The notes beneath the pieces were generated by a model. The model was not told the DNA's origin and did not search any database. It was given only the letters and a program-made list of their open reading frames with translations. From Bacteroidota bacterium (GTDB lineage Bacteria; Bacteroidota; Bacteroidia; Palsa-948), in assembly GCA_016213435.1 (NCBI GenBank), contig JACRAL010000015.1, positions 1-63,488 of the forward strand: a stretch of 63,488 nt of DNA, given 5' to 3'. This document shows positions 1 through 63,488 of the stretch, one piece after another. A program made the position numbers and the translations under genes. How positions within the stretch are numbered: position 1 is the stretch's first letter; each line of letters starts with the position of its first letter.

Positions 1-225
1 ACGAAGCGCCCCCAACGTTAAACGAAGCGCCCCCAACGTTAAACGAAGCGCCCCCAACGTTAAACGAAGCGCCCCCAACGTTAAACGAAGCGCCCCCAAC
101 GTTAAACGAAGCGCCCCCAACGTTAAACGAAGCGACCCCAACGTTAAACGAAGCGACCCCAATGCTCAACGAAACGACCCCAATGTTAAACGAAACGACC
201 ACAACGTTAAACAAAGCGCAGGAAG
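1..225. repeat. 21-bp tandem repeat array, truncated by window edge
   Basis: Ten consecutive 21-bp units (starts at 1, 22, 43 ... 190) begin ACGAAGCGCCCCC and close with AACGTTAA. The first six are identical. Units 7-10 collect substitutions (GCGC to GCGA, then AACGACC, AATGCTCA) and an eleventh, decayed unit starts at 211. Each unit junction carries the near-palindrome CGTT-A-AACG. There are no variable spacers, so it is not CRISPR. The array probably continues left of the window. Two of the three plus frames are open through the unit, but no start or gene context supports coding. Confidence 0.95.
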
Positions 226-658
226 CAGCAATCAGCAATCGCCCCTTTGCAACATAAACCCGCCTTTGCTGCTTTGATTGCGCTGAGAAGCAGGGGATGG
301 ATGGTAACAACAAATTAAAATTGCAAGCTCCAAGTTCCAAATTCCAAGATGGAAGGTTTTGTTTTTTTTTCTTGGGATTTTTGGCTTGAGACTTGAAACT
401 TGGTTCTTTGGGATTCTAAAACTTAAAACATAAACCTCTAACCTCTATTTTAACGTGAGTTCCGGAACAAATTTTGGCTAAAGCTGGAGCGTTATAGGTT
501 ATCACGTATTAAGAGTTAACTACGATTAATTAATCGCCTGTTATCACAATAAAGACATTTTCGTATCATTGCGGAAATGTCTTCATTGTTTTTATGAGCC
601 GAGGATATACTGATCGGACAGAATGTGACTTGTGATTTGATTAAAAAATCTATTCAAT
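226..658. other. Intergenic region without a recognisable gene
   Basis: No credible ORF or RNA gene is seen in this stretch. It holds an imperfect inverted repeat with arms at 330-349 (CCAAGTTCCAAATTCCAAG) and 385-403 (CTTGAGACTTGAAACTTGG) around a T-rich loop. The same CTTGGTTCTTGG-type wording recurs inside aroE at 17826-17864. The 3' part (about 540-600) is AT-rich and may hold the promoter of the methyltransferase at 659, but no clear TAnnTTTG box is present. Confidence 0.6.
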
Positions 659-1483
659 ATGACTCCTTACAAAATAATTGATAATATAAAATGTTACGAA
701 CCTGAATTAGCTCTTCAGAATGAAGATTTTTCTCAAGAAAGTTTCGAACTGCTCTATAATGCGGAAGACTCAAACTTTTGGTTCACCTCAAGAAATAAAG
801 TCATAATAGGGCTTTTCGAGAAGTATTTGAAAAAGAATACAGATTGCAAAGTGTTAGAAATAGGATGTGGTACAGGTTATGTTCTTTCCGGTCTTTCAAA
901 AAAGTTTGATTACAAGTTGATGGGAGCAGAAATTCATTTAGAAGGTCTCCGATATGCACAGCAAAGATTACCCCTTGTAGAGTTTATTCAACTGGATGCA
1001 ACGCGCATGCCTTTTAAATCAGAGTTTGATGCCATAGGTGCATTTGATGTATTAGAGCATATTCATGAAGATGAACTTGTGATTAAGAATATTTTTTCAG
1101 CGCTTAAGGAGGGAGGGTTTCTTTTTGTAACAGTACCTCAATACATGTTTATGTGGAGTTATCTTGATGATATTGCTTTTCACAAGAGAAGATATAATAG
1201 AAAGGAACTAACGGAAAAAATAGAAAGGGCTGGTTTTAAAATTAAGTATGTGGGTTCTTTTGTTTTTATTCTTTTTCCCTTAATGTTTATGGCTCGTTTG
1301 TTTAAGAAAAAACAGGTTTTAAAAGAGGGTTTTGAAAGTAATCGTGAAATGTATCGTGAATTATATTTGTCCCCATTTGTCAATTCATTGTTTAAATTTT
1401 TTATGAAAGCAGACCAGTTCTTAATTAAAAAGGGAGTTTCTTTACCTTTTGGGGGATCATTAATTCTTGTTGCTGAAAAATAA
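659..1483 (+). CDS. Class I SAM-dependent methyltransferase
   Basis: A 274-aa protein with a Rossmann-type methyltransferase core. The SAM-binding motif I, VLEIGCGTGYVLSGL, lies at about residues 65-79, and the post-core motif FDVLEHIHEDE at about 128-138. The N-terminal stretch EDSNFWFTSRNKVI is typical of Methyltransf_11/23 enzymes found in polysaccharide or lipid-modifying gene sets. The C-terminus has a hydrophobic segment (FVFILFPLMFMARLF) that may associate with membrane. The stop codon is directly followed by the ATG of the next gene, a membrane glycosyltransferase, so the two are probably co-translated and act on the same glycan or lipid. The substrate cannot be told from sequence. 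Confidence 0.85.
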   Translation: MTPYKIIDNIKCYEPELALQNEDFSQESFELLYNAEDSNFWFTSRNKVIIGLFEKYLKKNTDCKVLEIGCGTGYVLSGLSKKFDYKLMGAEIHLEGLRYAQQRLPLVEFIQLDATRMPFKSEFDAIGAFDVLEHIHEDELVIKNIFSALKEGGFLFVTVPQYMFMWSYLDDIAFHKRRYNRKELTEKIERAGFKIKYVGSFVFILFPLMFMARLFKKKQVLKEGFESNREMYRELYLSPFVNSLFKFFMKADQFLIKKGVSLPFGGSLILVAEK

Positions 1484-2920
1484 ATGAATAGAAAGAAAAA
1501 AATATTGTTTTTACTCTTTGCAATTGCCTATGTATCATATCATCTTTTTACCCTTGTAATTTCTCCTCTCCCTTGGTTTGACGAAACTTTTTTTGCAAGC
1601 ATCTCACGTTCCTATCTTGAGTTAGGTCTGTTTCAGGCAAAAGTAGCAATGGTATGGAGCTATGCTAAAAATATACTGGCTTATGGTCCGGTATATTTTT
1701 GGCTCACATCTTTTTCTATTAAAATATTTGGATTTGGCATTTTTCAATTCAGAATAGTTTGCTTGTTATTCGGATTTGCAATGCTGTTTCTTTTTTACCG
1801 CCTTCTTCCATCTCAAGCTAATAAATTAATTTTCCTTGCCCTGTTCTCCTTAGATACCATCGTTCATTCCGGAATGCATAGCGGACGCATGGATACCATG
1901 GCGGTGTCATTTCTTTTGCTGTGTATTTATTTTTTTCTCAGATCAGGGGATAATAAATTCTATCTAAATGTTTTATTGTCCGGATTATTTGCCGCTGCAG
2001 CGCTTCTTACTACTCCGAGGTCGGGTGTCTTTTTTATTCCCCTTGGCTTATTGATGCTGTATCGTTTTTTGCATCACAGGCAAATCAAATATTTTATCGC
2101 AGGCCTCATTTGGCTTGTGCTGATTATTGCTTTGTATGCTTTTTGGTTTGCTTATGCATTTGGCAGTTTAAATAATTTCCTGCTTTACTATAAACAGGTG
2201 AATAGTATGATCGCAGTTGCGTTTTATATTCCTAAGTATCAATACCCCTTGATTGTTTTATCCATTGTTGCTGTTTTGTATGGTTTTATTGTAAGGAGAA
2301 AAGAATATTTTACAGAAAAAAATATTATTTCATTACTAAGCATTCTTTCTTTTTATGCTTTTATACATGATACAGGAGCCTATTCTATTTTTATCATTCC
2401 TTTTTATTATCTGCTGATTGCTGATGGATTTGCTTCTCAGAAAATATCTTTTAAAAATTGGAAAGTCATTTTGGTTGCTCTATTGCTCGCGTTTAACGTA
2501 GGCATCTTCAGTATTAAATCATTGGTTTTGTTCTCGGATATGAACAATAGAAGGCCGGCCATTGCTGATCAATTTGTTGCGGTAAACATCCCTCCCGGTG
2601 AAAAGGTAATTGGCGATGAGCTGTTTTATTATTCCATTATTAAGGCGGGTTCCGATTTTCAATACATCAACCTGTATAGCACGGATGAGGAAAGAGAGAA
2701 ATATCATCGCGAGAAATATGATTATGATTATGTAATATGGTCTGATCGTTTAGAAAAAACGGAACCCGATTTGTTAAAACTGTACTTTAGAAACTCAGAA
2801 TTTCAGAAAGTAGGTGAATTGACTTTGCCTTCTAATAATCTATATGCCATTTCCCGGTTCATTGGTTTCAATGTCAGCGGCTCTTATAATTGCCGGATTT
2901 ATAAACGGGTTAAGGGATAG
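1484..2920 (+). CDS. GT-C (ArnT/PMT-like, family 39) membrane glycosyltransferase
   Basis: A 478-aa polytopic membrane protein with about ten hydrophobic segments. It carries the GT-C signature acidic pair in the first periplasmic loop (PWFDETFFASISRSYLE, about residues 30-46), followed by GRMDTMAVSFLLL and TTPRSGVFF, as in GT39/GT83 dolichyl- or polyprenyl-phosphate sugar transferases. The C-terminal soluble tail (about 360-478) would be periplasmic. Such enzymes move a sugar from a polyprenyl-phosphate donor onto a lipid or protein. The ATG follows the methyltransferase stop with zero spacing. Family assignment is firm, donor and acceptor unknown. Confidence 0.8.
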   Translation: MNRKKKILFLLFAIAYVSYHLFTLVISPLPWFDETFFASISRSYLELGLFQAKVAMVWSYAKNILAYGPVYFWLTSFSIKIFGFGIFQFRIVCLLFGFAMLFLFYRLLPSQANKLIFLALFSLDTIVHSGMHSGRMDTMAVSFLLLCIYFFLRSGDNKFYLNVLLSGLFAAAALLTTPRSGVFFIPLGLLMLYRFLHHRQIKYFIAGLIWLVLIIALYAFWFAYAFGSLNNFLLYYKQVNSMIAVAFYIPKYQYPLIVLSIVAVLYGFIVRRKEYFTEKNIISLLSILSFYAFIHDTGAYSIFIIPFYYLLIADGFASQKISFKNWKVILVALLLAFNVGIFSIKSLVLFSDMNNRRPAIADQFVAVNIPPGEKVIGDELFYYSIIKAGSDFQYINLYSTDEEREKYHREKYDYDYVIWSDRLEKTEPDLLKLYFRNSEFQKVGELTLPSNNLYAISRFIGFNVSGSYNCRIYKRVKG

Positions 2921-2993
2921 CATATTTATTCAGTGAGAAAAATATTTGTGAAGTAAGTGCGTTCAGCGAAATGAAAATAATTACCTTGCATCT

Positions 2994-4067
2994 GTGAAAT
3001 CACTTTTCAATCTGCGTTATTATTGTACAATAATCCTATTCTTTGCTCTATGGGAAGGGGCTGGGAGGGACATATACGCTCAAGCCGGAGGCAATAATAC
3101 TTACGAATTTCTTAATCTTACAAATCCTGCACGCGTGGCGGCTCTTGGCGGCACATTGATTTCTGTAAAAGACAACGACCTTAATCTTTCATTCCAGAAT
3201 CCGGCTTTACTCGACAGCACTATGCATAATGAGCTTGCGATGAGTTACACGAATTATCTTGCAGACATCAATTATGGATATGCCGCCTACTCACGCACGT
3301 ATAAAAAGATTGGAAGTTTCAGTGCAGGAATACAGTATCTCAATTACGGAGATTTTACTGCCGCAGCTGTAACAGGAGAAAAAACCGGACAATTCATTGC
3401 GAATGAGTATTCCCTAAATCTTGCTTATGGAAGACCTATTGATTCCATGTTTTCTGTAGGCGCCACATTGAAAACAATTTATTCCAGGCTCGAAACGTTT
3501 ACTTCTTTTGGCAATGCAGTGGATATTGCCGGAGTTTATAATAACAGTAAACATTTTTTTTCCACAGGACTTGTTATAAAAAATATTGGCAGACAATGGA
3601 AAACCTACGATGTTGTTCATGAACCGCTTCCCTTTGAAATACAATGGGGAATTTCAAAAAAACTTTCTCATGCACCTTTCCGTCTTAACCTAACCGCAAC
3701 GCATCTCGAAAAATGGAATTTAACGTATACCGATCCTCTCCAGCAAACTGTTGATCCAATCACATTGACCGCTATAGAAAAGGGAAAGCTCAGTGTTTTG
3801 GGAGATAAACTTGTGAGGCATATAGTTATTGGAGGAGAGGTTCTTTTGTCTAAGAATTTTCACCTTAGGGTCGGGTATAATTATCAGCGCAGGCAGGAGT
3901 TGAAATTAGAAAGTCATTCCGGTATTACCGGATTTTCGTTTGGTTTCGGATTAAAGGTTTCTAAGTTCAACCTCAGCTATGCCTATGCGAGATATCACAT
4001 GGCGGGTGGTCCTAATCATTTTACAATCAGCACAAATTTTTCCGAGTTTTATTCAAAGAAAAAATAA
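2994..4067 (+). CDS. porQ: Type IX secretion system protein PorQ
   Basis: A 357-aa outer-membrane barrel-like protein of the PorQ/PorV type. The conserved N-terminal block NTYEFLNLTNPARVAALGG (about residues 35-53) and the alternating strand pattern to the C-terminus match the family, and porQ lies next to cmk in many Bacteroidota. In type IX secretion PorQ acts at the outer membrane with the cell-surface sortase system. The start is a GTG. The signal peptide contains a family-B repeat fragment (residues LWEGAGRD, 3048-3070). The usual signal peptide is otherwise present, ending near YAQAGG. No other T9SS genes are in the window. Confidence 0.88.
   Translation: MKSLFNLRYYCTIILFFALWEGAGRDIYAQAGGNNTYEFLNLTNPARVAALGGTLISVKDNDLNLSFQNPALLDSTMHNELAMSYTNYLADINYGYAAYSRTYKKIGSFSAGIQYLNYGDFTAAAVTGEKTGQFIANEYSLNLAYGRPIDSMFSVGATLKTIYSRLETFTSFGNAVDIAGVYNNSKHFFSTGLVIKNIGRQWKTYDVVHEPLPFEIQWGISKKLSHAPFRLNLTATHLEKWNLTYTDPLQQTVDPITLTAIEKGKLSVLGDKLVRHIVIGGEVLLSKNFHLRVGYNYQRRQELKLESHSGITGFSFGFGLKVSKFNLSYAYARYHMAGGPNHFTISTNFSEFYSKKK
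3048..3070. repeat. Family B repeat fragment inside porQ signal peptide
   Basis: The stretch TGGGAAGGGGCTGGGAGG matches one half of the family-B palindrome seen complete at 12955-13056 and 37805-37905. It is read in frame as LWEGAGR, close to the LWEGLGMG of the TonB receptor signal peptide at 62169-62202. Confidence 0.65.
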
Positions 4068-4090
4068 TAAACAATGCCAATATCCAAATG

Positions 4091-4138
4091 GATGCGAATG
4101 ATATACATTGAATTACGAATTGCTGCATCATTCGTATC
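4091..4138. repeat. Inverted repeat upstream of cmk
   Basis: Arms GATGCGAATGAT (4091-4102) and ATCATTCGTATC (4127-4138) match at 11 of 12 positions around a spacer that itself contains AATTACGAATT. The element fills the porQ-cmk gap. It resembles the ATTCG-rich repeats at 10768-10842 and 56920-57000 (family D). Confidence 0.7.
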
Positions 4139-4164
4139 ATTAGCATCGCTATCATGACCACTCG

Positions 4165-4854
4165 ATGTCAGTTGAACGAATTACCATTGCGATAGACGGC
4201 TATTCTTCCTGCGGAAAAAGCACCGTGGCAAAAGCGCTTGCAAAAAAACTCGGATACATTTATATTGATTCCGGTGCGATGTATAGAGCCGTAACGTTTT
4301 ACTGCATGCAGCATAAAATAATATCCGATGGAAAATTTTCTGAATCTGAAGTTCTGAAAGCAATTAACAATATCCATCTTTCTTTTCATGTAAATCCTCT
4401 TACTCATGTTTCTGAAATTCATCTGAATGGTGTAAATGTGGAGAAGGATATCCGTGGTATGGATGTTTCAGAGCATGTAAGCCCGATAAGCACCATAAAA
4501 GGAGTAAGGGAAAAGATCGTGGGTTTGCAGAAAGAGTTTGGAAAGAACAAAGGAATTGTAATGGACGGGAGAGACATCGGCACGAATGTTTTTCCCGATG
4601 CTGAGCTGAAAATATTTATGACAGCCGATCCTGTCGTTCGTGCACAGCGAAGGTGGGAGGAATTAAAAGAAAAAGGAATGGATGCTTCTTTGGATGATGT
4701 AAAAAAAAATATAGAACTGCGCGATTACGAAGATACTCACCGTGCACATAATCCTTTGAGAAAAGCCGAGGATGCAGTGGTGCTGGATAACACGCTTCTT
4801 AATCTTGATCAGCAATTGGCATTTGCAGAGAAGCTTGTTGATTCAATAAAATAA
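4165..4854 (+). CDS. cmk: Cytidylate kinase
   Basis: A 229-aa cytidylate kinase that phosphorylates CMP/dCMP to the diphosphate with ATP, in cytosolic pyrimidine salvage. The P-loop is GYSSCGKST (about residues 12-20), the Bacteroidota form of the family motif. YIDSGAMYRAV and GRDIGTNVFPDAELKIFMTA are the CMP-binding signatures, and RAQRR is the lid arginine region. Length is normal. The ATG at 4165 puts the P-loop at the usual distance from the N-terminus. It follows porQ in the same direction after a 97-bp gap holding an inverted repeat. Confidence 0.95.
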   Translation: MSVERITIAIDGYSSCGKSTVAKALAKKLGYIYIDSGAMYRAVTFYCMQHKIISDGKFSESEVLKAINNIHLSFHVNPLTHVSEIHLNGVNVEKDIRGMDVSEHVSPISTIKGVREKIVGLQKEFGKNKGIVMDGRDIGTNVFPDAELKIFMTADPVVRAQRRWEELKEKGMDASLDDVKKNIELRDYEDTHRAHNPLRKAEDAVVLDNTLLNLDQQLAFAEKLVDSIK

Positions 4855-4862
4855 CAGAAAGG

Positions 4863-6143
4863 TCAGTGGTGATCAGCTTTGATCACAAAACCCAAGTTCT
4901 TCATATCTTTCCAGAAATCGGGATAAGATTTTTTTACTACAGAGGAATTTTTAATTTTTATTTCAGGACAGATCAGTGCGAGAGAGGCAAATGACATAGC
5001 CATGCGGTGATCATTGTGCGTTTCAAATTCAAGTCCGGATTCTGTTCTGTTTTTACTCTCAGGAAATGTTATTTCAAGACTGGCTTCTTTTATTTCATTT
5101 GCTGACACCCCGATCTTTTCTAATTCAACTTTCAATGCCTGTATCCTATCGGTTTCTTTCAAACGGAGGGTGTGAAGCCCGTTGATCTGTATGGGTATTT
5201 TAAGAGCAGATGCCGTAACGGCTACTGTTTGTGCAATGTCAGGGTAATCTGAAAAATCAAATCCTAAGTTATCAGGACGATAATTTGTCTTTGTCAAACA
5301 TACTCCATCGTTGACAAATTCAGTGTTTACTCCAAAAAAACGAAACAAATCAGCAATCACCGAGTCTCCCTGTATGGATTTTTTCTTAAGACCTTTTATC
5401 TTTAACTCTGCTTCTTCCGCCAATGCTGTCATTTCGTACCAGTAAGAAGCGGCACTCCAGTCGGATTCAATATGATAATCCCATCCCTGATATTCCTGAT
5501 GTGGAACAGAAATTACGTTATTCTCCCATTTGAATTTTACCCCGAAATGTTCCATTACTTTCAGCGTCATTCTAATATAGGATGAGGATACAATTTTCCC
5601 TTTTAAATGAATGTTTAATCCATTTTCAAGAGTAGGTGCGATAAGAAGAAGTGCAGTAATGAACTGGCTGCTTACACTGGACTCCATTTCAATATCACCG
5701 CCTTTCAATTTTGCACCTTTAATTTTTATTGGTGGGCATCCTTTAGCACCTAAGTAAGTGATCTTTGCTCCTAGTTTGATTAATGCATCCACAAGAGGCT
5801 TTATAGGTCGTTCATTCATTCTTGTTGTGCCGGAAAGTATTCTTGTGCCTTCGCGCGCAGCAAAAAATGCGGTCAGGAAACGAATGGTGGTGCCGCCTGC
5901 TCCTGTGTGATAATTCACTTCTACATTTAGTTTTTTCAGTGCACGGCTGTGCTCGGATGCTAGTTCATTTTTTAGAATTTCGGCTAGAATCTGTGTGTCA
6001 TGAGAATCCGCAAGGTTGGTTGTGCGAAAGCGCTGAGTGCTTAATGCCTGAACAAGCAGAACGCGATTGCTTTCACTTTTTGAAGCTGTGAGATACACAG
6101 TTCCATTAAGTTTTTTATCGGGTTTTGTAATTTTGTAAGTCAA
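4863..6143 (-). CDS. aroA: 3-phosphoshikimate 1-carboxyvinyltransferase (EPSP synthase)
   Basis: A 426-aa enzyme joining PEP to shikimate-3-phosphate in the sixth step of chorismate synthesis. Family marks are TASKSESNR near residue 20 (shikimate-3-phosphate binding), HTGAGGTTIRFLTAF near 78, KETDRIQALKVEL near 330 and the C-terminal NDHRMAMSFA. The first codon of the only frame-consistent start is TTG at 6143, as no upstream in-frame ATG exists, so a TTG start is inferred. It converges on cmk with an 8-bp gap. Other aro genes lie elsewhere in this window (aroE, aroB, DAHP synthase, tyrA) rather than beside it. Confidence 0.93.
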   Translation of the reverse strand: MTYKITKPDKKLNGTVYLTASKSESNRVLLVQALSTQRFRTTNLADSHDTQILAEILKNELASEHSRALKKLNVEVNYHTGAGGTTIRFLTAFFAAREGTRILSGTTRMNERPIKPLVDALIKLGAKITYLGAKGCPPIKIKGAKLKGGDIEMESSVSSQFITALLLIAPTLENGLNIHLKGKIVSSSYIRMTLKVMEHFGVKFKWENNVISVPHQEYQGWDYHIESDWSAASYWYEMTALAEEAELKIKGLKKKSIQGDSVIADLFRFFGVNTEFVNDGVCLTKTNYRPDNLGFDFSDYPDIAQTVAVTASALKIPIQINGLHTLRLKETDRIQALKVELEKIGVSANEIKEASLEITFPESKNRTESGLEFETHNDHRMAMSFASLALICPEIKIKNSSVVKKSYPDFWKDMKNLGFVIKADHH

Positions 6144-6248
6144 GGAGCTATTATGATAATAACTGATTGCGAAACTACTATTTTTTATTTATATCCCGAA
6201 GGTATTAGATTATTTTGTTGATGAATTAATCTCTTGTTTTCTTAGAGG

Positions 6249-7649
6249 TTATTTTCCGATGCAAAAGCGCGAGAAGATAGTTTGAAGCAGATCGTCTGTG
6301 CTTACTTCCCCGGTAATGAGTCCAAGGTGATACAATGCATCGCGGATATCGCTGGCGAGTAATTCGCTCGATAGTTTTTTGCCCAATCCTTTTTTCACGC
6401 ACACAAGTGCATTGAATGTTTGTTGCAGTGCTTCCACATGGCGGGCATTGGTGATAATGGTTTCAGGAATGTTACTTGACTTTTTATCAAAAAAAGCTAT
6501 CAGATGCGCTTTGAGTTCTTCCAGATTTTGTTTCTCTTTGGAAGAGATGAAAATAATATCCTTGAAGTTTGCAAACTCTTTTTTAGTATAAGCAATGTCT
6601 TCTTTGTCAATTTTATTTCCTGTGATGATGAGTTCGGCATCGGTCATGTGCAGCTTTAGGTCATCCAGTTCTTTTTGCAGTTCGGTGCTGCTCAGTTCAT
6701 GCACATCAAATAAATAAATAACAACGCTGGCTTGCTTCAGCTTCTCATAGGTGCGGGCAACTCCCATGGATTCGATCGTGTCGCTTGTATTGTGAAGTCC
6801 GGCAGTGTCAATGAATCTAAAGCTCACTCCTTCGATTACAATTTCATCTTCAATCGCGTCCCGTGTGGTGCCTGGAATATCTGATACGATTGATTTTTCT
6901 TCGTCAAGCAATGCGTTGAGTAAGGTAGATTTTCCTGCGTTGGGTCTTCCTGCGATGCATACCGGAACTCCGTTTTTAATTACGTTTCCAAGTTCGAAGG
7001 AGCGGATGAGTTTCTCAATGATGCTTTGCAAGGAATCAACCAATTTTGCAAGTTCCGTTTTACTGGCAAACTCCACATCTTCCTCGCTGAAATCGAGTTC
7101 CAGTTCAACCAATGAAGCAAAGTTGATAAGATTGTCGCGCAGCACTTTTATCTTGCTTGAAAATCCTCCGCGCATCTGCTGCATGGCAACCTGATGTGAA
7201 GTGGCGGAATGGGAAGAGATAATGTCGGCAACCGCTTCTGCCTGCGACAGGTCAAATTTCCCATTCAGGAACGCACGAAAGGTGAATTCGCCTGCATTGG
7301 CAAGTCGAGTACCGTGTTTAATCAATAATTGAAGAATCTGCTGCTGAATGTATTGTGAGCCATGACAGGAGATTTCAACTATGTGTTCTCCTGTGTAGGA
7401 AGTTGGCGCTTTAAAAAGCGTGAGCACTACATCATCAACAACAATGTTGTTATATGCAATCTCTCCATAATGAACGGTATGGGTTTTAAGCGCAGAAAGA
7501 TCGGTTTTCTTTGTATGTTTTTTTGTTCTGAAAATATTTCCGCAGATATTTAACGCATCTTTTCCTGAAACGCGGATCACCGCGATCGCTCCGGTTCCCG
7601 GAGGAGTGGAGAGGGCGACAATCGTATCATTATTCAGAGGGCTTTTCAT
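6249..7649 (-). CDS. mnmE: tRNA modification GTPase MnmE
   Basis: MnmE works with MnmG to make 5-carboxymethylaminomethyluridine at the tRNA wobble position. The sequence has the N-terminal folate-binding domain (TPPGTGAIAVIRVSG), a helical domain, a GTPase domain with GRPNAGKST (G1), DTAGLH (G3) and NKID (G4), and the C-terminal FCIGK cysteine motif. The frame extends to 7673, but the ATG at 7649 (MKSPLNNDTIVALS) matches the family N-terminus. A perfect -7 box (7655-7662) lies inside the extension, ending 5 nt before this ATG, which supports the shorter start and suggests a leaderless message. Confidence 0.95.
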   Translation of the reverse strand: MKSPLNNDTIVALSTPPGTGAIAVIRVSGKDALNICGNIFRTKKHTKKTDLSALKTHTVHYGEIAYNNIVVDDVVLTLFKAPTSYTGEHIVEISCHGSQYIQQQILQLLIKHGTRLANAGEFTFRAFLNGKFDLSQAEAVADIISSHSATSHQVAMQQMRGGFSSKIKVLRDNLINFASLVELELDFSEEDVEFASKTELAKLVDSLQSIIEKLIRSFELGNVIKNGVPVCIAGRPNAGKSTLLNALLDEEKSIVSDIPGTTRDAIEDEIVIEGVSFRFIDTAGLHNTSDTIESMGVARTYEKLKQASVVIYLFDVHELSSTELQKELDDLKLHMTDAELIITGNKIDKEDIAYTKKEFANFKDIIFISSKEKQNLEELKAHLIAFFDKKSSNIPETIITNARHVEALQQTFNALVCVKKGLGKKLSSELLASDIRDALYHLGLITGEVSTDDLLQTIFSRFCIGK

Positions 7650-7654
7650 GAAAA

Positions 7655-7662
7655 CAAAGTTA
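7655..7662 (-). promoter_or_regulatory. -7 box TAACTTTG for mnmE, near-leaderless
   Basis: On the minus strand TAACTTTG is a perfect match to the Bacteroidota TAnnTTTG -7 element, with five bases between it and the mnmE ATG at 7649. The -33 region is only loosely TTTG-like (CTTT, about 19 nt upstream). Transcription would start at or within a base or two of the start codon. Confidence 0.5.
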
Positions 7663-7744
7663 TCAAATAACATCTTTACTAAAGAGGAAAACTTTACATT
7701 AGCGGATTAAATCCATTAGCCGTTAATCATTAACATCTTTTTAT

Positions 7745-8626
7745 ATGAGCGTTTTAGTAAATAAAAATTCAAAAGTGATCGTGCAGGGATTCACCGGAAG
7801 TGAAGGAACTTTTCATGCCACACAAATGATCGAGTATGGCACCAATGTCGTTGGAGGAGTTACTCCCGGAAAAGGCGGAACCAAGCATTTAGAAAAGCCG
7901 GTGTTCAACACTGTTGCTGAAGCTGTTAAAACTGCATGTGCTGATACCTCAGTAATTTTTGTACCGCCTCCATTTGCTGCCGATGCTATTATGGAAGCTG
8001 CTGAAGCAGGGATCAAAGTTATCATCTGCATCACCGAAGGAATTCCTACCAAAGATATGATCGCGGTAAAAGAATATTTGAAAGGAAGGAATTGTCGTTT
8101 GATCGGACCTAACTGTCCGGGAGTAATTACTCCCGGAGAAGCAAAGGTTGGTATTATGCCCGGCTTCATTCACAGAAAAGGACATATCGGAATTGTTTCC
8201 CGTTCAGGCACGCTCACATACGAAGCAGTTGATCAGGTTACAAAAGCAGGTTTAGGTCAAAGCACTTGCATTGGAATTGGAGGAGATCCGATCCCCGGAA
8301 CAACAACCAAGGAAGCAGTTGAGCTTTTGATGAATGATCCTGACACAGAAGGGATCATTATGATAGGAGAGATTGGCGGCAGTATGGAAAACGAAGCCGC
8401 TTATTATGTAAAACAATTTGGAACAAAACCGGTTGTAGGGTTTATTGCCGGACAAACCGCGCCTCCGGGAAGAAGAATGGGACATGCAGGTGCCATCATT
8501 GGCGGAGCAGACGATACAGCAGCAGCGAAAATGAAGATCATGCGCGAGTGTGGCATTCACGTAGTAGATTCTCCTGCAGTGATTGGAAAAACGATGGCGG
8601 CCGCGATGAAGAAGATGCCAGCATAA
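7745..8626 (+). CDS. sucD: Succinyl-CoA ligase, alpha subunit
   Basis: A 293-aa alpha subunit of succinyl-CoA synthetase, which couples succinyl-CoA hydrolysis to nucleotide triphosphate formation in the TCA cycle. The N-terminal CoA-binding Rossmann domain starts [35 protein letters not shown] is the CoA-ligase signature and GHAGAIIGG holds the active-site histidine that is phosphorylated. Length is normal. The beta subunit (sucC) is not in the window. The gene is divergent from mnmE with a 95-bp gap. Confidence 0.95.
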
Positions 8627-8667
8627 TAATATAGCTTTTCTTTCGTTGTCAGGTAAAACCAAAAACA

Positions 8668-9453
8668 ATGAAATACACTTCTTTTCTCTTTCTTTTATTC
8701 TCTGCATTTGTTTTGAATGCACAGGATATCATTTACAAAAATGACAAAACAAAAATCGATGCAAAAGTGTTGGAAATAGGAACGGAGAATGTGAAGTACA
8801 AGCCCACAGCTAATCCGGACGGACCTGTTTACACAATCAATAAATCTGAAATTGCCACTATTGTTTTTCAAAATGGAACGTTTGAAACTTTTTATTCGAC
8901 AGAAAAGTCATCTAGTCATCACAGTGATTCTATCTCAATAAAATTCTGTAAAAACCTTATTGGTGTGGATGTTGGAGAGTTTGCTAATTCTTCTATTGGA
9001 ATGGTGTATGAACATACTTTTGGAAAAAAAGGAATGTTTGCATTGAGGATTCCTTTTGCAGTGGGATTAAATCAGGGTAATTATAGGAATTACTATGGTG
9101 GATACCCTCAGGGAAAATTATTAAGTACAGGTATAGATTTTATTTACTTTCCTACAGGACAGGGTGTGTTAAAGTATTATGCTGCGCCTTATTTTGAATG
9201 GGGAATGTTCAGATATGAAAATTACCACTATTGGTATAATTATTCTCAAATACCTTCGCCTTCTTATTATGAGCGTTTCAGTGGGCAACATCTTGCCGGA
9301 GGAATTAAGAACGGAATGTTGTGGCAGCCCACACGTCATTTTTGTTTCTCTGCCGATTTTGGCTTTGGCATAAAGAAAGATGAAACGAGTGACTTAAATG
9401 AATCTATTGAACCTCATTTCAAAGCAAACGTAATTATCGGCTATAGATTTTAA
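8668..9453 (+). CDS. Exported beta-strand-rich envelope protein, unknown function
   Basis: A 261-aa protein with a clear signal peptide (residues 1-18, cut near LNAQD). The segment IIYKNDKTKIDAKVLEIG, then YTINKSEIATIVFQNG (about 20-75), is a motif often found at the N-terminus of secreted Bacteroidota proteins. The rest alternates aromatic and polar residues (YYGGYPQ, YENYHYWYNY) like an outer-membrane barrel and ends in aromatic F (VIIGYRF), as outer-membrane proteins do. It follows sucD by 41 bp in the same direction, but a functional link is unlikely. No specific family is recognised. Confidence 0.7.
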   Translation: MKYTSFLFLLFSAFVLNAQDIIYKNDKTKIDAKVLEIGTENVKYKPTANPDGPVYTINKSEIATIVFQNGTFETFYSTEKSSSHHSDSISIKFCKNLIGVDVGEFANSSIGMVYEHTFGKKGMFALRIPFAVGLNQGNYRNYYGGYPQGKLLSTGIDFIYFPTGQGVLKYYAAPYFEWGMFRYENYHYWYNYSQIPSPSYYERFSGQHLAGGIKNGMLWQPTRHFCFSADFGFGIKKDETSDLNESIEPHFKANVIIGYRF

Positions 9454-9510
9454 TTGAGAACTGCTTAAGGAAGAAAGTGCTGTAGAAAAAAGCAATCGGG
9501 AAAGAAGAAT

Positions 9511-9867
9511 TTATTTAATCTCTTTGCTCAACCGTTCAATGGATGCCAAGTAGATCATTGTAAATGTTTGATCTTTCAAGTGTTCGGTAAGTTCAGGTTG
9601 CAATTGCTCAGCCATTTCACTTAAAGGCATCATCCTTTTTTGATTTTCAAGATTATCAGGATCCGTTTGCTGGATGCGGGCTACTTCTGTAAACTCATCC
9701 ATCCATTTTCCATAGCGCATCATGAACTCCTGCTGCTCGGGATTTAATTTTAGAATTTCTTCTTTATTAACAAAGGAAGCCATCGCGCTTGTGCTTACTA
9801 AAGTGGCACCGGCTGATACGCCAAGAAACTTGAGAAAATTTCTGCGAGAAGATTGTTGTTGGGGCAT
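9511..9867 (-). CDS. Small Tat-signal protein, unknown function
   Basis: Starting at the ATG at 9867, the product is 118 aa and begins MPQQQSSRRNFLKFLGVSAG, a textbook twin-arginine (SRRNFLK) export signal followed by a hydrophobic stretch and the cleavage-like SAMASF. The open frame runs up to 9906, but that extension lacks a signal and is probably untranslated. The mature part is helical, rich in Glu, Gln and Met, and shows no cofactor motif. Tat export normally implies folding or cofactor binding in the cytoplasm, or piggyback on a partner. No partner gene is adjacent. It converges on the 8668 gene. Confidence 0.75.
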   Translation of the reverse strand: MPQQQSSRRNFLKFLGVSAGATLVSTSAMASFVNKEEILKLNPEQQEFMMRYGKWMDEFTEVARIQQTDPDNLENQKRMMPLSEMAEQLQPELTEHLKDQTFTMIYLASIERLSKEIK

Positions 9868-10015
9868 TGTGTGTTTGTTTTTAATTATTTGATACTCTCC
9901 AAACAAATGTACAGAAAACTGAGATGCTGTTTTGATTAATCATTGACAATGAAATCTGATTGCCAACAACCAAGTTTTGTATATTCGTAATTCAAAAAAC
10001 ATTATTTTGTAGATT

Positions 10016-10762
10016 ATGAAACTACTTTCAGGAAAAACCGCCATTGTTACAGGTGCATCGCGCGGAATAGGAAGATCCATTGCAAAAACATTTGCAGAAC
10101 ATGGAGCCAATGTGGTTTTTACCTTTCTGTCTTCTGTTGAAAAAGGAAAAGAGCTGGAGAAAGAACTTTCTGCTTTCGGTGTGAAAGCAAAAGGATATCA
10201 GTCGGATGCAGCAAACACAAAAGCCTGCGAAGAATTGGTGACTGCCGTTGTTGCTGAATTTGGGACGGTGGATGTGCTGGTGAATAATGCCGGCATCACA
10301 AGGGATAATCTGTTGATGCGCATGACCGAAATCCAGTGGGATGAGGTGATGAACGCAAATCTGAAATCTGTTTTTAATCTTACTAAAGCCATTCAGCGTC
10401 CGATGCTGAAAGCACGTAAGGGAAGTATCATTAATATGACTTCGGTTGTAGGTATTGAAGGAAATGCCGGTCAGGCAAATTATGCCGCATCAAAAGCGGG
10501 CATCATCGGGTTTTCAAAATCAGTAGCACAAGAACTTGGTTCACGTAATATCCGTTGCAATGCGGTGGCTCCGGGTTTTATCTCAACAGAAATGACTGCA
10601 GCACTCGATCCAAAAGTTATTGAGGGTTGGATGGAAGATATTCCCCTCAAACGCACCGGCACCCCTGAAGAAGTTGCCAATCTTGTTTTGTATCTTGCTT
10701 CTGACCTTTCTTCTTACATAACCGGGCAAGTAATTTCTATTTGCGGTGGAATGCATACCTGA
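10016..10762 (+). CDS. fabG: 3-oxoacyl-[acyl-carrier-protein] reductase
   Basis: A 248-aa short-chain dehydrogenase that reduces 3-oxoacyl-ACP with NADPH in fatty acid elongation. It has the cofactor motif TGASRGIGRSIA (about residues 12-23), NNAG near 88, the catalytic Ser in NMTSVVG and the YAASKAG Tyr-Lys pair near 152-156. The tail ITGQVISICGGMHT is FabG-like. No acyl-carrier gene is next to it. The downstream membrane VWA gene begins 81 bp later across a family-D repeat, so operon linkage is possible. Confidence 0.9.
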   Translation: MKLLSGKTAIVTGASRGIGRSIAKTFAEHGANVVFTFLSSVEKGKELEKELSAFGVKAKGYQSDAANTKACEELVTAVVAEFGTVDVLVNNAGITRDNLLMRMTEIQWDEVMNANLKSVFNLTKAIQRPMLKARKGSIINMTSVVGIEGNAGQANYAASKAGIIGFSKSVAQELGSRNIRCNAVAPGFISTEMTAALDPKVIEGWMEDIPLKRTGTPEEVANLVLYLASDLSSYITGQVISICGGMHT

Positions 10763-10767
10763 CATCA

Positions 10768-10842
10768 GCGAATACGAATCTTTGCTAATAGACGAATGCA
10801 AGATTCGTTTATTCGTAAATTCGTATTCAATCCGTATTCGTA
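10768..10842. repeat. Family D inverted repeat filling the fabG-VWA gap
   Basis: Nested complementary words GAATACGAAT / ATTCGTATTC and ACGAATCTTTGC / GCAAGATTCGT span the whole spacer, from 5 bp after the fabG stop to 2 bp before the next ATG (10844). A transcript through here would fold into a hairpin covering the ribosome entry region of the downstream gene. Confidence 0.75.
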
Positions 10843-10843
10843 A

Positions 10844-12952
10844 ATGAACTTTTTTCTTTACACAGATTATCCCTGGTGGTTTTTATTATTCTGCATCCTT
10901 GCAGGATTTTCTTATTCATTCGTTTTATACAGCCGTGAAAAAAGGTTTGACGAAACTCCAAAATGGGTGAGGAGAGCGCTTCCTGTTTTGAGATTTCTTG
11001 CAGTAACATTGCTTTCCTTTTTTCTTTTGTCTCCGCTTCTGAAAAACATTACCCGCACGGTAGAAAAACCTATCATTATTTTTGCTCAGGATAATTCCGA
11101 ATCAGTGGTTGCCGGAAAAGATTCAACGTTTTACAAAAACGAATACCTGAAAAATATTTTCGGCTTTGTTTCTTCTCTTGCGGATAAATACGATACGAAT
11201 GTTTATTCTTTCGGAGATAAAATAAAAAATGGTTTTGCATTTAATTTTAAGGAAAAACAAACAGACATCACTTCCTTGTTTGATGAAATTGAAACACGGT
11301 TTTCGAACAGGAATGTGGGTGCTGTAATCATCGCATCGGACGGATTGTACAATAAAGGACAGAATCCGTTTTATTCTGCAGCGCAAAACAAATTTCCTGT
11401 TTACACGATTGCGCTGGGAGATACAAGTGTGAGAAAAGATTTAATTCTCTCTAAAGTTCTTAGCAACCGCATAGCATATCGCGGAAATAAATTTCCTGTA
11501 GAGATTCAGCTTTCTGCAAGACGGTTAGGAGGCAAGATAACTACCTGCACTGTTTCAAAAGGGAAAGACGTTTTGTTCTCCCAGCAGGTTGTGATCTTGG
11601 GAAATAATTATTCAACTTCCATTCCAGTTCAATTGGAGGCGAAGGAAACAGGCATGCAGCGTTATACGATTAAACTTTCAAATGTAGATGGGGAAGTGAG
11701 TTATGCAAATAACGTAAAAGATATTTTTATTGATGTCCTTGACGGAAGGCAGAAAGTTTTAATTCTTGCCGATGCGCCTCATCCGGATGTGGCGGCAATC
11801 AAGAATGCACTGGAAAGCAATGAGAATTACGAGGTGAGTTCTTTTATCGCAAGTGACTTTGATAAATCGCTTGCCGGTTACAATCTTGTCATCATGGATC
11901 AGCTGCCCTCATCCAAGAATCCCATTCAAAAACTTCTGGCGGATATTGACAAAGAAAAACTTCCTGTACTTTATGTTTTAGGAAGTCAGCTTTCTGTTCC
12001 AATGTTTAATAATCTTCAAAAAGATATAAATGTTCCTTCGGAAGGAGGAAAAATCAATGATGCTCTCCCGCTATTGTCAAAGGATTTTTCATTGTTCACT
12101 GTGAGCGATGCCCTGAGAAGCTATTCTTCAAAATTCTCTCCGCTTCAAAGTCCGTTTGGGAATTATAAAATAAACTCTTCTGCTTCGGTGTTGTTCAGTC
12201 AGAAGATCGGTTTGGTGGAAACCCAACAGCCGCTTATGCTTTTCACGCAGTCGGGAGAAAGGAAAACCGGAATCATTTGCGGAGAAGGAATATGGCGGTG
12301 GAGATTGCAAGATTTTTCGGAACATGGCAATCAGAATATTTTCAATGAACTCGTAGATAAAACTGTTCAGTATTTTTCAGCCAAGATCGATAAAAGTTTT
12401 TTTCGTGTCACGCTAAGCGGAGGGGAAGGGTCTAAAAATAATTTCTACGAGAACGAATCAGTTGGTTTTTTAGCCGAAGTTTATAACGACAGTTACGAAC
12501 TCATCAATGATCCTGAAGTTAGTGTGACGATAACTAATAATGACGGAAAGAAATTTACATTCGTATTCAATAAAACCACTAACGCTTACAGATTAGATGC
12601 CGGAGTTTTTCCTGTAGGCAATTATCGCTATGAAGCCAACGTAAAAGTAGGTGCGAAGATATATGGAGAGAAAGGAGAATTCAGCGTTTCGGCATTGCAG
12701 GTGGAAATTACCAACACGATTGCGGATCATCAGTTACTTTATTCTTTAGCGAAGAAGAGTGGGGGGGAGATGGTTTATGCGGATCAGCTGAAAAAGCTTG
12801 CTGATCTTTTGAATGCAAGAGAAGACATCATACCGATCTCTCACAGCGAGAAAAAACTTTCGGACATGATAAATCTGAAGTGGATATTCTTTTTGCTTTT
12901 ATCTTTGATCTCGTTGGAATGGTTTATAAGAAAAATTAACGGAGCATATTAA
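10844..12952 (+). CDS. Membrane-anchored VWA-domain protein
   Basis: A 702-aa protein with two N-terminal transmembrane segments (about residues 10-28 and 45-65), a von Willebrand A-like domain starting IIIFAQDNSESVVAG (a DxSxS metal-site motif is present), ASDGLYNKG as the second loop, then Ig-like or carbohydrate-binding-like beta domains (about 200-650). A C-terminal transmembrane helix (KWIFFLLLSLISLEWFIRKI) is followed by a few residues. This is the architecture of BatA/BatB-like and related Bacteroidota envelope proteins of unknown exact role. It is spaced from the M48 protease downstream by a family-B repeat, suggesting an operon. Confidence 0.75.
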   Translation: MNFFLYTDYPWWFLLFCILAGFSYSFVLYSREKRFDETPKWVRRALPVLRFLAVTLLSFFLLSPLLKNITRTVEKPIIIFAQDNSESVVAGKDSTFYKNEYLKNIFGFVSSLADKYDTNVYSFGDKIKNGFAFNFKEKQTDITSLFDEIETRFSNRNVGAVIIASDGLYNKGQNPFYSAAQNKFPVYTIALGDTSVRKDLILSKVLSNRIAYRGNKFPVEIQLSARRLGGKITTCTVSKGKDVLFSQQVVILGNNYSTSIPVQLEAKETGMQRYTIKLSNVDGEVSYANNVKDIFIDVLDGRQKVLILADAPHPDVAAIKNALESNENYEVSSFIASDFDKSLAGYNLVIMDQLPSSKNPIQKLLADIDKEKLPVLYVLGSQLSVPMFNNLQKDINVPSEGGKINDALPLLSKDFSLFTVSDALRSYSSKFSPLQSPFGNYKINSSASVLFSQKIGLVETQQPLMLFTQSGERKTGIICGEGIWRWRLQDFSEHGNQNIFNELVDKTVQYFSAKIDKSFFRVTLSGGEGSKNNFYENESVGFLAEVYNDSYELINDPEVSVTITNNDGKKFTFVFNKTTNAYRLDAGVFPVGNYRYEANVKVGAKIYGEKGEFSVSALQVEITNTIADHQLLYSLAKKSGGEMVYADQLKKLADLLNAREDIIPISHSEKKLSDMINLKWIFFLLLSLISLEWFIRKINGAY

Positions 12953-12954
12953 GT

Positions 12955-13056
12955 GCCCATCCCTCAGCCCTTCCCGAAGGGAAGGGAGAAAGAGGGTGGC
13001 AATAAAAACCAATAATTAAAACAAGTCCTTCCCTTTGGGGAGGATTTAGGATGAGC
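12955..13056. repeat. Family B palindromic element, complete intergenic copy
   Basis: The left half reads GCCCATCCCTCAGCCCTTCC then CGAAGGGAAGGG. The right half reads CCTTCCCTTTGGGGAGG then ATTTAGGATGAGC. The two halves are rough reverse complements about an AT-rich centre. It begins 2 bp after the VWA stop and ends 2 bp before the M48 ATG, so it forms the whole spacer. This copy and that at 37805-37905 define the family. Confidence 0.85.
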
Positions 13057-13058
13057 TT

Positions 13059-14291
13059 ATGAACACACTATTTATAATTATCGTTGCAATCATTATTATT
13101 GATTTCGCCTTCGGAAAGATTCTGGATTTTCTTAACCTGAAAAATCTATCTCCCGACATTCCGAAAGAAGCTGAAGGGATCTATGATCCTGATAAATACA
13201 AGAAATCACAGGAGTATTATAAAGTGAATCATAACTTCTCCATGCTCACAAGTTCGGTAACCTTGGTTGCAATGCTCCTGATGTTGTTCCTGAATGGTTT
13301 TTCCTTTGTGGATTCGTTTGTAAGGACATACACTCAGAATCCAATCTTAATGGCGCTTTTGTTTTTTGGAATACTTGGGTTCGCATCAGATATATTGGGA
13401 ATGCCCTTCTCGCTTTATCAAACATTTGTGATTGAGGAGAAATTTGGATTCAACAAGACAAGTGTTACTACTTTCATCTTGGATAAATTGAAAGGCTATT
13501 TATTAGCAGCCATTGTAGGAGGAGGATTGTTTGCGCTCATCATCTGGATTTACCAGTCAACCGGAAGTTATTTCTGGCTCTTTGCCTGGTCGGTGATTTC
13601 CTTCTTTACAATCTTCATTACCATGTTTTACACTACGTTTCTTGTTCCGATATTCAACAAACTTACTCCGCTTCCCGAAGGAGAATTGAGAACGGCCATT
13701 GAAGCATATTGCAAGAAGGTTGGTTTTAAGCTGAACAATCTTTTTGTAATTGATGGCTCCAAGCGCTCGGCAAAAGCAAATGCCTATTTCAGTGGACTTG
13801 GTTCTAAGAAGACGATTGTTTTATACGACACGCTGATAGAAAAACACAGCACCGAAGAATTGGTTGCTGTGCTTGCTCACGAAGTGGGACATTATAAAAA
13901 GAAACACACGCTGACCGGAACTATTCAGGGTGTGATTCAAACGGGAGTGATGTTGTTCATTATGTCTTTGTTCCTTGGCAATCCAGAACTTTCAAAAGCA
14001 TTGAGTACAAGCGCAAGCAGTTTTCATTTGGATATTCTTGTGTTCGGTCTTTTGTATTCTCCGCTCTCAGAAATACTGAGCATCATTTCAAATATCATTT
14101 CCCGAAAACATGAATTTGAAGCCGATGCTTATGCGAAAGAAACATACAGCGGAACTGCTTTGCAAACTGCACTGAAAAAATTATCGGTGGATAACCTGAG
14201 CAACCTCAAACCGCATCCTGCTTATGTGTTTGTGCATTATTCGCATCCGCCTGTTCTGGAGAGGTTGAGGGCGTTAAGCCATAAGGCATAA
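13059..14291 (+). CDS. M48 family metallopeptidase, Ste24/CAAX protease-like
   Basis: A 410-aa integral membrane zinc protease. The zinc site is AHEVGHYKKKH (HEXXH, about residues 273-283) with the third ligand in EFEADAYAKE near 347. About six to seven hydrophobic segments and the domain PLSEILSIISNIISRKHEFEA follow the Ste24 pattern (long form with N-terminal helices). Bacterial members degrade or process membrane proteins. It lies downstream of the VWA gene, separated only by a family-B repeat. The substrate is unknown. Confidence 0.9.
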   Translation: MNTLFIIIVAIIIIDFAFGKILDFLNLKNLSPDIPKEAEGIYDPDKYKKSQEYYKVNHNFSMLTSSVTLVAMLLMLFLNGFSFVDSFVRTYTQNPILMALLFFGILGFASDILGMPFSLYQTFVIEEKFGFNKTSVTTFILDKLKGYLLAAIVGGGLFALIIWIYQSTGSYFWLFAWSVISFFTIFITMFYTTFLVPIFNKLTPLPEGELRTAIEAYCKKVGFKLNNLFVIDGSKRSAKANAYFSGLGSKKTIVLYDTLIEKHSTEELVAVLAHEVGHYKKKHTLTGTIQGVIQTGVMLFIMSLFLGNPELSKALSTSASSFHLDILVFGLLYSPLSEILSIISNIISRKHEFEADAYAKETYSGTALQTALKKLSVDNLSNLKPHPAYVFVHYSHPPVLERLRALSHKA

Positions 14292-14413
14292 GCGAATAAC
14301 GATTTACCTGATTGAGCGTAGTGTTTCGATAGTCTTTATTTGAAGAGTCTTTCAAAAAACGTTTGTTTTTGAGGAAGACTGAGTTTGCCAACTCTTCAAT
14401 AAAATTGTTTATT

Positions 14414-16432
14414 TTATTTCTTTTCCAACTTCTTCTCCATCACAAACAACTCATCTCTCAGCCGTCCAGCTTCCATAAAGTCCATTTCTTTTGCAGCGCG
14501 CGAGATTTCTTTTCTTAGTTGTGCAATGGATTTCTCAATTTGTTCTTTGCTCATGTATTGCACCACAGGATCAGCAGCGTAGTCAATGGTTTCCTGTTCG
14601 ATGTAGGCGTATTTCACCGTGCCCCCGGAGGCTTTCCCCTGAGAGAGGGGAGAAGTTGCAGTTCCTTTTATAATGGTTTTTGGAGTGATTCCGTGTTTGT
14701 AGTTGTATTCAATTTGTTTTTTTCTTCTGCGTGTAGTTTCCTCCATCGTCTTTTTCATGGAGTCAGTGATCTTATCTCCGTACATGATCACTTTCCCGTT
14801 CACGTTTCTTGCCGCTCTTCCTACCACTTGAACCAGTGAGCGCTCCGAGCGAAGGAATCCTTCTTTATCTGCATCTAATATTGCAACGAGAGAAACTTCG
14901 GGCAGATCCAATCCCTCGCGCAAAAGATTTATTCCTACAAGCACGTCAAATAATCCAAGTCTAAGGTCTCTGAGTATCTCCACGCGTTCCATGGTGTCAA
15001 TGTCTGAATGAATGTAGCGGCAACGCACTCCTGCATTTGCAAGGAACTTTGCCAGTTCTTCTGCCATGCGTTTTGTGAGTGTGGTTACAAGCACGCGTTC
15101 ATCCCGTGCAGACACTATGCGAATCTCTTCCAGCAGATCATCAATCTGATTCAGCGTGGGGCGCACTTCTATCATTGGGTCGAGCAATCCTGTAGGACGA
15201 ATTAATTGTTCTACCACAATGCCTTCTGATTTTTTTAATTCAAAATCGGAAGGAGTCGCGCTGACAAAAATTGCTTTGTTGAGCATCGCTTCAAACTCTT
15301 CGAACTTCAGCGGGCGATTATCCATTGCTGCCGGTAAGCGGAATCCGTATTCCACAAGAATTTCTTTGCGCGAGCGGTCGCCTCCATACATGGCATGTAT
15401 CTGAGGAATGGTGGCATGGCTTTCATCAATCACCATCAGATAATCTTTCGGAAAATAATCGAGCAGGCAGAAGGGGCGCGTGCCGGGTTTTCTGCCGTCA
15501 AAATACCGCGAGTAGTTTTCAATTCCTGAACAGTAGCCAAGTTCTTTCATCATTTCCACATCGTGAGTAACGCGGTCGTAAATGCGTTTTGCTTCCAGCG
15601 GTTTCCCGATTTCGTTATAATAATCCACATGCTTGCCAAGGTCAATCTGAATATTTGCGATCGCTTTGTTGATCGTATCGGGCGATGTGACAAAAATATT
15701 TGCGGGATAAATAATATAGCTGTCGAATTTCTCCATCATCCTTCCGGTGGATGTTTCGAATGTTTGTATCTCTTCGACCTCATCTCCGAAGAATAAAATA
15801 CGCACAGAATAATCCGCGTAGGCGAGGTTTACATCCACCGTATCTCCTTTTACGCGGAATTGCCCTCGTTGGAACTCTACTTCAGTTCTTGAGTAAAGCG
15901 AATTTACAAGCTGAAGCAGGAGTTTATTTCTGCTTACTTTCTGTCCTTGTTTTACTTCAACAATGTTTTTATGAAACTCGGCAGGATTCCCAATTCCGTA
16001 AATGCAGGACACAGAGGAAATAACAATTACATCTCTTCTGCCCGAGAGCAGGGCAGAGGAAGCGCTGAGACGGAATTTTTCGATCTCATCATTTATCGCC
16101 ATGTCTTTTTCTATGAAGGTATTTGTGGCTGGAAGAAATGCTTCGGGCTGATAATAATCGTAATAAGAAACAAAATACTCCACTGCATTTTTCGGAAAGA
16201 ACTGCTTGAACTCTCCGAACAATTGTGCTGCAAGCGTTTTATTGTGACTGAGAATGAGCGTTGGCTTTTGAATCTGCTGGATCACATTCGCCACCGTAAA
16301 AGTTTTCCCGGAACCTGTTACACCCAGGAGCGTTTGAAAAGGTACTTCATCTTTTAATCCTTGAACTAATTGCTTAATTGCCTCAGGTTGGTCGCCTGTA
16401 GGGTAGAAATCGGATGTGAGTTGGAAATCCAT
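14414..16432 (-). CDS. uvrB: Excinuclease ABC subunit B
   Basis: A 672-aa UvrB, the damage-verifying helicase of nucleotide excision repair. It has the Walker A motif GVTGSGKT (residues 37-44), the beta-hairpin YYDYYQPEAFLP, DESH (Walker B), the interaction domain, helicase motif VI (QVVGRAARNVNGK) and a C-terminal UVR domain (MDFMEAGRLRDELFVMEKKL). A family-B-like repeat is read in frame between the helicase core and UVR domain (SPLSQGKASGGT, 14620-14652), in a normally variable linker. The ATG at 16432 sits 5 nt after a perfect -7 box. Confidence 0.96.
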   Translation of the reverse strand: MDFQLTSDFYPTGDQPEAIKQLVQGLKDEVPFQTLLGVTGSGKTFTVANVIQQIQKPTLILSHNKTLAAQLFGEFKQFFPKNAVEYFVSYYDYYQPEAFLPATNTFIEKDMAINDEIEKFRLSASSALLSGRRDVIVISSVSCIYGIGNPAEFHKNIVEVKQGQKVSRNKLLLQLVNSLYSRTEVEFQRGQFRVKGDTVDVNLAYADYSVRILFFGDEVEEIQTFETSTGRMMEKFDSYIIYPANIFVTSPDTINKAIANIQIDLGKHVDYYNEIGKPLEAKRIYDRVTHDVEMMKELGYCSGIENYSRYFDGRKPGTRPFCLLDYFPKDYLMVIDESHATIPQIHAMYGGDRSRKEILVEYGFRLPAAMDNRPLKFEEFEAMLNKAIFVSATPSDFELKKSEGIVVEQLIRPTGLLDPMIEVRPTLNQIDDLLEEIRIVSARDERVLVTTLTKRMAEELAKFLANAGVRCRYIHSDIDTMERVEILRDLRLGLFDVLVGINLLREGLDLPEVSLVAILDADKEGFLRSERSLVQVVGRAARNVNGKVIMYGDKITDSMKKTMEETTRRRKKQIEYNYKHGITPKTIIKGTATSPLSQGKASGGTVKYAYIEQETIDYAADPVVQYMSKEQIEKSIAQLRKEISRAAKEMDFMEAGRLRDELFVMEKKLEKK
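14620..14652. repeat. G/C palindromic repeat fragment in frame inside uvrB
   Basis: The stretch GCCCCCGGAGGCTTTCCCCT followed by GAGAGAGGGGAGA is a C-rich/G-rich inverted fragment like the family-B/C elements. It is translated as SPLSQGKASGGT in the linker before the UVR domain, so it is tolerated without breaking the frame. Confidence 0.55.
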
Positions 16433-16437
16433 GTATC

Positions 16438-16445
16438 CAAAGTTA
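16438..16445 (-). promoter_or_regulatory. -7 box TAACTTTG for uvrB, near-leaderless
   Basis: A perfect TAnnTTTG match on the minus strand with five bases between its last G and the uvrB ATG. No convincing -33 TTTG is visible about 19 nt upstream. Confidence 0.45.
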
Positions 16446-16469
16446 ATAGTAAAAAGAGAGTGGTTCTTG

Positions 16470-17573
16470 CTAAGGAAAATATTTTTCTTTTACCTTGAGT
16501 ATGGGTTTCTCTATAACAACGTAGGAAAAATGAGAAATGACAATCGTGAGAGCAAGTGATGCGGCAATGAGAATCAGAAGCGAAATCAAATTATTAATAT
16601 GAAATCCTGTCATAAGAAAGATCAGGTAAAGAATATTGATAATGGTAATGTGATAAAGATACATGCCGTAACTGATCTTTCCAAAGTAAGACAGAATGTT
16701 TTGTGTAGGAATTTGTAGTGTTGATTTCTGTGGAATGAATAGTGCAATTAATAGCGTAAAACAAATCCCCTGAATTGTTGGATATAGTAAATAGAAGATA
16801 TTGTTCTTAGGAAGCAGAGGTTGTAGGATAAAGGTCAGAGGGATAACTAATAGGATAAATACCCATTTATATACATTGGGAATGGAGAGTGTAAAGGAAG
16901 ATGTCTGTAGATTTTTGGTTGCAGTCCGGTAACCGAGCAAAGCTCCCATTGAAAATAGATCAGTGCAGGAAATAAGTTCTGTCCCTGAGAAATCGGTAGA
17001 ATGAAAAAATAAAAATGCTGCTGTTTTCACAAGAATGGAAGTGCTAAATAATGCGATAAGTACAACTGGAATCCGTTTCAATGAAGCATAGGTGATTATG
17101 AATGGGAACAACAGGTAAAAATGCTCTTCAATGCATAGAGACCAGTTCATTGATAAAGGTGTAAGGCTGGATAACTTGTTTTCGGATATTATTTTGTAGT
17201 TTTCCGAAAAAGTAAATGAGTACAGCCATTCGTGCTTGTATCCAAATTGATTATATAATCCTAATTTATTTATTATATCAAAAGGCAGAATGAAGAACAC
17301 AATTAAAAGCACATAATATATCGGCCATATTCTCAGGACGCGTCTTATGAAAAATTTCTTTAGGTCAACAGAATTAGTGTGGATTTTCTCCTGAATTAAA
17401 AAAAAAGAAATAAGAAACCCGCTAAGGATGAAGAAAAAGTTCACGCCATTTGCTCCCCATTTATTAAAAGAGGTATACCATGTAATTCCAAATGCAGGAA
17501 TATGTTGAAGAAAAACCAGAAGAAATGCAAAGAAGCGAAGCGCGTCAATCGTATGAAAATGATTTTTGTTCAT
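16470..17573 (-). CDS. Acyltransferase family 3 (OafA/YrhL-like) membrane protein
   Basis: A polytopic membrane acyltransferase (about 367 aa, ten or so helices) that O-acylates surface glycans. The signatures are HTIDALRFFAFLLVFLQH (catalytic-type His in the first helix), FFILSGFLISFFL, FFIRRVLRIWPIYY and WSLCIEEHFYLLFPF. The frame opens three codons earlier at a TTG, but the ATG at 17573 overlaps the aroE stop as ATGA, a typical coupled start, so that start is chosen. It ends 37 bp before uvrB, which has its own promoter. The acceptor is unknown. Confidence 0.88.
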   Translation of the reverse strand: MNKNHFHTIDALRFFAFLLVFLQHIPAFGITWYTSFNKWGANGVNFFFILSGFLISFFLIQEKIHTNSVDLKKFFIRRVLRIWPIYYVLLIVFFILPFDIINKLGLYNQFGYKHEWLYSFTFSENYKIISENKLSSLTPLSMNWSLCIEEHFYLLFPFIITYASLKRIPVVLIALFSTSILVKTAAFLFFHSTDFSGTELISCTDLFSMGALLGYRTATKNLQTSSFTLSIPNVYKWVFILLVIPLTFILQPLLPKNNIFYLLYPTIQGICFTLLIALFIPQKSTLQIPTQNILSYFGKISYGMYLYHITIINILYLIFLMTGFHINNLISLLILIAASLALTIVISHFSYVVIEKPILKVKEKYFP

Positions 17574-18370
17574 GAATTCCAAATCTCCCAGGCTTTTTCT
17601 GCTTGCAGATGTAGCATCTCTAATCCGTTTTTAATTTGCGCGCCTTTTTCTTTCCCTTTTTTCAGAAACAGAGTTTCTTCCGGATTATAGGTCAGGTCGT
17701 AGAGTAAATGTTTTGAAGTAAGAAACTCGTAAGGAATATCCGGACAATCATTTATGTTTGGAGACATTCCAAGTGGAGTAGCATTAATAATCAAAGCATA
17801 TGAGGTGATTAAAGCTTCATTCAACTCTTGATACTTTATACTTGGTTCTTGGTTCTTGGTTCTGGACGCAAACAAGAATTCTATTTTGAGTTTTTGTAAA
17901 ACAAATGCAACTGCTTTAGATACTCCTCCTGTACCAAGGATCAGTGCTTTAGCATGAGAATCTTGAAGTAAAGGTTTAAGTGAGTTCTTGAAGCCGAAAA
18001 CATCGGTGTTGTAACCTTTCAAGTAGATGTCATTGCGAGCGAAGCGAAGCAATCTGTTTTCTTTTTTGTGAGATTGCTTCGGGCTTTTCCCTCGCAATGA
18101 CGCTTTAATGCAGTTTACCGCCCCGACTTCCCTTGCCGATCCATCAACCTCATCCAGAAACTTTATCACACTTTGCTTGTGTGGAATAGTAATGCTTAAT
18201 CCGCAGAGAGTGGGATTATTTTTAATAAGAGCAGGGAAATCATTTATGTCTTCAAGCGAAAAGTTTTTGAACTCGCAATCAGTAATGTTTTCCCGCTTGA
18301 ACTTTTCTGTGAAATACTTTTGAGAGAAAGAGTGGGAGAGAGGAAAGCCGATGAGTCCGAAGCTACGCAT
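17570..18370 (-). CDS. aroE: Shikimate dehydrogenase with two repeat-derived insertions
   Basis: A 266-aa NADPH-dependent reductase of 3-dehydroshikimate. GLIGFPLSHSFSQKYF (N-terminus, shikimate binding), SITIPHKQSVIKFLDEVD (catalytic Lys), GAVNCIK, GYNTDVFGF, LILGTGGVSKAVAFVL (NADP site) and INATPLGMSP are all present. Two stretches are foreign to the family. RGKSPKQSHKKENRLLRFA is encoded by a family-A palindrome (18029-18101) just before GYNTD, and RTKNQEPSIKYQELN by a CTTGGTT repeat (17826-17864). Both keep the frame. It shares ATGA with the acyltransferase downstream, and follows DedA across a family-C repeat. Confidence 0.93.
   Translation of the reverse strand: MRSFGLIGFPLSHSFSQKYFTEKFKRENITDCEFKNFSLEDINDFPALIKNNPTLCGLSITIPHKQSVIKFLDEVDGSAREVGAVNCIKASLRGKSPKQSHKKENRLLRFARNDIYLKGYNTDVFGFKNSLKPLLQDSHAKALILGTGGVSKAVAFVLQKLKIEFLFASRTKNQEPSIKYQELNEALITSYALIINATPLGMSPNINDCPDIPYEFLTSKHLLYDLTYNPEETLFLKKGKEKGAQIKNGLEMLHLQAEKAWEIWNS
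17826..17864. repeat. CTTGGTTCTTGG-type simple repeat in frame in aroE
   Basis: The sequence contains CTTGATACTTTATACTTGG then TTCTTGGTTCTTGGTTCTGG. It is translated on the minus strand as RTKNQEPSIKYQELN, a segment foreign to the NADP-binding domain of shikimate dehydrogenases. Similar wording occurs in the intergenic inverted repeat at 330-403. Confidence 0.6.
18029..18101. repeat. Family A palindromic element inserted in frame in aroE
   Basis: It begins GTCATTGCGAGCGAAGCGAA and ends CCCTCGCAATGAC, with inner complementary words GAAGCAATCTG and GAGATTGCTTC. Overall it is a 73-bp imperfect palindrome. It is translated in aroE with no stop. Another copy lies at 53149-53231 between genes, and a partial one at 56424-56466. 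Confidence 0.9.
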
Positions 18371-18377
18371 ATGTTTT

Positions 18378-18433
18378 GCCCCTTCCCTAAAGGGAGAAGG
18401 AAGTTTTTACTCCTCTTTAGGGGCGGGGGGCGG
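18378..18433. repeat. Family C palindromic element between dedA and aroE
   Basis: CCCCTTCCCTAAAGGG at one end and CCTCTTTAGGGGCGGGGGGC at the other are related inverted halves. The element covers the DedA-aroE gap and reaches into the DedA gene: the last DedA residues (APRP) and its TAA stop are encoded by it. A related copy is inserted in tsaE at 58475-58555. Confidence 0.75.
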
Positions 18434-19055
18434 TTTTTTTATGTTTTATCACTTCAATAATGATAGGAAGTACGGATAGAAAAATAATTCCCAGTGCTAC
18501 CAATTCGATGTTCTTTCTAATCCATGCTATTTCGCCAAGGAAATATCCGGCAAAGGTCAGACTCAGTATCCAGATAGCGCCTCCGAGAATATCGAAGGGA
18601 AGAAATTTTTTGTAATCCATTTCAGCTATGCCCGCCACAAAAGGAGCGAAGGTGCGCACTATTGGAACAAATCGTGCCAGGATGATTGTTTTAGTTCCGT
18701 ATTTTTCATAGAAGGAATGTGTCTTGTCAAGGTACTCCTGCTTCACAAAGTTTTTCCCTTTTAGTTTTAATTTCAAAATTTTCAATCCGATGGTTCTGCC
18801 AATCCAGTAGTTTGAATTATCGCCTATGACTGCTGCAGAAAACAGAAGCAGAACCAAGACACTCATGTTCATGTAACCAAGCCTAGCAAATAGACCTGCC
18901 GTGAATAAGAGGGAATCGCCCGGAAGAAAGGGAAAAACAACTACACCCGTCTCAACAAAAATGACAAGAAATAATATTACGTAAACAGCAGTGTCGTACT
19001 GCTGAAACAGCCACTCGAAATCGAGATGAAGAATGTGTTTGAATAGTTCTACCAT
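18417..19055 (-). CDS. DedA family membrane protein
   Basis: A 212-aa DedA/SNARE-associated (VTT domain) membrane protein. Marks are ETGVVVFPFLPGDSLLFTAG (conserved acidic and proline helix-loop), GDNSNYWIGRTIGLKILK, and YGTKTIILARFVPIVRTFAPFVAG (the RFxPxxRT motif). DedA proteins recycle or flip polyprenyl and phospholipid carriers in the inner membrane. The C-terminal residues APRP and the stop are encoded by a family-C repeat, so the natural C-terminus has probably been replaced. It follows the rhodanese gene by 6 bp, in the TPR-comA-aroE run. Confidence 0.9.
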   Translation of the reverse strand: MVELFKHILHLDFEWLFQQYDTAVYVILFLVIFVETGVVVFPFLPGDSLLFTAGLFARLGYMNMSVLVLLLFSAAVIGDNSNYWIGRTIGLKILKLKLKGKNFVKQEYLDKTHSFYEKYGTKTIILARFVPIVRTFAPFVAGIAEMDYKKFLPFDILGGAIWILSLTFAGYFLGEIAWIRKNIELVALGIIFLSVLPIIIEVIKHKKTAPRP

Positions 19056-19061
19056 TTTTGT

Positions 19062-19379
19062 TTAGTATTTTTTCATGGATGGATCAATTTCTTCTGCCCA
19101 TTTAATGATTCCTCCCTTGAGGTTATAAATATTTGTGAATCCATGATGTGCTTCAAGTGCCTGCAGCACCGCGCCTGAGCGATTTCCTGAGCGGCAGTAG
19201 AGTATCACTTTTTTATCGCGGGAAATTTTATCAATGTTATCCATCACATCACCCATTGGAATTAATTCTCCGCCAATGCTGGCAATATCTACTTCATGTT
19301 CTTCGCGTACGTCTATCAATTGAAAATCTTCTTTGGAGTCTAACATTTTTTTAAGCTCCGTTGGGGTAACTTCTTTCAT
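19062..19379 (-). CDS. Single-domain rhodanese-like protein
   Basis: A 105-aa single rhodanese domain. The N-terminal VTPTELKKMLDSKEDFQLID, then VREEHEV, and the active-site loop ILYCRSGNRSGAVLQAL, carry the catalytic Cys in a six-residue CRSGNR loop typical of thiosulfate or protein persulfide sulfurtransferases. It is cytosolic (no signal). It sits 24 bp after the phosphosulfolactate synthase and 6 bp before DedA, so co-transcription is likely. Its place beside a sulfite-using enzyme is suggestive but unproven. Confidence 0.88.
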   Translation of the reverse strand: MKEVTPTELKKMLDSKEDFQLIDVREEHEVDIASIGGELIPMGDVMDNIDKISRDKKVILYCRSGNRSGAVLQALEAHHGFTNIYNLKGGIIKWAEEIDPSMKKY

Positions 19380-19403
19380 CGTTAATACAAACTTTCCCCT
19401 CCC

Positions 19404-20186
19404 TTATTTAATCTGACTTTTATATTCTTTAGGGAGAAATGAAAAGAATGTATCTCCTCTCAACCCAAGACGCAAAGTTTCTAAAGACAAAACTTCGGTG
19501 GGTGAAATATTTCCGAGGTTTACATTTGCACCTACTTGTTTTATCCACCATACTTGCTGTGATTTGTTAGGGGCTTCCCATATCACATTTTCCTGTTTTA
19601 CATTTGATGTGATTTTATTTACAAGCGCAGTATGTGCGTGTCCGCTCGAACGGTAAATCCCAACTGTTCCGCTTTCGCGTGCTTCGGCAATTACTTTCCA
19701 CGAACCGGCTTCTAATTCGGTGTTCATCATTTTAATCCACATGGCAGGACGTGTGATCACACCTTCTTCTTTTGATCCGACCTCTGAAAGCACGGTATGA
19801 CTTTTTGCGAGTTTACGGATGTATTCGCATTTTTTGTCGTGCTGAATAAATATGGAACCATCAGAAACTTCGGCTGCTTCCAATTTATACTTATCAATGA
19901 ACGAACAGTATTCATCAAACATATCTCTTATAATAAATGCTTCAAACAAGGTTCCTCCGAAATAAGTTTTAATATCTGCCTGTTGATAGAGTTTTATTTT
20001 TTCTGCCAGATTTTTTGTAATGACGGATGTTCCAAAGCCAAGTTTGACAAAGTCAATGAAATCTCCGGAGGAATCGATCATATCTTCTGCCTGGCGCAGG
20101 CTGAGCCCTTTGTCCATGACCATGGTTACGCCATCTTTTCTTGGCCGCTTGGTGCGTTTTGGAAGGTGTGTGAGTGAAATGTTCAT
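19404..20186 (-). CDS. comA: Phosphosulfolactate synthase (ComA family)
   Basis: A 260-aa TIM-barrel of the ComA family, which adds sulfite to phosphoenolpyruvate to give phosphosulfolactate. Family features seen are GVTMVMDKGLSLRQAED, DFVKLGFGTS, TYFGGTLFEA, AAEVSDGSI, EVGSKEEGV and EAPNKSQQVWWIKQVGANVNLGNI. In archaea this begins coenzyme M synthesis. Bacteroidota carry it without the full pathway and its role there is unclear, perhaps in sulfonate metabolism. The ATG overlaps the TPR gene stop as ATGA, so translation is coupled. comB and comC were not seen in the window. Confidence 0.88.
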   Translation of the reverse strand: MNISLTHLPKRTKRPRKDGVTMVMDKGLSLRQAEDMIDSSGDFIDFVKLGFGTSVITKNLAEKIKLYQQADIKTYFGGTLFEAFIIRDMFDEYCSFIDKYKLEAAEVSDGSIFIQHDKKCEYIRKLAKSHTVLSEVGSKEEGVITRPAMWIKMMNTELEAGSWKVIAEARESGTVGIYRSSGHAHTALVNKITSNVKQENVIWEAPNKSQQVWWIKQVGANVNLGNISPTEVLSLETLRLGLRGDTFFSFLPKEYKSQIK

Positions 20187-21571
20187 TTTTTTCTATAGGA
20201 TTTAATCATGTCTAATACTGTTCTGTTTTTCCTGAGCTCAGGAAGAAACTTAAATATTTCTTTATGTTTTTTGTAATCTAATTGCAATGCGCTTTGAAGA
20301 TAAGTGAGCGCTTCCTGTTTTTTTCCTACCCAAAGCAGGCAGGCCGCCATGCGGTAAAATAATTCTGCGTTATCAGGATGATGTTTTATTCCTTGTGCAA
20401 GCACTTCAACAGCGTCTTCTTTATCGCCTTCTTCAAAAAGCAGATTGGAATAATCCAGCCAGATGTTTTCAAGCGAGGGATCCAACTCAATAACTTTTTT
20501 GTACGCTTCTTTTGATTCTTCTGCAAACCCTAATTTCTGATAAGCATCACCAACAACATACCAGTAATCTGCATTTGTTTTGTCAATCTCAATCGCTTTT
20601 TTCAGGTAGTGAATTCCTTCGGTAAGTTTATTCTGCTGATCAAGCACAATCCCTATTCCTATCCAAGCGTCTGCAAGATTAGGATCAAGCGTAGTGGCGC
20701 GAGTATAATTTACGAGAGATTGTTCAAGGTTTTTTAATTTCTCGTAACATTCTCCAATATAACAGTACGTGATTGCTTCCGGCTTTTCATGCTTGAAAGT
20801 TTCTTCGTAACAGGCAATGGCTTCTTGCAGTTTGTTAATGTTCGCGAGCGAATTTGCTTTGTTGAAATAAGCAGGAGAAAAATTTTCCTTGATGGCAATT
20901 ACATAATCGTAGGCTTCAATTGCTTTTTCAAATAGTCCGAGGCGGTTGTACACAACTCCCAGGTTGAACCAGGCGCAATTGCTGTAAGAATGTTTGTCGA
21001 GAAAGGCGTTGAAGTATTCTATTGCTTCGTTGTCTTTCGAGCGTATTTCAAAACAAAATGCCAATTCATAAAGTGCAGCATCACTTGCAGGATTCAGATC
21101 AATCGTTTTCTTCAGGCAGAAGATCGCATCTTCATATTGTTCAAGATTTTCATATTCAAAAGCAAGATACAGATACCCGTCCTCAATGATTTCTTTTGCA
21201 CCCGCTGCGTGTTCAATTGATTTTTTGAAATTCTCGATCGATTTTTCAGGAAGACCTATCAAACTGTAAATAGATCCTCGGGTCATGAAAATTTCAGGAT
21301 GGATCGGGTCAATGGCTTCTGCTTCAACCAAAAGTTCCAGCGCCTTGCGTGTTTCCTTATTTGCACTGAGCAGTTGTGCCTTGCGGATTAAGAAATCTAT
21401 GGAATAGGGATATTGTTCGAGGGCAAAATCAACGGCTTTCAGCGCCTTTGGATATTGATTGGCAGTGAGATAATAATCGATGAGAATGTCAAATTCATCC
21501 GCGTCAAAAAAACTGCGCGTGTTATTTGTAAGCAACTCTTCAAATCTCTTTATTAAATCATCGTGTTTCAT
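20183..21571 (-). CDS. TPR-repeat protein
   Basis: A roughly 462-aa cytosolic-looking protein made of about ten to twelve tetratricopeptide repeats (for example DAALYELAFCFEIRSKDNEA, then SNCAWFNLGVVYNRLGLFEK and LADAWIGIGIVLDQQNKL), with no signal or catalytic domain. The open frame begins at a TTG three codons upstream, but the ATG at 21571 is 6 nt from a perfect -7 box and is preferred. The TPR-comA pair overlaps (ATGA). The TPR-comA-aroE order is, from memory, common in Flavobacteriia-type genomes, but the role is unknown. Confidence 0.85.
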   Translation of the reverse strand: MKHDDLIKRFEELLTNNTRSFFDADEFDILIDYYLTANQYPKALKAVDFALEQYPYSIDFLIRKAQLLSANKETRKALELLVEAEAIDPIHPEIFMTRGSIYSLIGLPEKSIENFKKSIEHAAGAKEIIEDGYLYLAFEYENLEQYEDAIFCLKKTIDLNPASDAALYELAFCFEIRSKDNEAIEYFNAFLDKHSYSNCAWFNLGVVYNRLGLFEKAIEAYDYVIAIKENFSPAYFNKANSLANINKLQEAIACYEETFKHEKPEAITYCYIGECYEKLKNLEQSLVNYTRATTLDPNLADAWIGIGIVLDQQNKLTEGIHYLKKAIEIDKTNADYWYVVGDAYQKLGFAEESKEAYKKVIELDPSLENIWLDYSNLLFEEGDKEDAVEVLAQGIKHHPDNAELFYRMAACLLWVGKKQEALTYLQSALQLDYKKHKEIFKFLPELRKNRTVLDMIKSYRKK

Positions 21572-21577
21572 GCTAAA

Positions 21578-21585
21578 CAAAGTTA
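21578..21585 (-). promoter_or_regulatory. -7 box TAACTTTG for the TPR-comA operon
   Basis: A perfect TAnnTTTG box on the minus strand, six bases before the TPR ATG at 21571, again predicting an almost leaderless mRNA. No good -33 TTTG is visible. Confidence 0.45.
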
Positions 21586-21662
21586 GAAGAAAATCAATAA
21601 CATGTAGTTTGAAAGCGTTTCGGGTGGTTAATAATTTTTATTTCTCATTTGTTGTGAAAAAT

Positions 21663-21670
21663 TATCTTTG
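21663..21670 (+). promoter_or_regulatory. -7 box TATCTTTG for the phosphohexomutase operon
   Basis: A perfect TAnnTTTG box placed 24 nt before the GTG start at 21695. It lies over the TTG that would open the longer frame (21668), arguing against that start. The -33 region is only ATTTC-like. Confidence 0.45.
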
Positions 21671-21694
21671 ACGCTCTTAAAAATAAGAAAGATT

Positions 21695-23104
21695 GTGCTA
21701 ATAAAATCTATTTCAGGAATTCGAGGGACCATTGGAGGAAAATCAGGTGAAAACCTGACTCCTTCGGACATTGTGAAATTTACTTCTGCCTATGGAGCGT
21801 GGATGTTGAATCAAAAGTCAAAAGGAACAAGTAAAAAGTCAAAAGTGGTTATAGGAAGAGATGCACGTATCTCGGGAGAGATGGTGAGCAAACTCGTGTC
21901 TTCTACACTTCTCGGACTTGGCATTGACGTGATAGATTTGGGGCTTTCTACCACACCAACCGTGGAGGTAGCCGTAACGGATGAAAAAGCGGATGGAGGA
22001 ATAATCATTACTGCGAGTCATAATCCCAAACAGTGGAACGCACTTAAGCTCCTGAACAGTAATGGCGAATTTATTTCTGAAAAGGACGGACTGCAGGTTT
22101 TGCAGATTGCGGAAGATGAAAAAATTGTTTTTGAGGAAGTACAATTACTTGGACAAAGAAAAGAAATGAATGATTATATGAAAAAGCATATTGATAAAAT
22201 ACTTGCGCTTGAACTGGTTGATAAAAAAGCAATTAAAGAAAAAAAGTTTCGCATTGCTGTTGACGCTGTCAACTCCACGGGAGGTATTGCGGTGCCGATG
22301 CTGCTTGAAGCACTGGGAGTGGAAACAATCTTTAAAGTGAATTGTGATCCGACCGGTGATTTCGCCCACAATCCAGAACCGCTTCCGGAACATCTGCGCG
22401 ATCTGTCAAAAGTGGTTGTGAAAAACAATGCGCATTTGGGGATTGCGGTTGATCCCGATGTGGACCGCCTAGCCATTGTATGTGAAGACGGGGAAATGTT
22501 TGGAGAAGAATATACCTTGGTTGCAGTTGCAGATTATGTGCTGAAACACAACAAAAAAGGAAATACAGTTTCTAATTTATCTTCCACGCGTGCGTTAAGA
22601 GATATTACCGAAAAAGCCGGAGGAAATTATTATGCATCCGCTGTGGGAGAAGTCAATGTGGTGGAGATGATGAAAGCCTCTAAAGCGGTGATTGGAGGAG
22701 AAGGAAATGGCGGAGTGATCTATCCCGAATTGCATTACGGCAGAGATGCGCTGGTTGGAATTGCTTTGTTCCTGACGCATCTCGCGAAATTCGGAAAGTC
22801 CTGTTCCATGCTTCGCTCCACTTATCCTGATTATCACATCTCGAAAAATAAAATTGAACTGATTAATGGGATTGATGTGGATAAACTGCTTGTTGGTGTG
22901 AAAGAAAAATATAAAAAACAACCTATAAATACTGTAGACGGAGTTAAAATTGAATTCGGAAAAGAATGGGTTCACTTGCGTAGATCTAATACAGAGCCAA
23001 TCATTCGCATCTATTCTGAAAGTGAATCGCAGTCTACTGCGGATAATCTCGCCCAGAAAATCATTGCTGACATAAAAGAACTAATCAAGGCAAACCGAAA
23101 CTGA
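21695..23104 (+). CDS. glmM: Phosphoglucosamine mutase / phosphohexomutase
   Basis: An alpha-D-phosphohexomutase of about 469 aa, probably interconverting glucosamine 6- and 1-phosphate for cell-wall precursors. SISGIRGTIGG starts domain 1. The phosphoserine loop is ITASHNPKQWNALK, the metal loop DPDVDRLAIV, the sugar loop GEGNGGVIYPE, and the phosphate-binding C-terminus RRSNTEPIIRIYSE. The start is put at GTG 21695 (LIKSISGIRG) rather than TTG 21668. The segment QKSKGTSKKSKV near residue 45 comes from an AAAGTCAAAAG simple repeat (21808-21847). Sugar specificity (GlmM or ManB) is inferred, not proven. Confidence 0.85.
   Translation: MLIKSISGIRGTIGGKSGENLTPSDIVKFTSAYGAWMLNQKSKGTSKKSKVVIGRDARISGEMVSKLVSSTLLGLGIDVIDLGLSTTPTVEVAVTDEKADGGIIITASHNPKQWNALKLLNSNGEFISEKDGLQVLQIAEDEKIVFEEVQLLGQRKEMNDYMKKHIDKILALELVDKKAIKEKKFRIAVDAVNSTGGIAVPMLLEALGVETIFKVNCDPTGDFAHNPEPLPEHLRDLSKVVVKNNAHLGIAVDPDVDRLAIVCEDGEMFGEEYTLVAVADYVLKHNKKGNTVSNLSSTRALRDITEKAGGNYYASAVGEVNVVEMMKASKAVIGGEGNGGVIYPELHYGRDALVGIALFLTHLAKFGKSCSMLRSTYPDYHISKNKIELINGIDVDKLLVGVKEKYKKQPINTVDGVKIEFGKEWVHLRRSNTEPIIRIYSESESQSTADNLAQKIIADIKELIKANRN
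21808..21847. repeat. AAAAGTCAAAAG simple repeat in frame in the phosphohexomutase
   Basis: The words CAAAAGTCAAAAGG and AAAAGTCAAAAGTGG, separated by a few bases, encode QKSKGTSKKSK just before the VVIGRDAR strand. It looks like a short simple-repeat insertion in a surface loop. Confidence 0.5.
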
Positions 23105-24279
23105 TGAAAATATATTTCGATAACGCGGCTACCACTCAGCTCGACAATGAAGTTTTCGAGGCGATGCTTCCTTATATGAAGGAGCATTTTGGAAATCCTT
23201 CCTCCATTCATTCTTTTGGAAGAAAAACAAGAGCGGGAATAGAAGGCGCAAGGAAAACAATTGCAAAACATCTGAATGTGTCTCCTTCTGAAATATTTTT
23301 CACTTCCGGAGGAACAGAAGCGATCAATACTGCTATACGCTCTTCTGTTTGCGATTTAGGAATTAAGCACGCCATCACCAGCAAGATTGAACATCATGCA
23401 GTTCTTCATACGCTGGAAATGCTTGAAAAAGAAGGAGCAATAAAACTCCGTTACGTTAATCTTGATAAGAAAGGGCATGTTGATCTGGATCACTTGGAAG
23501 AACTTTTGAAAAACAGTTCAGAGTTTAAAGATGAAAGTTTAAAAATGGAAAACAAAAAACATCAAACTCTTGTGTCTTTGATGCACGCAAATAACGAAAT
23601 AGGTAATCTTCTTCCCATCAAACGAGTAGGGGAGTTGTGCGAAAAATACAATGCAGTTTTTCATTGCGACACCACTCAAACAATGGCGCATTATAAGATG
23701 GATTTGCAAAGTATTCATGTTGACATGGTGAATGGAGCTGCGCATAAATTTCATGGACCCAAGGGAATAGGTTTTCTTTACCTGAGCAGCCGAATTAAAA
23801 TAAAACCCTTGATCTATGGCGGTGCCCAGGAGAGAAACATGAGAGGGGGGACAGAAAATCTTTACGGCATCATTGGAATTGGAAAAGCATTTGAAATTGC
23901 GCACCGCGATATGGAAGCGCATCATGCACATATTCAAGAGTTGAAAAATCACATGATTGAACAATTGGAAAAAAATATTTTCGGAATAGAATATAACGGT
24001 GATGCCAAAGGAAGTTCGCTTTATACGGTGCTGAATGTTTTATTTCCTCCTGCAGAAAAGGCAGAAATGATGCTCTTTAATCTTGACATAGCCGGTATTG
24101 CAGCTTCCATGGGAAGCGCCTGTACTTCGGGAAGCAATCAGGGATCGCACGTGTTGAAACATATCGGCTCTGACATGAAACGTCCTTCCATCCGTTTTTC
24201 ATTCAGCAAATACAACACAAAAGAAGAAATTGATTTTTGTGTGCTGAAGCTGAAGGAAATGTTTGCGGTGAAAGTTTAA
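23104..24279 (+). CDS. Cysteine desulfurase (NifS/IscS-like)
   Basis: A 391-aa PLP enzyme that takes sulfur from cysteine for Fe-S clusters and thio-modification. YFDNAATTQLDNEVFEAMLP is the N-terminal signature. NGAAHKFHGPKGIGFLY holds the PLP lysine, and SMGSACTSGSNQGSHVL the persulfide cysteine on the flexible loop. The start overlaps the mutase stop (TGATG). A segment SSEFKDESLKMENKKHQ (about residues 139-155) is not typical of the family and is encoded by AAAGTTTAAA-like repeats (23516-23565). No iscU or suf genes are adjacent. Confidence 0.9.
   Translation: MKIYFDNAATTQLDNEVFEAMLPYMKEHFGNPSSIHSFGRKTRAGIEGARKTIAKHLNVSPSEIFFTSGGTEAINTAIRSSVCDLGIKHAITSKIEHHAVLHTLEMLEKEGAIKLRYVNLDKKGHVDLDHLEELLKNSSEFKDESLKMENKKHQTLVSLMHANNEIGNLLPIKRVGELCEKYNAVFHCDTTQTMAHYKMDLQSIHVDMVNGAAHKFHGPKGIGFLYLSSRIKIKPLIYGGAQERNMRGGTENLYGIIGIGKAFEIAHRDMEAHHAHIQELKNHMIEQLEKNIFGIEYNGDAKGSSLYTVLNVLFPPAEKAEMMLFNLDIAGIAASMGSACTSGSNQGSHVLKHIGSDMKRPSIRFSFSKYNTKEEIDFCVLKLKEMFAVKV
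23516..23565. repeat. AAAGTTTAAA-like segment in frame in cysteine desulfurase
   Basis: GAGTTTAAAGATGAAAGTTT followed by AAAAATGGAAAAC is repetitive and encodes a charged stretch (EFKDESLKMENKK) that lengthens a loop before TLVSLMHANNE. It is weaker evidence for an insertion than the palindromic elements. Confidence 0.4.
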
Positions 24280-24333
24280 TATCTTTAATATCTATATAAG
24301 AAACGGGCTACTACTGTATTATGCCGTTTGTTA

Positions 24334-25161
24334 CTATGGTTGTCGCAATTTTTTTTTGTTTTTGTGTTGAATCATTGTCTTTCTCACACTTCCAAACTCC
24401 ATTAATAATTTCTTTGCTTTCTCATAAGAGATTTTCAATTCCCTCATTATCATTTTTGTGCCGCGGTCAACTAATTTGTTGTTGCTGAGTTGCATGTCCA
24501 CCATTTTATTGCCGTGTACGCGCCCGAGTTTTATCATCACGGTGGAGGAGATCATATTAAGTACTAATTTTTGCGCGGTGCCCGATTTCATGCGTGTGCT
24601 TCCGGTTACAAATTCTGGACCAACAACAACAACGATAGGATACTTTGCCGTTTTAGCCACCGGACTTCCAGGATTGCAGGTGATACAACCCGTTGTGATT
24701 CCATTCTTATTGCATCTTTCAATAGCTCCAACCACATAAGGCGTTGTACCTGATGCTGCAATGCCAATCACTACATCTTTTTGGGAAATTTTATAGGACT
24801 TCAAATCTTTCCATCCCTGTTCTGTATCATCTTCTGAAAACTCCACGGCTTTGCGAATGGCTTTGTCTCCACCAGCAATTAAACCTATCACCATTCCTTG
24901 CGGAACTCCATAGGTGGGAGGGCATTCAGAGGCATCTAGAATTCCCAATCTTCCGCTTGTTCCCGCACCGATGTAAAATAAGCGTCCACCTGTTTTCATT
25001 TTTCCGACAATAATATTTACAAGTTTCTCGATCATGGAAATTTCTTTTGCAACAGCAAGAGGAACTTTTCTGTCTTCGCGATTAATGTTGTTGAGAATAT
25101 CTTTTACTTTCATCTGTTCGAGATGATTGTAGTGGGAATCGGATTCGGTGATTTTTTTCAT
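24334..25161 (-). CDS. murQ: N-acetylmuramic acid 6-phosphate etherase
   Basis: A 275-aa SIS-domain etherase that cleaves the lactyl ether of MurNAc-6-phosphate to give GlcNAc-6-phosphate and lactate, in peptidoglycan recycling. RLFYIGAGTSGRLGILDASE (about residues 60-79) and CPPTYGVPQGMVIGLIAGG, and later TGSTRMKSGTAQKLVLNMIS, are the family signatures. KKITESDSHYNHLEQM is the Bacteroidota-type N-terminus. It begins 24 bp after the E1 gene ends, so the two are probably one transcript despite unrelated roles. Confidence 0.94.
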   Translation of the reverse strand: MKKITESDSHYNHLEQMKVKDILNNINREDRKVPLAVAKEISMIEKLVNIIVGKMKTGGRLFYIGAGTSGRLGILDASECPPTYGVPQGMVIGLIAGGDKAIRKAVEFSEDDTEQGWKDLKSYKISQKDVVIGIAASGTTPYVVGAIERCNKNGITTGCITCNPGSPVAKTAKYPIVVVVGPEFVTGSTRMKSGTAQKLVLNMISSTVMIKLGRVHGNKMVDMQLSNNKLVDRGTKMIMRELKISYEKAKKLLMEFGSVRKTMIQHKNKKKLRQP

Positions 25162-25185
25162 ATCAATTGTTCGCGATTCGTACCA

Positions 25186-27615
25186 TTAAAATAAAGACGG
25201 ATATTGTTTAGGATTGGATTCATGCATCAAATCGTATATCGTTTCAAACACATCTTCCGTGTTTGGATTGGAGAAATAATCTCCGTCCGATCCGTAACCC
25301 GGACGGTGCGCTTTTCCAGTGATCGTTTTTGGCTGGGCATCCAGATACTTATATCCGCCTTGTTCTTCCAGCACTTTCTGCATCATATAGGCAGTTGACC
25401 CACCCGGCACATCTTCATCCATGAATACGATGCGGTTTGTTTTCTTCAGAGATTCAACGATGGAGTGATGAATATCGAACGGTAGCAATGTCTGCACATC
25501 GATCAGCTCAACAGAAATCCCTTTTTTATTTAAGTGAGCAATTGCTTCCATTGCAATTCTGCAATTTGGTCCGTAAGTAACAAGTGTTACATCATTTCCT
25601 TCTTTCAAGATTTCAGGAACTCCTAGAGGAATTCTGAATTCACCGAAATTGACCGGTTTTTTTTCTTTCAGGCGATAAGAATTAAGTGGTTCAATGATCA
25701 ATGCCGGTTCATCTGAAGCGAGAATGGTGTTGTAAAATCCTGCCGCCACGGTCATGTTTCTCGGCACACACACATGAATTCCTCGCAGGGCATTTATTAC
25801 CATCCCCATAGGAGAACCGCTGTGCCATATTCCTTCCAGCCGGTGTCCGCGTGTGCGTATGATCATGGGTGCCTTTTGTCCGCCTTTGGTTCTGTATTGC
25901 AGCGTGGCAAGGTCATCGCTTACAATCTGCACTGCATATAAAAAATAATCGAGGTACTGAATCTCTGCAATGGGACGAAGTCCGCGCAGTGCCATACCGA
26001 TCGCTTGTCCTATGATGGTGCACTCGCGAATTCCGGTGTCGAACACGCGGTGCTCTCCGTATTTTTTTTGCAGCCCTTCGAGTCCTTGATTTACGCCTCC
26101 AATCTTTCCTGAATCTTCACCGAAGATATGCACTGCCGGATATTTTTCAAGTATCGCATCAAAGTTGTCGCGTAGAATTTCTCTGCCATCCACTAATTTA
26201 TTTTCTGTAGGATACTCAAGAGGTGTTTTTGCGATTTTTAAAGCAGAAAAAGCCGATTCGCTGTAAAGATGAGAAGAGTAGCGTTCATCGTTCATCGGGA
26301 TTTGATTTTGTACCCATGCTGAAAGTTTTTTTCTTTCATTGTTTTCTTCTCCCGATGTCAGCCATAACGCTTGTCTTGCAGTAGAGATTACTTCTTTTCT
26401 TGAAGGATCAATAGTTGATTTGAGTTCGTTTCTTAATGAATTAATCTCCTCACTGTGAATGGAAGAAGATATAATGTTATCCATCAGCGTAAAAACAATT
26501 TTCTGCTCTTCCTGTATGGGAGCGTTGAATGCTTTCCATGCATTGTTCTTGGCCTCGCGTGCGCGTTGTTTTGCTGCAGCTTCAATCATATCCAATTCTT
26601 CTGCTGTAGCAATGGCGGAATTTAGCATCCACTCGCGCATTTTTCGTATCGGATCAAAATTAATTTCCCACTGCAAGCGCTCTTTGGATTTGTAGCGTTC
26701 ATGTGAGCCCGATGTGGAGTGTCCCTGCGGCTGGGTCATTTCATCTACATGTATCAGTACAGGAACCTGTTCTTCGCGCGCGATCTTGACCGCTTTCTCA
26801 TAGGTTTCACAGAGGTGAGGAAAATCCCATCCTTTTGTTTTTAGAATTTCATATCCTGATTTATTTGCATCGCGCTGAAATCCTTTCAGAACTTCGGAAA
26901 TATCTTCTTTGGTGGTCTGGTATTTTTTGGGAACAGATATTCCGTGCCCGTCATCCCACACCGAAACAATCATGGGTACCTGCAAAACTCCGCCTGCGTT
27001 AATAGCTTCCCAAAACATTCCTTCGGAGGTGCTTGCATCACCAATGGTTCCGAATGCAATTTCATTTCCTTTGTTAGAAAAATTCTTGAATTCTTCTGTT
27101 TGAAGATCAGGGTTGTTGCGGTAAAATTTTGAAGCAAGAGCAAGGCCAAGTAATCTTGGCATTTGAGCTCCTGTGGGAGAAATATCAGAAGAAGAGTTTT
27201 TTATCTTCATTAAATCTTTCCATGTTCCGTCAGGATTTAACGAGCGTGTAGCATAATGTCCGCCCATCTGTCTTCCTGCACTTGTTGGATCTGCTTCCAC
27301 ATCGGCATGCGCATATAAGCCGGCAAACCATTGTTCAAGCGTTATGTTATCAGTTGCAAGCATGAAAGTTTGATCGCGGTAATAACCGGAACGGAAATCT
27401 CCATCGCAGAAAACTTTTGCCATGGCAAGCTGTGCCACTTCTTTCCCATCTCCAAAAATTCCGAATTTGGCTTTGCCGGTGAGCACTTCTTTTCTGCCAA
27501 GAATACTTGTCTCACGGCTTTCGTTGGCAATGCGATAATCGTTCAGGATAATCTTCTTAAAATCCTCAAAAGAAATTTTTGACTTTGTGCGTTCGGTATT
27601 TTCTTTTTTCGCCAT
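25186..27615 (-). CDS. Fused E1 alpha/beta subunit of a 2-oxoacid dehydrogenase
   Basis: An 809-aa thiamine diphosphate enzyme joining the alpha half (about 1-400: GAQMPRLLGLALASK, then GTIGDASTSEGMFWEAINAG) and the beta half (about 465-809: YPAVHIFGEDSGKIGGVNQG and MFMDEDVPGGSTAYM-like tail) in one chain. It decarboxylates a 2-oxoacid, probably branched-chain, and acylates the lipoyl E2 partner. The ATG at 27615 is preferred over the TTG three codons upstream. A perfect -7 box ends 6 nt before it. E2 and E3 genes are not here. Substrate is inferred from family resemblance. Confidence 0.88.
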   Translation of the reverse strand: MAKKENTERTKSKISFEDFKKIILNDYRIANESRETSILGRKEVLTGKAKFGIFGDGKEVAQLAMAKVFCDGDFRSGYYRDQTFMLATDNITLEQWFAGLYAHADVEADPTSAGRQMGGHYATRSLNPDGTWKDLMKIKNSSSDISPTGAQMPRLLGLALASKFYRNNPDLQTEEFKNFSNKGNEIAFGTIGDASTSEGMFWEAINAGGVLQVPMIVSVWDDGHGISVPKKYQTTKEDISEVLKGFQRDANKSGYEILKTKGWDFPHLCETYEKAVKIAREEQVPVLIHVDEMTQPQGHSTSGSHERYKSKERLQWEINFDPIRKMREWMLNSAIATAEELDMIEAAAKQRAREAKNNAWKAFNAPIQEEQKIVFTLMDNIISSSIHSEEINSLRNELKSTIDPSRKEVISTARQALWLTSGEENNERKKLSAWVQNQIPMNDERYSSHLYSESAFSALKIAKTPLEYPTENKLVDGREILRDNFDAILEKYPAVHIFGEDSGKIGGVNQGLEGLQKKYGEHRVFDTGIRECTIIGQAIGMALRGLRPIAEIQYLDYFLYAVQIVSDDLATLQYRTKGGQKAPMIIRTRGHRLEGIWHSGSPMGMVINALRGIHVCVPRNMTVAAGFYNTILASDEPALIIEPLNSYRLKEKKPVNFGEFRIPLGVPEILKEGNDVTLVTYGPNCRIAMEAIAHLNKKGISVELIDVQTLLPFDIHHSIVESLKKTNRIVFMDEDVPGGSTAYMMQKVLEEQGGYKYLDAQPKTITGKAHRPGYGSDGDYFSNPNTEDVFETIYDLMHESNPKQYPSLF

Positions 27616-27621
27616 AGATGA

Positions 27622-27629
27622 CAAATATA
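27622..27629 (-). promoter_or_regulatory. -7 box TATATTTG for the E1-murQ operon, near-leaderless
   Basis: A perfect TAnnTTTG element on the minus strand with six bases to the ATG at 27615. No clear -33 TTTG. Confidence 0.45.
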
Positions 27630-27875
27630 ATCAAAGAAAGTGCTGTGATTGTTGATTTTAAGGAGAGTAATTAAGTAATAATCAAAATATAATGGCGGTG
27701 GTAGCTCTATGTATTTTTCATACAATACTATTCTAACGAGCTCAATATATTCAAAATAGTATTCACCACACCAAGATCATATAACTCTAATGCTTACAGA
27801 GAGTTGAGATTGAGGTATATTTTGTATTCTTGTTGCGGAAAGAGAAAAAAATATTTAACTCTAAACTTCACAACA

Positions 27876-28204
27876 ATGTTATCAAAAAGCAAAAACAGAC
27901 AACTCTTCGGCTCTCTAAAAGACTACCACAGACAGTATCTCAAAAAAACAAACCCCGACCTTGACGAATCAGGAACACGCTTAATGATTAACTCTTTTTC
28001 TCAGGCGAAGAAGTTGCTCATTCGCTGGACAGAATTATTTGTGAAGCAATCCAACTTGATGACATCAAAGAAGTGACATTAAGAAAAAAGAAACAAGGTA
28101 ATGCCTCAGTTGATCGCTCCGCAGAAACACAGATAGAACAAAAAATAGAAACGCAATCCGAAACAGAGGCTGCGAATTTGGATAACAAGGGGATAACACA
28201 TTGA
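27876..28204 (+). pseudogene. Small gene with apparent -1 frameshift, unknown function
   Basis: From the ATG at 27876 the frame reads MLSKSKNRQLFGSLKDYHRQ and on to RLMINSF, then drifts into unlikely sequence and stops at 28076. In the -1 frame, starting at the T5 run 27995-27999, a natural-looking protein continues: FSGEEVAHSLDRIICEAIQL, then DDIKEVTLRKKKQ, a Gln/Glu-rich tail, and TGA at 28202-28204. One extra T would give a 109-aa protein. It may be a true frameshift, a sequencing error, or programmed -1 slippage (TTT can re-pair on the T run). No family is recognised. It sits between the E1 gene and an M28 peptidase. Confidence 0.5.
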
Positions 28205-28256
28205 AAGTCTCAGCCACTAACAGCAGTAACCGTTGCACAATGAAAAAACATACTCT

Positions 28257-29648
28257 ATGAAACAAAAAAAAATCTATTCAGTTATTTATGTAACTCTGTT
28301 TTATTTCCTTGTCTTTGACACAGATAAAGGATGGACTCAGACTCCCGATTCGGTTGTGATCAAGAAGATATCGGATGAGATTTTTGTAAGCGGTCAGCTT
28401 TACAAGAACGAGGAATATCTCTGCAAGAAAATTGGCGCACGCCTTTCCGGCTCTGCCAATGCAGAAAAAGCCGTGCAGTGGACATATAACCTCATGAAGA
28501 GTTATGGCTTTGATACCGTGTATTTACAGGAAGTGATGGTGCCGCACTGGGTGAGAGGAGAGAAGGAAGTGGGCAGAGTTACCAGTACAATAGAATCTGC
28601 ATCTGTTGACATCACTGCGCTTGGCGGAAGCATCGCCACTTCAAAAGAAGGACTCACTGCCGAAGTTGTGGAGGTAAAAGATTTTGATGAACTGAAAAAG
28701 CTCGGAGAGAAAGGAGTGAAGGGAAAAATTGTTTTTTATAATCATCCTTTCGATGTAAGAATGATCATCCCATTTCAGATGTATGGCGAAGCATCCAAAT
28801 ACCGATATAGCGGTCCTTCAGAAGCTGCACGTTATGGTGCGGTGGCATCCATCGTGCGTTCCATGACAAATTATGTGGATGATTACCCGCACACCGGCTC
28901 TATGGGTTACAATGATTCGCTCCCGAAAATTCCTGCATGTGCAATAAGCACACAAGATGCAGAATATCTTTCCTCTGTATTGAAGAGTGTTGGAAAAGCA
29001 ACGTTTTTTCTGAAGATGAATTGCGAAACACTGCCCGATGTAAAGTCACACAACGTGATAGGAGAAATGCGAGGAAGTGAGCATCCGGAAGAAATAATTT
29101 CTGTTGGCGGACATCTTGACTCTTGGGATCTGGCAGAAGGCGCGCACGATGACGGAACAGGAGTGATGCAAAGTATTGAAGTATTGCGCACACTGAAAAA
29201 AATTGGCGTAAAACCTAAACGCACCATGCGGGCAGTTATGTTCATGAATGAAGAAAACGGATTGAAGGGAGGAGGAGAATATGCAAATCAGGCGAAGAAG
29301 AAAAACGAAAAACATATTCTAGCTATGGAATCGGACGCAGGAGGGTTTACTCCGCGTGGATTTAACATGACCATGCCGGAAGATAAAAAGGAAAGAATAA
29401 GGAAATGGAAGGGTTATTTTTATCCTTATGGTGCTTATGATTTTACGCTCAAGGGCGGAGGAGCCGACATTGGTCCTTTGGAGAAACAAGGAGTTCCGGT
29501 GATTGGATTTTCTCCCGATAACCAGCGTTACTTCATCATTCATCACACCGCCATGGATACTTTTGAGCAAGTGAACAAACGCGAACTCGAAATGGGCGCT
29601 GTAGTGATGACTATGATGGTGTATTTAGTAAGCGAGTACGGGTTGTAA
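28257..29648 (+). CDS. M28 family zinc aminopeptidase/carboxypeptidase Q-like
   Basis: A secreted zinc peptidase of about 463 aa. An N-terminal signal (IYSVIYVTLFYFLVF) is followed by a PA-type insert domain and the M28 core. Zinc and catalytic residues are in GGHLDSWDLAEGAHDDGTG (His, Asp), MNEENGLKGGGEYA (Glu), ESDAGG and FIIHHTAMDTFE (His). The frame opens at a TTG (28233), but the ATG at 28257 places the signal peptide correctly. Related proteins are dipeptidases or glutamate carboxypeptidase-like enzymes exported to the periplasm or surface. The peptide substrate is unknown. Confidence 0.9.
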   Translation: MKQKKIYSVIYVTLFYFLVFDTDKGWTQTPDSVVIKKISDEIFVSGQLYKNEEYLCKKIGARLSGSANAEKAVQWTYNLMKSYGFDTVYLQEVMVPHWVRGEKEVGRVTSTIESASVDITALGGSIATSKEGLTAEVVEVKDFDELKKLGEKGVKGKIVFYNHPFDVRMIIPFQMYGEASKYRYSGPSEAARYGAVASIVRSMTNYVDDYPHTGSMGYNDSLPKIPACAISTQDAEYLSSVLKSVGKATFFLKMNCETLPDVKSHNVIGEMRGSEHPEEIISVGGHLDSWDLAEGAHDDGTGVMQSIEVLRTLKKIGVKPKRTMRAVMFMNEENGLKGGGEYANQAKKKNEKHILAMESDAGGFTPRGFNMTMPEDKKERIRKWKGYFYPYGAYDFTLKGGGADIGPLEKQGVPVIGFSPDNQRYFIIHHTAMDTFEQVNKRELEMGAVVMTMMVYLVSEYGL

Positions 29649-29689
29649 TTATATAAACCCTAAAATATAAGCGATAGAAGAGCAAGAAA

Positions 29690-29730
29690 GGGGGAGAAGA
29701 AGATTTTAGATTGAAATCTTCTTCTCCCCC
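29690..29730. terminator. Strong bidirectional terminator between convergent genes
   Basis: A perfect 17-bp stem, with arms starting GGGGGAGAAGAAGATTT (29690-29706) and ending AAATCTTCTTCTCCCCC (29714-29730), and a 7-nt loop, followed by TTTTTTAT. It ends the plus-strand M28 peptidase transcript and faces the end of the minus-strand pyrophosphatase gene. Confidence 0.9.
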
Positions 29731-29751
29731 TTTTTTATATCAGGATGTTTT

Positions 29752-32076
29752 TTATTGATTTACTTTCTTCTTTAAATCAGCTTCAGATATTACATAATTT
29801 TCTTTCACCGATTTAGCATCTCCGGCAGTAGAAGTTTCTGTAACAGAAATAGTGTTAGTGATTTCTTGTGTGGAAGCAACAGTAGCCTCATGATTTTCAA
29901 TTGCAATCAGCGGAGCAATTGTTAAGCCAACAAGTGAAGAAAGCTTGATGAGGATATTCATGGAAGGACCTGAAGTGTCTTTGAAAGGGTCACCTACAGT
30001 ATCGCCAACCACTGCAGCTTTGTGCGGATCTGATTTTTTATAGAAAGTTTCTTTTTTTCCGTTCACTTCAATTTCAACTCCTTTCTCAAAAGATTTTTTT
30101 GCATTGTCCCATGCGCCTCCTGCGTTGTTCTGGAAGATCGCCCAAAGCACACCGCTCACGGTTACACCTGCCATGTATGCGCCTAATGCCTCTGCATCCA
30201 TAACTAAACCAATAACGATGGGAGTTACAATGGTGATAACACCGGGAGCTAACATTTCACGCAGCGCAGCTTTTGTAGATATCTCCACACATTTTCCGTA
30301 CTCAGGTTTTCCGGTTCCTTCCAGAATGCCCGGGATCTCGCGAAACTGTCTGCGCACTTCGTTTACCATATCCATTGCCGCTTTACCAACTGAATTCATT
30401 GCAAGAGCAGAGAATACAACGGGAATCATTCCGCCAACAAATAATGCAGCGAGGACTTTTGCATCAAAAATATTGATGCCATGAATCCCGGTAAGCGTTA
30501 CATACGCAGCGAAAAGTGCGAGCGCGGTCAGCGCAGCCGAAGCAATTGCAAAACCTTTTCCGACTGCTGCAGTGGTGTTTCCAACTGAATCAAGTACATC
30601 TGTTTTCTCACGTACTTCTTTTGGTAATTCGCTCATCTCTGCAATTCCGCCTGCGTTATCTGAAATTGGTCCGAAAGCATCAATGGCCAATTGCATGGCG
30701 GTGGTTGCCATCATTGCCGAAGCAGCAATTCCAACTCCGTAAAAACCGGCAAGTGAATAGGCACCCCAGATAGCTCCTGCAAAAATTATTACAGGGAATG
30801 CGGTAGAAAGCATTCCTGTTCCCAATCCGGCAATAATATTTGTAGCAGCTCCTGTTGCTGATTTTTCAACAATGGCGCGTACAGGTTTTCCGCCAAGTCC
30901 AGTATAGTATTCTGTGATAAAAGAGATTAAATAGCCAACGGTCATACCAATGCATACGGCAAAGAAAACATTGAGTGACGAAGTTTCTATCATTGTGAAT
31001 TCACCGGCACTAAAGGCGCTCATCATAATTGTTTCAGGCAGCATCATTTTAATAAGACCAAATGAGGCTACAAGTGCCAAAAGCATTGCAATATTGTTTC
31101 CGCGATTCAAAGCGCTTTGCACTGTATTAACATCGGCTTTTGCATTCTCGGAAACACTTACAAAAAAAGTTCCGATAATGGAAGCGATGATTCCAACTCC
31201 TGCAATGGTAACAGGAAGAAGAATCGGGCCGATACCGCCAAAAGCATCGGCAATGCTTCCGCCATTATCACGAATAATATAATTTCCTAAAACCATAGAT
31301 GCTAAAACAGTTGCAACATAAGAGCCGAACAAGTCAGCACCCATTCCTGCCACGTCACCAACGTTATCGCCAACGTTATCGGCAATGGTAGCAGGATTGC
31401 GTGGATCGTCCTCCGGAATTCCTGCTTCCACTTTTCCTACTAAGTCAGCGCCAACATCAGCCGCTTTTGTATAAATGCCGCCACCCACACGGGCAAACAA
31501 TGCAATGGATTCAGCACCCAAAGAAAATCCGGCTAACACTTCAAGAACTTTTGTCATGCCATCATAACCTCCGCCTGTTGCAAAATTTCCATTCATAAAT
31601 TGAAAGAAAAAAATGATGAACAAAGAACTTAATCCAAGTACTGCAAGACCGGCAACACCCAATCCCATCACTGTTCCTCCGCGGAAAGAAACTTTTAGCG
31701 CTTTTGCTAATGACGTTTTAGCTGCTTGTGTGGTGCGAACGTTTGCTTTGGTTGCAATTCTCATTCCAAGAAATCCTGCAAGGGCAGAGAAGAAGCACCC
31801 AACAACAAAGGCAACAATGATTAATATGCTTGAATGAGCAGCAACCTTAGAAACCTGAGAAAGTATTCCCAATCCGATCCCTGCAAGTACAACATAAATT
31901 CCAAGGATACGGTATTCGGCTTTTAAAAATGCCATTGCGCCTTCAGCAATATTTTGTGCAATACCCGCCATTTTAGCATCACCTGCATCTTGTTTGGTTA
32001 CCCAACTTGAAATAAATGCCATGTAAGCGAGTGCGATGAGTCCGAAAACAGGGAGAAAATAAATTAGATTTTCCAT
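29752..32076 (-). CDS. hppA: Membrane-bound ion-pumping pyrophosphatase
   Basis: A 774-aa, about 16-helix membrane pyrophosphatase that uses PPi hydrolysis to pump H+ or Na+ across the inner membrane. The catalytic loop is [20 protein letters not shown], continuing [18 protein letters not shown], with the later blocks [19 protein letters not shown] and [22 protein letters not shown]. The Ala-Ala in GNTTAA, where K+-independent enzymes have Lys, marks the K+-dependent class. H+ versus Na+ specificity cannot be settled here. The C-terminus carries an extra Thr/Glu-rich tail. It is downstream of the PPIase gene in the same direction, across a hairpin repeat. Confidence 0.94.
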
Positions 32077-32114
32077 AGAGAGAAACTAGTTAAAGGTTAT
32101 TTGTTAATTGTGAA

Positions 32115-32145
32115 GACCTGTAAGGTTTACACAACCTTACAGGTC
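32115..32145. repeat. Perfect hairpin repeat with GACCTGTAAGGTT arms
   Basis: Arms GACCTGTAAGGTT (32115-32127) and AACCTTACAGGTC (32133-32145) form a perfect 13-bp stem with a 5-nt loop, 5 bp downstream of the PPIase stop. No T-run follows on either strand, so it is unlikely to be a plain intrinsic terminator. From memory this word is a frequent dispersed palindrome in Bacteroidota. Confidence 0.85.
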
Positions 32146-32149
32146 GGAG

Positions 32150-34288
32150 TTAAAAAAATTTTGCTCGGTTGTCTTTTATTTTTGCTTTCTTCTTAATGGC
32201 ATCAATTACTTCCATATCTGCGCGATAAGAATAATTACTTTTTGCTTGGGTTTTTGCTGCTGTATAATCTGTTGTGGCAGGGGCTGCGGTAATTTTTTCA
32301 ACTTTTATGACATAAACTCCAGTTTCTCCTTTCACCGGCTTTGATAGTTGTCCTTGTTTCATAGTGAATAAGGAGCCGTATAAATTCATTTCTCTGCCAA
32401 TACTCGGAATAGAGTAGGAGGTGAATGTTGCGCCTTCTCCCGGCATTACCCGTAAATTAAGTTTAGAAGCATAATCTTCAATGGTTTTAGCATTCGCCTT
32501 GTTCATTTCCTCTATGAATTTTTCCGCTTTCTTTTCTTTCTTTGCGCCCATTTCCACTTCGTCTTTTTTCTGTTCGAGCGGAGCAATTCCTTCTTCGCGG
32601 ATTTCGGCAAGATGCGCCACTACGTATTTATCAGAGAAACTGAATGGTTCAGTGCTCACATCTCCTTTACTTGCGTTGTATGCCCATCGGATAACTTCAC
32701 GCGGATTCTCTATCCATGGAATTGATTTGTCGCTTTCTTTCAGCGGGTCAGCCTTGTGTTTTACAAGGTGCATTTCTTCTACACCTTTATCAAATGCATC
32801 GGTAGTGTGATATTTTGTTATGAAATCCACTGCATTGTTGTAAACATCCTGACGAGTTTTTGTTCCGGGTTCTACTTTTATTTCGACAGTAGCAACCTGT
32901 GTTTTGCGTGTGCGCGGACTTTGGTCAAGAATTTCTATAAGGTGATATCCGTATTTTGAAAGCGCAACAGGCATATCGCCTTTTGTACCGTTAAAGCAGG
33001 CATTCTGAAATTCCGGAACCATTGCACCTGTTTTAAACCATCCAAGATCTCCGCCTTTTTCTTTACTTCCGTTGTCTCCTGAAAATTTCTTAGCCATCTC
33101 TTCAAAATTCTTTTTCTTCTTGATTACGGTCTTGATGCTGTCAATTAAGATTTTTGCTTTTGCTCTTGCCATAGAATCTTTTTCCGGAACTTGGATCAGA
33201 ATGTGTCTTGCTTTTGCCGAATCCGGAGTCAGTTTGTAGTCCATTACTTTGGAAAGCTTGTACTGATTGTTTTCCATATAAATAGGAAGAAAAATTCCTT
33301 TCTCAGCAGTTTGAGCCATTGAATCAATCTGCAGCGGGAGAGATCCTTTCCCATAGTATGTGGTATCGAAAACTCTTGCATCAGATTCGCGGACCACCAT
33401 GAGGGAATCTTCTTTTCTGTTTTTAATTTCTTTCCACTCTTCGGCAATCTTCTCTATTTGATTTTTAGTTTCATCAAAGTCTAATTGAGTGGGTTTTATG
33501 TCGAAGATCACATATTCCATTTTGCGTGAAGCATCCTGCTTGTATTTATAGCTGTTCTCATTGTAGAATTTCAGCATATCCTGTTCTGTAACTTTCACCG
33601 TTGAATCCGGCAGAGAGGAATAGGGTTTTACCAGATATTGAAAATTCACTGAACGGTTAAGATGCGTATAATCAATCTGCGCCTGCGCTTTGGTTACGTA
33701 TAATCCTTTTTTGATCAGCGCTGTATATTTATTTTGAGCGCGTTGATCCCTTAATAAATCTTCAAACTCTGTCCAGCGAGGTCTTTCTTCCGATGGAAGA
33801 GAATCAACATAGGTCTTTACGCTTGACGGTTTCAGTTTTCCTGTTGCCGGATCGCGGAAATAAGGGAAAAGCTGATTGGTTTGAGGATCAGAAAAATATT
33901 GCATGACCATTGGATCCGGATCATTGCCAAGTATAAGTTCTTTCACTTCATTGTCTGAAACGGAAATACCCGCTGATGTAAACTGAGGATTGAGTGCAAG
34001 ATTGTTTACAAACTTTTCCCACACGTTATCACGAATCTTATTCATAGTTTCTTCATCCAGAGCGGCCTGGCGTCTGCGTTCTTTTTGTGAATCTGCAATT
34101 CGTTGCACTTCATTTTCAAAAGCAATTATAGGGATGGTATTGCCGGCAATTTCACCTGCGCTTTGTTCAGAGGTAAAGAATCCTTTGCCTTTGTATAAAA
34201 AATCGCCCAGCACAAATGCAAGGAGAGCGATACCAATCACAGCTGCGATGAGCGCGCCACGTTTACGAATACTGCCTATTATTGCCAT
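32150..34288 (-). CDS. Peptidyl-prolyl isomerase, SurA/PpiD-like
   Basis: A 712-aa periplasmic folding factor anchored by one N-terminal helix (IIGSIRKRGALIAAVIGIAL, then LAFVLGDFL). A SurA_N-type chaperone region precedes a parvulin PPIase domain (about 360-450) with KARHILIQVPEKDSMARAKA, EEMAKKFSGDNGSKEKGGDL, then GWFKTGAMVPEFQNA and YGYHLIEILD. The frame extends to 34354, but the ATG at 34288 (MAIIGSIRKRG) matches the family start. It assists folding of envelope proteins. It follows the second Wzz-like gene by 22 bp, probably in the same transcript. Confidence 0.88.
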   Translation of the reverse strand: MAIIGSIRKRGALIAAVIGIALLAFVLGDFLYKGKGFFTSEQSAGEIAGNTIPIIAFENEVQRIADSQKERRRQAALDEETMNKIRDNVWEKFVNNLALNPQFTSAGISVSDNEVKELILGNDPDPMVMQYFSDPQTNQLFPYFRDPATGKLKPSSVKTYVDSLPSEERPRWTEFEDLLRDQRAQNKYTALIKKGLYVTKAQAQIDYTHLNRSVNFQYLVKPYSSLPDSTVKVTEQDMLKFYNENSYKYKQDASRKMEYVIFDIKPTQLDFDETKNQIEKIAEEWKEIKNRKEDSLMVVRESDARVFDTTYYGKGSLPLQIDSMAQTAEKGIFLPIYMENNQYKLSKVMDYKLTPDSAKARHILIQVPEKDSMARAKAKILIDSIKTVIKKKKNFEEMAKKFSGDNGSKEKGGDLGWFKTGAMVPEFQNACFNGTKGDMPVALSKYGYHLIEILDQSPRTRKTQVATVEIKVEPGTKTRQDVYNNAVDFITKYHTTDAFDKGVEEMHLVKHKADPLKESDKSIPWIENPREVIRWAYNASKGDVSTEPFSFSDKYVVAHLAEIREEGIAPLEQKKDEVEMGAKKEKKAEKFIEEMNKANAKTIEDYASKLNLRVMPGEGATFTSYSIPSIGREMNLYGSLFTMKQGQLSKPVKGETGVYVIKVEKITAAPATTDYTAAKTQAKSNYSYRADMEVIDAIKKKAKIKDNRAKFF

Positions 34289-34310
34289 AAGAATAGTTTG
34301 TTTTTTCGGA

Positions 34311-35264
34311 TTAAAGATTTGAGTTAGAAATTCTTGAAACTTGTATCCCTTCAATTATCATAATAACAATTAATGAAAATAAAAGTGCTCCACAGGCAGC
34401 AACGGAAACGATGAGCCATCTTATGGGATATGCTTTTTTATCTGATGGAAAAGGTTTAACTACCATGTTTGTATATGAAAGTTGTTTTCCAAGATCACTT
34501 TGAAACGTGTTGTATTTAACAAGTAAGTCTCCGTATTCTCTGGTGGATTGGTCAAGATGTAACTGAAGTTCATGAAATTTTCCGCCACGTTCTTCTAGGT
34601 TTCTCATTTCGTTGGTGAGATCAGAGATCTTTTTTTCTTTGCCCTCGCTTAATGATTTGTAATATGCTCTTGATAGTTCGCGAGATTGGGCATAATAATC
34701 AGTGATGCCATATTTAACGCCTAATTCTTTTAGTCCGGCATTAATGGAATCAATCTGTATTAATTTTATTTGCATTTGGGCGGTAACAATGTCGATATAT
34801 TCTTTTGTTTTGGCTTTGTTTAATTTAAGCGTGTAGGCATTAAACGCATGTACCATTTCGTTGATCATGTTGCACGCTACTTCTGGTTTTTCATCTAAAA
34901 CTTCAATCTTCACTGCTTCGTATTCTGTTTTTTTAATGGAAACACTTTCGTTGTAAATTCCCAAAAGCTCGTTGTGAATTGTAGGGCTCGCTGAATCCAA
35001 ACCATAGTGCCGGATAAGATGGAAAAAATCCACTACATGATTAAAAACACTATCTGACTGGAACAATTGCAGCATTTGCTCTGTGGGAGATTCCTGACTG
35101 TAAGGAACTAGGTTTGACGGATAAATCACAGCAGAGGATTTATATTTAGGTTTGATAAAATATTTAGAAGAGAACACAGAAGACAATACTATTGCGATCC
35201 CGACCACAAGGAGCAGTGTGATTTTCCATTTTAGAATGATATTTAGCAGGTCGGAATTTTTCAT
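34311..35264 (-). CDS. Wzz-like chain-length determinant protein (second paralogue)
   Basis: A 317-aa protein with an N-terminal membrane helix (ITLLLVVGIAIVLSSVF), a Lys-Tyr-Lys-Ser-Ser-Ala beta strand as in Wzz/BexC, a coiled-coil middle, and a second helix preceded by the proline-rich VKPFPSDKKAYPIRWLIVSV. This is the polysaccharide co-polymerase topology controlling O-antigen or exopolysaccharide length. It is about 32 bp downstream of a longer paralogue (35297). No Wzy-type polymerase lies beside it, so the polysaccharide served is unknown. Confidence 0.85.
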   Translation of the reverse strand: MKNSDLLNIILKWKITLLLVVGIAIVLSSVFSSKYFIKPKYKSSAVIYPSNLVPYSQESPTEQMLQLFQSDSVFNHVVDFFHLIRHYGLDSASPTIHNELLGIYNESVSIKKTEYEAVKIEVLDEKPEVACNMINEMVHAFNAYTLKLNKAKTKEYIDIVTAQMQIKLIQIDSINAGLKELGVKYGITDYYAQSRELSRAYYKSLSEGKEKKISDLTNEMRNLEERGGKFHELQLHLDQSTREYGDLLVKYNTFQSDLGKQLSYTNMVVKPFPSDKKAYPIRWLIVSVAACGALLFSLIVIMIIEGIQVSRISNSNL

Positions 35265-35296
35265 TTATTTCATTTCGCAGGGTATTGAAACAGATT

Positions 35297-36328
35297 TTAC
35301 TGCTTACCCATTGTTTGGTGGATTTTTTTTATGTTTTCTAAGAGTGCTATTGAGAGCAATGTGATTATCAATGCAGATAGGGTTGCCATTGTAACAATTA
35401 TCCAGCGAATCGGATATGATTTTTTTTCTGCAGGAAATGCTCTGTCTACCACAAATTTTTCAGGAAGATTCTGTTCTGCATCTACTTTGGCCTGATCATA
35501 TTTTTCCTTGAGCAGGTTAGCTTGCTCACGCATATTTTTTAAGTTATCGCGCAACGACATGTATGCAGTTCCGTACGTAGAAAGTATTTTTATCTTCTGT
35601 CCGAGTTCTGTTGCAGCGGCAGATTTTCCTTCAACAATAGCTTTTCCAAGTGCTTCATTTAATCTGTCGGCCTGCGATTCGTAATCGTTTACGCCTAACT
35701 GCATGAGTATATGAAGAGAATCTTCTTTTGCCTGAATGCCTTTTTGAAAAATTTCATATTCTCTTTTGATTATATTAAACGCATCATTGGCCCGTTCGTG
35801 TTTCATATATGTCATGGTGGAATCATACAGTGCGGCAATATCGTTTGCAATGTTAGATGCCATCTCCGGAACGCAGTCAAGTACTTCTATCTTTACCGAC
35901 ATATACTCCGTCTTTTTGAAATGGATGTTGTCATCGTATTCCTGGCGGAGAAGTGTTTTTCTAAACTTATTATCATTTTCAATTCCGTAATGCTGGGAAA
36001 GTTTGTATTTAGTTACAATATTTTCACGTATTGCTTCGGAATTTAAAACCTGAAGCATCCTTTCCATGTCGTCTTCCTCTCCAAACTGCAAAAGGTCAGA
36101 TTGCGGAGAAGCACTCTGACTCATTAGAGATTTAGATATGGAAACAGAAGGTGCGGGAAAAAGAACAACCGTTGATTTAAATTTCTCTGGAATCATCCAT
36201 GCAACTCCTGCAGAGGAAATTGCAGACAGAACTGTAACGGTCAGTATTGTTTTGCGCCATTTATAGAAAAACGCAAGCAAATGAGTCGAATCAATATTGT
36301 TTTTATTTTCAGTAGAAAAATCTGACAT
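35297..36328 (-). CDS. Wzz-like chain-length determinant protein (first paralogue)
   Basis: A 343-aa inner-membrane protein with the same plan: helix TILTVTVLSAISSAGVAWMI, KFKSTVVLFPAPSVS strand, a coiled coil (about 200-285) and a C-terminal helix preceded by RAFPAEKKSYPIRWIIV. It is divergent in sequence from its neighbour, so the two may form a hetero-oligomer or act on different polymers. Perfect -7 box TACTTTTG at 36365-36372 upstream. The pair and the PPIase/hppA genes below form one run of minus genes. Confidence 0.87.
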   Translation of the reverse strand: MSDFSTENKNNIDSTHLLAFFYKWRKTILTVTVLSAISSAGVAWMIPEKFKSTVVLFPAPSVSISKSLMSQSASPQSDLLQFGEEDDMERMLQVLNSEAIRENIVTKYKLSQHYGIENDNKFRKTLLRQEYDDNIHFKKTEYMSVKIEVLDCVPEMASNIANDIAALYDSTMTYMKHERANDAFNIIKREYEIFQKGIQAKEDSLHILMQLGVNDYESQADRLNEALGKAIVEGKSAAATELGQKIKILSTYGTAYMSLRDNLKNMREQANLLKEKYDQAKVDAEQNLPEKFVVDRAFPAEKKSYPIRWIIVTMATLSALIITLLSIALLENIKKIHQTMGKQ

Positions 36329-36364
36329 TATTAGGGTTGTTCAGAGATTTGTTAAAAAGAGTGG

Positions 36365-36372
36365 CAAAAGTA
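36365..36372 (-). promoter_or_regulatory. -7 box TACTTTTG for the wzz-PPIase run
   Basis: A perfect TAnnTTTG match on the minus strand, about 36 nt before the ATG at 36328. The region about 19 nt upstream reads CTTA rather than TTTG. Confidence 0.4.
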
Positions 36373-36474
36373 GAAAAATTAATCAAATAGCTAAGGAATT
36401 CTTGGTTGAGGAAATTTGTTATCTGATAGCAGGCCTAAAGCCCGAATTTTATTACGTACATTCAAAAAATAGTC

Positions 36475-36482
36475 TACTTTTG
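36475..36482 (+). promoter_or_regulatory. -7 box TACTTTTG for the lipoprotein gene
   Basis: A perfect TAnnTTTG match about 106 nt before the ATG at 36588, implying a leader of about 100 nt that includes the palindrome at 36556-36573. Confidence 0.35.
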
Positions 36483-36555
36483 CGATTGAAAATTTTTAAA
36501 AGTATCTGTAGACAATGCAGGTGCTTAGTATTAAAACGCAATATAAATTAACTCA

Positions 36556-36573
36556 TCCCGATAACTATCGGGA
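36556..36573. repeat. Perfect palindrome TCCCGATA-AC-TATCGGGA
   Basis: An 8-bp perfect stem with a 2-nt loop, 15 bp before the lipoprotein ATG. A near copy (TCCCGATAGCTATGGGGA) lies at 56437-56454. Its place in a transcribed leader could affect translation. Confidence 0.75.
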
Positions 36574-36587
36574 CTAAAAAAAGTACA

Positions 36588-37244
36588 ATGAAAAAACAAA
36601 TTATTTTCTCTGCCGCTGTTCTTTTTACAGCAGGCATAATCGTGATGAGCGGATGTAAGAAAGACGATACTACACCGCCAGTGATTACTTTAATTGGTGA
36701 TGCAAGCGTTACAAGCGTTCTCAATGCAACCTACACTGATCCGGGCGCTACAGCTGAAGATGATAAAGATGGTGATCTTACTTTATCTATTATATCTTCT
36801 GGTTGGGTAGCTTCAGATAAAGATCTTGCGGGTACATACATCATCACTTATTCAGTAACAGATGCAGCAGGAAATACGGGCACAGCAACAAGAACTGTTA
36901 TTGTTAAAAACGATGCAGATGCAATGACTGGCACTTATAGTTGTACGATTGCAGCGCCCAATGCATGGGGGCCTTATATGCAAACCATAACGGCATCTAC
37001 AACAAAGAATAACAGGATACTTTTCAGTAAATTTGGTGATTACACTGGTAATACTAATATTCACGCTGATGTTACCGGCACAAGCATTGATCTTCCTAGT
37101 CAGGTTGCTCTTCAGGTTGGAAATCCTGCTACTGACAGAACTTTTGTAGGAACAGGAACTACCAATTCAACAGGATTTACACTCACTTATTCTGAAACAA
37201 CAAGTACTGGGTCAAAAAGTTTCACCGAGACCTTTGTAAAATAG
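36588..37244 (+). CDS. DUF5011-type domain lipoprotein
   Basis: A 218-aa lipoprotein with a type II signal (lipobox MSGC, Cys at about residue 22, followed by KKDDTTPP). An HYR/DUF5011-type Ig-like domain follows (about 30-110: PPVITLIGDASVTSVLNATY, then TDPGATAEDDKDG and YSVTDAAGNTGTATRTV), and a C-terminal beta-rich domain (about 115-218) that is not recognised. It is probably attached to the outer membrane or surface. The DDTT after Cys is consistent with a lipoprotein export-like acidic stretch, but this is inference. An intrinsic terminator follows at once. Confidence 0.82.
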   Translation: MKKQIIFSAAVLFTAGIIVMSGCKKDDTTPPVITLIGDASVTSVLNATYTDPGATAEDDKDGDLTLSIISSGWVASDKDLAGTYIITYSVTDAAGNTGTATRTVIVKNDADAMTGTYSCTIAAPNAWGPYMQTITASTTKNNRILFSKFGDYTGNTNIHADVTGTSIDLPSQVALQVGNPATDRTFVGTGTTNSTGFTLTYSETTSTGSKSFTETFVK

Positions 37245-37264
37245 TAATATTTTATATCTTTTAT

Positions 37265-37297
37265 AAAAAACCCTCTGCTAACCACAGGGGTTTTTTT
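37265..37297 (+). terminator. Intrinsic terminator after the lipoprotein gene
   Basis: AAAAAACCCTCTG, loop CTAACCA, then CAGGGGTTTTTT form a stem with one bulge followed by a T run, ending 18 bp before the next GTG (37316). Confidence 0.8.
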
Positions 37298-37315
37298 ATT
37301 TCTATTTTTGTCCGC

Positions 37316-39289
37316 GTGAAACAATCCCTCAGAGAAATACAATTATTGTTAGTTCGATTATCAATTGCGCTTTTTACTTACCCCATCTGCAAAATACTTT
37401 TTTTCTCCTTCAATTATAAATATTTTCCGGATGTTTCATTTGCTGAGTTTGTTTCCATTCTGTTTTTCGGGTTGAGGTTTGATATTTCTGCTTTGATCCT
37501 GGTGAACACCGCCTTCATCTTATTGCACATTGTTTCGTTCGGTTTTTCTAAGAAAAAACCGTATCAATTGTTGTTGAAAACAGTTTTTATTATTTCAAAT
37601 TCAATTTCAATTCTTGCCAACTGTGTTGACTTTGCATACTATAAATTCACATTAAAACATACTACCTCTGATTTTTTCAGCTTGTTTAGTCTTGGTTCTG
37701 ATATCGGCACCATGCTGCCGCAATACATCCGGGATTTCTGGTACATTATTTTTATTTGGATTGCGCTCACTGTTTTTATGGGGTGGATGTACGGAAAAAT
37801 AAATGCCCATCCCCCAACCCCTTCCCGAAGGGAAGTGGAGTTGAGCCTGAAAGGGAGCTGCGCTCGCAACCTACGGTTGTCCTTTGGGAAGGATTTAGGA
37901 TGGGCTCTGGTTTCATGGTTCGTATTGAATTCCATCCTCATCGGCTTATGCATTATCGGGTTCAGAGGAGGATTTCAGTTGAGACCCATTGCAACAATAA
38001 ATGCATCAGAATATGTTTCAGCCCAAAACATTCCGCTTATCATTAATACTCCTTTTTCTATCGTTAAAAGTTATGGGCTGGAAGAACTGGAGGAGAGAAA
38101 TTACTTTTCGGGAAATGAACGAACTACAATTTTTAATCCTATTCATCGAGAATCCAAAATCCAAAATCTAAAACCCAGAAGCAATGTATTCATCATTATC
38201 ATGGAAAGTTTCTCCAAAGAATACATAGGAGCATTGAGCGGAAGGAAAAGCTACACGCCTTTTCTTGATTCGTTGATAAAAGAAAGTCTGGTTTTTAATA
38301 ATGCTTTTGCAAACGGAAAAAGATCCATCGAAGGAATTCCGGCAGTGCTGGCAAGCATTCCTTCGTTGATGAATGAATCCTACATCACTTCTTCTTACGG
38401 CTCTAATAAATTCTCATCACTTGCAACCACATTGAAGGACAAAGGATACTCCTCTGCCTTCTTTCACGGTGGAACAAACGGAACCATGGGTTTTGATGTA
38501 TTTACCAAAGCTGCTGGTTTTGACAAATACTTTGGAAGATATGAATACAATAACGAAAAAGACTACGATGGAGACTGGGGAATAGGGGATGAGAAGTTTT
38601 TTCAGTACACCGGCAAGGAAGTCAGCAAAATGAAAAACCCATTTCTGGTAACGTTATTTTCGATTTCATCGCATCATCCTTTTGCTGTGCCTGCCGAATA
38701 CGCAAAACAATTTCAGGAGGAAGGCGGGCAGCCGATTTATAAAAGTGTGAGGTATGCGGATTTTTCTTTGAAACGTTTTTTTGAATCCATTGAAAAAGAA
38801 AATTGGTTTGACAGCACTTTGTTTGTCATTACGGCAGATCATGCAGGACCTTCGGTCGATAATTTCTATAGCAACAATGTTGGAAGTTTTGAAATTCCAA
38901 TTCTGTTTTACAAGCACAACAGTTCTCTTAAAAGAGTCGACCCTAGAACGACACAACATATCGACATTATGCCAAGCATTCTCAGTTATCTGCATTATAA
39001 CGAGGAATATTTTTCAATGGGAGAAAACATGCTTGATTCCACTTCATCCGGATACGCGGTTAATTTCATTAATGATGTTTATCAGATATTTCAGGATGAT
39101 TATCTGCTTCAATTTGACGGACACAAAACATTGGCGGTATATGATTACAAAACAGATTCTCTTCTTCAGCAGAATCTTAGAGGTAAACTGCCTGAAAGAG
39201 AAAAGTCAATGGAAGTGAAACTGAAAGCCATTATTCAAACTTTCAACCATTCGCTGATTCACAACAAAATGACTGCAAAATCAGAATGA
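37316..39289 (+). CDS. LTA-synthase-type sulfatase membrane enzyme with repeat insertion
   Basis: A 657-aa alkaline phosphatase superfamily membrane enzyme (like LtaS/OpgB): N-terminal helices (about 1-230) then a periplasmic domain. MESFSKEYIGAL (metal Glu), NGKRSIEGIPAVLASIPS (Ser nucleophile site), GDWGIGDEKFF, SSHHPFAVP and ITADHAGPS (metal ligands) are seen. Such enzymes transfer glycerol-phosphate or phosphoethanolamine to lipids or glycans. A full family-B repeat is read in frame at 37805-37905 in a loop between helices, and RESKIQNLKPRS (38151-38177) comes from an AATCCAAAATCC simple repeat. The start is GTG. Its stop overlaps the next gene as ATGA. Confidence 0.85.
   Translation: MKQSLREIQLLLVRLSIALFTYPICKILFFSFNYKYFPDVSFAEFVSILFFGLRFDISALILVNTAFILLHIVSFGFSKKKPYQLLLKTVFIISNSISILANCVDFAYYKFTLKHTTSDFFSLFSLGSDIGTMLPQYIRDFWYIIFIWIALTVFMGWMYGKINAHPPTPSRREVELSLKGSCARNLRLSFGKDLGWALVSWFVLNSILIGLCIIGFRGGFQLRPIATINASEYVSAQNIPLIINTPFSIVKSYGLEELEERNYFSGNERTTIFNPIHRESKIQNLKPRSNVFIIIMESFSKEYIGALSGRKSYTPFLDSLIKESLVFNNAFANGKRSIEGIPAVLASIPSLMNESYITSSYGSNKFSSLATTLKDKGYSSAFFHGGTNGTMGFDVFTKAAGFDKYFGRYEYNNEKDYDGDWGIGDEKFFQYTGKEVSKMKNPFLVTLFSISSHHPFAVPAEYAKQFQEEGGQPIYKSVRYADFSLKRFFESIEKENWFDSTLFVITADHAGPSVDNFYSNNVGSFEIPILFYKHNSSLKRVDPRTTQHIDIMPSILSYLHYNEEYFSMGENMLDSTSSGYAVNFINDVYQIFQDDYLLQFDGHKTLAVYDYKTDSLLQQNLRGKLPEREKSMEVKLKAIIQTFNHSLIHNKMTAKSE
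37805..37905. repeat. Family B palindromic element inserted in frame in sulfatase gene
   Basis: It begins GCCCATCCCCCAACCCCTTC then CCGAAGGGAAG and ends TTTGGGAAGGATTTAGGATG then GGC. The outer 12-30 bases are near reverse complements, and the same word pair bounds the intergenic copy at 12955-13056. It is translated as AHPPTPSRREVELSLKGSCA and on to FGKDLGWA. Confidence 0.88.
38151..38177. repeat. AATCCAAAATCC simple repeat in frame in sulfatase gene
   Basis: The run AATCCAAAATCCAAAATCTA encodes SKIQNLK between the helical region and the catalytic domain. It resembles the other short repeat insertions in aroE and the phosphohexomutase. Confidence 0.45.
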
Positions 39290-40212
39290 AGAAGAAAATT
39301 CTTTTCATCATTAATCCTATTTCCGGGGTCGGACGGCACAAGACGGTGGAGAAGCTCATTGACGAAAAGCTTGACAGAACTATTTATGACTATGAACTTG
39401 CGTACACAAAAGCAGCAAAACACGCCATTGATCTGAGTAAAAAATCCGTTGCAGAAAACTTTAATATTGTTGTTGCAGTGGGCGGTGATGGTTCCGTGAA
39501 TGAAGTGGGAAGAAGTTTAGTTGGCACCGACTCTGCACTTGCTATTCTTCCCTGTGGCTCAGGAAACGGAACGGCAAGGCATTTGAATATATCTATGAAC
39601 TTATCAAAGGCGATGCAGATCATCAATAAAGGAAATACAATTAAGATAGATACTTTTAATGTGAATGATGAAACAGCAATTAACACAGCTGGAATAGGAT
39701 ATGCAGCGCACATTGCTTATGAGTTTTCAAAAATAAAAAAGCGCGGATTCAGCAATTATCTGAAGATTGCGGTGTGCGATTCTTTGAAATACAGATCGCA
39801 GATATGTGAGATTGATGCCCACCCCCAACCCCTCCCGTTAGTAGGGGAGCCAAGTTCTGCAAATCCTCCCCAATGGGGAGGACATAGGAGGGGCTTCTTT
39901 TTTATCATTGACATTGCAAACGGTTCTCAGTGGGGAAACAATGCCGTAATCGCTCCACATGCAAAGAATGATGATGGTCTTCTTGACTTATGTATTGTAA
40001 GAGATTTTCCTTTTCGGATGTTTCCCTTAATGGCGCTTCGACTGTTTACTCGCTCCATTCATCGCTCTAAGTTTGTGGAAATACTTAAAGTGAAAGAAGT
40101 GATTATTCGTCAGGAAAGAGATTACGCGCATATAGACGGAGAACCGGTTATTATAGGAAAGGAATTGAAGGTGAAAGTTAACCCGCTGTCGCTGAAGGTT
40201 GTTGTTCCGTAA
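39286..40212 (+). CDS. Diacylglycerol/lipid kinase (YegS/BmrU-like) with repeat insertion
   Basis: A 308-aa lipid kinase of the DAGK catalytic family. FIINPISGVGRHK is the N-terminal signature, VVAVGGDGSVNEVGRSL the nucleotide loop, ILPCGSGNGTARHLNI the substrate loop, and GLLDLCIVRDFP the C-terminal motif. It phosphorylates a membrane lipid, perhaps diacylglycerol released by the sulfatase-type transferase upstream, with which it shares ATGA. A family-B repeat is read in frame (39817-39894: AHPQPLPLVGEPSSANPPQW) just before FFIIDIANGSQWGNN. It overlaps the convergent 40178 gene by about 35 bp. Confidence 0.88.
   Translation: MKKKILFIINPISGVGRHKTVEKLIDEKLDRTIYDYELAYTKAAKHAIDLSKKSVAENFNIVVAVGGDGSVNEVGRSLVGTDSALAILPCGSGNGTARHLNISMNLSKAMQIINKGNTIKIDTFNVNDETAINTAGIGYAAHIAYEFSKIKKRGFSNYLKIAVCDSLKYRSQICEIDAHPQPLPLVGEPSSANPPQWGGHRRGFFFIIDIANGSQWGNNAVIAPHAKNDDGLLDLCIVRDFPFRMFPLMALRLFTRSIHRSKFVEILKVKEVIIRQERDYAHIDGEPVIIGKELKVKVNPLSLKVVVP
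39817..39894. repeat. Family B element inserted in frame in the lipid kinase
   Basis: It starts GCCCACCCCCAACCCCTCCC and ends AGGAGGGGC, with CCTCCCCAATGGGGAGG in the middle. About 78 bp, 26 codons. The flanking protein is canonical kinase sequence on both sides. Confidence 0.85.
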
Positions 40213-40652
40213 TTGCAGCAGTAATTGCATCGCATAGTTCCCTCGGGCATATCTGTTCCGATTCTGAATTTCCAATTTCTTTCTTTTAATGTTAATTCTA
40301 TAGAATTAAATCCTGAGACATTCCATAAAGTATAACCATGGCCAAAACGAATGCCCCATCCAAGAAGAAACTTTTTTCTGATTACTGTGCAAGATTGAAT
40401 TTCTTCAAGAGGAAAAGTGTTTCTGATAAGTCCGTTGGCGAAATAAACTTTAACATTTTTATCGGAAACAACTGTTGTTAAACTGTTGAAGAGAAGCAGG
40501 ATTGAGAAAATAATAAAAGCACCTAAAAGAAAACTTTCTTTCAGGTGCCTAAACTCTTTATTTGAAATGCCAGTGATGAGTATGATTGATCCAACTAAGA
40601 GCAATCCGAATACGATCACCCATCCGAACTGGGTGTGCTTATAACGAATCAT
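40178..40652 (-). pseudogene. PH-like small membrane protein with single-base frameshift near its end
   Basis: From the ATG at 40652 the product has two membrane helices (VIVFGLLLVGSIILITGI and FLLGAFIIFSILLLFN) and a PH-like domain (KVYFANGLIRNTFPLEEIQS, then WNVSGFNSIELTLKERNWKF and RIGTDMPE). In the given frame the tail becomes Cys/Tyr junk (GTMRCNYCCNYG) and runs to 40122 inside the kinase gene. Removing one G of the GGG at 40240-40242 restores EELCDAITAAITEQQ, an amphipathic helix, with a TAA at 40178. Start overlaps the upstream Cys-rich gene as ATGA. Probably a real gene with an indel or base-call error. Confidence 0.7.
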
Positions 40653-41128
40653 TTTTTCTTAACAACAACCGAATCTTTCTTCATTCCCATTCCCTTCATG
40701 TCGCATTTCTTTTCTCCACCCATTTTAGAGCAATCCATTTTTTCTCCTTCGCATTCTTCTTTTCCTTCATTGCATTCCATTTTTTCTTGGCAGCATTCTT
40801 TCATCATGCCGCAGCCTTCGTGTCCTCCGTACATCATCATGCGGTGGCTGCGCATCATGCCCATGCCGCCATGGCCGAAACTACATTCTCCTTCTCCGCG
40901 CATTTCGCATTGTTCAGTCATGTTGCATTCTTGTTTTTCCTTGCAGCTATTCATAATGCTGCGTATGCCGCAACAGATCATGGAGCCAAGCGACATTGCA
41001 ATTACAAACCATGCAATGACTTTAAAGAGCGTTCCAAGACTTTCTTTTTGTGTTTTGTAAAGTAACCAAGCTCCGGCAGTAAGTGAAAGCAACAGGAGGG
41101 CAATAGCGATGGTGGTTTGACAATTCAT
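40649..41128 (-). CDS. Cys/Met/His-rich membrane protein, putative metal-binding
   Basis: A 159-aa protein from the ATG at 41128 (the frame runs to 41170). Two helices (about 5-22 and 36-54) precede a hydrophilic tail of about 100 residues, very rich in Cys (about 14 in all) and Met (about 20), with FGHGGMGMMRSHRMMMYGGH and CCQEKMEC stretches, and a Lys-rich end. Met/His/Cys clusters suggest soft-metal (copper or silver) binding, but no named family is recognised. It is coupled (ATGA) to the small PH-like gene. A perfect -7 box is at 41155-41162. Confidence 0.75.
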   Translation of the reverse strand: MNCQTTIAIALLLLSLTAGAWLLYKTQKESLGTLFKVIAWFVIAMSLGSMICCGIRSIMNSCKEKQECNMTEQCEMRGEGECSFGHGGMGMMRSHRMMMYGGHEGCGMMKECCQEKMECNEGKEECEGEKMDCSKMGGEKKCDMKGMGMKKDSVVVKKK

Positions 41129-41154
41129 GTTATGTGGGGTTTTAAGATTTTCGT

Positions 41155-41162
41155 CAAAGGTA
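41155..41162 (-). promoter_or_regulatory. -7 box TACCTTTG for the Cys/Met-rich operon
   Basis: A perfect TAnnTTTG element on the minus strand, 26 nt before the ATG at 41128. It lies in the region that the longer frame would translate, arguing for the shorter start. Confidence 0.45.
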
Positions 41163-41200
41163 GAAAACAATTCTATACTTTAGGCGCGAATTACGAACAG

Positions 41201-41635
41201 ATGTCTAATAACCTTCTTGAACCTTTTAGTGTTATCTTACCGGCAATTCCTTCCGCAGGAATTTATTTCTTTACAACCAGCAAGGGGATACAATACGAAG
41301 TGCGTTTTGGAAGACGAAAAAATAACATATTACATGCGACCATTGTTTTTGGTGTTATTAACGATGAATTTGAAGGAGAGGAATATGTAGAAACCAACAA
41401 AGGAGAAGTGTACCGTGTGATGGCAACGATGGTGGAGATAATTCGGATATTTATGACGGTGCATCCCAAAGTGATGATCTACGAATTTACAGGCATAGCG
41501 CGGGAAGGAGAGCCGGATGAAGGCGTAACGACCCGAACACATCTATACACAAGGTACCTGCCGATTATTTTTCCTGAAAGTGAGGGATGGACGTTTAAGT
41601 TTCAGGGAAGCAACGCCATAGTGACAAGAAAATAA
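41201..41635 (+). CDS. Hypothetical protein, about 144 aa
   Basis: A soluble alpha/beta-looking protein, starting MSNNLLEPFSVILPAIPSAG at the ATG at 41201. The frame opens at 41117, but that stretch overlaps the divergent Cys-rich gene. It has YFFTTSKGIQYEVRFGRRKN and TRTHLYTRYLPIIFPE, and no signal or catalytic motif. I do not recognise the family. Its compact strand-rich look and phage/toxin-free surroundings give no role. The gene is divergent from the Cys-rich operon, with the promoters between them. Confidence 0.65.
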   Translation: MSNNLLEPFSVILPAIPSAGIYFFTTSKGIQYEVRFGRRKNNILHATIVFGVINDEFEGEEYVETNKGEVYRVMATMVEIIRIFMTVHPKVMIYEFTGIAREGEPDEGVTTRTHLYTRYLPIIFPESEGWTFKFQGSNAIVTRK

Positions 41636-41653
41636 ACTTTGATGTAATTGAAA

Positions 41654-41687
41654 AAAAGCCCCCTCTGATTTATCAGAGAGAGCTTTT
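41654..41687 (-). terminator. Terminator for the minus-strand lipoprotein gene
   Basis: Arms of 16 bp (AAAAGCCCCCTCTGAT and ATCAGAGAGAGCTTTT) with a 2-nt loop. The two imperfect pairs become G-U pairs in the minus-strand RNA, and a T run follows on the minus strand, so it serves the lipoprotein gene ending at 41709 and perhaps also the plus gene ending at 41635. Confidence 0.75.
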
Positions 41688-41708
41688 GTGAGGAGGCAAT
41701 AAATACTT

Positions 41709-42536
41709 TTATTGGCACAATGTGTCATTTGCCAGCGTTGTGCTCCAGCAATGCCAGTTAGTGTCATTAAAATGGAGAGCATCTTTTACACGACCATTTC
41801 TGTTTGTTTTATGCCATTTTATTTCTACAAGATTACTATTGTTTTTGTAAAAGATGTTGTAGTAAGCATTGTAAGAGGTATCTGTTGTAAGCCCATAATA
41901 AACATAGCTGCCATTTCCGGTATCATTCGGAATAATATTAGTGTATTTAGTGGTGTAAAGTTGGCTGCTTGTTCTTGTCCAATCAATATAAATAAACGGA
42001 CTTACGGTATTGGCGATTGCATCTTTTCTGTTTAGTGTCCAGTTGCCTGATTTTCCATCTATAGCAGAGATTCCGGAAAACCAAAGCAAATCGCTGAATA
42101 CAGAAGCTTTGCTGATATACATTTTCCACTCAACGTGATTACCTACAACATTTGCATCCAATTCAGCGGTGTAAGTTCCTCCTGCATTAAAACTATATGT
42201 CCATTCCCATGTTCCCTTTCCTGTGTTAACAGCAGTATGATTAAATGACTCAAGGAAAGCAGCTGTTGGAACAACCATGTTCAGTCCGATAACAAGGTTC
42301 CATACGCCAACATTAAAGGCGGCATAAATAAGGTTGCTTGAATCAACAGGAGTGTTCGCTGATTGTTTTTTTGCAGAGGAGGGAAGGGCATTAAAATCCA
42401 TTACCATTGTGGAGGAAGGGGGAATGGTTGGCGCCTGTTCAGGAGCAGCAGTTTCATCCTTTTTTTTGCATGAGCCGATGATAAGGATCATCGCAAAAGC
42501 GAATAGACTCAATAAAAGTGCGGTTCTTTTTTTCAT
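41709..42536 (-). CDS. Lipoprotein of unknown function
   Basis: A roughly 275-aa lipoprotein starting MKKRTALLLSLFAFAMILII at 42536 (the frame runs on to 42602, but that part has no signal). The lipobox is IIGSC and is followed by Lys-rich KKKDE, then a Pro/Ser linker. The mature part is beta-rich (TWEWTYSFNAGGTYTAELDA, then YIDWTRTSSQLYTTKYTNI) with no catalytic motif. It is probably bound to the outer membrane. The family is not recognised. A -7 box candidate is about 110 nt upstream. Confidence 0.8.
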   Translation of the reverse strand: MKKRTALLLSLFAFAMILIIGSCKKKDETAAPEQAPTIPPSSTMVMDFNALPSSAKKQSANTPVDSSNLIYAAFNVGVWNLVIGLNMVVPTAAFLESFNHTAVNTGKGTWEWTYSFNAGGTYTAELDANVVGNHVEWKMYISKASVFSDLLWFSGISAIDGKSGNWTLNRKDAIANTVSPFIYIDWTRTSSQLYTTKYTNIIPNDTGNGSYVYYGLTTDTSYNAYYNIFYKNNSNLVEIKWHKTNRNGRVKDALHFNDTNWHCWSTTLANDTLCQ

Positions 42537-42641
42537 GGTGATTTTGATTTGATTATTAATGATAATGTTTCGCAAGGATGTCGGATCAAATGCCGAAGTC
42601 ATTCCTTCGGAACAACCTTATTTTGTTTTAGATTGCTGAAG

Positions 42642-42649
42642 CAAAAATA
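42642..42649 (-). promoter_or_regulatory. Candidate -7 box TATTTTTG for the lipoprotein gene
   Basis: A perfect TAnnTTTG match on the minus strand about 106 nt before the ATG at 42536. A long leader follows. No -33 TTTG is visible. Confidence 0.35.
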
Positions 42650-42740
42650 GAATTTTGTTTTTAAACTCCAAAGATTATGGTAGAAAAATTCCGGCTTGAG
42701 GAAGCAGGCAGATAGAATCAAGCCCTTTTTTGATAAAAAA

Positions 42741-43655
42741 TCAGCTAATCCGATTTACAGACCGCGGATGAAACTTCTCGATCGTGTCGCGCAGGTATTT
42801 CCGGTCCATGTGTGTGTATATCTCAGTTGTGGTGATGCTTTCGTGCCCCAGCATTTCCTGAACAGCGCGAAGATCGGCTCCATTTTCAACAAGGTGAGTG
42901 GCGAATGAATGTCGGAAGGTATGCGGACTTACATGTTTCTTCAATCCAATCTCCATTGCAATTTTTTTAATGATAAGAAAGACCATTACCGTACTGAGTT
43001 TCTTTCCGCGATTATTCAGAAAAAGAAAATCCTCAAATCCTTTTTGCACTTTCAGGTGAACGCGAATATCATTCTTGTAGATAGTAATGTACTTCATCGC
43101 TTCTCTGCCTATCGGGATAAGTCGCTGCTTATCGCCTTTTCCGATTACGCGTATAAATTCTGTATCAAAGAACAGATCAGATATCTTCAGGCTCACAAGC
43201 TCGCTCACGCGCAGCCCGCAGCTGTACATGGTTTCAAGCATAGTGCGGTCTCTGTTTCCTTTAGGCGTTGAAAGATTAATTGCGTTGAACATATTGTTGA
43301 TGTCATCCACATTCAGTACATCCGGAAGTTTTCTTCCCATCCTGGGAGTTTCCAGCAGTTCGGTAGGATTGTTGGAGGCCAGATTTTCCAGCAGAAGATA
43401 TTTGTAAAATGCGCGTATGCCGGAGATCACCCTCGATTGTGTGGTGGCTGTCCTGTCTTTTTGATTAAGCCACATTAGAAATTCTGTCAGGTGCGTGTGT
43501 TCTATCTTATCAGGAGGAAGATCCAATTTCTTCTCCGCAAGAAAATGAACGAATAGGTGCACATCTTCGGTATATGCCACGATGGAGTTCTTTGAAAGCG
43601 ACTTCTCCAGTCGAAGAAATGATTGAAATCCTTTTATTGAAACATCCCAATTCAT
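42741..43655 (-). CDS. xerD: Tyrosine recombinase XerD
   Basis: A 304-aa site-specific recombinase that resolves chromosome dimers at dif with XerC. It has the SAM-like N-terminal domain (FQSFLRLEKSLSKNSIVAYT) and the catalytic Arg in SCGLRVSELVSL, Lys in VIGKGDKQRL, HTFRHSFATHLV, LGHESITTTEIYTH and the final nucleophile Tyr. The ATG at 43655 (MNWDVSIKGFQSFL) is preferred to the TTG at 43685. Its length and conserved GKGDKQRLIPIG loop favour XerD over a phage integrase. No att or dif site was found nearby. Confidence 0.88.
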   Translation of the reverse strand: MNWDVSIKGFQSFLRLEKSLSKNSIVAYTEDVHLFVHFLAEKKLDLPPDKIEHTHLTEFLMWLNQKDRTATTQSRVISGIRAFYKYLLLENLASNNPTELLETPRMGRKLPDVLNVDDINNMFNAINLSTPKGNRDRTMLETMYSCGLRVSELVSLKISDLFFDTEFIRVIGKGDKQRLIPIGREAMKYITIYKNDIRVHLKVQKGFEDFLFLNNRGKKLSTVMVFLIIKKIAMEIGLKKHVSPHTFRHSFATHLVENGADLRAVQEMLGHESITTTEIYTHMDRKYLRDTIEKFHPRSVNRIS

Positions 43656-43831
43656 AAATTTATGTCTGCGAAAGTACGAAAACAAAATCCCTGATGTTTT
43701 GTCTGAGCAGAGTCTTTTCAGAATGAGTCTTGCAGACCATTATTTATCATCATTAGAGGATGGGAATATCTTTGAATGGTTTTAAAGTTTGTGATGACAC
43801 AGAATGCTGATAAAAAAATTACTTTCGTGCT

Positions 43832-44629
43832 ATGAGAGTTACAGGGAGAATATTAAAGATGAAGACAGAACTTGCTGAGCAAGTAATTTACCATTTACCT
43901 TTGGAAGATAAGCGGATCGAGATGAATGCACTCATCGGGAGAACTATTTCCCTGAACTATGAAAATGAGATTTACTGTATTTCCTGCGGAGCGCTTACAA
44001 AAAGATCTTTCTCTCAGGGATTCTGTTATACATGTTTTATTTCTTCATCCGAAACCTCAGAGTGTATTTTGCGACCGGAGCTTTGCCTTGCACACGAAGG
44101 CAAAGGGAGAGACATGGAATGGGAAAAGAAACATCATTTGCAGGAACATTTTGTTTACCTTGCTCTTTCCAGCGATTTAAAGGTAGGCGTTACACGTTCT
44201 ACTCAGGTTCCAACTCGATGGATTGACCAAGGAGCATCATCTGCAATCTGCTTGGCAAAAACGCCCAATCGATTTCTTTCCGGATGTATAGAGGTTTCTC
44301 TGAAAAAACACCTTTCAGATAAAACGAACTGGCAGAGAATGTTAAAGAACGAAGTGAAACAAGGAGTAAATCTCTCGGCAGAAAAAAAGAAAGTGAAGGA
44401 ATTGCTTTCAGAAGAATTAAAGCAATATTATATTGAAGAGGATTTGATCGCTGAAATAAATTATCCGGTGATTTTATACCCGAAAAAAGTAAAGAGTATC
44501 GATTTTGAAAAACAAAATCTTCTTTCCGGGAAATTAAATGGAATAAAAGGTCAGTATTTAATTTTTGAAGATGGAAGTGTGCTGAATATTAGAAAGCATA
44601 ATGGGTATGTGGTAAGTTTGGAATATTAA
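43832..44629 (+). CDS. DUF2797 protein with Cys-pair and GIY-YIG-like motif
   Basis: A 265-aa protein of the DUF2797 family. A Cys cluster (CISCG then CYTC, about residues 50-70) may bind zinc. A segment VYLALSSDLKVGVTRSTQVP then TRWIDQGA (about 110-137) recalls a GIY-YIG-like fold (VYL/KVG...R), and ILRPELCLAHEGKGRD may be a ligand loop. The C-terminal half is Lys/Glu-rich helical. Function is unknown. It may act on nucleic acid, by inference from the fold. It is divergent from xerD. Confidence 0.8.
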   Translation: MRVTGRILKMKTELAEQVIYHLPLEDKRIEMNALIGRTISLNYENEIYCISCGALTKRSFSQGFCYTCFISSSETSECILRPELCLAHEGKGRDMEWEKKHHLQEHFVYLALSSDLKVGVTRSTQVPTRWIDQGASSAICLAKTPNRFLSGCIEVSLKKHLSDKTNWQRMLKNEVKQGVNLSAEKKKVKELLSEELKQYYIEEDLIAEINYPVILYPKKVKSIDFEKQNLLSGKLNGIKGQYLIFEDGSVLNIRKHNGYVVSLEY

Positions 44630-44763
44630 ACATGCATAGAGGTAAATTTCATTATACTTGGCACAATTTTAGATACTTGATAGAAACTCATGCTTCGAGC
44701 TAAGAATGAAAAGGAAGAAATGAATAGAGTAAACAAACATTAATAATAAGTAAAAACAATTTT

Positions 44764-44771
44764 TAACTTTG
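44764..44771 (+). promoter_or_regulatory. -7 box TAACTTTG for the DUF1573 cluster
   Basis: A perfect TAnnTTTG box 21 nt before the ATG at 44793, giving a leader of about 15 nt. The -33 position is TAAT/TTAA rather than TTTG. Confidence 0.45.
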
Positions 44772-44792
44772 CTATCTTAAAAAAACAACAAC

Positions 44793-45251
44793 ATGAAAAA
44801 GGTATTATTTTCACTCGTTATTCTTCTGTATCTCGGATTAACCGCATGGGGACAGGAAACTCCCAAGCAAGTTACACCCCCAAATCCTAATGCTCCTGAA
44901 GTTACTTTTGAAGAAACTTCGCATGATTTTGCCACTCTTCAGAAAGGGGATGAATGTTCCTATGAGTTCAAATTTAAGAACACCGGTAAGGAGCCTCTCA
45001 TCCTTGCAAACTGCCAGGCATCTTGCGGATGTACCACTCCTTCTTGTCCAAAAGAACCTATTGCACCTGGTATGATGGGGGTGATAAAAGTAAAATATGA
45101 CAGCAACCGTGTGGGTGTATTCTCTAAAACGGTAACCATTACTTCAAATGCAAAAAATTCTCCCGTAGTTCTTTCCATTAAAGGAAAAATTGAAGGTCCG
45201 GCTCAAGAAGAAGCTTTTCCTGGAAAGAATAACGGAGGAATGGGACAATAA
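44793..45251 (+). CDS. DUF1573 protein, first of three
   Basis: A 152-aa exported protein with a signal peptide (residues 1-21, cleaved near AWGQE) and one DUF1573 Ig-like domain: VTFEETSHDFATLQKGDECS, then YEFKFKNTGKEPLILANCQA, then SCGCTTPSCPKEPIAPG and VTITSNAKNSPVVLSIKG. DUF1573 is an ASH-like beta-sandwich common in Bacteroidota periplasm or surface, function unknown. The CGCTTPSC Cys motif could make a disulfide. First in a run of three paralogues (44793, 45286, 45770), spaced 34 and 7 bp. Confidence 0.88.
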   Translation: MKKVLFSLVILLYLGLTAWGQETPKQVTPPNPNAPEVTFEETSHDFATLQKGDECSYEFKFKNTGKEPLILANCQASCGCTTPSCPKEPIAPGMMGVIKVKYDSNRVGVFSKTVTITSNAKNSPVVLSIKGKIEGPAQEEAFPGKNNGGMGQ

Positions 45252-45285
45252 AAATAATACAAACAAAAACAATTAAACACTCACT

Positions 45286-45762
45286 ATGAAAAAAACAATC
45301 CTTTCGTTTGCAGTATTAGCTTTTACTGCATTTGTTTCTAACGCTCAGGCGTCACCAGCAGCACCAGTAGCTACGACTACTCAAACTGCTCCTGCCGCTG
45401 ACAATCCAAACGCACCGGATATTACGTTTGAAAAAGAAAATCTTGATTACGGTACAGTAGAATATGATGCTGATGGTAATCGTGAATTCAAATTCAAAAA
45501 CACCGGCAAAGAACCTTTGATTATTTACAGTGCAACAGGTTCATGCGGATGTACGGTTCCAACTGCTCCTAAAGATCCTATCAAACCCGGAGAAACTGGA
45601 ATTATCAAGGTTCATTATGACACCAAGCGTCCAGGTTCATTTGAAAAAACAGTAACTGTTTCTTCAAACGCAAAAACTCCAAGCAAAACATTGAAAATTC
45701 ACGGAACAGTAAAAGCGGCTCCTGCACCTGCAGGAACTGTTACTGCCTCTCCATCTAAATAA
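45286..45762 (+). CDS. DUF1573 protein, second of three
   Basis: A 158-aa exported DUF1573 protein with signal peptide (1-20, SNAQASP). A Pro/Ala/Thr linker precedes ITFEKENLDYGTVEYDADGN, then REFKFKNTGKEPLIIYSATG and SCGCTVPTAPKDPIKPGETG, then KTPSKTLKIHGTVKAAPAPA. Spaced 34 bp from the first copy and 7 bp from the third, so one operon. The long low-complexity tail is probably a flexible surface or envelope extension. Confidence 0.88.
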   Translation: MKKTILSFAVLAFTAFVSNAQASPAAPVATTTQTAPAADNPNAPDITFEKENLDYGTVEYDADGNREFKFKNTGKEPLIIYSATGSCGCTVPTAPKDPIKPGETGIIKVHYDTKRPGSFEKTVTVSSNAKTPSKTLKIHGTVKAAPAPAGTVTASPSK

Positions 45763-45769
45763 TTGCTGA

Positions 45770-46195
45770 GTGGAGAAACTAGTTCAGAAAATTATCCCGT
45801 ACATGTTTCTTTTGTGCGGGATAGTTTTTTTTACAGCACTTTATTCGCAATCCAAGAATGATGCAGCTTTTATTGCTTTTAAAGAAACGAAATATAATTT
45901 CGGATCCGTTAAGCTGGGAAAAGTTGTGAAAATTGAGTACTATTTTGAGAACACAGGTAAGACCCCGCTTCTTATTTCAACTATCGAAACCACTTGTGGA
46001 TGTACTGTTGCGGATTTTCCCCATTACCCGATAAAGCCCGGAGATTTCGGGATGATACTTCTTACCTTTAATACCAAAGAGAAATACGATAAACAGGACA
46101 GAACTGTGGAAGTAATTTCCAATGCATCTAATTCTCCCACCAAACTCCATTTCAAAGGAGTGATCATGGAAGAGAAATCGGAAAAGGATAAGTAA
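45770..46195 (+). CDS. DUF1573 protein, third of three
   Basis: A 141-aa protein starting at GTG. A short signal-like segment (IIPYMFLLCGIVFFTALYSQ) is followed by ETKYNFGSVKLGKVVKIEYY and FENTGKTPLLISTIETTCGC, then the DUF1573 strand pattern to VISNASNSPTKLHFKGV. It has TTCGC where the other two have SCGC. It follows the second copy by 7 bp, so it is translated from the same transcript. Confidence 0.85.
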   Translation: MEKLVQKIIPYMFLLCGIVFFTALYSQSKNDAAFIAFKETKYNFGSVKLGKVVKIEYYFENTGKTPLLISTIETTCGCTVADFPHYPIKPGDFGMILLTFNTKEKYDKQDRTVEVISNASNSPTKLHFKGVIMEEKSEKDK

Positions 46196-46236
46196 AAAGC
46201 TCACCTCAACTCTTCCAAAGGGATGGTCGAATGTTT

Positions 46237-46244
46237 TATATTTG
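46237..46244 (+). promoter_or_regulatory. -7 box TATATTTG for the aminotransferase gene
   Basis: A perfect TAnnTTTG element 19 nt before the ATG at 46264. It lies within the longer open frame (from 46231), so the later start is favoured. The -33 region reads TCCA. Confidence 0.45.
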
Positions 46245-46263
46245 CTCTCTAATAAATTCTCTT

Positions 46264-47493
46264 ATGCCTACAATTTCCCACAAAGCCAATCAAATGCCTG
46301 CATCGCCCATTCGTAAACTTGTTCCTTATTCAGAACAAGCCAAGAAAGAAGGGAAAAAAGTGTATCACCTCAATATCGGTCAGCCGGATGTTGAAACTCC
46401 AGAAGTGATGTTGAATGCAATTAGAAATTTTTCCATGAAAGTGGTGGAGTATTCTCACAGCGCAGGGATTGAAAGTTATCGTAAGAAATTAGCCGGATAT
46501 TACAAGACGCACAACATTGATGTAGATTTTTCTGAGATCATGATCACTACGGGCGGTTCAGAAGCGATAGAGATCGCCATGATGACCTGCCTGAATGAAG
46601 GAGACGAAATAATTGTTCCAGAACCTTTTTATGCGAACTACAATGGCTTTGCCACTCAATCCGGAGTGGTGATAAAACCTGTGCGTTCTTTTATTGAAAC
46701 AGGATTTGCTTTGCCGTCTATAACGAAATTTGAAGAGAAAATTACGAGGAAGACAAAAGCGATAATGATTTGTAATCCAAGTAACCCGACAGGTTATTTA
46801 TATACCAAAGTTGAACTGGAAGCATTGCGGGATATTGTGAGGAAACACGATCTATTTTTATTTGCCGATGAAGTGTATCGCGAGTTTTGTTATGATGGAG
46901 CGGAATATATTTCCGTGATGCATCTTACAGGAATAAATAATAATGTAGTGCTGCTGGATTCCATTTCTAAGCGATACAGTGCCTGTGGTGCAAGGATTGG
47001 CGCGCTCATTACCAGAAACAAAGAGGTGATGGCAGGAGCGATGAAATTTGCCCAGGCGAGATTAAGTCCGCCAACCTTCGGGCAAGTGGCTGCAGAAGCG
47101 GCAATAGACACGCCAGCATCTTATTTTGAAAATGTGAAAAGGGAATATACCGAGAGAAGAAACTTTGTTGTAGGAGCTTTAAATAAAATGGATGGTGTAT
47201 TTTGCCCTAATCCTCAGGGAGCATTTTATTGTATTGCGCGTTTGCCAATCAATGATGCCGATGAATTTTGCCAGTGGCTGCTTGAAAAATTTGAATACAA
47301 GAACCAAACCGTGATGCTGGCCCCTGCTACCGGATTTTATTTTACTCCAGATGCAGGTAAAGACGAAGTGAGGATTGCATACGTGTTGAAGATAGATGAC
47401 CTTAAGAACGCAATGGTCTGTCTGGATGAAGCGCTTAAAGTTTATCCGGGGAGAAAAATCACCACGCGTATCAAGGAAAAGGCGATTGAATGA
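46264..47493 (+). CDS. PLP-dependent class I/II aminotransferase
   Basis: A roughly 409-aa aminotransferase of fold type I. It begins MPTISHKANQMPASPIRKLV. SEAIEIAMMTCLNEGDEIIV, CNPSNPTGY (Asn-Pro-Thr-Gly), ADEVYREF (Asp, Tyr) and SISKRYSACGARIG (PLP lysine) are typical. It probably moves amino groups between aspartate/alanine-type amino acids and 2-oxoglutarate, with the exact partner unsure. The ATG at 46264 is preferred to 46231 because of the -7 box at 46237-46244. Confidence 0.9.
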   Translation: MPTISHKANQMPASPIRKLVPYSEQAKKEGKKVYHLNIGQPDVETPEVMLNAIRNFSMKVVEYSHSAGIESYRKKLAGYYKTHNIDVDFSEIMITTGGSEAIEIAMMTCLNEGDEIIVPEPFYANYNGFATQSGVVIKPVRSFIETGFALPSITKFEEKITRKTKAIMICNPSNPTGYLYTKVELEALRDIVRKHDLFLFADEVYREFCYDGAEYISVMHLTGINNNVVLLDSISKRYSACGARIGALITRNKEVMAGAMKFAQARLSPPTFGQVAAEAAIDTPASYFENVKREYTERRNFVVGALNKMDGVFCPNPQGAFYCIARLPINDADEFCQWLLEKFEYKNQTVMLAPATGFYFTPDAGKDEVRIAYVLKIDDLKNAMVCLDEALKVYPGRKITTRIKEKAIE

Positions 47494-47605
47494 AATTGAG
47501 GTTATCCCAAACGTTTGTTATATGAGCAGGTTAGTGTTTTGAGAAGAACAGGATATCTTTAGGAGATGTTTGCTGTGCAAAGGGGTGTGTAAAATACAAG
47601 GCAGA

Positions 47606-48652
47606 TTAAATTCTATTTATTAAATCTAATAAATTTTTCTCTCTCTTAGATTCTTGATAATGCTCAATAATTTTTTCTCTTGCTTTTTCTGATAAAAAAT
47701 TATTGTTCGAGTGAAGCGCTGCTTTAATAAGATCTTCTAGTTTTTTAATCTCTTTTGTTTGCAGAACAAATCCAGTGTTACCAATAATGTCTGGCATCGC
47801 TCCAACATTTGAAACAATAGGAATACACTCGCAAAGCATTGCTTCGCAAAGAGCATTTGGAAATCCTTCAGACATAGAGAGCTGTAAGTAAAATTCAGAC
47901 TGGCTATAGAATTTTATTAACTCTTCATGTTTCATCGCAGGAAGCAGCCGAACGTTTTTTGACCGGATGGGTAAATGCATCGCTTCATCCGCACCGATAA
48001 TAGTGAATTCGCATTCCGGAAAAGAAGGAGCTATCTCAAGAATTAAATCAATTCCTTTTAATTGAAAAGTAAAAGGCATTTTTAATCCTCCTGCAACTGT
48101 AATGAAAGTGTTTTTTTTCTTCTCGACATTTCTAAACCATTTTTTTTCATCGTATCCATTATAAATAATCGTGTAGGGAGTTTTTAATTTAGGGCAAAAA
48201 AATAAAAGACCTTGTTTTTGGAAATCTTCTTTTTGGTAAGTATAATCGCATAATATCAGCGATTCACATACGGGAGAAAGATGAGATGCCAGTTGAGAAG
48301 ACCATTTAGTGAATTTTGACAAGATTGTTTTTTGGAAATTTCCATAGCGAATAGACGGAAATCCAACGCAATCTGTTCCGCCTAGAATTATTAAAGAAGG
48401 TTTGAAAAGTAATTTTGCAAACAAAACAGGAAGAAAAGAATGGTATCCTGCAAATTGACAGACAAGTAAATCTGCTTTAAAAATATTTATCAGGATAAAT
48501 AAGAATTGTTTTATAAAAGATAAAGGCGTTAGGTGTTTATTTCTTACGTTAAATAAAAATGATTTTACTTCAAATTCCTTTTTGAAGATAGAGATGTCTT
48601 TATTTACAAAAGATGAATAGTCGGTGCAGAAATAGAGAATTTGTTTTTGCAT
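47606..48652 (-). CDS. Glycosyltransferase, GT-B fold
   Basis: A 348-aa GT4/GT1-like glycosyltransferase. The C-terminal domain has FYLQLSMSEGFPNALCEAML and CECIPIVSNVGAMPDIIG, with the Glu-x7-Glu pattern typical of nucleotide-sugar binding. The N-terminal half is less conserved. The frame opens at 48697, but the ATG at 48652 (MQKQILYFCTDYSSF) matches the family start. It is cytosolic, assembling a surface polysaccharide with the genes downstream to 53.1 kb. Sugar unknown. Confidence 0.82.
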   Translation of the reverse strand: MQKQILYFCTDYSSFVNKDISIFKKEFEVKSFLFNVRNKHLTPLSFIKQFLFILINIFKADLLVCQFAGYHSFLPVLFAKLLFKPSLIILGGTDCVGFPSIRYGNFQKTILSKFTKWSSQLASHLSPVCESLILCDYTYQKEDFQKQGLLFFCPKLKTPYTIIYNGYDEKKWFRNVEKKKNTFITVAGGLKMPFTFQLKGIDLILEIAPSFPECEFTIIGADEAMHLPIRSKNVRLLPAMKHEELIKFYSQSEFYLQLSMSEGFPNALCEAMLCECIPIVSNVGAMPDIIGNTGFVLQTKEIKKLEDLIKAALHSNNNFLSEKAREKIIEHYQESKREKNLLDLINRI

Positions 48653-48838
48653 GGATGTTTTATTCTGCAGAATAGATAGAGAAGGATAAAAAAACAAAAT
48701 TAAATTTATTTTTCAGTAATCTCATGGAAATTATGGATAAATACTAACTCGGAAGCTTGTTTTAAAATATATTGCAGGTAGAGATGCTGGTCAAGTTAAT
48801 TCGCATAAATTTGACAACTCTATAATTAATTTACAAAA

Positions 48839-49549
48839 ATGAAATCATCGGAAGAAATAAAGGAGTTTTACGACAACGATACAAGGCGTAAATATAAAAT
48901 CAGAAATAATCTGAGACATTTTCTTATCATAAATAGATTAATCAGTTTGGGTTTGAAACGCGATAGCCGAGTTCTGGAAATTGGATGCGGAAATGGCGGG
49001 ATTACTAAATTAATAGCGAAGAAAGCATATAGGGGAAAAGTTACGGGAGTGGATATAAGCACAGAATGTATTGCAGCGGCTAAAAGTAATTTGAACGACT
49101 ATAAGAATATTAATTATGTTGTTTCGGATATGTTGGATTTTGTTTCAAAAGAAAAGTTTGACATCATTGTTCTTGCAGATGTGCTGGAACATATTCCAAT
49201 TGATTTTCATGATAAATTGTTCGGTACTCTTAGCAGCGTTCTCGAAAAAAACGGTTTGATATTCATTCACATTCCTGAGCCCAAAGCGTTGGAATGGACG
49301 ATTGAAAAAGAACCGGAAAAACTTCAAGTGGTTGATCAGCCCTTGCATTCCGACAAATTAATCAATACAGCATATAAGAATGGGTTGTATTTGAGGGAGT
49401 TGAAATCATATTCGATATTTAATGAACAGCCCGATTACCAATACATTGTTCTTGCAAAAAAAGAAAACAAACTTCAATACAAGAATTTACCGAATTGGAA
49501 AATCATTCTTAAGAAAGGATATTCTAAATTGATAAATAAACTATCCTGA
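48839..49549 (+). CDS. SAM-dependent methyltransferase, polysaccharide region
   Basis: A 236-aa methyltransferase with VLEIGCGNGGITKLIAKKAY (motif I, about residues 42-61), GKVTGVDIS, and FDIIVLADVLEHIPIDFHDK. The ATG at 48839 gives a normal-length N-terminus (EEIKEFYDNDTRRKYKI). It is flanked by glycosyltransferase genes on the opposite strand, so it probably methylates a sugar or a lipid-linked glycan intermediate. The substrate is unknown. Confidence 0.84.
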   Translation: MKSSEEIKEFYDNDTRRKYKIRNNLRHFLIINRLISLGLKRDSRVLEIGCGNGGITKLIAKKAYRGKVTGVDISTECIAAAKSNLNDYKNINYVVSDMLDFVSKEKFDIIVLADVLEHIPIDFHDKLFGTLSSVLEKNGLIFIHIPEPKALEWTIEKEPEKLQVVDQPLHSDKLINTAYKNGLYLRELKSYSIFNEQPDYQYIVLAKKENKLQYKNLPNWKIILKKGYSKLINKLS

Positions 49550-49566
49550 TTGTTTAGAATATATGT

Positions 49567-50511
49567 TTACGCATTATGTGTCTTGATGTGGCGTGAATAG
49601 ATAATAAAAAATGGCGCTCCGAAAAATAGTTTGCTGTATTCCACTATTTTTTTTGGACGGAAGCAGTAGGCGATAGATCGAAAAAGAAAATAATAAACCA
49701 TCCATAGTGCGCCCAGATTCAAAGCTTCGTAAGACATAACGGTCATTTTTGAAGCGATAAACATTTTCTTTTCTTTTTCGGTTATATATGCATTGAGATG
49801 TGGATGTTCCCCTGAATAAAACAAGTCAAAAAACACCTCAATTAATTTAAAACTCTTGTCTTTTAATTTCATTGAGGAAACATTCAGACTTCGGTTTTTA
49901 TGAATGCAACAAACATTAGTCGGTGTCTTATTGTAAATCATTTCTGATTTTGAAATAATCCTTAGCCAAAGATGATTGTCTTCAAATAAATTAAATTGTT
50001 CGGGAAACTTATCGTTAACCAATAATTCAGCAGCCACACAAACGGAATTGGTCTGCAACAATGCCTCAAAAAGAATATTGAATATTCCCTTTTTCTTAAT
50101 TTCTGAAAACCCTTTGCTCAGCTTATTTACTCCCTGATTTTTTACATAATAATTAGTGTAATACAATGCCGGTTTGTTTTGATGTGCGCTTATCGTTTCT
50201 TGTAAAACGCTGAGGTGATTAGGTAAATAATAATCGTCACTGTCAAGAAAACAAATAAAACGCCCGGTGGCGAATGTAATGCCGTTGTTTCTGGCTCGGC
50301 TTCTTTCCTGATTAGTTTGGTAGTGGTATTTTATTCTTGTGTCGGAAAGATATTTTTTAATGATTTCGCTTGTCTTATCTGTTGATCCGTCATCAACAAT
50401 AATTAATTCCCATTCTTTATTTTTCTGATTCAGCACACTCTGAATGGCGATTTCTATAAAGTCGGCTCTGTTATAAGTGGGCAATACAATGGAGAAGAAA
50501 GGCGGCATCAT
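49567..50511 (-). CDS. Family 2 glycosyltransferase
   Basis: A 314-aa GT-A glycosyltransferase. FFSIVLPTYNRADFIEIAIQ starts the domain, followed by IIVDDGSTDKTSEII, SRARNNGITFATGRFICFLD and SDDYYLPNHL (DxD-type metal site). A C-terminal hydrophobic stretch (WMVYYFLFRSIAYCF) is consistent with membrane association. It probably adds a sugar to a lipid-linked surface polysaccharide. The FkbM methyltransferase lies upstream across a large inverted repeat (50534-50681). Confidence 0.87.
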   Translation of the reverse strand: MMPPFFSIVLPTYNRADFIEIAIQSVLNQKNKEWELIIVDDGSTDKTSEIIKKYLSDTRIKYHYQTNQERSRARNNGITFATGRFICFLDSDDYYLPNHLSVLQETISAHQNKPALYYTNYYVKNQGVNKLSKGFSEIKKKGIFNILFEALLQTNSVCVAAELLVNDKFPEQFNLFEDNHLWLRIISKSEMIYNKTPTNVCCIHKNRSLNVSSMKLKDKSFKLIEVFFDLFYSGEHPHLNAYITEKEKKMFIASKMTVMSYEALNLGALWMVYYFLFRSIAYCFRPKKIVEYSKLFFGAPFFIIYSRHIKTHNA

Positions 50512-50533
50512 GGTAGGTGTTACTGTTTAATGC

Positions 50534-50681
50534 GAATCAAGGATTTTAAAAATTAACCATAAAGGACACAGAGAAAATACACGCAAAGAACACAAAGATA
50601 GATTTCTTTGCGGCCTTTGCGTAAAACTTTGTGCTCTTTGTGGTTAATTGAAGTTTTTTTTCATAATCCACACCTTGATTC
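50534..50681. repeat. About 148-bp nested inverted repeat between two polysaccharide genes
   Basis: Outer arms GAATCAAGG (50534-50542) and CCTTGATTC (50673-50681). Inner arms TTAACCATAAAGGACACA, then ACGCAAAGAACACAAAG, against CTTTGCGTAAAACTTTGTG, then CTCTTTGTGGTTAA (ending 50647). The spacer between the two minus-strand genes consists wholly of it. It looks like a non-autonomous palindromic element. AACCATAAAGGACACA-type words are common in many genomes, from memory. Confidence 0.85.
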
Positions 50682-50690
50682 ACTTTTTTA

Positions 50691-51527
50691 TCAATATCCT
50701 TTTAGAAATATAACATTGCCCCGATAGCCATCTAGTTTTTTAATTTTTTTCATGGAAAATGGATAATCTCTTTCTTTATACGATTCGAATCCCATATTCT
50801 TAATAAACACAAAAGGTTCTTCAGGTGAATATCCCGAACTATAGGAACATTCATTGATCTCAACGATTAAAACAATTTTTGGAGATTTTTTTATGATTTC
50901 CTGAGCGCCTTTTAAGAAATTCAGCTCACCGCCTTCAATGTCAACCTTGATGCAGCTTATCTCTTGAATGTTGTTCTGTGAGCAATAGTGATTGAGTGTA
51001 TCGGTTTGAACGGTTATTTTATTTCCGGTGTTGTTTGTGTTGTTTTCGGAAGTGCGCCCGTAATTATCTTCTGCAACAATAAATAAATCCAATTCCCCTG
51101 TTCGGTTGGATAAACCAAGTTGATTTATAACAATATTTTCTGCGTGATTTAATTCGATATTCTTTTTGAAAATATCCAATGTCTTTTTTATTGGTTCAAA
51201 GGAATGAATTGAAGCTTTTGGAGCGTATTTAGAAAGATAAAGTGAGTAAAGCCCGATGTTGGCTCCGCAGTCTATCATATTTCCTCCGGATCCTTTAATC
51301 AGCTCGATCAAATGCCGTATCGTGTTGCGTTCATAAACCCCTCGGGTATAAATTTTATTCATGACAAAGTCGCTGTTGTCAATCCAAAAAGTTATTCCGT
51401 CCGGATTTGTATAGACCTCTTTAATATCTTTTGAAGGAAGAATTTTTTTAAAATATTTCTCGATCAGATATTTTTTCTTCTCAACAGGAGAGTGTCTGAG
51501 GTACCATAAAATGGATTGCGCAATCAT
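50691..51527 (-). CDS. FkbM-family methyltransferase
   Basis: A 278-aa SAM-dependent O-methyltransferase of the FkbM type. GGNMIDCGANIGLYSLYLSK (motif I, about residues 81-100), IHSFEPIKKTLDIFKKNIEL, VQTDTLNHYC and CIKVDIEGGELNFLKGA (about 196-212, Asp-x-Glu-Gly) are seen. It likely methylates a sugar of the polysaccharide. It is transcribed leftwards toward the GT2 gene, with a repeat in between. Confidence 0.85.
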   Translation of the reverse strand: MIAQSILWYLRHSPVEKKKYLIEKYFKKILPSKDIKEVYTNPDGITFWIDNSDFVMNKIYTRGVYERNTIRHLIELIKGSGGNMIDCGANIGLYSLYLSKYAPKASIHSFEPIKKTLDIFKKNIELNHAENIVINQLGLSNRTGELDLFIVAEDNYGRTSENNTNNTGNKITVQTDTLNHYCSQNNIQEISCIKVDIEGGELNFLKGAQEIIKKSPKIVLIVEINECSYSSGYSPEEPFVFIKNMGFESYKERDYPFSMKKIKKLDGYRGNVIFLKGY

Positions 51528-51629
51528 GTGTAAATTAAGGTTTGTCGGTCTTCAGAATAACAAATACATCGTAAAACATGCGAAGCACTAAAATACTATT
51601 TTTACAAAGGTAATGAAGCACTTCGTTAA

Positions 51630-53093
51630 ATGATCTCAAAAAACTTTTTAAAGTCGTCTTTTATTTATACGGTTATCGGTGCGCTGCCACTGGCTTCGAG
51701 CGTTATACTTCTGCCTTTCTATACTAACTTTCTTGAGACTCCCGATTTCGGAATTCTTGCTATTTATATCAGCTTTACATTTTTGATCCAAATCTTTGTC
51801 AATTTTGGATTTGACACTTACACCGGCATACATTTTTATGAATATAAAGACAATAAAGAAAAACTTCGTGAGTATATAGGAACTGTTGTGATTTCGCTGC
51901 TTATACTCGGAGCTTTTTTTACGGCTTTATCATTGCTTGTCGGGAAAATCTCATTCGGAATATTATTTCAGCAAAAGGAGATTAGTTTTTTTCCGTTCGG
52001 ATTCATGTCGGTGCTTACTGCTATCTGTAACAGTTTTTTTAAAACCTACACGGGTTTGCTGATCAATCAGCAGAGGCCGATGCGATTTTTCTGGGTTAAC
52101 TTGTTTAATTTTATTTTGACGATTGTTATTTCGCTTGCCGGACTGTTTCTCTATCCGCACACGCTGATTGGACCTATGTGGGGGAGGCTCTTGTCAGGTG
52201 TCGGAATATTTTTACTGGCATTTTATTTTTTCTACGCTGAGTTTGGGTTAGCATTTCAAACCAAATTGCTCCGGGGGATTTTTAACTTTTGCCTTCCGAT
52301 TTTTATTTTCTTCTTGATGTCATGGGTCTTGTCATACATTGACCGTTACATTATCAATTATTTTCTCACTACTTCAGATGTGGGTGTTTACGATTTTGCT
52401 GTTAAATGCACTTTGCTGATCGATTTTCTTTTAATGGGATTGTCAAATTCCGTTGCTCCGAAAATTTATAAGATATGGACGGATGAAAAAACAGGGTATA
52501 GCAGCACGATGGAAGTAAATAGGTATTACAATGCATTTACAGCAGTTACTGTTCTCATGATCGCATTAACAATACTGTGTATTCCCATTTTTGTTCCGAT
52601 GATCGTTTATAAGGAATCATACTACGCTGCTTTTGAGTTTGTGCCGCTGCTTTCGCTGAGTTTTGTTTTCAGAGGAGTTTACACGATGTACCTAATGCCG
52701 ATTCTCTTTTTAAAGAAGACAAAAGTTCTTCCGAAGATTTTTTTCTTTTCTGCTGTGATTCAAATTATTGTCAGCATACTTATGGTGAAGCAATGGGGAC
52801 TGATGGGAGTGGTCTGGTCAATGCTTATAACAAAGCCTATTCAAGTGCTTTTCCTTTCTTATGAAAGCAAAAAAATATTTCAGTTTACTTTCAATGAAAT
52901 GAAGCTTCTGGTGATGCCGTTAGCGTATTTGCTAATTGTGATCTTTGCAGATGTTTTCCTAAGAGAAAAAATAAATTCTATTGTGCTTCATGCGATTGAA
53001 CTTGTTTTGGCAGGAGGCATGATTTTTTTGGTCTATAGGAATGAGATAAAAACATTGTTGCAATCCCTGTTAAAGGGAAGCACTCGTTTGTGA
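51630..53093 (+). CDS. Polysaccharide flippase (Wzx/MATE-like)
   Basis: A 487-aa protein with about 12-14 transmembrane helices, of the MOP exporter family: SSFIYTVIGALPLASSVILL, then PFYTNFLETPDFGILAIYIS and IYKIWTDEKTG. It likely flips lipid-linked oligosaccharide units from the cytosolic to the periplasmic face. It lies with glycosyl- and methyltransferase genes and is divergent from FkbM. Substrate unknown. Converges on aroB after a family-A repeat. Confidence 0.87.
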   Translation: MISKNFLKSSFIYTVIGALPLASSVILLPFYTNFLETPDFGILAIYISFTFLIQIFVNFGFDTYTGIHFYEYKDNKEKLREYIGTVVISLLILGAFFTALSLLVGKISFGILFQQKEISFFPFGFMSVLTAICNSFFKTYTGLLINQQRPMRFFWVNLFNFILTIVISLAGLFLYPHTLIGPMWGRLLSGVGIFLLAFYFFYAEFGLAFQTKLLRGIFNFCLPIFIFFLMSWVLSYIDRYIINYFLTTSDVGVYDFAVKCTLLIDFLLMGLSNSVAPKIYKIWTDEKTGYSSTMEVNRYYNAFTAVTVLMIALTILCIPIFVPMIVYKESYYAAFEFVPLLSLSFVFRGVYTMYLMPILFLKKTKVLPKIFFFSAVIQIIVSILMVKQWGLMGVVWSMLITKPIQVLFLSYESKKIFQFTFNEMKLLVMPLAYLLIVIFADVFLREKINSIVLHAIELVLAGGMIFLVYRNEIKTLLQSLLKGSTRL

Positions 53094-53148
53094 TTTTGCA
53101 AGGAAGGCATCTGTCCGAATTTAGCTAGATACGCTCTAAGAAAAACAC

Positions 53149-53231
53149 GTCATTGCCAGCGATAGCGAAGCAATCTGCTTTGCTACATAATTACAGTAAG
53201 ATTGCTTCGATTCTATCTCCCTCGCAATGAC
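53149..53231. repeat. Family A palindromic element, intergenic copy
   Basis: It begins GTCATTGCCAGCGATAGCGA then AGCAATCTG and ends GTAAGATTGCTTCGATTC then CCCTCGCAATGAC, with the same ends as the copy inside aroE (18029-18101). It fills most of the gap between the convergent flippase and aroB genes, 6 bp from the aroB stop. Confidence 0.88.
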
Positions 53232-53237
53232 GATTTT

Positions 53238-54326
53238 TTATGCCAATAAAGAATTAAAAAACTTTATAGCTTCTTCAATAAGTTCTTCTGAGCATGAATT
53301 GTTTATCTCCGCTTTGCCGCTTGAACTCAAGAGGGTAAAATTAATTTCAGAATCACGGTTCTTTTTGTCTTGCTTCATCATTGCAAGAAGCGTTTGCGTT
53401 GAATGTTTTATGGGCTTTGGGTTGAAGACAGAAAGGATAAATGAATTAATCTCTTCCATTTCTTTGCTGGGTAATCCGCAGTATTTGCGCGACAGATAAG
53501 ATTCGCACATCATGCCGATAGCAATGGCTTCTCCGTGTAGAAGGTGCTTTTTGTCTTTCCTCAGAGATAACGATTCAATGGCATGGCCGATGGTATGACC
53601 GAAGTTGAGTGCTTTTCTAAGCCCGTTTTCGTAGGGATCTTTTGAAACAATTTCATTTTTAATTTGAATTGAACGGGAAATAATTTCTTCCCATACCTCA
53701 TCCCTAGCTCCTTTTTCCCAAAGGGGAAGGGAAGTGGTTGAGATTTTCTTCCAATAATTTCTATCAGCAACCAAAGCATGTTTGAGCACTTCTGCAAAAC
53801 CGGATAACAGTTGTCGTTTATCAAGAGTTTTTAGGAAAGAGGGAATGATGAATACCGCTTTAGGAAATGCAAAAGTGCCGATCTGGTTTTTATATTCATT
53901 AAAATCAACTCCTGTTTTTCCTCCTGAGGATGCATCGGTCTGGGCGAGCAGGGTAGTGGGGATATTGATGAAATCAATCCCTCTTTTAAAAGTGGAAGCG
54001 GCAAATCCCCCGATGTCTGAGATCATGCCTCCGCCAAGATTAATGAGCAAGGATCTTCTGTCAGCGTTTTGTTTTAGAAGTTCTGTCCATATTTTTACAC
54101 AGGTTTTAAAGTTCTTGTTCTTCTCTCCGCTTTTGATGGAAATGATCTTTGCTTTTTTGAGCAGAGGAATATCTTTATTGATCTTCGTTAGGCAATGTTT
54201 TTTTGTATTCTCATCAACTAGAATAAATACAGAAGAATAGTTGTCTGCAAATAAAAAGTTGTTCAGTTCGGAAACAGAATCGTTCCCGATATAGATAGGG
54301 TGTTTTTCTGTGCTTATGGTCTTCAT
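53238..54326 (-). CDS. aroB: 3-dehydroquinate synthase with repeat insertion
   Basis: A 362-aa NAD+/zinc enzyme converting DAHP to 3-dehydroquinate. SVFILVDENTKKHCL and INLGGGMISDIGGFAASTFK, RGIDFINIPTTLLAQTDASS, then GGKTGVDF, GLRKALNFGHTIGHAIE and HGEAIAIGMMCES (zinc His) are present. A segment SLPLWEKGARDEVWEE, encoded by a family-B fragment (53697-53737), lies in a loop before IISRSIQIKNEIV and is foreign to the family. It follows the DAHP synthase gene by 11 bp and is last in the aromatic operon. Confidence 0.93.
   Translation of the reverse strand: MKTISTEKHPIYIGNDSVSELNNFLFADNYSSVFILVDENTKKHCLTKINKDIPLLKKAKIISIKSGEKNKNFKTCVKIWTELLKQNADRRSLLINLGGGMISDIGGFAASTFKRGIDFINIPTTLLAQTDASSGGKTGVDFNEYKNQIGTFAFPKAVFIIPSFLKTLDKRQLLSGFAEVLKHALVADRNYWKKISTTSLPLWEKGARDEVWEEIISRSIQIKNEIVSKDPYENGLRKALNFGHTIGHAIESLSLRKDKKHLLHGEAIAIGMMCESYLSRKYCGLPSKEMEEINSFILSVFNPKPIKHSTQTLLAMMKQDKKNRDSEINFTLLSSSGKAEINNSCSEELIEEAIKFFNSLLA
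53697..53737. repeat. Family B-like fragment in frame in aroB
   Basis: CTCATCCCTAGCTCCTTTTT then CCCAAAGGGGAAGGGAAG recalls the central CCCTTTGGGGAAGG word of family B. It is read on the minus strand as LPLWEKGARDE, much like LWEGAGRD in porQ. Confidence 0.65.
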
Positions 54327-54337
54327 TCGGAATAAAT

Positions 54338-55441
54338 TTATTTTTCTTTTTCTTGAATATTTTCACCCTGCATGATTTGCTTCTGATGGTGTATCGACTC
54401 CTGATGAATGATTTCAAATAGTTTTATCATAAAACCTGAGGTGAGCTGCTTTTCCATTCCTTGTTTTGCTCTCCCTTGAACAATTTCATTCCACCGGCTG
54501 TTTTGCAGAATAGTAACTCCATTTTGTTTTTTGCAAGCTCCGATTGCGCGAGCCATTTCCATTCTGTTTGCCAGAATAGTTATTAAGTTATTATCTATCT
54601 CATCTATTTTGTCGCGAAGGTCTTCCAGTGTGCTGAGAAATTTTTTGTCTTTAGTAGACGATGTGCGGATGACAATTTCTTTCAGCAGTTGTCCGAGTTC
54701 GGCAGGAGTGACTTGCTGTTTTGCATCGCTGAGAGCAGAAGCGGGATTAAAATGAGTTTCGATCATCAGACCTTGATAATCCAGATCCATCGCAGTTTGA
54801 GAAACATTTAAGAGTAATTCTGTTTTTCCGCATATATGGCTGGGATCGCAGATCATGGGTATGTCAGGCATTCTTCGTTTCAACTCGATTGGAATTTCCC
54901 ACATCGGTTTGTTTCTGTATTGTGATTTTCCGTAAGATGAAAATCCGCGATGAACCGCTGCGAGATGAGCGATTCCTGCTTTTTGCAATCGTTCAAGCGC
55001 GCCAATCCAAAGATCCAGATCTGCGTTGATAGGATTTTTTACCATTACAGGAATATTCACTCCTTGAAGCGAATCAGCAATTTCCTGCATGCTGAACGGA
55101 TTCACCGTTGTGCGTGCGCCAATCCATAAAACATCAACGCCCGATTTCAACGCTTCAGAAACGTGCTTGACATTTGCCACTTCAACAGCAGTTAAAAGAC
55201 CTGTTTCCGCTTTAACTTTTTTCAACCATTCAAGCCCTGCGCTTCCCACGCCTTCAAAACTTCCGGGACGAGTTCTTGGTTTCCATATTCCCGCGCGGAA
55301 GATGCTTGCTTTTTTAAGCGAAGCAATTTGTTTTGCTGTGCTGAGAACCTGTTCTTCTGTTTCGGCACTGCAGGGACCGGCAATGATCAGCGGACTAGTG
55401 AGCGATAGTCCGAGGATGTTTATGTTCGTTGATGTTGCCAT
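54338..55441 (-). CDS. DAHP synthase / chorismate mutase fusion
   Basis: A 367-aa bifunctional enzyme. The N-terminal part is a DAHP synthase of the KDPG-aldolase-like class (IIAGPCSAETEEQVL near residue 18, GAGIWKPRTRPGSFEGVG-type loop, DVLWIGARTTVNPF, VMVKNPINADLDLWIGALER, PMICDPSHICGKTEL). The C-terminal 85 or so residues are an AroQ-type chorismate mutase (LEDLRDKIDEIDNNLITILA, NRMEMARAIGACKKQ). Fusion allows feedback control at the pathway start. It lies 5 bp after tyrA and 11 bp before aroB. Confidence 0.93.
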   Translation of the reverse strand: MATSTNINILGLSLTSPLIIAGPCSAETEEQVLSTAKQIASLKKASIFRAGIWKPRTRPGSFEGVGSAGLEWLKKVKAETGLLTAVEVANVKHVSEALKSGVDVLWIGARTTVNPFSMQEIADSLQGVNIPVMVKNPINADLDLWIGALERLQKAGIAHLAAVHRGFSSYGKSQYRNKPMWEIPIELKRRMPDIPMICDPSHICGKTELLLNVSQTAMDLDYQGLMIETHFNPASALSDAKQQVTPAELGQLLKEIVIRTSSTKDKKFLSTLEDLRDKIDEIDNNLITILANRMEMARAIGACKKQNGVTILQNSRWNEIVQGRAKQGMEKQLTSGFMIKLFEIIHQESIHHQKQIMQGENIQEKEK

Positions 55442-55446
55442 AATTT

Positions 55447-56343
55447 CTATTTCAATATTTTTCGGATAGCATTTGCTTTCTGAATTGCTGCGTGTATTCC
55501 TTTCGTATTTTTCTTGTCAATGTAGTTTTTGAATTTTGTCAGGTGTTTTATGTAGGTATTCAGCGCGCGGGAAACATGTTTTGAGTTTTGTTCAAAGACA
55601 GGAGTCCATGTGTCAGGCGAACTTTTGGCAAGCCGTACGGTGGATTCAAATCCTGAACCGGCAAGATTGAAGATGGCAGAAATATTCTTCTCCATCTCCA
55701 GAACGGTTGCTGCAAGGGAAAAAGAAGAAAGGTGCGAGAGGTGCGAAACGTAGGCCACATGCATATCGTGCTCCTCTGCTTTCATGAAAACAAGTTTCAT
55801 GTTCAGGGCTTCATAGAGCTGCGAAACTCTTTCTACCACCCACAAGGCGCTGTCGTCTACACAAAGAATGGCGATCTTGTTATCAAATAAAAGTTGCATC
55901 GCAGAAGAAGGCGAGGAGTTTTCTGTTCCGGCAATTGGATGAGTTCCCACAAACTGCTTTCTCTTAGGATGTTTCTTTATTGTTTTGCAAATATCCTGTT
56001 TGGTTGAACCGATGTCCATTACCACCGTGTTCTCTCCAATTGCATCAAGAATTCCGGGCAGGAGTTTTACTATTGCGTTAACGGGTATTGCAAGGATGAT
56101 CATATCTGAGTTTAAAGCACCTCCTAAAGCAACCTGCGGTTGTCCATTGAGGTATTCACCCTTCCCTTTGGGAAGGGCTGAGGATGGGCTTTGTATTTCA
56201 TCTGCAATTCCGCGTGCAAGTGCTTCTTTGCAATGTTCAGGATTAATATCAACACCAATTATATGCGAGCAGAATCCTCTTGCTTTAAGGTCAAGCGCCA
56301 TGGAACTGCCCATGAGTCCGAGTCCGATCACTGTTATTCGCAT
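55447..56343 (-). CDS. tyrA: Prephenate dehydrogenase with repeat insertion
   Basis: A 298-aa NAD-dependent dehydrogenase making 4-hydroxyphenylpyruvate for tyrosine. The Rossmann start is RITVIGLGLMGSSMALDLKA, then IIGVDINPEHCKEALARGIA, MDIGSTKQDICKTIKKHP and VGTHPIAGTENSSPSSA (active site His). Between DEIQS and DMIILAIPV lies PSSALPKGKGEYLNGQPQVA then LGGALN, encoded by a family-B fragment (56129-56190), as a loop insertion. It is likely first of the aromatic operon, with a -7 box at 56370-56377. Confidence 0.92.
   Translation of the reverse strand: MRITVIGLGLMGSSMALDLKARGFCSHIIGVDINPEHCKEALARGIADEIQSPSSALPKGKGEYLNGQPQVALGGALNSDMIILAIPVNAIVKLLPGILDAIGENTVVMDIGSTKQDICKTIKKHPKRKQFVGTHPIAGTENSSPSSAMQLLFDNKIAILCVDDSALWVVERVSQLYEALNMKLVFMKAEEHDMHVAYVSHLSHLSSFSLAATVLEMEKNISAIFNLAGSGFESTVRLAKSSPDTWTPVFEQNSKHVSRALNTYIKHLTKFKNYIDKKNTKGIHAAIQKANAIRKILK
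56129..56190. repeat. Family B element inserted in frame in tyrA
   Basis: GCAACCTGCGGTTGTCC is the CCTACGGTTGTCC word of the family-B copy at 37805-37905, and ACCCTTCCCTTTGGGAAGGG followed by CTGAGGATGGGC is its outer end. About 62 bp, in frame in the NAD-binding domain, just before DMIILAIPV. Confidence 0.8.
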
Positions 56344-56369
56344 AGCATACTCTCTTTTCTATTGCATTG

Positions 56370-56377
56370 CAAATCTA
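56370..56377 (-). promoter_or_regulatory. -7 box TAGATTTG for the tyrA-aroF-aroB operon
   Basis: A perfect TAnnTTTG box on the minus strand, 26 nt before the tyrA ATG at 56343. No convincing -33 TTTG. Confidence 0.45.
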
Positions 56378-56423
56378 CCTATTCATAATTATTCCTTTAA
56401 GCTTTAGTGAAAAAAATATTTCT

Positions 56424-56466
56424 GTGAGATTGCTTCTCCCGATAGCTATGGGGATCACTCGCAATT
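56424..56466. repeat. Partial family A / TCCCGATAGC palindrome hybrid
   Basis: GTGAGATTGCTTC and CACTCGCAATTA bracket TCCCGATAGCTATGGGGA. The outer words are the inner and end parts of family A, and the core is near the palindrome at 36556-36573. It lies in the tyrA-DUF4258 gap, so two repeat families may have been combined. Confidence 0.65.
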
Positions 56467-56492
56467 ATGGCACATTATCCTGCAGGAGAATT

Positions 56493-56900
56493 CTATCTGC
56501 ACTCGCAGGTATCTTGTTTCAATCCAAGATCAATTGCAGTAACTACTTTTGTAGTCAGAGTATCGCAGGAAGCAAATACTATTCTCACATTTTCTTTAGC
56601 GGAAGTGGTTCCATCAAAAGCATAAGAAGGGCAGGGACTGTCGTGCGGATGGCTTTCGCTGAAGTTCACGTTTCCATTTTTTAAAATATCCCTTACTTCT
56701 TCTTCACTGATGGCTCTGCATTTCATTCTGCATTGAGCATGTTCGGTGAAAACAAGATTTCCTTTCATTAATTGCTCTTTCACTCTGTTTTCCGGCAGCC
56801 AGTATCCTCGGTTTCTTCCCCTGATAAGAACAAAGTAAACCATCACGCATCCGATCAGGAATCCGTAGAGGTATAATTGTATGCGCTTGGGAGTTGTCAT
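56493..56900 (-). CDS. DUF4258 protein
   Basis: A 135-aa protein with one N-terminal membrane helix (YLYGFLIGCVMVYFVLI) and a DUF4258 domain: VFTEHAQCRMKCRAISEEEV, KNGNVNFSESHPHDSPCPSY, VRIVFASCDTLTTKVVTAID. DUF4258 is a small domain of unknown function with relatives among toxin-type RelE-like folds. Here it is membrane-tethered. Several Cys residues (CRMKCR, PCPS, ASCD, DTCECR) may bind metal or form disulfides. It lies between alanine dehydrogenase and tyrA. Confidence 0.8.
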   Translation of the reverse strand: MTTPKRIQLYLYGFLIGCVMVYFVLIRGRNRGYWLPENRVKEQLMKGNLVFTEHAQCRMKCRAISEEEVRDILKNGNVNFSESHPHDSPCPSYAFDGTTSAKENVRIVFASCDTLTTKVVTAIDLGLKQDTCECR

Positions 56901-56919
56901 AAGCGCGATGCTAATACAC

Positions 56920-57000
56920 TAATGACATGCGAATAACTAATGGATTCGTGCAATTCATTCGCATAGGAGTACCTATTTGCATCATTCGTACAACACTTGC
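56920..57000. repeat. Family D-like ATTCG repeats between DUF4258 and alanine dehydrogenase
   Basis: GCTAATACACTAATGACATG and GCGAATAACTAATGGATTCG run into AATTCATTCGCATAGG and TTTGCATCATTCGTACAACA. Complementary words GCGAAT/ATTCGC can pair. They resemble the elements at 4091 and 10768, but the symmetry is weaker here. Confidence 0.5.
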
Positions 57001-57018
57001 ATATTGGTATCGGGTTCA

Positions 57019-58236
57019 TCAAAAAGCAGCAAGCAATAAATTAATATCCTTAGCCGGAATATTAAAAAGTTCGCCAAGGTATTTATTGGTAAGCATTCCG
57101 TTGTAGATGTAAATGCCTTTGCGGAAACCTGCATCCTGTTTAAGCATGCGGTCAACACTTCCAAAATCTGCTATGCGCATGATCAATGGACCGAAGACAG
57201 TGCTGAATGCATATGAAGCGGTGCGCGAAACGCGTGAGGGAATATTCGGAACGCAGTAATGAATCACTCCATGTTTTCTAAAGATCGGCTGAGCATGATT
57301 GGTTACCTGAGATGTTTCAAAGCATCCGCCTTCGTCAATGCTCACATCAACTATCACGGAGCCGTCTTTCATATCCTTTACCATTTCTTCCGAAACTACG
57401 CAGGGTGTGCGTCCTTTGGTGGCGCGGATAGCTCCGATCACCACATCGGCTGTCTTCAAATGTTTTTGTAAAACTCTCGGCTGAATGACGGAAGTAAAGA
57501 CACGTCTGCCAAGCGCGGTTTGTATTCTTCTTAACTTGTAAAGCGAGTTGTCGAAAATTTTTACTGTGGCGCCTAATCCGATCGCTGCGCGTGCAGCAAA
57601 TTCGCCCACCGTTCCTGCACCAAGAATTACCACTTCGGTAGGAGATATCCCTGAAATTCCTCCGAGAATCAAACCCGGACCATTGTTCACATTGCTCAGG
57701 TATTCCGCAGCGATAAGAATGGAAGCGCTTCCTGCAATTTCTCCCATCGCGCGAATGACGGGATAAATTCCTTCTTTATCCTGCACCCAGCCGTAAGCGA
57801 TCGCAGTAACCCGTTTGTTCATTAATGATCTCATGTAAGAATCCGACTGCGTGGAGAGCTGAAGCGTGGAAAGCAATATTTGCTTGGGGCGAATCAGCTC
57901 AATTTCTTTTTCAGAAGGCGGAGCTACTTTCAGAATGATATCGGCTTTGTAAACTTCTTCGGGGGAATGGGCAATATCTGCGCCTGCTTCGCTGTATTCG
58001 TTATCCTGGAAGTTGGACATTTTTCCTGCATTGGTTTCAATCACCACGCGGTGACCGTTGTTTACCAGAACGGAAACTGCATCGGGCACCAGTGCAACGC
58101 GATTCTCTTGAAAAGAAGTTTCCTTAGGAATGCCGATATATAAATTATGTTTCCGGGTTGCTACTTCCAGCATTTCTTCCTGCGGAAGCAGAATGCTGAT
58201 GGGAATGTTTTTTGAGGAATGCTCTCTTTGTTTCAT
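57019..58236 (-). CDS. ald: Alanine dehydrogenase
   Basis: A roughly 405-aa NAD-dependent alanine dehydrogenase/pyridine nucleotide transhydrogenase-type enzyme. LYIGIPKETSFQENRVALVP is the N-terminal signature (Arg, Lys for pyruvate), AYGWVQDKEGIYPVIRAMGE, VVILGAGTVGEFAARAAIGL (NAD site) and VDVSIDEGGCFETS follow. The frame runs to 58308 and would overlap tsaE, but the segment before MKQREHSSKN (58236) is not conserved, so that ATG is preferred. It sits next to tsaE, an order often seen in Bacteroidota. Confidence 0.9.
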   Translation of the reverse strand: MKQREHSSKNIPISILLPQEEMLEVATRKHNLYIGIPKETSFQENRVALVPDAVSVLVNNGHRVVIETNAGKMSNFQDNEYSEAGADIAHSPEEVYKADIILKVAPPSEKEIELIRPKQILLSTLQLSTQSDSYMRSLMNKRVTAIAYGWVQDKEGIYPVIRAMGEIAGSASILIAAEYLSNVNNGPGLILGGISGISPTEVVILGAGTVGEFAARAAIGLGATVKIFDNSLYKLRRIQTALGRRVFTSVIQPRVLQKHLKTADVVIGAIRATKGRTPCVVSEEMVKDMKDGSVIVDVSIDEGGCFETSQVTNHAQPIFRKHGVIHYCVPNIPSRVSRTASYAFSTVFGPLIMRIADFGSVDRMLKQDAGFRKGIYIYNGMLTNKYLGELFNIPAKDINLLLAAF

Positions 58237-58279
58237 ATAAAGCGATGTTGGAAAGACAAACGAATTTACGAAAGTTTTT

Positions 58280-58774
58280 TCAGGAAAGAGAAATAATTCT
58301 TTCATCATTCTTAACTTCTATCTGCACACGTACATAATCTTCGGGAAGAAGACGTTCGATCTTCTCAGGCCATTCAATGAAACAGTAATTACCGCTGAAG
58401 AGGTAATCTTCATAACCGATGTCGTATATCTCTGATTCGGATTTGAGGCGATAGAGGTCGAAGTGATAAATGGTGTCGCCCCCCGCCCTAAAGGGTGCTG
58501 TTTGTTCTCTGCCAAGAGAGCTATTTCCTTTGCCTTCTTTTAGGGTCGGGGCGGCTGTTTTGTATTCATTCACCAGCGAAAACGTAGGACTGCTCCCCGC
58601 ATCCTTTACCCCAAGCTGTTTGCATATCTCTTTGATGAGCGTGGTTTTGCCTGCGCCAAGTTCTCCATAGAAACAAAATATCTTTTTATCACCGGCAAAA
58701 GACAGGATTTGTTTTGCAGCAGCAGGGAGTTCGGAAAGGGATTTTAGGGAAAGGGGGTTCATTTCTGTCGTCAT
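58280..58774 (-). CDS. tsaE: tRNA threonylcarbamoyladenosine biosynthesis ATPase TsaE with insertion
   Basis: A 164-aa ATPase that helps TsaB-TsaD make t6A37 in tRNA. The Walker A motif FCFYGELGAGKTTLIKEICK (about residues 34-53), SSPTFSLVNEYKT and IYHFDLYRLKSESEIYDIGY then EDYLF, and FIEWPEKIERLLPEDYV are seen. AAPTLKEGKGNSSLGREQTA then PFRAGGD is encoded by a family-C repeat (58475-58555) between NEYKT and TIYHFD, in frame and about 27 residues, in an otherwise small conserved protein. Confidence 0.93.
   Translation of the reverse strand: MTTEMNPLSLKSLSELPAAAKQILSFAGDKKIFCFYGELGAGKTTLIKEICKQLGVKDAGSSPTFSLVNEYKTAAPTLKEGKGNSSLGREQTAPFRAGGDTIYHFDLYRLKSESEIYDIGYEDYLFSGNYCFIEWPEKIERLLPEDYVRVQIEVKNDERIISLS
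58475..58555. repeat. Family C element inserted in frame in tsaE
   Basis: It begins TCGCCCCCCGCCCTAAAGGG and ends CTTTTAGGGTCGGGGCGGC. The ends are near reverse complements. About 81 bp, 27 codons. The same CCGCCCCTAAAG and CCCTAAAGGG words occur in the copy at the DedA-aroE junction (18378-18433). Confidence 0.85.
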
Positions 58775-58815
58775 TTGATATTGTCTGACTGTGCAAATAC
58801 GGTGTTTCTGCTGAT

Positions 58816-59436
58816 TTATTTTTTGTCTCTTATCTTTCCAAGCAGCATATTAAGAGCTACACCATAGTCAGAGTGTTCGTGTATGTTGGCATAGATATCA
58901 AGACTTAGTCCTACAATTGGCGATGTTAAAACAAAACAGACTTCTATAGGAAACCCAATGTAATTGTAGTTGTCGTGTTCATATGTAAAATTGTCCAAGC
59001 TCAACCAACCGCTACCATGCTCTGTATATAAATACTTTCCTCTCCAATAAACTGCTCCATAACTTATCCCTGCTGATGGTACAATAGCGAAGTATTTTGT
59101 TTGATATTTCCCAATGCCATATAGAAGCGATAGGTTTTCTATATCAATAATTCGATTCGGACTTGTTGTGTCCGAAGGACCAAGAGGGTCCCAATCTGAG
59201 GAGATGCCAACATATCCTTTTAACTTAATAAAATGTTTTTGGTTGATAGAGAAATTTAAATTTCCTTGGATCCCACCAAGAAAATGAAAGTTGTTAGAAA
59301 AAAAATACTGTCCGCCATAGCCCAGCCAGAAATGGTATTTGCTTTTTTTAATTGTAGTATCTGCCTGTGCAAGAGTTGTCGAAACATTTGTCAGTATAAG
59401 CGCAACTGTCAGTATTGTGAGAAGTCGTCTTTGCAT
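58816..59436 (-). CDS. Outer-membrane beta-barrel-like exported protein
   Basis: A roughly 206-aa exported protein starting MQRRLLTILTVALILTNVST at 59436 (the frame runs on to 59598, but that extra part has no signal). A signal peptide (cut near LAQAD) is followed by alternating strands with aromatic girdles (FWLGYGGQYFFSNNFHFLGG, VPSAGISYGAVYWRGKYLYT). No specific family is recognised. It is downstream of the TonB receptor and upstream of tsaE. Confidence 0.72.
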   Translation of the reverse strand: MQRRLLTILTVALILTNVSTTLAQADTTIKKSKYHFWLGYGGQYFFSNNFHFLGGIQGNLNFSINQKHFIKLKGYVGISSDWDPLGPSDTTSPNRIIDIENLSLLYGIGKYQTKYFAIVPSAGISYGAVYWRGKYLYTEHGSGWLSLDNFTYEHDNYNYIGFPIEVCFVLTSPIVGLSLDIYANIHEHSDYGVALNMLLGKIRDKK

Positions 59437-59628
59437 TTTTGAAATTGGTGCCAACTCGTTATATGCTTCACAAATATACTGTTTATCACAATATTTATCG
59501 GAACAGGCATAACTGTTATTCCTCTTTATTTGCCATCTCTGTAAGCCGAGATGTTCAATTGCTTTTCTACTGAGGAGGAAAAAGGGCTTAAAAATCATTT
59601 AATGGATTGTATGCATTTGCCTTTGAAC

Positions 59629-62241
59629 TCAGAACCTCACCATGATTCTCGCATTCAGCAAGCGTGCGGAGAGATAGTTAGGAACGGCATATTGTCTGCC
59701 GGTTACATCGCGCACCCAAAAATAAGAAACGGTATTGTTCACGCCAAGCAGGTTGTTCACTTCGAGGGAGAACCAGATGGAAGCCCACCCCCAACCCCTC
59801 CCATTAGGAGGGGCTTGCACACTCTGTTCCTCCCCAATGGGGAGGGAAGGGAGGGGCTTCTGTTTTACAATTTCATACGAGAATCCAATATCAACTCTGC
59901 GGTAAGGCGGCATTCTCAAAACATTTTTATAAAGTTCATGCGTGGGAGGTCCGAATGGAAGACCTGTTCCGAAGAGAAGGTTCATGTGCATTTTGCATCT
60001 TGGAAGATTGGGCAGATAATCCTGAAAGAACAAACTGAACGTAACGCGCTGATCGGTGGGGCGGGGAATAGATCCGGGATTTACGCGTATGCTGTCAACC
60101 GCTTTGTTGTTGCTGCTGTAGCCGCGAACTATTGTATCGCCATAGCTGTTCAGGTAAATATAATAATGATCATCGGTGATGTCGTACATTGTTTTCATCA
60201 CAGACAGGCTGAACCACGAATCAATCCCTTTCACAAATTCACCATTCATCTTCATGTCAATTCCGGTTGTGTATCCTTTGGCATTGTTTTCGGCTAAGTA
60301 GCGTATCCGTACGTTGTCCACTTCATAGGGAATTAAATTATCGAGGTGTTTATAATAAACTTCGGTGATGAATTTGAACGGTCTTCCCCATGATTTGAAA
60401 TTTATATCCTGACCAAGAACATAGTGAATAGATCGCTGTGCTTTCACATCCCTGTGAACCACTCCGTTAAAATCCCGCATCTCCCTGTAGAAGGGCGGCT
60501 GATAATAATACCCTGACGATGCCTTGAAAAGAACATCGTGTTTCCATCTTGGTTTATAGGAAAGCGTTGCGCGGGGTGTAATCAGCAATTGCTGATTTAT
60601 ATCCCAGTAATTTGCGCGAACCCCGGCAGTGAAAGTAAATTCGCTGGTGTCTTTTGCATCCCAGCTAAATGCATGCTGAACATATCCTGAGAAACGGTTA
60701 GAAGAAAGATCGTTTCTTGATTTTGTTAACTCATTCATTTCCAAATACTGATATGGCTGATCAGCAGGGTTTGTATAGCCTGTTGAATCCGCAGCATGGG
60801 GCAGGGAATAGCCCGCAGAATCAACCATCGCCCATTCGCTTAGTTTGTCGTGAATAATTTCGCGCTGGTATTTTATTCCCCACCATATTTCTCTGGCGAT
60901 ATTTCTTTTGGATGGGGGCGGGGTGATGTGTTTGTTTCCTTTGTGCTCAAAGTTATAAACGGTTGCATTCAGATAATTTCTTGCGTGATTTAAAAAACCT
61001 CCTGTTCCTATGTTGTAAGTAGATTTTCCAAAATCATCTTTTGCGAAATCTGTTTCCAATTCATTCAGATAATATTGGCCGAGAATGTCAAATGTTTCAT
61101 TTTCCCGGGTATTAAAAGCAGAGGCGATGAATTTTAAAGTAAGGTCTTTCCCGTAAGGCCTGTAGATGCTTGAAAATGCTCCCATGAGTGTTTGATAATC
61201 ATCTACCTCCTGCCCGTCAAAATATACATTCATCTGAAGCGCCTGATTCACCGTTCCGAAAGTAGATTTCCGTGTTTGCGGAATCAATCTGTATTTGTTT
61301 TTCGCAATGTTGGAGAGAAAGTCAAATTCCCATTCATCGTTAATGTTGTAGGTGAGATAAGATTGCATGTCATAGAACAAAGGATTGTATTCTCCTTTTG
61401 TGTCAAGCGATTTAAGGAGATAGGAGTTTGATTTTTCCCGGATGCCGACAAGATAGGTGAAGCGTTTGTCGTTTGATGCGCCTTCCAGATGAACCGCACT
61501 GCCGAGTAATCCTGCCGATGCAGAGCCCGAAAATGTTCTTGGTTTTTTATAGCGAATATCCAGCACCGAAGACATTTTATCTCCGTAACGCGCTTCAAAT
61601 CCTCCCGAAGAAAAATTGATGGCAGCCACCATATCCGAGTTGACAAAGCTCAATCCTTCCTGCTGACCCGAATGAATAAGAAAGGGGCGGTACACTTCAA
61701 TGTCGTTGACATAGACAAGGTTCTCATCAAAATTTCCTCCGCGCACCGAATAAGCAGAGCTGAGCTCGTTGCTTTGCTGCACTCCCAGTTGTGTGAAAAG
61801 GATCACATTGAAATCGCCCGATGCGCCTTGCTGAACATAAATATCTTTTGTGGGAATCGTTTGAATGAAATTAGATCGGGTTACTTTATCCTCGATCACA
61901 ACGGTATCGAGGGATTTTACCGCTTCAATTGAAATGTCGGATTTTGCTTTATCACCTTTGGAAAGATGAACGGACTTTAAGCGTATTCCAAAGCTTACGT
62001 GAGAGAATTCAATAGTAACCGTTGTGTCGGAGGGTATTGTAAGTGCGTAATCTCCTTTCTCATTGCTGCTTGTAGCGATTTTTGTATTTGCAACAGAAAC
62101 CTTCACATCGCTGATGGGCTTGCTTTGTTTATCGGTGATTTTTCCGTAGAGGGTGGATTGAGCCATACAGCCCATCCCCAGCCCTTCCCACAGGGAAGGG
62201 AGGATAATAATAAGTAGTAGGTATGAAATATTTTTTTTCAC
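59629..62241 (-). CDS. TonB-dependent receptor with two repeat segments
   Basis: An 870-aa outer-membrane receptor. A signal peptide is followed by a carboxypeptidase-like regulatory domain (TLYGKITDKQSKPISDVKVS, about 30-110), a plug with VQQGASGDFNVILFTQLGVQ and AYSVRGGNFDENLVYVNDIE, and a 22-stranded barrel ending in NARIMVRF. It imports an unknown ligand with TonB energy. The signal peptide contains a family-B fragment (PSLWEGLGMG). A second family-B copy (PLPSLPIGEEQSVQAPPNGR then GWGWA, 59783-59857) is inserted before SIWFSLEVNNLLG, near the barrel end. A family-B fragment lies upstream of the gene (62251-62282). Confidence 0.92.
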   Translation of the reverse strand: MKKNISYLLLIIILPSLWEGLGMGCMAQSTLYGKITDKQSKPISDVKVSVANTKIATSSNEKGDYALTIPSDTTVTIEFSHVSFGIRLKSVHLSKGDKAKSDISIEAVKSLDTVVIEDKVTRSNFIQTIPTKDIYVQQGASGDFNVILFTQLGVQQSNELSSAYSVRGGNFDENLVYVNDIEVYRPFLIHSGQQEGLSFVNSDMVAAINFSSGGFEARYGDKMSSVLDIRYKKPRTFSGSASAGLLGSAVHLEGASNDKRFTYLVGIREKSNSYLLKSLDTKGEYNPLFYDMQSYLTYNINDEWEFDFLSNIAKNKYRLIPQTRKSTFGTVNQALQMNVYFDGQEVDDYQTLMGAFSSIYRPYGKDLTLKFIASAFNTRENETFDILGQYYLNELETDFAKDDFGKSTYNIGTGGFLNHARNYLNATVYNFEHKGNKHITPPPSKRNIAREIWWGIKYQREIIHDKLSEWAMVDSAGYSLPHAADSTGYTNPADQPYQYLEMNELTKSRNDLSSNRFSGYVQHAFSWDAKDTSEFTFTAGVRANYWDINQQLLITPRATLSYKPRWKHDVLFKASSGYYYQPPFYREMRDFNGVVHRDVKAQRSIHYVLGQDINFKSWGRPFKFITEVYYKHLDNLIPYEVDNVRIRYLAENNAKGYTTGIDMKMNGEFVKGIDSWFSLSVMKTMYDITDDHYYIYLNSYGDTIVRGYSSNNKAVDSIRVNPGSIPRPTDQRVTFSLFFQDYLPNLPRCKMHMNLLFGTGLPFGPPTHELYKNVLRMPPYRRVDIGFSYEIVKQKPLPSLPIGEEQSVQAPPNGRGWGWASIWFSLEVNNLLGVNNTVSYFWVRDVTGRQYAVPNYLSARLLNARIMVRF
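59783..59857. repeat. Family B element inserted in frame in TonB receptor
   Basis: It begins GCCCACCCCCAACCCCTCCC, contains ATTAGGAGGGGC and CTCCCCAATGGGGAGG, and ends AGGGAGGGGC. About 75 bp, 25 codons. It is very close to the copy in the lipid kinase (39817-39894), placed between two barrel strands. Confidence 0.88.
62169..62202. repeat. Family B fragment in TonB receptor signal peptide
   Basis: GCCCATCCCCAGCCCTTCCC then ACAGGGAAGGGAGG, read on the minus strand as PSLWEGLGMG inside the signal peptide. The family outer end (GCCCATCC) and central hairpin are both present. Confidence 0.8.
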
Positions 62242-62250
62242 TTCAATAAT

Positions 62251-62282
62251 TTCCCTCCCTTTGGGAGGGCGATGGCGGGCTT
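62251..62282. repeat. Family B-like fragment between TonB receptor and upstream gene
   Basis: TTCCCTCCCTTTGGGAGGGC followed by GATGGCGGGC. It occupies most of the 42-bp gap and ends 1 bp before the stop of the upstream 62.3-kb gene. Confidence 0.7.
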
Positions 62283-62283
62283 C

Positions 62284-63027
62284 TTATTTATCTTCCTGTT
62301 CCTTGGTCTTTTTCTCATTCGGAGTTTGCACCTTTAGTTTTCCATCCCGCCATGCTTTGATGAACTGTGCCCATGCAAAGGGATTCAGAAGATTGTTCGG
62401 AGGATATTGCCCTGCCCAGTAGAGACGGCTGTATTGCTGTTGCATGTGCGCTTTGTAATTCATGCTTCCATCCATTGCTATGGTTTCAAATTTCTCTTTC
62501 ATTTCTTCCTGTGCCAGATTCTTTTTCGCACGCTCCAGATCATCGTCAGGAATGGCGTTGGTAAGAAAAACCTTCTTGAATTCCTCAACGCTTGGCCAAG
62601 GATAGATCACGGTTTCTTTTATGAGGATGGTGTCAAAACTCAACACCTGAATCAAAGAATATTTGCTTCCTGAAAGTGAATCGGGTATTACATAACGGGC
62701 TTTTCTGTATCCTGTTGCAGAAAAGAGGATGGTATCTTTTTTCTTGGCGACAAAAGAAAAGTATCCGTAGAAATCTGCAAACGTGCCGCGATTGGAGTTT
62801 TTAATGATGATGCGGGTGAAAGGTACCGGAATTAAACTGTCGGCTTCCACCACGATGCCTGAAAACTGAATGAGGTCTTTGTCCTGAGCAAAAGCAAATG
62901 AGCCGATTAGCAGAAAAAAAGGAATTAGCCAATTTGAAAATGTGCCGATTAGCCAATGAAAAAAAATAAATGTACGTTGCTTTTCATCAGCATATTGATT
63001 AATCGGCTTATCTTCTAATTTACTCAT
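62284..63027 (-). CDS. Carboxypeptidase-like regulatory domain protein with repeat-derived N-terminus
   Basis: A 247-aa envelope protein. The core is a CarboxypepD_reg-like beta domain (LIQFSGIVVEADSLIPVPFT, then RIIIKNSNRGTFADFYGYFS, about 53-90), followed by a helical tail with ERAKKNLAQEEMKEKFETIA and AWAQFIKAWRDGKLKV. The N-terminus (residues 1-50, ending LLIGSFAFAQ) acts as signal peptide, but most of it is encoded by a CTAATCGGC repeat (62900-63036), including HWLIGTFSNWLIPFFLLIGS. A -7 box (63052-63059) supports the ATG at 63027. Adjacent to the TonB receptor, so perhaps co-operonic. Confidence 0.78.
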   Translation of the reverse strand: MSKLEDKPINQYADEKQRTFIFFHWLIGTFSNWLIPFFLLIGSFAFAQDKDLIQFSGIVVEADSLIPVPFTRIIIKNSNRGTFADFYGYFSFVAKKKDTILFSATGYRKARYVIPDSLSGSKYSLIQVLSFDTILIKETVIYPWPSVEEFKKVFLTNAIPDDDLERAKKNLAQEEMKEKFETIAMDGSMNYKAHMQQQYSRLYWAGQYPPNNLLNPFAWAQFIKAWRDGKLKVQTPNEKKTKEQEDK

Positions 63028-63036
63028 CGGCTAATT
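62900..63036. repeat. Family E GCCGATTAGC repeat spanning the start of the 62.3-kb gene
   Basis: Repeated words GAGCCGATTAGC, AATTAGCC and CCGATTAGCCAATG on one side pair with TTGATTAATCGGC and TCATCGGCTAATTG on the other. The ATG of the gene and its signal peptide lie inside the element, so translation starts within repeat-derived DNA. Confidence 0.7.
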
Positions 63037-63051
63037 GTTTTTAGTTGATTT

Positions 63052-63059
63052 CAAAAGTA
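63052..63059 (-). promoter_or_regulatory. -7 box TACTTTTG for the 62.3-kb gene
   Basis: A perfect TAnnTTTG box on the minus strand, 24 nt before the ATG at 63027, giving a leader of about 18-20 nt. No clear -33 TTTG. Confidence 0.45.
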
Positions 63060-63154
63060 GGAAAAATCCACCTTTATACGTTGATATTAAAAACGAATCC
63101 TTAACTCCTTATCGATATAATTATTGTACATAAAATCATAACAAATAGGAATCA

Positions 63155-63382
63155 TTATCTATTCCGCTTGTTTGTATTCGCACGAATCATTTCCACAAAG
63201 CTCTGTCCTTTTGAAAGTGCATTCACGGCTGTTGCAATCTTTTTTGCTTTGGTGGCGTCCGTTTTTGTGCTGTCAATCCATTTTGAGAAATACTTTTGAT
63301 GCGAGCCGGGCTGTTGTTTGAAAAAGGCAAGCGCAGCAGGGTCATCGGCAAGGCAATCGGGCTTAAATCCTAAGCATTTTTT
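63155..63382 (-). pseudogene. 3' fragment of a YdeI/OmpD-associated family gene
   Basis: Up to the TAA at 63155 the minus strand encodes DPAALAFFKQQPGSHQKYFS, then KWIDSTKTDATKAKKIATAV and NALSKGQSFVEMIRAN, the C-terminal half of a YdeI-like (DUF1801-neighbour, COG4430) protein. Reading upstream it meets a TAG (63383-63385) at the edge of the transposase gene, and the N-terminal half is absent. The fragment starts at KKCLGFKPD. The gene appears cut by IS insertion. The missing part would lie beyond the right edge or be lost. Confidence 0.8.
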
Positions 63383-63488
63383 CTAAGAATTGATCGTTCC
63401 ATGCTGATTTGTTTCGTTTATTACGCTGGCTTATTTTTGGTGTTTTGTCTAATCGAATAAGGTTGAGAGCGATTCTTCTCAGGATAGA
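63363..63488 (-). mobile_element. 3' end of an ISAs1-type transposase gene, cut by window edge
   Basis: The minus strand gives SILRRIALNLIRLDKTPKIS then QRNKRNKSAWNDQFLEKMLR I, stopping at TAA 63363-63365. RRIALNLIRLDKT followed by a basic, Trp-containing run (NKRNKSAWND) is the typical C-terminus of ISAs1/IS4-group DDE transposases. The DDE core lies outside the window. It overlaps the YdeI fragment by 20 bp on the same strand. The exact IS end cannot be seen. Confidence 0.75.

Follow-up and report, generated by a model that had tools for sequence, protein, structure and literature searches.

Within a 63,488-nt stretch of DNA (the window) from the draft assembly of an environmental Bacteroidota bacterium (3.7 Mb, 216 contigs, 97% complete), the gene for shikimate dehydrogenase, aroE, occupies positions 17570..18370 of the minus strand as an ORF of 266 aa with an ATG start at 18370, and its product matches profile PF08501 at 5.9e-19. 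Upstream lies a gene for a DedA-type membrane protein (18417..19055, minus strand), named by eye, whose adjacency to aroE is conserved in the genus. Three repeats sit in or at aroE, where a preliminary description of this DNA had placed them, with coordinates now adjusted: repeat A at 18029..18102, repeat B at 17827..17863 and repeat C at 18379..18433, all on the minus strand. At the left end of the contig, which is an assembly break, window positions 1-252 hold a period-21 tandem array (ACGAAGCGCCCCCAACGTTAA, about 10 copies, 93% matches). Comparisons drew on the genome bearing the window (G000) and its congeners G001-G006, a genus set of seven, and AroE was aligned across these and about two dozen other Bacteroidia. 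The alignment delimited two unusual stretches in the window protein, here called loop A and loop B, and relatives were neither identical in these stretches nor free of repeats: they differ exactly there and carry repeats genome-wide. All three repeat types are real, each being a genome-wide family rather than a chance resemblance.

Repeat A is a CGTC-tagged REP dimer, composed of two inverted CATTGCGAG...GAAGCAATC units arranged head-to-head, with the CGTC tag extending the element to 18102. It is inserted in frame and encodes ASLRGKSPKQSHKKENRLLRFARND, within the hairpin between AVNCI and GYNTD; loop A (counted from AVN to NTD) spans 40 residues in the window AroE, compared with 18-23 in most relatives, and the excess is the REP dimer. 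The first half-unit (CATTGCGAGGGAAAAGCCCGAAGCAATC, 18072..18099, minus strand) agrees at 27 of 28 positions with the one found at this site in G002, while the inverted second half-unit (CATTGCGAGCGAAGCGAAGCAATC, 18031..18054, plus strand) has a G002 counterpart with a different, 15-nt-longer tip. An nhmmer model matched repeat A at 1.9e-15, this same copy having been among those used to build it, and an Rfam search of the region returned no match.

The REP family extends well beyond aroE. Three half-units were found in the window against 0.00 expected from 100 shuffles, and 51 in the whole G000 genome, where a reversed control pattern gave 0; half-units occurred in all seven genus genomes (4 to 51 each). 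A second dimer of the family lies in an intergenic position of the window (53149..53231, minus strand). Inverted pairs were found in aroE, metH and most intergenic copies, and the tagged end reads CGTCATTGCGAG or TGTCATTGCGAG at nearly all copies. Units begin with ATTGC and end with GCAAT, with tips from a few to more than 20 nt, nested hairpins included, and a TCTCA-like tail. At two G000 loci (L042 and L043), REP units overlap the predicted N-termini of two exported proteins, and at L042 a family-C-like stretch (FSPLFWRGAGGEVSAQ) lies at the same N-terminus as the REP. Five genes in the assembly match the Y1_Tnp profile, and among these five no transposase linked to REPs was found. Only the gene on contig C41 was seen close to a REP dimer (1 kb), and its flanks carry GTCCC..GGGAC repeats, not REPs; contig C173, which bears the best Y1 transposase match, holds no REPs. 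The C41 gene (L083, 3280-4000) is of the Y1 type, has GTCCCGTTAGGGAC-type short palindromes on both sides, and plausibly represents a RAYT with a REP family of its own. Contig C173 (4.5 kb) carries a perfect (AACCCAG)16 array of 114 bp (L084, 841-954) and has an odd tetranucleotide profile (0.80).

The aroE REP was present in G000 and G002 only. In a UvrB tree with topology ((G000,G001),(G002,G003)),(G005,G006), in which the G002-G003 pairing had 92/93 support, it was absent from the respective sisters G001 and G003, implying either two losses or two gains at one codon. Both aroE REPs begin at an identical codon, and their first half-units have in common a tip, GGGnAAAGCCC, that is missing from all other listed units; this favours one origin followed by two losses. 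Synonymous difference between G000 and G002 was 0.26 inside the insert and 0.75 outside it (pS; Nei-Gojobori dS above about 1.5 was saturated, so only pS and pN are quoted). So low a value is unlike simple neutral inheritance and suggests homogenisation with other copies, later transfer or two insertions. A comparison of G000 and G002 aroE in 60-nt windows gave no sign that the aroE segment as a whole had been converted or transferred between them, and in the windows adjoining the insert G000 was as close or closer to G001.

Two further explanations of repeat A bear on these data. An assembly or sequencing artefact might be suspected in a draft of this many contigs, but the element recurs at the identical codon in a congener that was assembled separately and shows its own divergence, and all inserts keep frame, which makes this extremely unlikely. 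It is also highly doubtful that the inserts are useful, with an mRNA hairpin or a basic loop tuning expression or activity. The low synonymous divergence within the insert could be read in that way, as could the stable RNA hairpin predicted for repeat A (-36.7 kcal/mol, z -7.6), although such strong folding is expected because the element is a palindrome. Moreover, of the six congeners that have this gene order or loop, five lack the insert, and other repeats replace the REP.

Repeat B is a period-7 tandem array of GAACCAA/GTATCAA units that codes RTKNQEPSIKYQE in an NADP-domain loop after the SR motif. The preliminary description had noted a CTTGGTTCTTGG repeat here; a repeat is present, but its unit is 7 bp rather than CTTGGTTCTTGG as such. 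Exact periodicity (CTTGGTT, 3.3 copies) runs from 17841 to 17863 and is degenerate onward to 17827. As the array lengthens loop B by only about 3 residues, it represents loop rewriting as much as insertion, and a homologous period-7 array with other units occupies the same place in G001 aroE. In a 463-kb sample of G000 (12% of the genome, partly made of contigs picked for bearing REPs), 17 period-7 arrays were found, none of the other periods between 4 and 20 gave more than 3, and 12 of the 17 lay inside ORFs of at least 200 codons. Across three genus genomes this was true of 21 of 42 arrays, the unit at a given place differing by species. Among ten other Bacteroidia, none of 15 7-bp arrays lay in long ORFs, but 13 of the 15 came from one 20-kb block of one genome, making this a weak control for in-gene arrays, and a Fisher value computed from it was set aside. 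An unrelated genome, G291, has thirteen different 7-bp arrays within 12 kb (L318, 7039-18950), and at L280, L282 and L328 period-7 arrays form the hydrophobic parts of apparent signal peptides.

Repeat C is a GC-rich palindrome (CCGCCCCCCGCCCCTAAAGAGG...CCTTCTCCCTTTAGGGAAGGGG) of the CCTTCTCCCTTTAGGGAAGG type at the dedA/aroE junction, where it provides the final codons and stop of dedA and lies between the two genes in a 46-bp spacer. In G001, G004 and G005 repeat C is absent and the dedA stop overlaps the aroE start (ATGA). Patterns of the type CTCCCN3-5GGGAG gave 52 two-strand matches in the same REP-enriched 463 kb of G000, compared with 2 in 400 kb from the ten other Bacteroidia that served as control for family C. 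The aroE of G002 (L004) lacks a start codon at the usual place, and a family-C-like sequence is seemingly translated at its N-terminus (NLQPPLGRGVRTFGLIG).

The preliminary description left open whether an enzyme so interrupted still works, a question that can be answered in part and, from sequence evidence, in the affirmative. The window AroE matches TIGR00507 at 1e-47, the match being split at the insert, and scores 162.5 bits, short of the curated cut-off of 200.2. An insert-free AroE elsewhere in the assembly (contig C126, 262 aa) also falls under this cut-off at 164.9 bits, so the shortfall seems due to the Bacteroidota branch rather than to the insert. A PDB structure search returned AroE as the nearest solved structures (5dzs, E 1.2e-22), and the AlphaFold2 model of the window protein has a mean pLDDT of 88.7, with values below 50 solely at residues 96-111, the REP-encoded hairpin tip between strands 87-92 and 115-120. 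As modelled, the REP insert is a disordered loop on an otherwise intact AroE fold. Residues K65, N86, D123 and Q256, which we take to be catalytic, are invariant across the AroE alignment, as is the NADP glycine motif GTGG (146-149). Between G000 and G002, both with the insert, aroE with the insert excluded has pN 0.155 and pS 0.75, the same regime as uvrB, rsmA and dedA, indicating that the gene outside the insert is under strong purifying selection. Taken together, the window AroE most likely still works as an enzyme.

The C126 gene is thus a second aroE in the assembly, on a compositionally odd contig. Its presence without inserts would fit a decaying window aroE from which the C126 copy had taken over, and breakage of this kind can be pointed to in a distant relative, G062 (a congener of G019 with a one-contig genome), in which a family-C-like insert at the same loop gives in-frame stops. 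We nevertheless consider decay quite improbable. The tetranucleotide correlation of C126 to the window is about 0.80, against 0.99 for equal-sized window pieces, and although C126 is rich in repetitive surface proteins, which weakens this composition test, a contaminant or recent arrival is more likely than a replacement. None of the congeners has two aroE genes, and the insert-bearing gene is under purifying selection, being the sole copy found in G002 (78% complete). The split of loop A in G062 (L130, about 1350-1560) may be natural breakage or a read error.

Loop A hosts different repeats in different genomes. Besides the REP of G000 and G002, it carries 7-bp arrays of differing units in G001 and G005, and 7-bp arrays again in two other families (G011 and G093; G145). 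In G019 it holds a family-C-like element, shorter and with the frame kept, and in G081 a CTTCGGCTnCGCTCAG element occurs in both loops, two of its 3 copies in 200 kb being in aroE. Among 124 distinct loop A sequences, a period-7 array was present in 5 and arrays of other periods from 5 to 11 in none. One locus, L013, carries an odd insert.

Other core genes behave similarly. In G000, REP copies lie in frame in the genes for MetH, for a class I methyltransferase and for a TPR protein, and a MeaB-like GTPase has a family-C-like stretch. RsmA (immediately ahead of the catalytic NFPY), UvrA, HisRS (immediately ahead of ARGLNYYTG), WaaA (with two) and an acyl-CoA-reductase-like protein carry 7-bp arrays; these names were given by eye from conserved motifs rather than by profile search. 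In metH, G000 and G004 share the codon at which a REP dimer sits, G003 has a family-C element (read at the ends of two contigs), and the loop is short in G001, G005 and G006; the methyltransferase loop has a REP in G000, AAGTCAA arrays in G004 and G006, and neither in G001, G003 and G005. Unrelated repeats thus occupy the same loops in different species in aroE, metH and the methyltransferase gene. The rsmA loop has one length in six of the seven genus genomes, with a 7-bp-periodic or 7-bp-like sequence whose unit varies between species, and the array of G005 (L344) is broken by an extra 10 residues that include a GGAAATATTTCC palindrome. One TAA was reported within the 1-264 search match of that same G005 gene. 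A mutational hot spot particular to aroE, as once proposed, is not supported by these data, since metH, rsmA, uvrA, hisS, waaA and the methyltransferase gene show the same pattern. The companion proposal of a tolerant protein is supported for the two loops: the REP residues are the sole low-confidence stretch of the model, and the loops vary and carry other repeats in other families.

Such recurrence might reflect targeted insertion, the loops being preferred landing sites to which, for example, 7-bp arrays or their DNA structure attract REPs, with repeats exchanging at fixed addresses. REPs and 7-bp arrays alternate at one loop in two unrelated genes, the G005 rsmA palindrome lies within a 7-bp array, and REPs share a codon between species in both metH and aroE, all of which would be in keeping with targeting. 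However, insertion-tolerant loops are few in any protein, so that survivors must recur there, and odd details common to the recurring elements (the GGGnAAAGCCC tip in aroE, the GATTCC/GGAATGAC arm in metH) suggest common descent rather than repeated insertion. No target motif was found, and we regard targeting as unlikely. Loop tolerance, we infer, is the cause of the recurrence.

The explanation we favour, and hold to be probable, is that repeats insert and slip neutrally, with loop tolerance as the filter. All three families would have reached aroE by ordinary repeat traffic and been kept because their sites fell where the enzyme does not care. A CGTC-type REP dimer would have inserted in frame, adding about 25 codons at the tip of the hairpin joining two active-site segments and giving a disordered, basic loop; in the NADP-domain loop, replication slippage would have expanded the 7-bp array and re-homogenised it; and the GC-rich palindrome would have landed at the dedA/aroE junction, lengthening the spacer. 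The same process would operate genus-wide, placing REP dimers, period-7 arrays and family-C palindromes in loops of many core enzymes that tolerate them. On this reading aroE is not an exceptional hot spot, nor is it a gene in decay. A bolder variant, which we also regard as unlikely, casts the fixed addresses as repeat-exchange sites: 7-bp arrays would mark or generate an address, palindromes of the REP or family-C kind would come and go there in frame, and gene conversion with other repeat copies would keep the copies at one address alike. If this were true, protein loops would owe their rewriting to repeat traffic and not to point mutation. Under neutral insertion and tolerance, the loops show at which places a genome can take up repeat DNA and leave the enzyme intact, and sister species with unrelated repeats in the same loops offer natural replicates for studying the conversion of repeat DNA into protein sequence, the movement of REPs and the question of which enzyme loops are truly free to vary.

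Several known systems resemble parts of this picture. Rickettsia palindromic elements (RPEs; the CGTC-1/CGTC-4 REPs of Rickettsia conorii) are described in PMC3733652, citing the original RPE papers, as CGTC-ended short palindromes lying in frame in genes of likely working proteins, with dimers coding 20-30 residues, and in that account Di Nocera 2013 places RPEs with other CGTC-tagged REPs. Similarly, the REP of the window genus appears inserted in frame in aroE, metH, the methyltransferase gene and the TPR gene; unlike RPEs, it occurs in a Bacteroidota host, and its loops take in 7-bp arrays and another palindrome family as well. By analogy, the aroE REP would work like an RPE, although we do not file it as one. 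The CGTC-tagged super-family is outlined in the same source as having a CGTC (or TGTC/CCTC) end and mostly head-to-head dimers, with units of an 8-9 bp stem, A-T first, a loop of 4-5 nt and a CCA tail; it spans several phyla, including Bacteroidetes, with intragenic copies known and no dedicated transposase found (PMC3733652). Genus REPs share the CGTC tag and the head-to-head dimers, but their half-unit tips vary widely (nested hairpins) and their tail is TCTCA-like rather than the CCA of that outline. Two Xanthomonas species are noted there to have REPs at about the same site in recB (PMC3733652), a site common to two species as here, except that here unrelated families share the site, and in at least 3 genes. 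For the arrays, 7-bp units are summarised as outnumbering the other long SSR classes in most of the genomes examined, with polymerase slippage proposed (Mrazek 2007, via PMC4679880 and PMC4692102), and the heptanucleotide sets described in these accounts (Beggiatoaceae, Xanthomonas, Nostoc) are mainly intergenic (PMC4679880, PMC4692102). The genus arrays have the same unit length but differ in that half lie in ORFs of at least 200 codons. Within the open-access literature, we found no described precedent for unrelated repeat families alternating, from one sister species to another, in the same core-enzyme loops. Protein-coding palindromes, best known from Rickettsia, are here found in Bacteroidota together with in-gene 7-bp arrays; the ingredients are ordinary, while their combination and recurrence are unusual.
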